Below, one piece after another: positions 1 to 34,194 of a DNA stretch of 34,194 nucleotides. The translations under genes and the position numbers were made by a program. Position 1 is the stretch's first letter. The number at the start of each line of letters is the position of its first letter. The stretch spans positions 1-34,194 of the forward strand of contig SVFG01000020.1 in assembly GCA_015056975.1 (NCBI GenBank). The letters run 5' to 3'. The notes under the pieces were generated by a model. It had not been told where the DNA came from. It saw nothing but the letters and a program-made list of their open reading frames with translations, and did no database searches. The DNA is from Lachnospiraceae bacterium (GTDB lineage: Bacteria > Bacillota > Clostridia > Lachnospirales > Lachnospiraceae).

Positions 1-2147
1 CGGAGGAAATTCAAAGCTACTTGCCTCCCCAGGTAGAGTTTGCCTTTTATCTGGATGCCAGAGCGCAGAATATATATTGTAAAATTCAGGCAAGATACGG
101 CGACAGCGCGGTATCTGTTTTGGATGTACTACGCAGTGAGGATGGTGCGTTGTTGCAAAATGCCCGCATGGACAATAAGGAGCAGGAGATTTTGTACCTG
201 ACCAGGCAGTTTTTTCCGGTGATTGATTTGGAGAATGATGAGCTGCATTGTAACGGGGAAGAGGAGCTGGTTTACGACTTTTTGGACCATGGAATTGAAA
301 AGCTTGCCATTTTGGGAGAGGTGCATTGCACCCAAAGTTTCAGGGGGCGCCATATTATCAGAAAACCTAAGGTTTCCCTGGGCGTATCGGTGTCCGGAGG
401 ACTTTTGGATTTGCAGGTAGATGCGGAGGGCATTGACAGGGCAGAGCTGCTTGCCATGCTGCAAAGCTACAGACAGCGCAAGAAATATTACCGCATGAAA
501 AACGGTGATTTTGTGAATTTACAGGACAACAGCCTGCAAATGTTGGGTGAGCTGATGGAGACCATGCATTTGTCCCCCAAGGATTTTGGGAAAGGAGAAT
601 TGCAGCTTCCGGTTTACCGTACCCTATACTTAGACAGACTTTTGGAGGAGAGCCAAAATGTGTATACCTCCAGAGACCATACCTTCCGTGAGATGGTAAA
701 GAGCTTTAGGGCGGTGGGGGATGCCTTGTATGAGGAGCCCGCATCCTTAAAGGGAATCATGCGAAGCTATCAGAAGAAGGGCTATAAGTGGCTCCGTACG
801 CTGGAGAATTACGGATTTGGCGGCATTCTGGCGGATGATATGGGTCTGGGTAAGACCCTGCAAATGATTTCCGTGATGTTGGCAGCAAAGGAGGAGGGTC
901 TTACAGAGCCTTCCCTGGTGGTATGTCCTGCTTCCCTGGTATATAACTGGGGCGAGGAATTCAAGCGTTTTGCGCCTGCCCTTAAGGTGCAGCTGATTAC
1001 GGGAAATCAAGAGGAGCGTAGGGAGAAGCTGCTTTCTTATCAGGACTATGATGTGCTGGTGACCTCCTATGATTTGTTAAAGAGAGATATTGAGCAGTAC
1101 GAGGACAAGCAGTTTCATTATCAGGTAATCGACGAAGCACAGTTTATCAAGAATCATTCCACAGCGGCATCCAAGGCGGTGAAGGTAATTCATAGTAAGG
1201 TCCGGTTTGCCTTGACAGGAACACCCATCGAAAACCGTCTCAGTGAGCTTTGGAGCATTTTTGACTATCTGATGCCCGGCTTTTTATACAGCTATGAGGT
1301 GTTCAGAAGAGAGTTTGAAGCGCCTATCGTAAAGTTGGAAGATGAGGATGCCATGAAGCGTCTGCAAAAGATGGCAGGTCCCTTTATTCTCCGCCGCCTA
1401 AAGAGCAGTGTGCTGAAGGATTTGCCGGATAAGCTGGAGGAGACCCGCTATGTGAAGCTTGACAGCGAGCAGCAGAAGCTGTATGACGCCCAAGTAGTGC
1501 ATATGCAGACACAGCTTGCCCTGCAAAAAGCGCAGGATTTTAACAAGAATCGCTTCCAGATTCTGGCGGAGCTTACCAGACTCAGACAGATTTGCTGTGA
1601 CCCGTCCCTTTGCTATGAGAATTACAAGGGAGAGTCTGCTAAGCTGGAGGCTTGTCTGGATTTGGTGCAGAGTGCCATCGACGGCGGACACAAGATACTG
1701 CTGTTTTCCCAGTACACCTCCATGCTGGAGATATTACAAAGAGAGCTTACAGAGCAGGAAATCTCCTTCTACACCATTACCGGGGAGACGCCCAAGGAGA
1801 AGCGTCTGCAGCTGGTAAAAGCCTTCAACGAGGATGATACAAAAGTCTTTTTGATTTCCCTGAAAGCAGGCGGCGTAGGCTTAAATCTCACCGGTGCCGA
1901 TGTAGTCATTCACTATGATCCATGGTGGAATTTGGCAGTGCAGAATCAGGCGACAGACCGCGCTCACCGTATCGGACAGGACAAAAAGGTAACGGTTTAC
2001 AAGATGATTGTCAGCGGCTCTATCGAAGAAAAGATTGAAAAGCTGCAAAATACCAAGCAGCATCTGGCAGAGCAGGTGATGAGTGGAGATGCAGGAAGCT
2101 TAAGCAGCATGACCAGAGAGGAACTGCTGGAATTATTGGAGTGTTAA
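1..2147 (+). CDS. SNF2-family DEAD/DEAH-box helicase, C-terminal part (5' end outside window)
   Basis: Frame is open from the window edge (EEIQSYLPPQVEF...). Motifs GGILADDMGLGKTLQMI, VIDEAQFIKN, LTGTPIENRLSELWSIFDYL, LISLKAGGVGLNLTGADVVIHYDPWWN and QATDRAHRIGQ are present. Confidence 0.95.
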   Translation, partial: EEIQSYLPPQVEFAFYLDARAQNIYCKIQARYGDSAVSVLDVLRSEDGALLQNARMDNKEQEILYLTRQFFPVIDLENDELHCNGEEELVYDFLDHGIEKLAILGEVHCTQSFRGRHIIRKPKVSLGVSVSGGLLDLQVDAEGIDRAELLAMLQSYRQRKKYYRMKNGDFVNLQDNSLQMLGELMETMHLSPKDFGKGELQLPVYRTLYLDRLLEESQNVYTSRDHTFREMVKSFRAVGDALYEEPASLKGIMRSYQKKGYKWLRTLENYGFGGILADDMGLGKTLQMISVMLAAKEEGLTEPSLVVCPASLVYNWGEEFKRFAPALKVQLITGNQEERREKLLSYQDYDVLVTSYDLLKRDIEQYEDKQFHYQVIDEAQFIKNHSTAASKAVKVIHSKVRFALTGTPIENRLSELWSIFDYLMPGFLYSYEVFRREFEAPIVKLEDEDAMKRLQKMAGPFILRRLKSSVLKDLPDKLEETRYVKLDSEQQKLYDAQVVHMQTQLALQKAQDFNKNRFQILAELTRLRQICCDPSLCYENYKGESAKLEACLDLVQSAIDGGHKILLFSQYTSMLEILQRELTEQEISFYTITGETPKEKRLQLVKAFNEDDTKVFLISLKAGGVGLNLTGADVVIHYDPWWNLAVQNQATDRAHRIGQDKKVTVYKMIVSGSIEEKIEKLQNTKQHLAEQVMSGDAGSLSSMTREELLELLEC

Positions 2148-2157
2148 GAGGTAGCTT

Positions 2158-2904
2158 ATGCCTATAGATACAGAAGCCTTTGAGGCGGCAAGGAAAAAGA
2201 TAATCGGTGTGGATAGACAGCGGTTGGGTATCGGTACGCTTTCTGAGAAGACCGTCCATGCCATTTTGAAAAATTACTACGAACCGGATGAGGACAGGCA
2301 GGAAATACCTATAGAGGGCTATGTGGCTGACATCTATGCGGACGGTGAAATTCTGGAGATTCAAACCAGAAGCTTCAACCGCATGAGGGATAAGCTTACG
2401 GCCTTTCTGCCCCTGTATCCGGTAACCATCATTTATCCCATTCCCCGGGAAAAGTGGCTTATCTGGATTGATGAGGAGAGCGGGGAGCTCAGCAGCAAGC
2501 GCAAATCTCCTGCGAAGGGAAAGTCCTATGATGCCTTTGCAGAACTTTACAAAATCAAGATGTTTCTACAGCATCCTAATCTGAGGCTGAAGCTGGTGCT
2601 TGTGGATATGGAGGAGTACCGCCTGTTAAACGGGTGGAGCCGTGACAAAAAGAAAGGCTCCAGCCGCTACGACCGCATTCCTTTGCAAATCGTAGAAGAA
2701 GTGGACATTACCTGTCCCCGGGATTACATGCAGTTCATCCCCTATGAGCTTCAAGAGCCCTTCGGCGTAAAGGATTTTGCCAAGGCCGCCCACATCCCTG
2801 CACAGCGGGCGCAAGCGGTGATACATATTTTATTCCACATGGGCATGATAAAGCGCGTGGGCAAAAAGGGTAATGCGTTTTTGTATGAGGTGGAAGAATC
2901 GTAA
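2158..2904 (+). CDS. Conserved hypothetical protein with PD-(D/E)XK-like segment (VADIYADGEILEIQT)
   Basis: ORF begins 10 nt after the SNF2 stop; RBS-like gaggtagctt precedes ATG. D-X(n)-E-X-Q pattern; winged-helix-like C-terminus. Confidence 0.8.
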   Translation: MPIDTEAFEAARKKIIGVDRQRLGIGTLSEKTVHAILKNYYEPDEDRQEIPIEGYVADIYADGEILEIQTRSFNRMRDKLTAFLPLYPVTIIYPIPREKWLIWIDEESGELSSKRKSPAKGKSYDAFAELYKIKMFLQHPNLRLKLVLVDMEEYRLLNGWSRDKKKGSSRYDRIPLQIVEEVDITCPRDYMQFIPYELQEPFGVKDFAKAAHIPAQRAQAVIHILFHMGMIKRVGKKGNAFLYEVEES

Positions 2905-2937
2905 TTTGGATTTGCAGTGATGTCGGAGGGAAATAGC

Positions 2938-3714
2938 ATGATAGATGGTCATATTCATATTGAGCGAGGAGAGTATACGCTGGATTGGATAAATCGATTT
3001 GTTGACAGAGCGGTAGAGATGCAGCTGGATGAAATCCGGTTGCTGGAGCATTGCTATCGATTTGAAGAGTTTGTCCCCATGTATGATTCCGTGTGTGCAT
3101 ACAGTGAATATGTAGATGCTTGGTTTCACAGACAGGCAGGGGTATTAAAGCTTGAGGATTATTTGGAACTTATCAAAAAGGTCAGAAACGAAAGGTTTTC
3201 TGTTGAGATAAAATTTGGTCTTGAGATTTGCTATTTCAAAGAATTTGAGGATTTCACGGCAGAACTGACAAAGGATAAAGGTTTTGATTTCTTATTGGGC
3301 AGTATTCATTTTGTGGATGATTTTGCCTTTGACCATAAGCCGGAGCATTGGGTCGGAATAGATGTAGACAAAATATATCGCAGATATTTTGAAGATTCTG
3401 TCTCACTGGCAAAAAGCAAGCTATTTGATGGTATAGGACATCCGGATGCAATCAAGCTATTTGGCCATAAACCATCCTATTCACTTACAAAATACTATGA
3501 GAGTTTAGCCAAGGAGCTTTCAAAAAGTAATATGTACGCCGATCAAAATAGCGGAGTTGCCAGAAGATGCCCTGACACGGGCTCCCTTGGCATGGAGGAA
3601 GAACTGCTTAAGATACTGAAAAAGAATAATGTACCAATTATCACTTCGTCCGATGCACATTGTCCGGAGGATGTGGGGTATAAGATTAGGGAGCTAAACA
3701 ATGGAACATATTGA
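2938..3714 (+). CDS. PHP-domain phosphohydrolase (histidinol-phosphatase-like)
   Basis: MIDGHIHIE start, GSIHFVDDF, GHPDAIK and SSDAHCPEDVGY motifs; cggaggg RBS before ATG 2938. The ORF track start at 2917 is probably too long. Confidence 0.88.
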   Translation: MIDGHIHIERGEYTLDWINRFVDRAVEMQLDEIRLLEHCYRFEEFVPMYDSVCAYSEYVDAWFHRQAGVLKLEDYLELIKKVRNERFSVEIKFGLEICYFKEFEDFTAELTKDKGFDFLLGSIHFVDDFAFDHKPEHWVGIDVDKIYRRYFEDSVSLAKSKLFDGIGHPDAIKLFGHKPSYSLTKYYESLAKELSKSNMYADQNSGVARRCPDTGSLGMEEELLKILKKNNVPIITSSDAHCPEDVGYKIRELNNGTY

Positions 3715-4243
3715 ATTATTGGAAGTCCAAAAGAAATATGCGGAAGAAATATGGATGTTTCGTCAGGAGATTTTAGAATGTGATGCGGCGGATGAAGACC
3801 AATTTGCGGGTTGTTTATCACTTGATGAAAGTAATACTGCAGAAGAATGGATAAATATATGTGAGCTTCGGAAAGATAAGGAGACCTGTGAGAAAGCAGG
3901 AAATACGGTGCCCTCCCATACTTATTTAGCGGTGCGCAAAAGTGATGATAAGGTTGTGGGAGTTATAGATTTGCGTCATCATATCAATCATCCCATTCTC
4001 GGAACATGGGGTGGGCATTGCGGATATTCGGTGCGTCCTTCCGAACGCGGCAAAGGCTACGCAAAGGAGATGCTTCGTTTAAACATACAAAATGCCAAAG
4101 CTATGGGAATAGATAAGCTTCTTGTTACCTGTAATGTTTTGAATGAAGCCAGTGAAAAAATCATCAAAGCCAATGGCGGCGTGTTTGAAAAGATTATAGA
4201 TGTGGATGGCAGCAAGATAAAGAGATATTGGATTACGGTTTAA
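3701..4243 (+). CDS. GNAT family N-acetyltransferase
   Basis: VVGVIDLRHH...GGHCGYSVRPSERGKGYAKEML matches GNAT motif A; overlaps the preceding ORF end. Confidence 0.9.
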   Translation: MEHIELLEVQKKYAEEIWMFRQEILECDAADEDQFAGCLSLDESNTAEEWINICELRKDKETCEKAGNTVPSHTYLAVRKSDDKVVGVIDLRHHINHPILGTWGGHCGYSVRPSERGKGYAKEMLRLNIQNAKAMGIDKLLVTCNVLNEASEKIIKANGGVFEKIIDVDGSKIKRYWITV

Positions 4244-4255
4244 GGGAGGAATAGT

Positions 4256-4861
4256 ATGCTGGTTTTATGTTCAAACGGCTTATCAAGTAAAGAAATTTTA
4301 TCATATACAAGTGAAAAGGTATGCTTTTGTAAAACTGCCGCATTAGTAGTTACTGCGGACAATGAATACAAAGAATCCAATTATCATGTATCAAGATGTA
4401 TTTCTGAATTAGAATCATTAGACTTGAAGGTTGATGTTTTTGATTTGGATAAGCAACCTGCAGAATTGTTGTTGGATTATAATGTTGTGGAATTCATCGG
4501 TGGGAATCCGTACTATTTACTGCATTCTGTCAGAGAACACAATGCCACAGAAATATTAAAGGAGATTGCGACAAACAAAATATTGATTGGCTGGAGTGCG
4601 GCGGCATTTGTGTTTAGTCCTACGCTTGAATTGGTAAATTGTTATTCTCCTGAAATGAATTTCTTGGGTTTAACGGATTTAAGAGGCCTTTCGTTAACGC
4701 AGATACAGGTTTTGCCCCACTATAGCAAATTCCTTTCAAGATTTGACCGATTTGAAGAAAGATGCTGTGAATATGAAAAAGAACACAATGTTAGTGTCAT
4801 TCGTATTAATGATGGAGAAGGCGTATTTATTGATAAAGGGATATATGTCTGCAAGATATAA
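4256..4861 (+). CDS. Peptidase E / S51-like (type 1 glutamine amidotransferase-like) protein
   Basis: FIGGNPYYLL, GWSAAAFVFSP (nucleophile elbow) and LPHYS. Confidence 0.75.
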   Translation: MLVLCSNGLSSKEILSYTSEKVCFCKTAALVVTADNEYKESNYHVSRCISELESLDLKVDVFDLDKQPAELLLDYNVVEFIGGNPYYLLHSVREHNATEILKEIATNKILIGWSAAAFVFSPTLELVNCYSPEMNFLGLTDLRGLSLTQIQVLPHYSKFLSRFDRFEERCCEYEKEHNVSVIRINDGEGVFIDKGIYVCKI

Positions 4862-4896
4862 CTAACAGTATATAGAACCATACAAAATCAATTTAA

Positions 4897-5210
4897 GCGA
4901 GGTCTTATTTACATTCCTATCCTGATGAAGATAATGACTACTCAAGCTATATCAATAACCCTGATAAAGCAGTTTTTGTGGCATATTCCGACAAGGAATG
5001 CGTTGGTCAAATCGTATTACGTAAAGACTGGAATAAGTATGCTTTTGTAGAGGATATCTGCGTATCGAGATCTAGCAGAGGAAACGGTGTCGGTACTGCT
5101 TTGATGCAAAATGTGGATTTGGTATCGGAGCAGTAAATACGATGCTTTACAAAAATTTCGCCAAACCATTTTCTGATGCAATTGCAATATTCTGGTACTT
5201 GAAGTTTTGA
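4897..5210 (+). pseudogene. Degraded streptothricin acetyltransferase (Sat4/SatA-like GNAT): truncated start and internal deletion
   Basis: Frame 1 (to stop 5134-5136): SYLHSYPDEDNDYSSYINNPDKAVFVAYSDKECVGQIVLRKDWNKYAFVEDICVSRSSRGNGVGTALMQ. Frame 3 from 5112: CGFGIGAVNTMLYKNFAKPFSDAIAIFWYLKF. Both resemble Sat4, with about 30 intervening residues missing. Confidence 0.82.
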
Positions 5211-5228
5211 TGGTAAAGGAGGCCGATT

Positions 5229-5903
5229 ATGAAGTACAAAGCAGTCGTTTTTGATTTGTTTGAGACCTTAATTACGGAGTGGGGACACAAGAAATATACC
5301 AAGAATGAGATGTGTGCAGATTTAGGTGTCGAAAGAGCAGAATTTGATGTTTTTTGGGATGAGAAGGAGCAAGACCGATATATAGGAAGTATGAGCTTTG
5401 AGGATTCCATTTTGTATGTCTGCGAAAAATGTGGAAAACATGTTGATAATATCACGATATCCGACATCATCGATAAAAGAATAAAGACAAAATCCGTCTG
5501 CTTTGAGTATGTATATCCGGAGGTGTTTCAGTTACTTAAGATTTTAAGGGAGATGGGGTTGCAGACAGCGATAATCAGCAACTGCTCCTCCGAAGAAGTA
5601 AACGTACTGAAAGAATCGGAAATATATAAATACTTTGATGAAGTAATATTGTCTTACGAAGTACATATGAAAAAGCCGGATTCCTGTATCTACGAGGAAG
5701 CGTCAAAACGGTTAGGTATTGACTTGGAAGAGTGCATCTTTGTGGGAGACGGAGGCAGTAATGAGCTTGAGGGAGCCAAAAATGTGGGAATGAAGGCAAT
5801 CCAGGCAAAATGGTATACCAATCACCACCCTAAGAAGCGTGATAATATAGAGGGCTTTTTGGTGGCAGAAGAACCGCTGGAGATACTTCAGTATATTGAA
5901 TAA
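5229..5903 (+). CDS. HAD family hydrolase
   Basis: VVFDLFETL, AIISNCSSEE, KKPDSCIYEEA and CIFVGDGGSNELEGAKNVGM motifs. Confidence 0.92.
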   Translation: MKYKAVVFDLFETLITEWGHKKYTKNEMCADLGVERAEFDVFWDEKEQDRYIGSMSFEDSILYVCEKCGKHVDNITISDIIDKRIKTKSVCFEYVYPEVFQLLKILREMGLQTAIISNCSSEEVNVLKESEIYKYFDEVILSYEVHMKKPDSCIYEEASKRLGIDLEECIFVGDGGSNELEGAKNVGMKAIQAKWYTNHHPKKRDNIEGFLVAEEPLEILQYIE

Positions 5904-5954
5904 TTGAGTGTAAAGAACTTAATAAGGTAAATTTGCAGAAAAGAGGTACCAAGT

Positions 5955-6476
5955 ATGATTTTAGAAACCAAACGGTTGATAATTCGAGATGTGAAATCGG
6001 AGGATGAAAAAGCATTTGTTGAAATGGCGTCGGATGGCAGCCTCAATGACATTGGCTTTGACGACAGTTGCGGCGGATGGATGGCGGCATGGATAACGGA
6101 AGCCCAACAATTTGCTGTTAGAAATAATCCATGCAAGGATTATTTAGCATATACAATTACTTTAAAAGATGAGAACAAGGCAATTGGTGCTGTTGGTTGT
6201 TCCTATTATGAGGACTTGCAGGAAGTAGGTATTACATATTTTATCGGAGCAAAGCATAGAAATGCGGGCTATGCCGTCGAAGCAGTGCGAGCCTATATAA
6301 AGCATTTTTTCGATTGTTATGCTATACAAAAGATGATAGCGACTGTCAGGGCAGAAAATGTACCATCATGTAAAGTGGTTGAAAAAGTAGGTTTTTCATT
6401 AACAGAGAAGAAGATGTATAAGGATTTGAATGATAGTAAAGAGGAAATGTATCATTTTTATGAAATTACAGCTTGA
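5955..6476 (+). CDS. GNAT family N-acetyltransferase (RimJ/RimL-like)
   Basis: MILETKRLIIRDVKSEDEKAF...GITYFIGAKHRNAGYAVEAVRAYIKHFF...NVPSCKVVEKVGF. Confidence 0.92.
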   Translation: MILETKRLIIRDVKSEDEKAFVEMASDGSLNDIGFDDSCGGWMAAWITEAQQFAVRNNPCKDYLAYTITLKDENKAIGAVGCSYYEDLQEVGITYFIGAKHRNAGYAVEAVRAYIKHFFDCYAIQKMIATVRAENVPSCKVVEKVGFSLTEKKMYKDLNDSKEEMYHFYEITA

Positions 6477-6533
6477 GTTGCAGCTTGCAAAATAAATATG
6501 AAGTTTTGAAAGGCATGGAGTTAAAGGAATAAA

Positions 6534-7124
6534 ATGAAAGTGTTTTTTGTCCGTCATGGAAAAGATGACGATAGCTATCGTGGTGGTTGGAGTTCTATGG
6601 ACTTAATCCCGGAGGGAATTAAGCAGGCAAAACAGCTTGGAAAATATCTAAAAGAGAACAATCAATATTATGCCATTACTCAGATTGTTTCAAGCGATTT
6701 ACCCAGGGCAATGACTACGGCAAATATTATAGCTTCCGAATTAGACTTACCGGTGCAGGCGGAGTTTCAGATAAGGGAAGCAAACAATGGCGATTTGGCG
6801 GGAATGCCGAATCACATTGCAGATGAAAAGTATCCCGGCCTGTATTTTAGTTCCCTGGAAATGGACGAAGCTTATCCTAACGGAGAGAGTCCTAACGATT
6901 TTTACAAGAGAATTAAAGAGTGGTTTTTCACGTTTATTTCCGATTGCCGTAATGAAGAGAGTAATGTCTTGATTGTCACACACGGCGGTGTCATCAATGT
7001 GATTTATCATTTGGTGAAGGGAATGGAATGGAGTAATAAGGGACCTGTATTCAAAGCAGGGAATTGCAGTATTCATATACTGAATATGGATACTATGGAA
7101 ATTGGAGAGGAACAATTTGTCTAA
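6534..7124 (+). CDS. Histidine phosphatase (phosphoglycerate-mutase-like) family protein
   Basis: MKVFFVRHGKDDD, SSDLPRAMTTANIIA, VLIVTHGGVINVI. Confidence 0.92.
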   Translation: MKVFFVRHGKDDDSYRGGWSSMDLIPEGIKQAKQLGKYLKENNQYYAITQIVSSDLPRAMTTANIIASELDLPVQAEFQIREANNGDLAGMPNHIADEKYPGLYFSSLEMDEAYPNGESPNDFYKRIKEWFFTFISDCRNEESNVLIVTHGGVINVIYHLVKGMEWSNKGPVFKAGNCSIHILNMDTMEIGEEQFV

Positions 7125-7154
7125 TGGCTTCATGATAGGAAAGGAGTGGTTACA

Positions 7155-8297
7155 ATGTTTAATAAACATGAAATAGCGAGAAATGCATGTCAGTTATTTG
7201 GTGGACAGGCAGAATGCGGATATGACTGGTGGTGGCATTCTTTTACAGCGCACCATGAAAAGACCGGAGAAGAAAAGGCATTTTTTATAGAATACTTCTT
7301 ATGCAATCCCAATAAAGGCAAAGATATCCCTGTATTTGGACAGCTGGAAGAGAACAGGAAAAAAAGGGTTAAGCCATCCTATTTAATGATAAAAGCAGGT
7401 TCATGGGGAGAGGATGCGGCTCAGCTGCATCGCTTCTTTGGATGGGAAGAAACAGAAGTTTCTTTTAATGTACCGTTTTCCGTTAAAGCAAAGGATTGTT
7501 TTTGCACGGAAGATGAAATGTATGGAGAAGTAAGGATTTCCAAAGAGGAAGCAGACGCACATTCGGAATGGATGTGTCAGTCCGGTTCTATGTCTTGGAA
7601 CTTGAAAATTGATAAAAAGGTTGCTTTTAACGTAGGATACGGCGCAAGCTCATTGTTTCGTAAGTTGCAGCTTTTTGAAATGTTTTGGCATGCAGAAGGC
7701 ATGAAGAGTGCGTATACAGGTGAGGTAATCTGGAATGGAGAAAAATATATTGTAACACCTGAAAACTGCTATGGTTATGCAGACAAAAACTGGGGTAAGG
7801 ATTTTACATCCCCTTGGGTTTGGCTTTCGTCGAATAATTTAACCGGTAAAAAGACTGGTAGAAAGCTGGAAAACAGTGTATTTGATATTGGTGGTGGATG
7901 TCCCAAGATTGGACCGATAGCATTAAAAAGAAAATTGTTGTCTGCATATTGGTATGAGGGAAAATGCTACGAATTTAACTTTTCTAAGTTCTGGACATTT
8001 ACACGTACAAAGTTTGATTGTAAAGAATCGGATACACAAATCATATGGCACGTGGAACAGAAAACGTGGTTTAATCGCATGGTAACGGACATTACCTGTG
8101 AGAAAAAGGATATGTTGTTCGTTAACTATGAAGCCCCGAATGGAGCGAAGAGACATAATCGATTATGGAATGGCGGAAACGGAAAAGGAACAGTTAAGCT
8201 TTATCATTTTGGAAAATTGGTGGATGAGGTATATGCCGAAAATATTGGGTGTGAATATGGGGAATACGATAAGGAGATAAAAAATGACAGACAGTAA
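7155..8297 (+). CDS. Tocopherol-cyclase-like (lipocalin-type) protein
   Basis: GYDWWWHSFTAHHEKTGEEKAFFIEYF and GYADKNWGKDFTSPWVWLSSNNL resemble bacterial tocopherol cyclase-like proteins. ATG 7155 is preceded by an aaaggag RBS; the tracked start is 7146. Confidence 0.65.
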   Translation: MFNKHEIARNACQLFGGQAECGYDWWWHSFTAHHEKTGEEKAFFIEYFLCNPNKGKDIPVFGQLEENRKKRVKPSYLMIKAGSWGEDAAQLHRFFGWEETEVSFNVPFSVKAKDCFCTEDEMYGEVRISKEEADAHSEWMCQSGSMSWNLKIDKKVAFNVGYGASSLFRKLQLFEMFWHAEGMKSAYTGEVIWNGEKYIVTPENCYGYADKNWGKDFTSPWVWLSSNNLTGKKTGRKLENSVFDIGGGCPKIGPIALKRKLLSAYWYEGKCYEFNFSKFWTFTRTKFDCKESDTQIIWHVEQKTWFNRMVTDITCEKKDMLFVNYEAPNGAKRHNRLWNGGNGKGTVKLYHFGKLVDEVYAENIGCEYGEYDKEIKNDRQ

Positions 8298-9279
8298 TTT
8301 TAGAGGAAACATATGCATTGTCAAAGACGGCAAAATCCTATATGAAAAGGCAACCGGGTTTGCAGATTTGGCAAATAAGATTCCCAATACCATAGAAACC
8401 AGGTTTGCAAGTGCATCAGCGGGCAAGGTTTTTGTGGCGGTGGGTATATTACAGCTGATTGAGCAGGGGAAAATTAGTTTTGAAGACACCTTGGGAAAGC
8501 TTTTGGATATGGATTTGCACAGCATAGATGATGCCGTAACCGTGGAGCAATTGTTAACCCATACCTCGGGAGTTCCCGATTATTTTGATGAAAGTGTTAT
8601 GGATGAGTATGAGGAATTGTGGGTAGATTATCCCAATTACAAAATCAGACATAACAGTGATTTGCTTCCGTTGTTTATAGACAAGCCCATGATGTATGAA
8701 AGGGGCGAGAAGTTCCAGTACAACAATACGGGCTATGTATTGCTTGCCATGATTATTGAAAAAGTAACCGGAAAGTATTTTGATGAGTATCTGCAGGAAA
8801 GGGTTTTTAGCGTATGTGGTATGAAGTCGACAGGCTATTATGAATTGGACAGATTGCCTGCAAGATGCGCCAATAATTATATTTATTGCCCCGAAACAAA
8901 GGATTTCCGTACCAATATCTTTTCTGTGGATGTGAAAGGTACCGGTGCCGGCGGAGCCTTCATCACTGTAAAAGACATTATAAGCTTCTGGACGAATCTG
9001 ATAGATGGGAAGCTGATTTCCAAAGAATTGGTTGCAAAGATGCTTAGCAAAAAAAGCGGTGATGGTAGTGACCCCGAAGAAGGATATTATGGTTACGGTG
9101 TGTGGATCATTGATAATCCCGAGGGTGAGGATTTCGTGTATTTTCAGGGCTGCGATCCGGGAGTAAGCTTTATTTCCGAATACAATCCCAATATCCATAT
9201 GATTTCTGTATTGGTAAGTAATTATGGGGATAATGTGTGGAAGGAAATGAGGAGAATACGGGAGAAGCTGTATAAATAG
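8284..9279 (+). CDS. Serine hydrolase, class C beta-lactamase / PBP-like family
   Basis: FASASAGKVFVAVGILQLIEQG (SxxK-like), QYNNTGYVLLAMIIEKVTG (YxN), LLTHTSGVPDYFD; overlaps the previous CDS by 14 nt. Confidence 0.88.
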   Translation: MTDSNFRGNICIVKDGKILYEKATGFADLANKIPNTIETRFASASAGKVFVAVGILQLIEQGKISFEDTLGKLLDMDLHSIDDAVTVEQLLTHTSGVPDYFDESVMDEYEELWVDYPNYKIRHNSDLLPLFIDKPMMYERGEKFQYNNTGYVLLAMIIEKVTGKYFDEYLQERVFSVCGMKSTGYYELDRLPARCANNYIYCPETKDFRTNIFSVDVKGTGAGGAFITVKDIISFWTNLIDGKLISKELVAKMLSKKSGDGSDPEEGYYGYGVWIIDNPEGEDFVYFQGCDPGVSFISEYNPNIHMISVLVSNYGDNVWKEMRRIREKLYK

Positions 9280-9284
9280 GTGTA

Positions 9285-9338
9285 TTGACAAACTAATACC
9301 ACGGTATTACAATGAATTTGAGTAATACTGTGGTATTA
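9285..9338 (+). promoter_or_regulatory. Sigma-A-type promoter with two palindromic operators for the DUF3990/XRE pair
   Basis: -35 TTGACA 9285-9290, 17-bp spacer, -10 TACAAT 9308-9313. Operator 1 TAATACCACGGTATTA (9294-9309); operator 2 TAATACTGTGGTATTA (9323-9338). Confidence 0.8.
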
Positions 9339-9355
9339 CTTTTGGAGGTGTTAAT

Positions 9356-10057
9356 ATGAAACAGGATATCATCATCTATCATGGATCGCAGCAGATTGTT
9401 GAGGAGCCGAAGTATGGGGTAGGCAAAACTTATAATGATTACGGGCAGGGCTTTTATTGTACCGAAAGTAAGGAGCTTGCCAAGGAATGGGCCTGTCCGG
9501 TAAAGAAGGATGGCTATGCAAATAAGTATGTTCTTCACGCGGACGGTTTAAATGTGATGCATTTGACGCAGGGAAAGTTCAACATTCTCAACTGGCTTGC
9601 CATCCTTTTGCAGAATCGAAAATTTGATATTAACAACAACGTGGGTGCACAGGCAAGGGAGTATTTGTTAACTCATTTTTTACCCGATGTTACAGGTGTT
9701 GATGTGATAATCGGTTACCGTGCCGACGATTCTTATTTCTCATTTGCAGAAGATTTTGTCAACAATACGATTTCCGTACGGGATTTGAATGTGGCAATGC
9801 AGCTTGGTACATTGGGTGAGCAGATTGTTTTGCTCTCGCCTCAAGCCTTCGAGCAAATAGAGTTTGTGGAATATGAGATTGCCGATTACAGAGAATACTA
9901 TTATAAACGTGCACAGAGAGATCAACAGGCCCGCACCGATTATCAACAGCGTAAAAAGGATCTTGCAATGCTTCGGGATGATTTGTTTGTGCTGGATATT
10001 ATAAGGGAGGATATGAAAAATGACGACCCCCGCCTACAATCCCATATATTTGAGTAA
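9356..10057 (+). CDS. DUF3990-type protein (ADP-ribosyltransferase-fold-like, candidate toxin)
   Basis: IIIYHGSQQIVEEPKYGVGKTYNDYGQGFYCTESKELAKEWAC, plus GEQIVLLSPQAFEQIEF; characteristic DUF3990 pattern. Confidence 0.8.
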   Translation: MKQDIIIYHGSQQIVEEPKYGVGKTYNDYGQGFYCTESKELAKEWACPVKKDGYANKYVLHADGLNVMHLTQGKFNILNWLAILLQNRKFDINNNVGAQAREYLLTHFLPDVTGVDVIIGYRADDSYFSFAEDFVNNTISVRDLNVAMQLGTLGEQIVLLSPQAFEQIEFVEYEIADYREYYYKRAQRDQQARTDYQQRKKDLAMLRDDLFVLDIIREDMKNDDPRLQSHIFE

Positions 10058-10652
10058 AGCGGCGAAAGCCCTTGGCAATATGCTTCACGGTGCCGTTATT
10101 GAGTTTAACTATGACGGCGAAGAGTTTTTGCACCTTTTTATCCAGTCAGAGATTGCAAAGCAGATTGAGGACGGCAACCCGAAATACATTGCCGGTAAAA
10201 GCGGCTTGGAGCTTTTGACAGAGGTGGTGGAGAGTACTACAGGCAGGCAGATCGCGTGTACCATTATGGAAGCCTATGACCGCTCCGATGTGTATTGGGT
10301 GGGATGGGTGCTGGCGCACTATCAATGGTACTGCGGACGGAGCTTCCGTGATATTTTGGAAGTGATATCGTATCAGGCTTTTTTAGGACTGTATGACACG
10401 TTGCATGAGGCAGATGTGCGGAAGGCATACGAGGTACTGGATGCACATTTTGACGGTGCAGAGTGCAAGCTGAAGGCTACACGCAATCGCTGCGGTATCA
10501 CCCAGGAGGAGCTTGCACGCCTTTCCGGTGTATCATTGAACACCATCCGCGCTTACGAGCGAAAGAGCAAGGATATCAATAAGGCACAGACAGATATTGT
10601 CCTTCGTCTTGTTTCCGCGCTTAAATGTGACATTACGGATGTATTGGAATAA
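10020..10652 (+). CDS. XRE-family protein with C-terminal HTH (candidate antitoxin/autoregulator)
   Basis: C-terminal LKATRNRCGITQEELARLSGVSLNTIRAYERKSKDINKAQTDIVLRLVSALKCDITDVLE. N-terminal half with DVYWVGWVLAHYQWYCGRSFRDI. Overlaps the DUF3990 ORF by 38 nt. Confidence 0.85.
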   Translation: MTTPAYNPIYLSKAAKALGNMLHGAVIEFNYDGEEFLHLFIQSEIAKQIEDGNPKYIAGKSGLELLTEVVESTTGRQIACTIMEAYDRSDVYWVGWVLAHYQWYCGRSFRDILEVISYQAFLGLYDTLHEADVRKAYEVLDAHFDGAECKLKATRNRCGITQEELARLSGVSLNTIRAYERKSKDINKAQTDIVLRLVSALKCDITDVLE

Positions 10653-10712
10653 TGTGATGATGGAATCTTTTGTTTACAATATTATGAGATTAAGACAAGG
10701 AGTGACAGGATA

Positions 10713-11405
10713 ATGAAAAAGATTGGTTTAGTTGGTGGAACGGGTCCGGAATCCACACTTATGTATTATAAAGAATTGAATTCTAAAATTGACGAGGCTA
10801 CCGGAAGCCGGACTATGCCGGAATTGTCCATAGAAAGTGTGAATTTCCGCAAGGCTTGGGAACTGGTTTCTTCGCAGCAATATGAAGAATTGGCAGAGTA
10901 TTTGTCTGAAAAGGTTAACCTTTTAGCGAAGAGTGGTGCTGAAATCATAGCATTGACAGCGGCTACCATGCACATTGTTTTCGATGAGATAGAAGAAAAG
11001 ACAAATGTTTCATTGGTGAGCATCCCTAAGTCCATCTGCAATGAAGTTTTGAAAAAGGGTTTTAAAAAGGTTGGACTGCTTGGAACGATTTTCACAATGG
11101 AACAGGACTTTATGAAAAAGGATTTGCTTCAGGCGGGAATAGATGTGATTGTTCCGGATAAGTCGGATAGAGAACTCGTTGCCAAAAGAATCTATGAGGA
11201 ATTGGAAGTAGGTGTTGCGAAAGAATCCACCTTACAGGAATTCAATGAGATAATCAGTAAAATGCAGAAGGCGCATGGCATTGAGGCGGTTGTTTTGGGT
11301 TGTACGGAATTGCCCTTGATATTGAATAATGAAAACTGCCTGTTGCCCTGTCTGGACAGTGTAGAAATACATATTAAGAGGTTGATTGAATTGGCGCAGG
11401 ATTGA
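10713..11405 (+). CDS. Aspartate/glutamate racemase family protein
   Basis: MKKIGLVGGTGPESTLMYYKELN, GAEIIALTAATMHIVFDEI, VVLGCTELPLIL. Confidence 0.92.
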   Translation: MKKIGLVGGTGPESTLMYYKELNSKIDEATGSRTMPELSIESVNFRKAWELVSSQQYEELAEYLSEKVNLLAKSGAEIIALTAATMHIVFDEIEEKTNVSLVSIPKSICNEVLKKGFKKVGLLGTIFTMEQDFMKKDLLQAGIDVIVPDKSDRELVAKRIYEELEVGVAKESTLQEFNEIISKMQKAHGIEAVVLGCTELPLILNNENCLLPCLDSVEIHIKRLIELAQD

Positions 11406-11425
11406 AGATTGGTGGAGGAATATGA

Positions 11426-11911
11426 ATGCAAATCATAAAGGCACAAACAGAGCACTTTGAGGACGTTAAATCAATTACCCATAAGACCATATCAGAGATA
11501 TATCCCCGTTATTATCCCAAGGGCGTCGTTGACTTTTTCCTTGCTCATCATAGTGATGAAAATATCAGGAAGGATATTGCGGCAGATATGGTTTATCTTA
11601 TAGAAGACGGTGAAGAGAAAATCGGTACGGTTACTGTGAAAGAAAATGAGATAAACAGGCTGTTTGTGTTGCCACAGTATCAGCATAAGGGAGCCGGAAG
11701 GCAGCTTCTGGATTTTGCGGAGGAATTGATTGCAGAAGAGTATGTTGAAATATATTTGGCATCTTCCTTGCCGGCAAAGAGTATCTACACAAAAAGAGGT
11801 TATACGACTGTAGAATGCCCTACGATTGTTGCAGAAAACGGGGATGTGCTTTGCTATGACTGGATGAAGAAAAACAGTAATCCAATATTTCCAAAAGAAA
11901 ATAATATATGA
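11426..11911 (+). CDS. GNAT family N-acetyltransferase
   Basis: NRLFVLPQYQHKGAGRQLLDFAEELI; AKSIYTKRGYT. Confidence 0.92.
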   Translation: MQIIKAQTEHFEDVKSITHKTISEIYPRYYPKGVVDFFLAHHSDENIRKDIAADMVYLIEDGEEKIGTVTVKENEINRLFVLPQYQHKGAGRQLLDFAEELIAEEYVEIYLASSLPAKSIYTKRGYTTVECPTIVAENGDVLCYDWMKKNSNPIFPKENNI

Positions 11912-11949
11912 GTAACGCATAGGGCTGTGAAAACAGTCCTTTTTATTTG

Positions 11950-12270
11950 CTATTCGACAGATCGAATTGTAAATTTTTGATTTGACGGATGTCGAATTTT
12001 TGTCCCTCTAAAATCTCGAGCAGATAGATATGTAAATTTTACAAATGACGGATGCTGAAATTGGACTTTGAGAGGTGTTTTTGAGACGGAAATGACTTCA
12101 AATGAGGAATTTGGGCATATAGAATTCCTGATAATGAGGATTCTATCTGTCAAAATTACGTTTGCCTGACGGATAGAAATACCTCTTTTTCAAAATATAT
12201 ATGCCAAATAAATTTTAGTAGAAAAATTCGACAGATAGATTCTGGATAATAAGAAGTCACGGATGCCGCA
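11950..12270. repeat. Noncoding array of degenerate hairpin repeats with GAC(A/G)GAT motifs
   Basis: Unit 1 inverted repeat ATTCGACA (11952-11959)/TGTCGAAT (11990-11997). Unit 2 is offset exactly 63 bp (GAGCAGAT...GACGGATGCTG). A separate hairpin is TTCTATCTGTC (12141-12151)/GACGGATAGAA (12168-12178). Unit 3 has CGACAGAT at 12229 and CACGGATGCCG at 12258, with the same internal spacing. Confidence 0.7.
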
Positions 12271-12346
12271 AAGCGTTAATGAATAAATAAACAAGTGGTT
12301 ATGTAGCAGATATTATAGCGTGAATTTACAGAATTAGCGTTTACTC

Positions 12347-12395
12347 TTGACAGCTAATTGCAATTAGCTTATAATGAGGCTAATTACAATTAGCC
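12347..12395 (+). promoter_or_regulatory. Sigma-A promoter with two palindromic TetR-type operators
   Basis: -35 TTGACA 12347-12352, 17-bp spacer, -10 TATAAT 12370-12375. Operator 1 is a perfect 18-bp palindrome AGCTAATTGCAATTAGCT (12352-12369). Operator 2 is GGCTAATTACAATTAGCC (12378-12395). Confidence 0.9.
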
Positions 12396-12406
12396 AAGGA
12401 GGAGTT

Positions 12407-13018
12407 ATGGATACCAAGAAGAAAATATTAGATGTTGCATTAACTTTATTTTCGGAGAAGGGTTATGGGAATGTTTATGTCAGCCATATTGCGGAGGGTG
12501 TGGGAATTAAGGCGCCGTCCCTGTACAAGCATTACAAGAGCAAGCGGGACATCTTTGAGGCGATTCTTCATGAGATGCGTGTCCGTTATGATGAGCAGGT
12601 TGCCTTTTTGAATATTACGGGAAATGATTTTGTGATGGATTCCGGATTTTTTGCAAAGGTATCCGAAGAGGAATTGTTAAAAATGGGAGCAGGTCTGTTT
12701 CACTTTTTTTTGCATGATGAGTATGAATGCAAGTTTAGAAAGATGCTTACAATAGAGCAGTTTTCCAGCAAAGAGCTTGCGGAACTTTTTTCAAATCAAT
12801 ATTTTAATGAGCCGCTGAAATATCAGGCGGGAGTGCTCCAATTCATAATGGCGCAGGGACAGATGAAGAAAGAAGACGAACAAATCATGGCACTGCAGTT
12901 TTATGCCCCCATGTTTTTGCTGCTGACGTTGTGTGACAGACAGCCGGAGAGAGAAGAAGAGGCATTGCAGCTTTTGGAAAAGCATATCAGACAGTTTAAC
13001 AGAATGTACAAGGAGTGA
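12407..13018 (+). CDS. TetR/AcrR family transcriptional regulator
   Basis: MDTKKKILDVALTLFSEKGYGNVYVSHIAEGVGIKAPSLYKHYKSKRDIFEAIL. Start set at ATG 12407 after aaggagg; the tracked start 12374 lies inside the -10 box. Confidence 0.95.
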   Translation: MDTKKKILDVALTLFSEKGYGNVYVSHIAEGVGIKAPSLYKHYKSKRDIFEAILHEMRVRYDEQVAFLNITGNDFVMDSGFFAKVSEEELLKMGAGLFHFFLHDEYECKFRKMLTIEQFSSKELAELFSNQYFNEPLKYQAGVLQFIMAQGQMKKEDEQIMALQFYAPMFLLLTLCDRQPEREEEALQLLEKHIRQFNRMYKE

Positions 13019-13025
13019 GAAAAAG

Positions 13026-13733
13026 ATGAAAATTGTAATGATACACGGACAGAATCACAAGGGAAGTACCTATCACATTGGCAGAATGATAGCAACTAAA
13101 ATCGGTAGGGAGAAAGATATCACGGAGTTTTTCCTTCCAAGGGACTTAAATCACTTTTGCGTGGGATGTTATAACTGTATAGACGATGTTACAAAGTGTC
13201 CGTTTTATGAGGAAAAGAACAGGATTATGACAGAGGTGGAAGCTGCTGATGTCTTGATATTTACAACACCGACCTATTGTCTTAGAGCATCTGCTCCTAT
13301 GAAGAGCTTTATAGATTTGACATTTAATTATTGGGTTTCACACAGACCCAGGAAATGCATGTTTAGCAAAAAGGCGATTGTAGTATCAACAGCGGCAGGA
13401 AACGGTGCAAAAACAGCTGTCAAGGATATAAAAGATGCTTTATTTTACTGGGGTATCCCTTATATATTGCCATATGGTATCAGTATCCAGGCCATGAATT
13501 GGAAGGGCATCAGAGATAAGAAGAAACAAAAAATTGAAAAAGACACCACAAGGATTGCGAATAAAATTTTAAAGAAAAAGAATGTGAAAGCAGGCTTTAA
13601 AACAAAAGGCATATTTATGCTGATGCGCATGATGCAGAAAGCGAATATGGGCGCAGGCGATGCAGACAGAGCGTATTGGGAGCAAATGGGTTGGCTGGAG
13701 AAGGGAAGGCCTTGGAAAGAATCAGGAATGTAA
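13026..13733 (+). CDS. Flavodoxin-like / NADPH-dependent FMN reductase family protein
   Basis: MKIVMIHGQNHKGSTYHIGRMIA, CVGCYNCIDDVTKCPFYEE, ADVLIFTTPTYCLRASAPMKSFIDL. Confidence 0.88.
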   Translation: MKIVMIHGQNHKGSTYHIGRMIATKIGREKDITEFFLPRDLNHFCVGCYNCIDDVTKCPFYEEKNRIMTEVEAADVLIFTTPTYCLRASAPMKSFIDLTFNYWVSHRPRKCMFSKKAIVVSTAAGNGAKTAVKDIKDALFYWGIPYILPYGISIQAMNWKGIRDKKKQKIEKDTTRIANKILKKKNVKAGFKTKGIFMLMRMMQKANMGAGDADRAYWEQMGWLEKGRPWKESGM

Positions 13734-13881
13734 ACCTCATGTTACAAAATTCTCTAAAAATGCGCACTCCGGTTGGTTCCCATGTAAAGCGACATGTGTC
13801 ATAATAATGACAGATTGCAGAATCTGTAATAATCATCTACCGGCCGACAGATGAAAGAACAAATTTTAAAGGAGACGCAGA

Positions 13882-14619
13882 ATGAGTTTAGGAACAAACA
13901 TACAGTTTTTACGCAAATTAAATAAATTGACACAGGAGCAGTTCGCAGAGAGGATGGGTATTTCCAGACAAACGGTTTCCAGATGGGAAGCGGATGAGGT
14001 AACGCCGGAGTTAAACAAGCTCGTTGAAATATGCGCAATTTTTTCCTGTAAGCTGGATGAGCTGGTGAGGGAGGATTTGTCCTCCAAGGATGAAATTTAT
14101 TCGGAGGTTGAAATCAGAAAAGTAGCGGCATTCAGGATGGCAAGGTATGTGATGATTTCACCGCAACCGGAATCCGACGTACAAAATTATATGAAAGAAT
14201 GGGGCAAGAAGAGCGGTCTTCTTGCAGCAGACCCGAATGCAAAGCTGATTGGCTGGGATTTTCCTTTTGTGTCCCAGGAATTGCAGACCAGATTCGGTCT
14301 CCACGGATATGTTGCAGCGTATATGCTTCCAGAAGGTTTTGAAACCAACTGTCCGGGCGTGGAGTACGCGCAAAACAAAGAGGCGGAATACGCGGTGATT
14401 ACTGTTACAGAGCCGATGATTCGGCCCTTTGAGAGAATCCCGACAGGCTACAAATGTATCATGGAATACTTGCAGGCAAATAACTTCAAAGAGAAGCTGA
14501 GCGACGATATTGTGGGCTGTTTTGAACATGAATATGAAAAAGATGGCGTATGGTACATGGATATTTATGTACATGCCGCAAGCGTTACCAAGATGGATGC
14601 GTATTCTACGTTTAACTAA
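13882..14619 (+). CDS. XRE-family regulator with GyrI-like effector-binding domain
   Basis: N-terminal LGTNIQFLRKLNKLTQEQFAERMGISRQTVSRWEADEVTPELNKLVEICAIF; C-terminal GyrI/SOUL-like region. Confidence 0.87.
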   Translation: MSLGTNIQFLRKLNKLTQEQFAERMGISRQTVSRWEADEVTPELNKLVEICAIFSCKLDELVREDLSSKDEIYSEVEIRKVAAFRMARYVMISPQPESDVQNYMKEWGKKSGLLAADPNAKLIGWDFPFVSQELQTRFGLHGYVAAYMLPEGFETNCPGVEYAQNKEAEYAVITVTEPMIRPFERIPTGYKCIMEYLQANNFKEKLSDDIVGCFEHEYEKDGVWYMDIYVHAASVTKMDAYSTFN

Positions 14620-14631
14620 GGGAGGATGCGT

Positions 14632-15057
14632 ATGGAATTAGTTTTGGCAAAATCACAGGATGCACTTGTGCTTACTTCTATGTCTAAAAGAGCTTTTGAT
14701 TCAGATATTGAAGCCGGTGGTTTGCAGATAGGCGGACCGCCGGGCTATCAATCTAATAAATATCATGCGAAAATGGCGTCACAGAAGCATTTATATACTT
14801 TCTACAATAACGGATTGATTGTCGGTGGGGCAATTCTATTTAAAGACGGAACAAACCTCTATATCGGAAGGATATTTATTGCTCCGGAACATTTTCGCGA
14901 AGGTCTGGGCATTAAGTTAATGGAGATGATAGAAAATCTGTATTCGGATGTCGTCACTTTTACACTTGATACGCCTCTGTGGAATATCCGTACCAACAAT
15001 TTTTATCAGAAGCTTGGATATGAAATAGAAAAGAAGGATAAATGTATATTACATTAA
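14632..15057 (+). CDS. GNAT family N-acetyltransferase
   Basis: IGRIFIAPEHFREGLGIKLMEMIENLY, NNFYQKLGYE. Alternative start at 14626. Confidence 0.88.
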   Translation: MELVLAKSQDALVLTSMSKRAFDSDIEAGGLQIGGPPGYQSNKYHAKMASQKHLYTFYNNGLIVGGAILFKDGTNLYIGRIFIAPEHFREGLGIKLMEMIENLYSDVVTFTLDTPLWNIRTNNFYQKLGYEIEKKDKCILH

Positions 15058-15091
15058 GAGGAAGCTTAAAGTTTAAAACAATAAATTAAAA

Positions 15092-15108
15092 TTTGTTGCG
15101 CCAACAAA
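15092..15108. repeat. Short perfect hairpin TTTGTTG-CGC-CAACAAA
   Basis: 7-bp perfect arms, 3-nt loop, just upstream of the alternating-motif array. Confidence 0.6.
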
Positions 15109-15132
15109 CGGATTATCTTTCTTACTATACGT

Positions 15133-15357
15133 TACCTACTACTATATTATTTTGCTAGCGACAGTGGGTATTTTTCTTCTTTCCAAGAGATAGAGTACCC
15201 TCACAAACACGCTTTAATGTCTTCAGTAGGTAAAATAGTCTTCCAAAAGATAAGATTTACCTGCTAGCAGAAATCATACATATGCCTAGTTGGTAAATCA
15301 TTTCGAAAACAACTATAATATACCGACTCAGAAACCACTTCAACCAATCAGTAGGTA
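15133..15357. repeat. Regular array of alternating inverted 8-mers (TACCNNCT / AGTNGGTA), about 62.5-bp period
   Basis: Motif starts: 15133 TACCTACT, 15163 AGTGGGTA, 15196 TACCCTCA, 15225 AGTAGGTA, 15258 TACCTGCT, 15288 AGTTGGTA, 15321 TACCGACT, 15350 AGTAGGTA. Intervals are 30, 33, 29, 33, 30, 33, 29. Confidence 0.85.
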
Positions 15358-15419
15358 TTGCTTTACTATTTTCAGGGATATTTTACGTTTATAAATCAAA
15401 ATTGCAACAAACCATTCAA

Positions 15420-15466
15420 AACATAGTCTCTGTATATTATTGCGTTTAGTAAACAGAGACTATGTT
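15420..15466. repeat. 14-bp perfect inverted repeat AACATAGTCTCTGT/ACAGAGACTATGTT
   Basis: Arms 15420-15433 and 15453-15466, 19-nt loop; T-rich stretch follows. Confidence 0.75.
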
Positions 15467-15492
15467 CAATAATTTTTTTGTCTACCGTCTGA

Positions 15493-15521
15493 GCCGGCGA
15501 CTAAAACCGCCGGCTTGCTTT
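15493..15521 (+). terminator. Rho-independent terminator
   Basis: GCCGGCG-actaaaac-CGCCGGC followed by ttgctttttt. Confidence 0.88.
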
Positions 15522-15571
15522 TTTACTCAATATATGCTACACTTGCCCTTGCATAAAAGAATAAGAAACGT

Positions 15572-15890
15572 TACAGGTGTCCAGTAGACTTATTTCATAA
15601 GTCTACAAGAAATGCTGACGCATTTCGGAGTAGATTTATAAAGTTTTGACTGGGTGAAAAGGGAAGCAGGTGTAAGTCCTGCACGAACTCGTCGCTGTAA
15701 GGAAGGAGCCTTATTTCCCGTACGATTCGGAGTCTGCCGTGTATATGCCACGACAGGGAAACTACGAAAGCTGCGGTAATGTCATTGAAGAAAGGGAGAC
15801 TGCCCCCTGCTTTGAGAAGACGAAATAGGGTGATGATGTCTAAGTCAGAAGACCTGCCTGTATCGGTACTGTAAGACCACGAGTAAAATG
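15572..15890 (+). ncRNA. Cobalamin riboswitch
   Basis: gggaagcaGGTGtaagTCCtGCacgaactcgtcgctgtaa and gtcagaaGACCTGCCTGTA conserved elements; TACAGG (15572 region)/CCTGTA (15857-15862) closing helix; upstream of DUF4430 and ECF-S genes. Confidence 0.9.
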
Positions 15891-15905
15891 GTTGGTACAT
15901 ATGAA

Positions 15906-15936
15906 AATGTGGATAACTTTCATCCACATTCCTTTT
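15906..15936 (+). promoter_or_regulatory. Hairpin in riboswitch leader (possible expression platform)
   Basis: AATGTGGAT (15906-15914)/ATCCACATT (15922-15930) followed by ccttttg. Confidence 0.55.
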
Positions 15937-15970
15937 GTTGTGCATTCACAATAAATCCTATGTATTACAG

Positions 15971-16002
15971 ACCTTTTATCGTTTTGATAAGAGGTTTTTT
16001 TG
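15971..16002 (+). terminator. Riboswitch-associated intrinsic terminator
   Basis: ACCTTTTATC-gttttGATAAgAGGT followed by a T-run. Confidence 0.75.
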
Positions 16003-16085
16003 TTCCTCTTTATGCCGAATATGCTAGGGATAATTGTGTGAGGTTTTTGTGGACGCGTGTTTTCGGAAGCTCTACGCTGTCACAA

Positions 16086-16220
16086 GGGTACCCCATATGA
16101 CAGGCACGCTCCCGCTACGGTTCGCAGCGCAGCGGTACTAAGCTCGTAGCCGCAAGATTTGCGGCTAATACCTCGCTAAGTGCCGGCGTGCTCACAGTGC
16201 ACTGTCGTTATGGGGTACCC
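16086..16220. repeat. About 135-bp structured palindromic element (MITE/REP-like) inside the riboswitch leader
   Basis: Terminal inverted repeats GGGTACCCCAT (16086-16096)/ATGGGGTACCC (16210-16220), then GACAG/CTGTC and GCACGC/GCGTGC. Internal perfect hairpin AGCCGCAA-gat-TTGCGGCT (16148-16166). Confidence 0.82.
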
Positions 16221-16312
16221 ATGCTCCATCACCGAGCTTCTGTACAACATGTACCCACAACAAACCTCGTACAACACCCCCATAACTACAGAACAGAAAG
16301 AAGGAAAACAAC

Positions 16313-16723
16313 ATGACAGAAAACAAAAAACTGAACAAAAAAGTCATTGGCGGAATCGTAGCCCTGGTTGCTTTAATCGCAATCTTTGTAGCAATATTCA
16401 TTGCATTCCGCCCAAAGCCCGCAGAGGGAAGTAAGGCAATTACCATCACGGTGGTAAATGATGCCAAGGAATCCAAGACCTATGAAATAAAAACAGATGT
16501 TGAATATTTAAAGCAGGCAATGGAAGAGGCAGAGGGCCTTACCTTTGAATGTGACGGAACCGGTATGCTGATGACGGTAAACGGTGTAACTGCAGACTGG
16601 AACGTAAACCAGTCCTATTGGGCACTTTACGTAAATGATGACTACGGTCAGTTTGGTATCAGCGAACAACCGGTATACGACGGGGACGCATTCCGTATCG
16701 AGTATACCATATCTGAGTTTTAG
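16313..16723 (+). CDS. DUF4430 (transcobalamin-C-terminal-like) membrane-anchored protein
   Basis: N-terminal TM helix VIGGIVALVALIAIFVAIFIAF; YWALYVNDDYGQFGISEQPVYDGDAFRIEYT typical of DUF4430; downstream of cobalamin riboswitch. Confidence 0.85.
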   Translation: MTENKKLNKKVIGGIVALVALIAIFVAIFIAFRPKPAEGSKAITITVVNDAKESKTYEIKTDVEYLKQAMEEAEGLTFECDGTGMLMTVNGVTADWNVNQSYWALYVNDDYGQFGISEQPVYDGDAFRIEYTISEF

Positions 16724-16764
16724 GGATATCGTTACAATAGGCAGTCAGAAAGAGTGATGTTTTC

Positions 16765-17310
16765 ATGAAAAATTCAGGAAAATTAAAAACAACCACCTTG
16801 GACATTGCGCTTATCGGCATGATGGTTGCAGTGATAGAGGTGTGCAAGGTAGCGCTCATGGGGTTGCCCAACATTGAGCTTACCACCTTTTGGGTGATAA
16901 TGTTTACCCTGTTTTTTAGAAGAAAAATCATATTTGTAATACCGGTGTTTATCCTGATAGAGGGTTGTATATTCGGTGTGCAGATCTGGTGGGTGATGTA
17001 TCTGTATGCATGGCCGCTTCTGGCGATGATTGCATGGATATTCAGAAAGCAGGAATCTGTGTGGTTTTGGAGTATATTGTCCGCTATTTTCGGCTTATTC
17101 TTCGGCTTTTTGTGTGCCATACCTTATGTGTTTATCGGTGCAGCAGACGGTGGAATCCGCAGCGGACTGACAACAGGCTTTACCTGGTGGATTGCCGGCA
17201 TTCCTTATGATTTATTGCACTGTGTGGGCAATTTTGTGTTGATGCTGGTGCTGTATTATCCTATCCGTGGTGCCATGAAGAAGGTAAACAAGTTATTGCA
17301 GGGACAGTAA
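16765..17310 (+). CDS. ECF transporter S component (putative cobalamin substrate-binding subunit)
   Basis: Six-TM hydrophobic ORF, LDIALIGMMVAVIEVCKVALMGLPNIELTTFWVIMFTLFF; riboswitch and DUF4430 context. Confidence 0.8.
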   Translation: MKNSGKLKTTTLDIALIGMMVAVIEVCKVALMGLPNIELTTFWVIMFTLFFRRKIIFVIPVFILIEGCIFGVQIWWVMYLYAWPLLAMIAWIFRKQESVWFWSILSAIFGLFFGFLCAIPYVFIGAADGGIRSGLTTGFTWWIAGIPYDLLHCVGNFVLMLVLYYPIRGAMKKVNKLLQGQ

Positions 17311-17313
17311 AAG

Positions 17314-17353
17314 AAAATGACGAAGAAGAGCTAATCTTCCTCGTCATTTTTTT
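17314..17353. terminator. Bidirectional terminator overlapping the 3' end of the convergent histidine kinase gene
   Basis: AAAATGACGAaGAAGAgctaaTCTTCcTCGTCATTTTttt. Confidence 0.85.
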
Positions 17354-18758
17354 GGGAGAGAGCCAGGGAAAAGATAAATTCGCTACCTTCGCCCTGGGTA
17401 CTGATTACATTGATATGTTCGCCGTGAGAATTGATGATTTCCTTTACAATGGAGAGTCCCAGTCCGGTGCCTTTTTTATCCTTACCTCGGGAAGAGTCGG
17501 ACTTGTAAAAGCGGTCCCAAATCAGTTTCAAATCCTCCTTGGGGATACCGATTCCGGTGTCCTTTACCGAGACAAACAGCTTGTTTTTCTTTTCTGCTGT
17601 TTCCAGTCGTATTACGGAGTTGTGATGGCTGAATTTGATGGCGTTGTCCGTCAGGTTGTACAGCACCTGTTGGATTTTGCCCATGTCCGCATCCACATAC
17701 ATCACGTCGCCGGTAAGCACCAGTTCAATGGAAATATTTTTGGCACGACAAGTTCCCTCGAAGGATGCCGCCGTGTTGCGGATGACTTGATTGATATCAA
17801 ATTCGGTGCGGTCCAGGAAAATACCCTTGGTGTTTAAGTTGTTCAGCATCAAAAGGCTGTCCGTAAGCTTTTTCAACCGGTCGGTTTCATTTAGTACGAT
17901 ATTTAAATACTTTTCATACATTTCCGGCGGGATGGTTCCGTCCAGCATAGCCTCCAGATAACCGCGTATGGAGGTTAAGGGAGAGCGGAAGTCGTGGGAA
18001 ACGTTTGCCACAAACTTCTTTTGGTTATCCTCTGCACCGGCAATCTCACTTGCCATATAGTTCAGACAGGCTGCGAGGTATCCTATTTCATCATCACTGT
18101 CCACCTGAAATTCGTAGTGCATATTGCCCGAGGCGTATTGCTCCGTGGCGTAGGTAATCTTTTTTAGGGGAACATACACCATTTCCGTAAAGAAGATTAG
18201 GATAATGAGGGACAACATCAAAAGCACAATCAGCGTAATGTAGGAAATGCGCTGCAGACTGTCGCAGGATTCCTGAATACTCGTCATGGGGCAATGGATA
18301 ACCACATAGCCCTTTACCATGTAATTGGAGGTAATGGGAGCAAAGGTGGTGAGTACGGCAGTGTCAAAGGTACCGAAAAAATCACCCACGGTATAATATG
18401 CCCCTCCCGTACTGGTCGGGTCAAAGTCTTCAATAATGACAGATTCCTCCACGTTCAGTGCAGTGCTGGTGTCCAGCACCACCAGACCGGAAGGATTGAT
18501 AATGCGGATAACGGAGTCCTGATAAATTGCCAGGGTATCCATCTGCGTTTTTACGCTCTCCAGACTGGTCTCGCTGGTATACAGACCGCTTGCATAGGTA
18601 TTTGCAATGGCGCTTGCTTCGGTATAGAGACTTTCAGCTTTCTCCCTTACCAGATGATCCTTGGTCATGCCGGGAATAAGGGTGGCAACGATAATAAACC
18701 CGAATACACCAAATATGAAATACGCCAGTATAAATTTCAGATAAAGAGTTTTTTTCAT
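17331..18758 (-). CDS. Sensor histidine kinase (HAMP, HisKA, HATPase_c)
   Basis: FVANVSHDFRSPLTSIRGYLEAML, LYNLTDNAIKFS, DTGIGIPKEDLKLIWDRFYKSD, GTGLGLSIVKEII. Confidence 0.96.
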   Translation of the reverse strand: MKKTLYLKFILAYFIFGVFGFIIVATLIPGMTKDHLVREKAESLYTEASAIANTYASGLYTSETSLESVKTQMDTLAIYQDSVIRIINPSGLVVLDTSTALNVEESVIIEDFDPTSTGGAYYTVGDFFGTFDTAVLTTFAPITSNYMVKGYVVIHCPMTSIQESCDSLQRISYITLIVLLMLSLIILIFFTEMVYVPLKKITYATEQYASGNMHYEFQVDSDDEIGYLAACLNYMASEIAGAEDNQKKFVANVSHDFRSPLTSIRGYLEAMLDGTIPPEMYEKYLNIVLNETDRLKKLTDSLLMLNNLNTKGIFLDRTEFDINQVIRNTAASFEGTCRAKNISIELVLTGDVMYVDADMGKIQQVLYNLTDNAIKFSHHNSVIRLETAEKKNKLFVSVKDTGIGIPKEDLKLIWDRFYKSDSSRGKDKKGTGLGLSIVKEIINSHGEHINVISTQGEGSEFIFSLALSQKNDEED

Positions 18759-18770
18759 GGTGCCTCACAT

Positions 18771-19481
18771 TCACGCATTATCACTGCGGACTTCAAACTT
18801 GTAACCGATGCCCCAGATAGTGGCAATTTTCCAGTTGGCGTGGTCCTTGATTTTTTCACGCAGACGCTTGATGTGAACATCCACGGTACGAGTGTCTCCT
18901 ATGTATTCGTAGCCCCAAATCTGGTCCAAAAGCTGTTCTCTGGTAAATACATGGTTGGGAGAGGAGGCAAGGAAATACAAAAGCTCCAGTTCCTTGGGGG
19001 GCATGTCTACGGTCTGTCCCAAATAAACTACGGAATAGTTGGTCAGATTGATGGTCAAATCTGCGTATTCCACGGATTTATCGTTGGAGGTTTCCGTAGT
19101 GGTAACGGAGGGTTTATAGCGACGAAGAACCGCCTTTACCCTTGCAACCAGCTCCTTGGAGTCAAAGGGCTTTTCGATGTAATCATCTGCACCCAGCTCC
19201 AGTCCAAGCACCTTGTCAAAGACTTCGCCTTTGGCAGAGAGCATAATAATGGGAACGGAATACTTGGCACGTACTTCGCGGCAGACCTGATAGCCGTCCA
19301 TACCGGGGAGCATGATATCCAAAAGAATCAGGTTGGGCTCCTGGGCCTCCATGGCGGGCATAACGGATTCCCCGTCATTTACGATAATGGTGTCGTAGCA
19401 TTCCTTGGTTAAGTAGAGAGAAATCAGTTCTGCAATATTGTTGTCGTCGTCTACAATGAGTATTTTCTGTTTGCTTACCAT
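18771..19481 (-). CDS. OmpR/PhoB-family response regulator
   Basis: ILIVDDDNNIAELI, LILLDIMLPGMDGYQVCR, C-terminal winged helix RTVDVHIKRLREKI...WGIGYKFE. Confidence 0.97.
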   Translation of the reverse strand: MVSKQKILIVDDDNNIAELISLYLTKECYDTIIVNDGESVMPAMEAQEPNLILLDIMLPGMDGYQVCREVRAKYSVPIIMLSAKGEVFDKVLGLELGADDYIEKPFDSKELVARVKAVLRRYKPSVTTTETSNDKSVEYADLTINLTNYSVVYLGQTVDMPPKELELLYFLASSPNHVFTREQLLDQIWGYEYIGDTRTVDVHIKRLREKIKDHANWKIATIWGIGYKFEVRSDNA

Positions 19482-19539
19482 GTCGGCCTCCTATTGAGTG
19501 TTTATGTAGTGTTGCCGGTCAAAGCATAACCGGCAACAG

Positions 19540-21918
19540 TTATTTAAAGGTTACAATCGTAACGCCTGCATCGCCCTCGCCGTATTCGCCAAGGCGGTAC
19601 TCCTTTACATATTTCAGACGTTTCAAGTGGGAGTGAACGGCACTTCTGAGAGCACCGGTTCCCTTACCGTGTACCACGCGCACGCTGGGAAGATGTGCAA
19701 TATAGGCATCATCCAAATATTTATCCAGTGTGGCAATCGCCTCATCCACCGTTTTCCCAAGCAGATTGATTTCGGTGGAAACCGACATGGATTTGGACAT
19801 CTTAATCTTGCCGGTACTTGTGCGCTGCAGCGAAGGAGCGCTGATGGTAGCCTCCTGCACCAGTGCCAAATCCTTGATATTGGTCTGGGTACGCATGATG
19901 CCGCACTGTACAAAGAGGTTACCCTTTGCATCTGGCAGAGTGTTTACAGTACCGGATAAGCCCATGGAAAGGATTTTTACGGAATCGCCTTTTTTCAGCT
20001 TCTTGGGGTCGAGAGCTTTGCTCTGAGGTTTCTTTTCGGTCTGTCCCAGAGAAAGGCGGTCATTCTTTTCCTTGATTTTGTCACGTACCTTCTGGCGCTT
20101 TTTCTCCAAATCCTTGATATCGGAGCCGGCGCCCAGCTTGTTGAAGTCGCGGATGGTCTCATCGGCAACCTCTTTTGCCTCCTGCAAAATGCTTCTCGCC
20201 TTTTCGTTTGCCTCCCGCAAGATGCGATCCTTCGCCTGATCTATTTTTTCGTTCTTTTGCTTCAGCTGCTCCTTGAGAGTACGGATTTCTTCTTTGTATT
20301 TGGCAATTTCCTGCTGTTCCTTCTCAATGGTAACACGGCTTGTCTCCAAATCTGCAATAACATCCTCAAAGTTTTTGTCTTCCTTGCTGATTTGTTCCTT
20401 TGCAGCATCAATGATTTCATCGGGCAGTCCCAGCTTGGAAGAGATGGCGAAGGCATTGCTTTTGCCGGGGATACCGATAAGCAGTCTGTAGGTGGGCTGC
20501 AGGGTCTCTACGCTGAACTCACAGCAGGCATTCTCCACGAAGCTTGTGGAGAGAGCATAGATTTTCAGCTCGCTGTAGTGAGTGGTTGCCATGGTGCGGA
20601 TACCTCTGTCGTGGAGGTGATTCAAAATGGAAATGGCAAGTGCGGCACCCTCAGTGGGGTCAGTTCCCGCGCCCAACTCATCAAACAGACACAGGGAATT
20701 TTCATCCGCATGCTGCAAAATGTGGACAATACTCGTCATATGGGAGGAGAAGGTGGATAAGCTCTGCTCAATGCTCTGCTCATCACCGATATCCGCATAT
20801 ACCTCCGTAAAAATGGAAAGTTCTGAGCGATCCAACGCCGGAATGTGCATACCTGCCTGCCCCATTAGGGTAAACAGTCCCACAGTCTTCAAGGAAACCG
20901 TCTTACCGCCGGTGTTGGGTCCGGTGATGATTAACAGGTCAAAATCCTTTCCCAAATGAATATCTATGGGTACCACCTTCTTTTTATCAAGGAGCGGGTG
21001 GCGTCCCTTGCGGATATGAATATAGTGGTCCTCATTAAAAATGGGTTCCGTGGCATTCTGGTCCAGAGCCAGCTTTGCCTTAGCAAAAATAAAGTCGAGA
21101 AGCGTCATAATCTTCTGATTGGTGGCAAGCTCCTCTGTGTGTTCCCCGGCCTGACCGCTTAAGGTGGCGAGAATGATTTCAATTTCCTTCTGCTCCTCAA
21201 GCTCCAGCTCCTTTAACTGATTGTTCAGGCTCACAACGGCAGCAGGCTCGATAAAGAAAGTAGAGCCCGTAGCGGACTGGTCATGCACCATACCGTTTAC
21301 CTGCCCCTTGTACTCGGACTTAACCGGGATACAATAGCGGTTGTTGCGCATGGTAATTACCGCATCCTGCAAATAGTTGCGGTAGGAGCCGGTCAGCATG
21401 GAATTTAGCTGATTGTGTATCTTTTCATTGGTCAGCTGTTGATTGCGGCGGATGCTTTTTAGCTTGGGGCTGGCATCATCTGCAATCTCCTCCTCGGAAA
21501 GAATGCAACGGTTGATTTCGTTTGCAAGCTGGGTCAGAGGAGTCAGCTGTTCAAAATAAGTGTCCAGACTGTCATCGGGAGTATCCTCCCTATCCTTCTT
21601 GCCGTAAGTCTTGATGCGGCTTACATTGTCCAGAAGCTTTGCAATCTTTAAAAGCTCTGAAGTAGATAATGTGCTGCCGATTTCCAGAGAACGGATGGAA
21701 AAGCCCAGGTCGCTGTTGCTTCCAAAGGAGGTGGAACCTACCTTAAACAGACGGGACAGGGCGTCCTTCGTCTCGGACTGTGCCTGACGGATTTCCTCTA
21801 AATCCACGGAAGGCACAAGCTCCTCGCAGAGCTTCTTGCCCGGTGCGGAATCCGCTTTCTCAATTAAGAGCTGTATAATTTTGTTATATTCTAATGTTTT
21901 TAATACCTTTTGATTCAT
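19540..21918 (-). CDS. mutS2: Endonuclease MutS2
   Basis: LLIITGPNTGGKTVSLKTVGL Walker A, LFDELGAGTDPTEGAALA Walker B, C-terminal Smr domain (VHGKGTGALRSAVHSHL). Confidence 0.97.
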   Translation of the reverse strand: MNQKVLKTLEYNKIIQLLIEKADSAPGKKLCEELVPSVDLEEIRQAQSETKDALSRLFKVGSTSFGSNSDLGFSIRSLEIGSTLSTSELLKIAKLLDNVSRIKTYGKKDREDTPDDSLDTYFEQLTPLTQLANEINRCILSEEEIADDASPKLKSIRRNQQLTNEKIHNQLNSMLTGSYRNYLQDAVITMRNNRYCIPVKSEYKGQVNGMVHDQSATGSTFFIEPAAVVSLNNQLKELELEEQKEIEIILATLSGQAGEHTEELATNQKIMTLLDFIFAKAKLALDQNATEPIFNEDHYIHIRKGRHPLLDKKKVVPIDIHLGKDFDLLIITGPNTGGKTVSLKTVGLFTLMGQAGMHIPALDRSELSIFTEVYADIGDEQSIEQSLSTFSSHMTSIVHILQHADENSLCLFDELGAGTDPTEGAALAISILNHLHDRGIRTMATTHYSELKIYALSTSFVENACCEFSVETLQPTYRLLIGIPGKSNAFAISSKLGLPDEIIDAAKEQISKEDKNFEDVIADLETSRVTIEKEQQEIAKYKEEIRTLKEQLKQKNEKIDQAKDRILREANEKARSILQEAKEVADETIRDFNKLGAGSDIKDLEKKRQKVRDKIKEKNDRLSLGQTEKKPQSKALDPKKLKKGDSVKILSMGLSGTVNTLPDAKGNLFVQCGIMRTQTNIKDLALVQEATISAPSLQRTSTGKIKMSKSMSVSTEINLLGKTVDEAIATLDKYLDDAYIAHLPSVRVVHGKGTGALRSAVHSHLKRLKYVKEYRLGEYGEGDAGVTIVTFK

Positions 21919-22125
21919 GGTAATCTCTCCTAAATTACGAAATGTGCAGTGGTGAGATTGTTCACTGCGTTTTGCTGCTGATCATGGGTGCAGTAGCAGT
22001 AATGCCCCATGTTCCTATATTACCACAAATAATGGTAGGAATGCAATCGGAAGGCTTGCGCAAGTAAATAAAGTGTGCTATATTCTTGTCCGGCTTTTAT
22101 TTATGGAATTTAAGGAGACTACTTC

Positions 22126-23456
22126 ATGCAAATACAGTTATCAGATCATTTCACGTACAAAAAATTAATCCGCTTTGTCCTACCTTCTATCATGATGATG
22201 ATATTTACCTCTATCTACGGAGTGGTGGACGGTTTGTTTGTGTCGAATTTTGTGGGCAAGATTCCCTTTGCAGCCATCAATCTGATTATGCCCTTTCTCA
22301 TGATAATGGGCGGAGTGGGCTTTATGATTGGTACCGGAGGCAATGCGCTGGTGGCAAAGACCTTGGGTGAGGGCAAGAGGGAAGTTGCAAACCGATACTT
22401 TACCATGATGATTCTGTTTACGCTTCTGGTGGGAGCCGTACTTACCGTTGTCGGAGTCATTTTTATCCGCCCATTTCCGTATTTCTGGGTGCCACGGAAG
22501 GAATGCTGGAGGACTGCGTGGTTTACGGCAGAATCAATCTGTTATTCATGCCATCCTTTATGCTGCAAAATGTGTTCCAGAGCTTCCTCATAACGGCGGA
22601 GAAACCCAAGCTGGGTCTGTTCTTTACGGTGGCAGCAGGCGTGACCAATATGGTGCTGGATGCAGTGCTTATTGCGGGACTTCATTGGGGTGTTGCGGGA
22701 GCAGCCATCGCTACAGGAATCAGCCAGTGTGTGGGCGGTGTATTACCGCTATTCTATTTCCTGCGCAAAAACAGCAGTCTGTTAAGGATGACGAAGACCA
22801 AGCTGGAGGGCAGGGCAATATTAAAGGCATGTACCAACGGTTCATCCGAGCTTATGAGTAATATCTCCGGTTCGCTTGTGGGTATGCTCTATAATTTCCA
22901 GCTTCTAAAATATGCGGGAGAAAATGGTGTTGCGGCATACGGAGTGCTTATGTATGTGCAGTTTATTTTTATTGCTATCTTTATCGGCTATGCCATCGGT
23001 AGTGCTCCAATTATAGGCTATCATTACGGAGCCGGTAACCGTGAGGAGTTAAAGAGTATGCTGCGTAAGAGTGTGTATCTGATGAGTATTACCGGCGTTT
23101 CGCTGATGATATTGGCAAAGATATTGGCACCGGTGCTTGCAGGAATATTTGTAGGCTATGACCCGGAGCTGTTTGAGATGACAACACACGCATTTAAAAT
23201 ATTTGCCTATTCCTTCCTGCTGGCAGGCTTAAATATATTCGTATCCTCCTTTTTTACAGCATTAAACAACGGAGGGGTTTCTGCGGTGATTTCTTTTTTG
23301 AGAACTCTGGTATTCCAGATGCTTTCGGTTTTGCTGTTACCTATGTTGTTTGATATTGAGGGTATCTGGTGGGCAATAGCGGCTGCAGAGGTATTTGCTT
23401 TTATCATTTCCTTTATTTTTTTAGTTGCGAAACGTAAAAAATATCATTATGCTTAA
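22126..23456 (+). pseudogene. MATE family efflux transporter, interrupted by a single-nucleotide frameshift
   Basis: Frame of 22126..22593 gives ...IRPFPYFW; continuing frame (ORF 22503..23456) gives MLEDCVVYGRINLLFMPSFMLQNVFQSFLITAEKPK. A T inserted near 22484 would restore PYFLGATEGMLEDC. Confidence 0.85.
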
Positions 23457-23478
23457 TATAGTGATAAGGAGGTAGAGG

Positions 23479-24165
23479 ATGCGACTTTTATTGGCGGAGG
23501 ATGAAGTAGATTTGTCGGAAGCATTGGTTGCTGTGTTAAGGCACAATCATTATTCGGTAGACGCTGTATATGACGGAGAGGCTGCTTTAGCATATTTGGA
23601 GGGGCAGGAATATGACGGCGTGATCCTGGATATTATGATGCCCAAGCTTGACGGAATCAGTGTGTTAAAAGCCATGAGGGCAAAAGGTATGCGTGTGCCT
23701 GTGCTTATGCTGACGGCAAAGACCACAGTGGATGACAGGGTGCTTGGATTGGACAGCGGAGCAGATGATTATTTGGGAAAGCCCTTTGCCATGAAGGAGC
23801 TTTTGGCACGTATCCGCGCCATGACCAGAAGACAGTCAGAGTTTGTGGATAATATACTTACCTGGGGTGGCATTACCTTAAATCGCACTACCTTTGAGCT
23901 GGGCTTCGGTGAAAATACGATTCGTCTTGCAAACAAGGAATTTCAGATGCTGGAAATGCTTCTGATGAATCCGGGACAGATTATTTCTACAGAACGTTTT
24001 ATGGAAAAAATCTGGGGCTATGACAGTGATACGGAAATCAGCGTAGTCTGGGTATATATATCCTATTTGCGCAAAAAGCTCGCAAATATAGGAGCAGATG
24101 TGGAGATAAAAGCGGTGAGAAATCAGGGCTATTCCATGGAATTGGGAAGTAGCAGGATTGGGTAG
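23479..24165 (+). CDS. OmpR-family response regulator
   Basis: LLLAEDEVDLSEALVAVL, DGVILDIMMPKLDGISVL, LMLTAKTTVDDRVLGLDSGADDYLGKPF. Confidence 0.96.
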   Translation: MRLLLAEDEVDLSEALVAVLRHNHYSVDAVYDGEAALAYLEGQEYDGVILDIMMPKLDGISVLKAMRAKGMRVPVLMLTAKTTVDDRVLGLDSGADDYLGKPFAMKELLARIRAMTRRQSEFVDNILTWGGITLNRTTFELGFGENTIRLANKEFQMLEMLLMNPGQIISTERFMEKIWGYDSDTEISVVWVYISYLRKKLANIGADVEIKAVRNQGYSMELGSSRIG

Positions 24166-24172
24166 GTGAAAG

Positions 24173-25204
24173 ATGTTTACACGACTTCGCAGAAACTTTA
24201 TATTGGTGGCAATGTGTTCCATTTTGGCGGTACTTGCCATTATCGTGGGAACACTGAATGTAATAAGCTATAGAAATATGGTAAATCGGGCAGAAGTCAT
24301 GGAGGAAATTCTTAAGGAAAATGCCGACAGATTTGTTGAGGGTGGACCGCGTCCTGAAGAGCCCTTCCGTGAGGACAACAAGGGAAAGCAGCCCCCGCTT
24401 CCAAATGATCATTTTGAAAGAGAGCAGAGAGCCTTTCAGACCCTTTTGATTACCAGTATTTCAGTGTCGGTAGTCGGATTGTTTGCGGTATTTGTTCTGG
24501 TAGTAATTTTCACGAAAAAAGTATTCCGTCCGGTTGCGGAAAGCTATGAAAAACAGAAGCGGTTTATAACGGATGCCAGCCATGAATTGAAGACCCCCCT
24601 TACCATCATATCTGCAAATGTGGAGGTGTTGGAGCTGGAGGAGGGAGAAAATGCATGGACAGAAAGCATTCAAAAGCAGATTGGCCGCATGAATAAGCTG
24701 GTGGAACAGATGGTGACACTTAATCGTATGGACGAAGACAACACACTACAGGAGGTAACGCGCTTTGACCTGTCCGAGGCAATATCGGAAACAGCGGAGC
24801 TTTATGTCCCTGTAGCTGCAAGACAGGAAAAGACCATGACCCTTCAGATAGAGGAGGAAGTAAAGCTGTGTGGTGATGAGGCTGCAATCAGGCAGCTTGT
24901 TTCCCTGTTGCTTGACAATGCGCTAAAGTATTCGGACAAATCAGGTCAAATAAAAGTAACACTGAAAAAGCGGGGTAAGCATTCTGAGCTTTCCATATGG
25001 AATTCCGTAGAGGAAATTCAAAAAGGCAATTTAGATAGGTTGTTTGAGCGTTTTTACCGCTTGGACAGCTCACGCAATTCCGGGACAGGCGGTTCCGGTA
25101 TCGGTTTATCCATTGCAAAATTCATTGTGGAAGCGCATAAGGGAAAAATCAGTGCAAGAAGCACAGACGGGAGGTCTATTGAGTTTATTGTGAACTTTTT
25201 GTGA
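24173..25204 (+). CDS. Sensor histidine kinase
   Basis: RFITDASHELKTPLTIISANVEVL, LLLDNALKYSDKSG, RFYRLDSSRNSGTGGSGIGLSIAKFIVEAHKG. Confidence 0.96.
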   Translation: MFTRLRRNFILVAMCSILAVLAIIVGTLNVISYRNMVNRAEVMEEILKENADRFVEGGPRPEEPFREDNKGKQPPLPNDHFEREQRAFQTLLITSISVSVVGLFAVFVLVVIFTKKVFRPVAESYEKQKRFITDASHELKTPLTIISANVEVLELEEGENAWTESIQKQIGRMNKLVEQMVTLNRMDEDNTLQEVTRFDLSEAISETAELYVPVAARQEKTMTLQIEEEVKLCGDEAAIRQLVSLLLDNALKYSDKSGQIKVTLKKRGKHSELSIWNSVEEIQKGNLDRLFERFYRLDSSRNSGTGGSGIGLSIAKFIVEAHKGKISARSTDGRSIEFIVNFL

Positions 25205-25261
25205 TTTTAAGGTTCATTTTAGGTTGAGGATTTAGCATAGTCTCATGAACGGAGGAGAACT

Positions 25262-25975
25262 ATGCCGAATCCTTATTTTTTTAAACGATACGAATTAAAA
25301 TATCTGATTACCCAAAAGCAAAAAAGCATATTGCTTAATGCCATGGCAGCTTACATGCAGGAGGATGCATTTGGCAGGAGTACTATTTGCAATGTATATT
25401 ATGACACAGCGGACAGTCTGCTCATACGCCGTTCCATGGAAAAGCCTGTCTATAAGGAAAAGCTCAGAGTGAGAAGCTATGGTACGGCAACGCCGGAAAA
25501 GGAAGTGTTTGTAGAGCTTAAGAAAAAGTACAAGGGAGTAGTCTATAAAAGGAGAGTCAGTGTGAAGCAAAGCAGGGCTGAGGCCTATTTGGATTACCAT
25601 GTGCCACTTCCCGTGCAAAATCAGATTACGGAGGAGTTGGACTACTTTTTAGCGTTTTATAAGGAGCTTAAGCCGGCGGTATTTTTGTCCTACGAGCGCG
25701 AAGCCTTTTATGGCAGGGATGACGAGGATTTAAGAATTACATTTGATGAAAATATTCTGTGGCGTGATGAGGATATCTCCCTTTGTTCCAGGCCCTACGG
25801 AACCCCTATTTTGGACAAGGATATGGTACTTATGGAGATAAAGGTTGCAAATGCCATGCCGTTGTGGCTTTCCGGTCTGTTGTCCGAGGAAGGAATTTAT
25901 AAGACCTCCTTCTCCAAATACGGCCAGGCCTATTTGCAAAAAAGAGATGGGGAGGCAGCAAGCTTCATCGCATAG
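25262..25975 (+). CDS. VTC-domain polyphosphate polymerase-like protein
   Basis: FFKRYELKYLITQKQKSIL, CNVYYDTADSLLIRRSMEKPVYKEKLRVRSYG, VFVELKKKYKGVVYKRRV, FSKYGQAYL. Confidence 0.92.
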   Translation: MPNPYFFKRYELKYLITQKQKSILLNAMAAYMQEDAFGRSTICNVYYDTADSLLIRRSMEKPVYKEKLRVRSYGTATPEKEVFVELKKKYKGVVYKRRVSVKQSRAEAYLDYHVPLPVQNQITEELDYFLAFYKELKPAVFLSYEREAFYGRDDEDLRITFDENILWRDEDISLCSRPYGTPILDKDMVLMEIKVANAMPLWLSGLLSEEGIYKTSFSKYGQAYLQKRDGEAASFIA

Positions 25976-26014
25976 CATTTTCAGGAAAAACAATAATAGC
26001 AAAGGAGTAAAAGG

Positions 26015-26707
26015 ATGAATACATTATTTCAAGGAGTTTTTGATACAAGCCTGACAAGCGTTATCGGAGTGGGAGATTTTCTGCTGTGTATAGGAGTTTC
26101 GCTGATAATCGGCGTATTTCTGGCCGCGGTATATACTTACAAAAACAGGTATACACAGAGTTTTATTCTCACATTGGCATTAATCCCTGCTGTGGTATGT
26201 GTGGTGATTATGATGGTAAACGGAAATGTGGGCGCCGGTGTGGCAGTGGCAGGAGCTTTTAGTCTGGTAAGATTCCGTTCCGTACCGGGTACGGCAAAGG
26301 AAATCTGTGCAATCTTTTTGGCAATGGCAGCAGGACTGATTACAGGTATGGGATATTTGGCATTCGGCGTATTGTTTGCGGTTATTTTAAGTGCCTTTAT
26401 GATTTTATACACCAGACTGGGTATCGGCAGCAAAAACAGTATGCAATCTGACAAAACCTTACAGATTGTTATTCCGGAAAATCTGGATTACAATGGGGTG
26501 TTTGACGAGGTAATGAGTAAATATACACAAAAGGCAGAGCTTGAAATGGTAAAAACCACCAACATGGGAAGTCTTTTTAAGTTGACCTATCATGTGGTGC
26601 TTAAGGACGTGGCTCTGGAAAAGGAATTTATAGACAAGCTCCGTTGCCGCAACGGGAATCTGGAGATATCTCTTTCCAAAAGAGAAACCGTATCCATGGA
26701 GCTGTAG
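26015..26707 (+). CDS. DUF4956 membrane protein
   Basis: MMVNGNVGAGVAVAGAFSLVRFRSVPGTAKEICAIFLAMAAGLITGMGYL; downstream of VTC gene. Confidence 0.9.
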   Translation: MNTLFQGVFDTSLTSVIGVGDFLLCIGVSLIIGVFLAAVYTYKNRYTQSFILTLALIPAVVCVVIMMVNGNVGAGVAVAGAFSLVRFRSVPGTAKEICAIFLAMAAGLITGMGYLAFGVLFAVILSAFMILYTRLGIGSKNSMQSDKTLQIVIPENLDYNGVFDEVMSKYTQKAELEMVKTTNMGSLFKLTYHVVLKDVALEKEFIDKLRCRNGNLEISLSKRETVSMEL

Positions 26708-26749
26708 GAGTAAGGTGAGTTAAGAAAAAGTGAAAGGGATGAAGAAAAG

Positions 26750-28426
26750 ATGAAAAAGGCATTGAGTATAGTATTGATAAGTTTGTTGCTTACCGGCTGC
26801 GGGCAGCAGGCAGATGTGGAAAATCAGCCGGGTAAGCCGGACGAACTTCGGACTCAGATTAAAGCGGAAGATATTAGCAAACTGACAGAGACCGTAGGTG
26901 TGGTGACTACCCTCGATATTAGTGATATGTTTACGGACAGGGATAAGGAAACAGAGTACGATACTGACTCGTGTGAAAAAATTGTCCTGCAGGGAAGCAG
27001 TGGGGAAAGCACTGCGGCAAGTGTGAAAATAGAAGGAAGTATCGTAACCATAACAAAGGAGGGTTGCTATATTCTTTCCGGTAATCTTCTAAATGGAACG
27101 GTTATAGTGGATGTCGATAAGACTGAGAAGGTACAGCTGATTCTGGATGGTGCACATATTGTAAGTGACACCTGTGCGGCCATTTATGTCAGACAGGCGG
27201 ATAAGGTATTTATCACCACGGCGGCAGACAGTGAAAACAGTCTGACAAACACCGGTGAATTTGTTGCGATTGACGATAACAATATTGACGGAGCTATTTT
27301 CTCTAAGGAGGATTTGACCTTGAATGGTGGGGGAAGTCTACAGATTTCCTCAGAATGCGGGCATGGTATTGTAGTGAAGGATGATCTGGTAATCACAGGA
27401 GGTAATATCGGGATTTCGGCGGCAGGGCATGGTTTATCCGGTAAGGACAGTGTGCGCATTGGGGGCGGTGAAATACGGATTACTGCAGGCAAGGATGGCA
27501 TTAATGCAGGAAATGAGGAAGAGGAAGACAAGGGCTTTGTCTATATTGCAGGAGGCAGTCTGACTATGGATGTCAAGGACGATGGCATACACGGTGAGAC
27601 GCAGGTAGTAATCGCTGATGGCAATTTACAGATTACAAACAGTTATGAAGGAATCGAGGGAAAAACCATCGAAATTACCGGCGGTACAATTTCCGTTGTT
27701 GCCGGGGATGACGGCTTAAACGCTACGGACGGTAGTGGTGACAGCTTTGGCTTCGGTATGGGAAGACCGGGAGCAGAAGGGGTGTCAGGTGATTCGGATA
27801 TCTTTATTTTGATTTCAGGTGGAAAGCTTACCGTAAAGGCAGGCGGTGACGGTGGGGACTCCAATGGAGCACTTTATGTAACCGGTGGCGAAACCTATAT
27901 TTCCGGACCGGAGAACAGTGGAAACGGTGCGCTGGATTATGCAAGTGAAGCCTATATTTCAGGAGGTACCTTTGTGGCGCTGGGTGCAAGCGGAATGGCG
28001 ATGAATTTCGGAAGCAGTTCTACCCAGGGCTCCATGCTTGTAAATAGTACAAAAACCCAGCAAAATGGCAGTGTAGTGGAATTAAAGGACAGCGAAGGAA
28101 AAGTGCTTGTCAGTTTTGAATCTATGGGACGGTACAGCAGCGTTGTGGTTAGCTGCCCGGAAATAAAGGTAGGAGCTTCCTACACTCTTACAATGGGAGA
28201 TGAAAGCATGGAAATAACCATGTCTGAACTCCTTTACGGAAGTGGAATGGGCGGTTTCGGGGGAGACCGCGGCATGGGTGGCTTCGGAGGGGGTCGTGAC
28301 AAGGGAGATTTCGGCGGAGGCCGTGATTTCCCGGGAGGGGAGCGGCCACAAGGTGAAATGCCGGAGGGAATGCCGCAGATGCCTCGCGGAGAGATGCCAT
28401 CGGGCAGACCGGGAATGCCACAATAA
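26750..28426 (+). CDS. Carbohydrate-binding (Cthe_2159/DUF4353-like) beta-helix lipoprotein with Gly/Met/Arg/Pro-rich tail
   Basis: Lipobox-like LLLTGCGQQ; repeated short beta-turn units (GGNIGISAAGHGLSGKDSVRIGGGEIRITAGKDGINAGNEE); tail GMGGFGGDRGMGGFGGGRDKGDFGGGRDFPGGERPQGEMPEGMPQMPRGEMPSGRPGMPQ. Confidence 0.88.
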   Translation: MKKALSIVLISLLLTGCGQQADVENQPGKPDELRTQIKAEDISKLTETVGVVTTLDISDMFTDRDKETEYDTDSCEKIVLQGSSGESTAASVKIEGSIVTITKEGCYILSGNLLNGTVIVDVDKTEKVQLILDGAHIVSDTCAAIYVRQADKVFITTAADSENSLTNTGEFVAIDDNNIDGAIFSKEDLTLNGGGSLQISSECGHGIVVKDDLVITGGNIGISAAGHGLSGKDSVRIGGGEIRITAGKDGINAGNEEEEDKGFVYIAGGSLTMDVKDDGIHGETQVVIADGNLQITNSYEGIEGKTIEITGGTISVVAGDDGLNATDGSGDSFGFGMGRPGAEGVSGDSDIFILISGGKLTVKAGGDGGDSNGALYVTGGETYISGPENSGNGALDYASEAYISGGTFVALGASGMAMNFGSSSTQGSMLVNSTKTQQNGSVVELKDSEGKVLVSFESMGRYSSVVVSCPEIKVGASYTLTMGDESMEITMSELLYGSGMGGFGGDRGMGGFGGGRDKGDFGGGRDFPGGERPQGEMPEGMPQMPRGEMPSGRPGMPQ

Positions 28427-28490
28427 CACCCTTCTACTTTACATTTTAACCATAATCCGATATACTTAATAGCAACAAGGAGGCTGTCGG

Positions 28491-29819
28491 ATGTCAGAAT
28501 TGGAACCTCAAAAGCAAAGTAATTTTATGATAGAGAAAATCAAGGAACGCCCCATCAACAAGAAGAAGTTGTTGAGGCGTACCTTGTTGACTGCATCTAT
28601 GGCGGTTATCTTCGGACTGATTGCCTGTTTTACCTTTTTGGTTTTGGAGCCGGTATTGAGCAATTGGCTTCATCCGGAGGAGGCACCTCAGATAGTGGTA
28701 TTTCCGGAGGACCGGGAAGAAATGTCTCCGGCGGATATGCTGGAGGACAGTATTCATCAGGAACAGGAGGAACAACCGCCGCAGGAGACTGCTACAATGG
28801 AAAAAGAGCAGATTGAGGCGATGCTCTCCGGTGTAAAATTTGATTTGAAAAATTATCGCCAGATGTATGAGGCCATGACGGATTATGTGGACGAGCTGAA
28901 GCCGTCCATGGTGACTATCACGGGAATTACCTCCAATGTGGATTGGTTTAACAATGTTCAGGAGAGTACCAAGACATCCGTGGGTGCATTGATTGCTAAC
29001 AACGGAAAAGAGCTTTTGGTAGTGGCTGACTATAAACCTATAAAGGATGCCGACAGGCTGACTGCAACCTTTTACGGAGGGACCCGGTTAAGTGCGAAGC
29101 TTATGGATTATGACCCGGTAACCGAATTGGCTGTGTTTGCGGCAAGCATGGAAAATATCAGTACGGAGTACTTAAATTCAGTACTAAAAATAGCACCACT
29201 CGGCTCTACCAATCTGAACAACATGTCCGGAACACCGGTGGTGGCAGTGGGTAGTCCGATGGGTGTCAGCGATTCTCTTGGATATGGCATGATATCCTCC
29301 AGCAGCAGCTATATGCAATCCATGGATGCCAATATCAAGCTGTTGCAGACGGACATCGTGGGAAGCAGAAATGCAAACGGGATGCTGTTTAACCTAAATG
29401 GAGAGCTGATAGGTATCATTACAAACTATCGTAAGTCTTATGACATGGAGAGGATGATAACGGCGTATGGTATTTCGAATCTGAAAAAAAGAATAGAGAA
29501 GATATCCAACGGGGAGAAGCTTCCATATATTGGAATAAGCGGTATTAATGTTACAAGACAGGCTCATGATGAGCTGAGTGTACCCTATGGAGCATATGTA
29601 AATGAGATAGATATAGATTCTCCGGCTATGCATGCAGGTGTACAAAAGGGTGACATCATCACCAAAATCGACAACCGTTCCATAATGAGCTTTGACGAAT
29701 ATACATCCGTGCTTTTACAGTTGGATGCAGGCAGTGAAATTTCCCTGCTTGTTATGCGTCAGGTGCAGGATGAATATAAATCAATGGATATTGAAATTAC
29801 AATAGGGGAGTTAAAGTAG
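28491..29819 (+). CDS. HtrA/DegP-like membrane-anchored S1C protein with PDZ domain, predicted catalytically inactive
   Basis: TM anchor, trypsin-like core (DYDPVTELAVFAAS, TPVVAVGSPMGV, LLQTDIVGSRNANGMLFNLNGELIGIIT), C-terminal PDZ (VNEIDIDSPAMHAGVQKGDIITKIDN). Confidence 0.85.
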   Translation: MSELEPQKQSNFMIEKIKERPINKKKLLRRTLLTASMAVIFGLIACFTFLVLEPVLSNWLHPEEAPQIVVFPEDREEMSPADMLEDSIHQEQEEQPPQETATMEKEQIEAMLSGVKFDLKNYRQMYEAMTDYVDELKPSMVTITGITSNVDWFNNVQESTKTSVGALIANNGKELLVVADYKPIKDADRLTATFYGGTRLSAKLMDYDPVTELAVFAASMENISTEYLNSVLKIAPLGSTNLNNMSGTPVVAVGSPMGVSDSLGYGMISSSSSYMQSMDANIKLLQTDIVGSRNANGMLFNLNGELIGIITNYRKSYDMERMITAYGISNLKKRIEKISNGEKLPYIGISGINVTRQAHDELSVPYGAYVNEIDIDSPAMHAGVQKGDIITKIDNRSIMSFDEYTSVLLQLDAGSEISLLVMRQVQDEYKSMDIEITIGELK

Positions 29820-29831
29820 GAGGAGAGCAAC

Positions 29832-30779
29832 ATGAAATATGTGCGTGATTTAAAGGAAGGCGACAGAGTATTTGATATTTATCTGTGTAAGCACAGACAA
29901 TCGGCGGTGACCAAAAACGGCAAGCCCTATGAAAATGTGATTTTGCAGGACAAGACCGGCACTATGGATGCCAAGGTCTGGGAGCCCAACAATCCGGGGA
30001 TTGATGATTTTGATACTCTTGATTATATTGAGGTTTACGGCGAGGTGACCAATTTTCAGGGAGCACTTCAGGTCAATGTAAAGCGCATCCGCGTATGCCG
30101 CGAGGGCGAGTACAATCCCGCAGATTATCTGCCGGTAAGCTCTAAGGATATCGATACCATGTATCAGGAGCTTCTTTCACTGATTAAGAGCATTCAGAAT
30201 ACATATTATAAGCAGCTGTTGGAAGCATTTTTTGTAAAGGATGAGGCATTTGCAAAGGCATTCCGAAAATCCTCTGCCGCAAAGGCGGTACATCACGGTT
30301 TTGTGGGCGGACTTTTGGAGCACACCTTAAGTGTGGCAAAGCTTTGCGATTACTATTGTACCGCATATCCTGTGCTTAAGAGGGATTTGCTTTTGACCGC
30401 GGCAATCTGCCATGATATCGGTAAGACAAGGGAGCTGTCTGCATTCCCCGAGAATGATTACACGGATGAGGGACAGATGCTGGGACATATTGTCATGGGT
30501 GCTCAGATGGTGGCAGACAAGGCAGCAGGCATAGCAGATTTCCCCAAGGCACTTCTGACCCAGGTGCAGCATTGCATTTTGGCTCATCACGGCAAGTACG
30601 AGTACGGTTCCCCCAAAATTCCTGCCATTATTGAGGCAGTGGCGTTAAACTATGCGGACGATACCGATGCCAAGATGGAGACCTTCAAGGAGATTCTGGA
30701 TAACAATAGCGAGGTAACCGGCTGGTTTGGTTTTAACAGATTGTTTGAGTCGAATCTGAGAGCTTCAAAGATTGATTAA
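29832..30779 (+). CDS. yhaM: 3'-5' exoribonuclease YhaM-like (OB-fold plus HD)
   Basis: N-terminal OB fold; GGLLEHTLSVAKLCDYY, AAICHDIGKTREL, CILAHHGKYEYGSPKIPAIIEAVALNYADDTDAK. Confidence 0.93.
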   Translation: MKYVRDLKEGDRVFDIYLCKHRQSAVTKNGKPYENVILQDKTGTMDAKVWEPNNPGIDDFDTLDYIEVYGEVTNFQGALQVNVKRIRVCREGEYNPADYLPVSSKDIDTMYQELLSLIKSIQNTYYKQLLEAFFVKDEAFAKAFRKSSAAKAVHHGFVGGLLEHTLSVAKLCDYYCTAYPVLKRDLLLTAAICHDIGKTRELSAFPENDYTDEGQMLGHIVMGAQMVADKAAGIADFPKALLTQVQHCILAHHGKYEYGSPKIPAIIEAVALNYADDTDAKMETFKEILDNNSEVTGWFGFNRLFESNLRASKID

Positions 30780-30842
30780 CCCGGCTTGTGAGGAGAAAAC
30801 AGTTTCAAGCGGACAAATGTGGACATTCAGGAGTTTTCTGCC

Positions 30843-32432
30843 ATGGAATATAAGAAGAACGATTATGTGACGGTAAAAATAGAGGACATCGGCACGGAGG
30901 GAGAGGGCATCGGTAAGATTGACGGCTTTACCCTCTTTGTAAAGGATGCCGTAGTGGGAGATTTGGTGGAGGCCAAAATCCTGAAGCCTAAGAAGAATTA
31001 CGCCTATGCGCGTCTGGAGAAGGTACTTGAGCCTTCTCCTTTTCGTGTTACCCCCAAATGTACCTTTCACAGACAGTGCGGAGGCTGTCAGCTCCAGAGT
31101 CTTTCCTACGAAAAGCAGCTGGAATTCAAGCAGCAGAAAATCCGCAATAACCTAATCCGCATCGGAGGCTTTACCCCTGAGTATGTGGATGAACGCATGG
31201 AGCCCATCGTGGGAATGGAGGAGCCCTTCTACTATCGCAATAAGGCACAGTACCCGGTGGGAACGGATAAAAACGGTGAGATTATAACAGGCTTTTACGC
31301 AGGCAGAACCCATGATATTATAGCCAACACTGAGTGCCATCTGGGTGTGCCGGAGAATAATGAAATTTTAGAGATTATTCTGGATTATATGAAGCAAAAT
31401 CAGGTCACTGCCTATGATGAAGCTACCGGTCAGGGGCTTGTCCGCCATGTGCTGATTCGCAAAGGCTTTACCAGTGGGGAATTGATGGTATGTCTGGTGA
31501 TCAATAGAAAAGTGACAAGAGTGTCATGTGAGAACGGCGCAAAGAATGTTGCAAATGGCAGGGAAAATAGCAGAGTAAGCGGCGTGGGAGAATTCCTCCC
31601 TACACAGGAGAAGTTGCTGGAGCGATTGGCTAAGGTGAAAGGAATGACAAGTGTGTCAGTTAGTATCAACACCGAAAAGACCAACGTCATCATGGGAAAG
31701 GAAATCCATACCCTGTGGGGCGAGCCTACCATCTCGGACACCATTCATGTGCGTGATATGCAAAAGGAGGGTTATCCGTTTACCGGTGATGAGTTGGTGT
31801 TTAAGATTTCGCCCTTGTCCTTCTATCAGGTAAACCCGGTGCAGACCGAGAAGCTTTACAGCCTGGCTCTGGAATATGCCGGCCTGACCGGACAGGAGAC
31901 CGTCTGGGACTTGTATTGCGGTATCGGTACCATCTCTTTATTCTTGGCAAAGAAAGCCGGACAGGTTTACGGTGTGGAGATTGTCCCCCAGGCAATCGAA
32001 GACGCTAGAGAAAACGCAAAGCGAAACAATATTGATAATGCAACGTTTTTCGTAGGCAAAGCCGAGGAAGTGTTGCCGGAGTTTTATGAGAAGGGTGGCA
32101 AGATGCCGGAAGCGCATGCTCCCGGTACGGATAGTGCGGAATCCGGCGGTGCAGGACAGAACGTGTCGAAGAGTATGCTTCACCCGGATGTCATCGTGGT
32201 AGACCCGCCCAGAAAGGGTTGCGATGAGGCCTGTCTCTCTACCATGCTTAAAATGCAGCCCGAGCGTATCGTGTATGTAAGCTGCGATTCCGCTACTCTG
32301 GCAAGGGATTTGAAGATTCTGTGCGAGGGTGGATATGAGGTGAAAAAGGTAAGGGGCGTGGACCAGTTCGGAATGACGGTGCATGTGGAGACGGTAGTTT
32401 GTTTAAGTCGAAAAGAAATTAAAATGGGTTAA
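30843..32432 (+). CDS. rlmD: 23S rRNA (uracil-1939-C5)-methyltransferase RlmD/RumA-like
   Basis: TRAM domain, CTFHRQCGGCQLQSLSYEKQLEFKQ Fe-S motif, VWDLYCGIGTISLFLA, VVDPPRKGCDEACL, YVSCDSATLARDLKIL. ATG 30843 used; tracked start 30819. Confidence 0.93.
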   Translation: MEYKKNDYVTVKIEDIGTEGEGIGKIDGFTLFVKDAVVGDLVEAKILKPKKNYAYARLEKVLEPSPFRVTPKCTFHRQCGGCQLQSLSYEKQLEFKQQKIRNNLIRIGGFTPEYVDERMEPIVGMEEPFYYRNKAQYPVGTDKNGEIITGFYAGRTHDIIANTECHLGVPENNEILEIILDYMKQNQVTAYDEATGQGLVRHVLIRKGFTSGELMVCLVINRKVTRVSCENGAKNVANGRENSRVSGVGEFLPTQEKLLERLAKVKGMTSVSVSINTEKTNVIMGKEIHTLWGEPTISDTIHVRDMQKEGYPFTGDELVFKISPLSFYQVNPVQTEKLYSLALEYAGLTGQETVWDLYCGIGTISLFLAKKAGQVYGVEIVPQAIEDARENAKRNNIDNATFFVGKAEEVLPEFYEKGGKMPEAHAPGTDSAESGGAGQNVSKSMLHPDVIVVDPPRKGCDEACLSTMLKMQPERIVYVSCDSATLARDLKILCEGGYEVKKVRGVDQFGMTVHVETVVCLSRKEIKMG

Positions 32433-32448
32433 TGAGTTATATAACAAT

Positions 32449-32476
32449 CAGGGCCGCAAATTATTTTGCGGCCCTG
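32449..32476. terminator. Perfect 12-bp hairpin between convergent genes, probable terminator
   Basis: CAGGGCCGCAAA-TTAT-TTTGCGGCCCTG; no strong T-run. Confidence 0.7.
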
Positions 32477-32501
32477 AAAATATATACACTGTATATATTA
32501 T

Positions 32502-33242
32502 TTATTCCTCTTCTGCCTCAGCACCATCGGTTACAACACCGGTGATATCATCCTTCTTTGCACAGAAGGAGCAAAGGCGGGTACGGTTTGCAGCGATTGC
32601 CTCTTCAACGGTACCGTATGTAAGGGTATCAGTCTGGTTTAAGGAAGAGCAATCTTCGTGTGTATGGTATACCTTTCCGAAAGGACTCCAGTAAACATCG
32701 TCGCTGATTGCGCTGATAGCTGCCTGCTGCTGCTCTTCGGAAACAGGGTTCCAGTCATGGCTTGCAAGACCGCCGATTAACAGAGCGATTACAGCAACAA
32801 CGGTTGCGATTGCCTTTGTCATCTTGTCAGCGTTTTTGTTAGCCAGGGTAATGATAACAAAAGGAATAAATGCTACTGCACAAACGATAAGTCCCATATT
32901 GTTCCATAACCAGAATGTAAACTTATTCTTCTCGCTTGCGGGTTTGATGTGATTTGCCTTTTTCCACAACTGGGAACCAACGATTACACATACCAAATCC
33001 AATACAAGGAAAGCAATAATCTGATACAAGCTAGGCATGAATTTCAGATTTACCTTGCCGATAAGTACCATAAGTGCAAGTACTTCAAATACAAGTGCCA
33101 CTACCCACAAAATAATTGCGCCGGCACGTAATCCGCCTGCATTGCCAACGGGTGCAGCTTCTTTCATTTTTCTGCGGGAACCTGCCTTTACCTCTTTGCC
33201 GGTATCTGCAGCTACAATTTTCTTTTTCTTAGGTTCTGCCAT
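32502..33242 (-). CDS. Multi-TM membrane protein with C-terminal HxxxC...CxxC (zinc-ribbon-like) segment
   Basis: Several TM helices; C-terminal YWSPFGKVYHTHEDCSSLNQTDTLTYGTVEEAIAANRTRLCSFCAKK; Lys-rich N-terminus. Confidence 0.8.
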   Translation of the reverse strand: MAEPKKKKIVAADTGKEVKAGSRRKMKEAAPVGNAGGLRAGAIILWVVALVFEVLALMVLIGKVNLKFMPSLYQIIAFLVLDLVCVIVGSQLWKKANHIKPASEKNKFTFWLWNNMGLIVCAVAFIPFVIITLANKNADKMTKAIATVVAVIALLIGGLASHDWNPVSEEQQQAAISAISDDVYWSPFGKVYHTHEDCSSLNQTDTLTYGTVEEAIAANRTRLCSFCAKKDDITGVVTDGAEAEEE

Positions 33243-33411
33243 TTTAGTTTCCTCCTCATTGTTTTGTTTTAAAACAGCTATTTACATTATACTGATAAAA
33301 AATCAATTAGCAAGCATTTCCTACAAAAATGTCATATTTCTTGACAGATATCGACACTTGTATAATAATGATATCACTGTAAAGGAATAAAAATGAATAG
33401 GAGAATTACAT

Positions 33412-34068
33412 ATGGATTTATCAAAACTTGCAGGTTCTTTATTAAGCTCTGACAGTATCGGGGGATTGAGTGGTCTTACCGGTGCTTCCGACAAGGATGT
33501 AAGCAGTGTATTGGCAAAGGCGCTTCCCACTCTGCTCAGTGGAGCAAAGGATCAGGCAAAGGACGAGAGTACTTCAAAGGGATTTGCATCTGCGCTTTCC
33601 GACCATGCAAAGGATGATACCAGCGATTTGTCTAAGTTTTTGGGCAATGTGGATATGAAGGATGGTGCCAAGATTATTTCCCATCTTTTGGGTTCGGGTA
33701 AGGATGATGTGGTAGCTGAGGTTGCTGCGGACACCGGCGTATCCAAGGCAAAAACAAACTCGATTCTCTCTGCAGCAGGTCCTCTTCTTATGAGTCTTTT
33801 GGGACAACAGACAAAGGAAGAGGAAGAAAAAGAAGACGGTGTTGGCGGCTTGCTTGGCACTTTGTTGGATAACGTTGATGTGGGAAGTCTGTTATCAGGT
33901 CTGTTGACAGACAACTCTTCTGCTAAGAGCAGCGGTACAAAGAAAACCGCAACCAAGAAAACTACTGCTAAGAAAACGACAGCTAAGAAGACTACGACCA
34001 AGAAGAAGGCAGCTTCTGAAAAAGAGAGCGGCGGTTTGCTGGGCGGCCTGATGAAGCTCTTAAAGTAA
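33412..34068 (+). CDS. DUF937-like protein with C-terminal histone-H1-like Lys/Thr/Ala repeats
   Basis: DKDVSSVLAKALPTLLSGAKDQ...SILSAAGPLLMSLLGQQ; tail GTKKTATKKTTAKKTTAKKTTTKKKAASEKES; LLGGLMKLLK end. Confidence 0.82.
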   Translation: MDLSKLAGSLLSSDSIGGLSGLTGASDKDVSSVLAKALPTLLSGAKDQAKDESTSKGFASALSDHAKDDTSDLSKFLGNVDMKDGAKIISHLLGSGKDDVVAEVAADTGVSKAKTNSILSAAGPLLMSLLGQQTKEEEEKEDGVGGLLGTLLDNVDVGSLLSGLLTDNSSAKSSGTKKTATKKTTAKKTTAKKTTTKKKAASEKESGGLLGGLMKLLK

Positions 34069-34103
34069 TTATGCGACAGATAAAGAGGAATTCTGATTAG
34101 GTA

Positions 34104-34157
34104 GTACCAAATAAGAAAACATTGAAAAAGTCAGTAAAAACAATGTTTTCAAGGTAC
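34104..34157. repeat. Nested inverted repeat downstream of DUF937-like gene
   Basis: GTACC (34104-34108)/GGTAC (34153-34157) enclosing AAAACATTG (34116-34124)/CAATGTTTT (34141-34149). Confidence 0.55.
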
Positions 34158-34194
34158 AAACACGGTGCGAAGTCAAGAAAATCAAATACTGACA

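Follow-up and report, generated by a model that had tools for sequence, protein, structure and literature searches.

Phased arrays of alternating inverted words in Lachnospiraceae genomes, probably recognised by a linked family of small nuclease-like proteins

In the RAYT/REPIN systems, dispersed repeats are maintained by their cognate nuclease, which is encoded by a single gene copy and inherited vertically (PMC8049555), and the enzyme and the repeat have co-evolved (PMC8266576). Phased protein sites also occur in iterons and in partition arrays of the parS/parC and sopC type, which are usually confined to a single locus on each replicon and function in replication or partition. CRISPR arrays consist of direct repeats of identical sequence, separated by unique spacers of uniform length, and are accompanied by cas genes. 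Here, we analysed a 34,194-nucleotide contig of a Lachnospiraceae bacterium (GCA_015056975.1, SVFG01000020.1; hereafter the window), which carries a noncoding array of alternating 8-mers. The initial annotation had rightly set it apart from CRISPR, as its 8-mers alternate in orientation and its spacers are homologous between copies. We consider it likely that this solo array belongs to a family of recognition arrays on double-stranded DNA and that one lineage of nuclease-like proteins of ~260 amino acids would read each kind. Such a system of gut clostridia, combining a small nuclease-like family with arrays of its own word, is apparently undescribed, as judged from Pfam, NCBIfam, PADLOC, PHROGs, the PDB and a subset of open-access papers, in which nothing relevant on nuclease-linked repeat arrays was found.

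Sites and geometry of the window array

The array spans 15133–15357, is assigned to neither strand, and consists of eight sites in strict alternation, present at all the starts given by the initial annotation. The plus-strand sites are TACCTACT (site 1, 15133–15140), TACCCTCA (site 3, 15196–15203; its last base departs from TACCNNCT), TACCTGCT (site 5, 15258–15265) and TACCGACT (site 7, 15321–15328). The minus-strand sites are AGTGGGTA, which reads TACCCACT (site 2, 15163–15170), AGTAGGTA, which reads TACCTACT (site 4, 15225–15232, and site 8, 15350–15357), and AGTTGGTA, which reads TACCAACT (site 6, 15288–15295). The core TACC starts at 15133, 15196, 15258 and 15321, and the core GGTA at 15167, 15229, 15292 and 15354. 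The core steps are, in order, 34/29/33/29/34/29/33 bp; therefore, the distance from TACC to GGTA is 33 or 34 bp, the distance from GGTA to TACC is always 29 bp, and the period is 62–63 bp.

Could a chain of this kind arise by chance? When the longest alternating inverted chain was sought with the word and the spacing left free, it reached 8 sites within 15058–15480, compared with mostly 3–4 and at most 6 in 400 dinucleotide-preserving shuffles. The initial observation is confirmed. The remaining 423-bp tiles of the window gave chains of 5 or fewer. With a less strict score, which counted links between 4-mers, the window array could not be told from shuffles because A/T-rich words inflate that score.

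The array contains no ORF, as had been noted, and starts 76 bp past a GNAT acetyltransferase gene, with a cobalamin riboswitch beyond. It belongs to a solo element whose whole extent, 15118–15467 on the plus strand, is defined by homology to a copy on contig C97. The 3′ end of this element is a terminator-like inverted repeat followed by a T-run (15420–15466, plus strand), which is partly present in the C97 copy and missing from a further copy on contig C72. An Rfam search of the window returned the downstream riboswitch (RF00174, 15615–15875, 59 bits) as its sole match and nothing over the array itself; the next clear ORF on the riboswitch strand, at 16313–16723, encodes a DUF4430 domain.

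Array words, helical periods and the linked protein family

When the window array was used as a DNA query against 99 relatives, the source genome alone was matched. The arrays are too diverged for such a search, and spacing patterns were therefore used. The strict two-period pattern TACC N29–30 GGTA N25 TACC N29–30 GGTA gave ~70 matches, spread over 9 of the 138 genomes from the genus (a single match in one of the nine, G145), compared with 1 genome for the reversed control pattern. Over 85,488 species genomes, it returned 92 stretches, mostly from Lachnospiraceae; matches in Bacteroidetes, Cytophagales and Spirochaetaceae (L056, L063, L064 and others) were set aside, as they fit in several overlapping registers, like short-period (~21 bp) tandem repeats. 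The TACC core is constant, while the bases that follow it vary by genome (TACCTACT, TACCTCCC, TACCACCG, TACCCAAA, TACCGCCT, TACCATTG, TACCCGCG and others), and the extended words are species-specific and mostly uniform inside one array. The steps of 33–34 and 29 bp are kept with nearly no exceptions, and the arrays are oriented either way relative to neighbouring genes. Thus, relatives do carry homologous arrays that keep the period while the sequence drifts, the outcome for which the initial annotation had asked.

Other repeats were also encountered in these genomes. Composite repeats of ~1 kb, in which a TACCTCC array with a 62-bp period adjoins a tandem repeat with a 53-bp period, recur at several loci of G148 and G116 (L034, 6947–8005; L036, 569–1777; L041). 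A different dispersed repeat of ~110–130 bp (L195, about 4552–4661; G018:C33:147579–147710) has dozens of copies in G018, G105, G148, G116 and G011, and one of its copies has an apparent empty site in G105. The region at G018:C33 is repeat-rich, which defeated an empty-site comparison there.

Where two arrays lie 1.1–2.4 kb apart, the gene between them often encodes a member of one uncharacterised ~260-amino-acid protein family, as at four loci (L042, L067, L115 and L122), with a broken reading frame at L115. The protein had no credible match in Pfam or NCBIfam, and a PDB sequence search returned nothing convincing. Its C-terminal half matches the nuclease domain of PDC-S68, a candidate defence protein in PADLOC (1e-23 to 1e-29). 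The motifs KSE, YE, DF and EHxG are invariant in the family, and KSE, (P)DF and EHxG supply the invariant E, D and E expected of a PD-(D/E)XK enzyme; conservation does not extend to the canonical final lysine. An AlphaFold2 model (pLDDT 89) compared with PDB folds gave matches that all had E ≥0.05 and were mostly PD-(D/E)XK enzymes (R2 endonuclease, Exo5, FAN1, RecE, MunI). Judged by its motifs and modelled fold, the C-terminal domain is a predicted PD-(D/E)XK-like nuclease domain. The N-terminal half is modelled as a long helical hairpin (coiled-coil) with beta strands or a beta-hairpin, and this region resembles no solved structure and no known DNA-binding domain.

A profile search found the family in 130 of 397 Lachnospiraceae genomes, which represent 118 of 334 genera, and sporadically in other families of the class. 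Plasmid or phage copies are few, and no partner gene recurs beside the family gene. Viral contigs hold eight relatives of ~720–1330 amino acids that align over the nuclease domain only. MT839528.1, a contig from human faeces labelled Bacteriophage sp., encodes at 380–1120 a relative of nearly full length, with 93% covered at 36% identity.

The gene and the array are linked, a connection that was out of reach of the initial annotation. All eight array-positive genomes of the genus examined for the gene carry 2–9 copies of it, compared with 6 strong and 2 weak gene matches in 25 other genomes of the genus (hypergeometric p about 0.0002 to 0.001, calculated by hand). We then applied a detector blind to word and period, which accepts an alternating inverted array up to 700 bp upstream, to genes that had not been selected on arrays. 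It found an upstream array at 40 of 74 gene copies compared with 10 of 179 control genes, and 7 of these 10 control positives were the known TACC arrays on account of which the control loci had been retrieved. In other families of the class, 12 of 18 gene copies had an upstream array. About half of the unselected gene copies have no detectable array. TACCATT arrays are also present in G289 (C33, C73; L054, L048), a genome 97% complete in which a search with the L067 protein found no family member; this genome has either a more distant nuclease or else orphan arrays.

The periods of 51 gene-linked arrays fall at 42.6–44, 51.6–54, 60.7–63, 74, 81 and 86 bp, with nothing between; at about 10.45 bp per helical turn, these groups correspond to 4, 5, 6, 7 and 8 turns. 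The phasing has a Rayleigh R of 0.85, a value that ignores shared ancestry, although the agreement extends over at least five period classes. This quantisation supports one of the readings offered at the outset, a protein-binding array in helical phase. Furthermore, the period class follows the protein tree, on which it requires 14 changes, whereas 1000 label shuffles required 21 on average and never fewer than 15. Each gene's array has its own word, and the words cluster on the same tree, with TACCTAC in one clade, GCAACAT in another, and CGTA-containing words in the 53-bp clade.

Another empty-site comparison showed a gene at the site in both genomes (G018:C18, locus L237, and G105:C37, locus L236); between the two species, the flanks are 95–97% identical and the gene and array region 72–78%, a pattern that suggests replacement or fast turnover.

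Solo arrays and their copying within genomes

Solo arrays are copied within genomes. The source genome has two homologues of the window array, on C97 and C72, and the resulting three TACC solo arrays have an identical site order and 75–81% identity over 258–362 bp. Both of these homologues are intergenic, one lying between flagellin and a convergent gene and the other after another GNAT gene. Between the window and C97, 32 of 32 core bases are identical, compared with 76% of spacer bases. The C97 copy is a 342-bp unit bounded by perfect 13-bp direct repeats, AAAAGACGGAACC (L002:1396–1408 and 1751–1763), and its homology to the window stops within 5 bp of these borders. The flanking direct repeat is found at the C97 copy only: the copies in the window and on C72 show no such repeat, and none of 9 bp or more was seen when six copies other than that on C97 were compared. 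In a further genome, SIG305, two solo arrays are 96% identical over 322 bp. Several arrays of SIG305 (L076, L103, L123) have a common outer end, CTTAATCAATTACC, which may be the element terminus. No TACCTAC-clade nuclease was found in the fragmented, 85.6% complete source assembly, and the window array is therefore formally an orphan within the assembled part.

Can an array that adjoins a nuclease gene predict solo arrays elsewhere in its genome? The source genome has five members of the nuclease family, and on contig C163 the gene order is rplM, rpsI, an array with AACGTA at 31 + 21–22 bp, and the nuclease. A pattern derived from the C163 array recovered that array and four solo places in the source genome (C97:3924, C113:20420–20552, C118:1466–1682 and C147:5262), and it gave no match in seven other genomes, in which relatives come with different words; the reversed control also gave none. 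These results indicate that the gene-linked array predicted solo arrays of the same word and that the prediction held; since the C163 pattern finds four solos, the AACGTA word is common, in trans, to the gene-linked and the solo arrays. The solo arrays on C113 and C118 are mutual copies (75% over 297 bp), and neither has a BLAST match to the C163 array. Among the AACGTA solo copies, the cores agree at 53 of 54 bases compared with 70% of spacer bases (p 3e-6). Site cores are thus conserved while the spacers drift, and the pairing of arms is not conserved. The nuclease gene is found at rpsI in ten genomes of nine genera, one of them outside the family Lachnospiraceae, and because this location recurs across genera, the rpsI-linked member looks long maintained in place.

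Interpretation and comparison with known systems

Are the words read as RNA or as double-stranded DNA? The initial annotation preferred a tandem-hairpin structured RNA, with neighbouring inverted words as the stems of a transcript. Adjacent words are indeed inverted, some of them pair over 8 positions, and a terminator-like hairpin closes the element. The common loop sequence noted initially is real (15181–15192 and 15241–15252 are identical at 11 of 12 positions). The pairing over all 8 bp that was claimed for the window holds for sites 4–5 and 6–7, with one wobble each, but not for sites 3–4, 5–6 and 7–8, which mismatch at position 5 or beyond. Across arrays, neighbouring arms pair at positions 5–8 in 84.7% of cases compared with 83.8% when sites are shuffled within arrays, and hence no covariation supporting stems was found in this comparison. 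Moreover, two-word arrays, with one word per strand, break the stems, as seen for TACCATCA and TACCTGCA at L091 and L107 and likewise for TACCTACT and TACCAACC at L094. The array has no Rfam match, the periods are helically quantised, and arrays occur in either orientation to genes. The near-shuffled pairing, the two-word arrays and the helical quantisation favour double-stranded protein sites and leave the RNA reading very improbable. TACCATCA and TACCTGCA also alternate on opposite strands at L142, and two-word arrays such as those at L091, L107 and L142 might depend on a heterodimer or on two separate proteins. Since phased arrays occur at several points of the chromosome, they could, in principle, be chromosome-organising or partition sites for a protein with no relation to the nuclease, whether ParB-like or a nucleoid protein, but the word and period differ between sister genomes, tracking the nuclease tree, and most relatives are without arrays. 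The centromere, partition or iteron role mentioned initially finds no support in arrays that are multiple, dispersed and chromosomal, and we give this explanation next to no weight.

It is conceivable that the nuclease represses its own gene through the arrays and that the solos are relics left after gene loss. The position of the detected gene-linked arrays, upstream of the gene in 45 of 53 cases, speaks for such an operator, yet some arrays lie downstream or flank the gene on both sides. The three TACC solos have both site order and spacers in common, and the AACGTA solos copy each other with no BLAST match to the gene-linked array. As independent relics would not resemble each other, that origin is disfavoured, and the explanation as a whole is unlikely, although autoregulation could be an added role. 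We regard as similarly unlikely a defence or addiction module in which the arrays titrate or restrain a toxic nuclease. The relationship of the nuclease domain to that of candidate defence helicases and the patchy distribution (130 of 397 genomes) would suit such a module, but the rpsI-linked clade, unlike defence islands, has the same location from genus to genus and also in a second family, plasmid and phage copies are few, and no partner gene recurs.

Recognition of the arrays by the linked nuclease-like family therefore remains our preferred reading. According to this model, the protein would bind the short alternating words on one face of the helix as an ordered assembly, for which the steps between words would sum to a whole number of turns; the quantisation at 4 to 8 helical turns suggests just such an assembly along one DNA face. 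The nuclease genes tend to have arrays of their own words directly upstream, and same-word arrays are also copied to other intergenic places of the genome concerned. The protein presumably also cuts DNA, and, by analogy with RAYT/REPIN, its cutting might drive the copying of arrays. We put forward tentatively, at somewhat less than an even chance, that a PD-(D/E)XK nuclease recognising phased, alternating double-stranded arrays drives the copying of solos in a selfish or domesticated system, an unrelated counterpart of RAYT/REPIN in Clostridia. Copying of the arrays by the nuclease would amount to a new mechanism for mobile elements; otherwise, a major group of gut bacteria would still have a nucleoprotein array that is undescribed and calls for a functional explanation. 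The system is found in about a third of the sampled Lachnospiraceae genomes. In addition, as the words differ between genomes, each protein and its DNA site would form a natural pair in which to study the evolution of binding specificity.

How does this system compare with those already described? The C-terminal nuclease domains of PADLOC PDC-S68 and PDC-S69 are homologous to that of the array-linked family, but the PDC-S68 models are of ~1200 amino acids, with the nuclease domain at the C-terminus, and their annotation includes no arrays. Like MITEs and other non-autonomous elements, the solos are short, noncoding, intergenic copies, one of them with a 13-bp direct repeat; unlike MITEs, they appear to lack terminal inverted repeats such as a known transposase would use, contain a phased array, and vary in array length. 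Iteron and partition arrays likewise consist of phased protein sites, but the arrays of this family are dispersed, alternate in orientation, and are accompanied by a nuclease. The system is somewhat like RAYT/TnpA-REP and REPIN systems (REPtrons), with which it has in common a long-maintained chromosomal nuclease gene adjoined by its cognate repeat and same-word repeats that are dispersed in intergenic DNA and coevolve with the enzyme; an enzyme gene flanked by its own repeat, with the same repeat dispersed, is what was found at C163 and the four AACGTA solos. A Y1 transposase (Y1_Tnp, PF01797), rejected as a partner of the arrays, is absent from the source genome; it is present in 3 of 14 genomes, and those without it include G000, G144, G107, G148, G018 and G116. 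RAYTs are HUH (Y1) enzymes acting on single-stranded hairpins, whereas the enzyme here is PD-(D/E)XK-like, and, in contrast to REPINs, the arrays occur in few copies and comprise 4–20 phased, separate sites whose pairing is not conserved. Because the enzyme fold and the repeat structure differ and Y1_Tnp is absent from the source genome, the system does not belong to RAYT/REPIN; if the proposed reading is true, bacteria would have two unrelated solutions to nuclease-linked dispersed repeats, of which this is the second.
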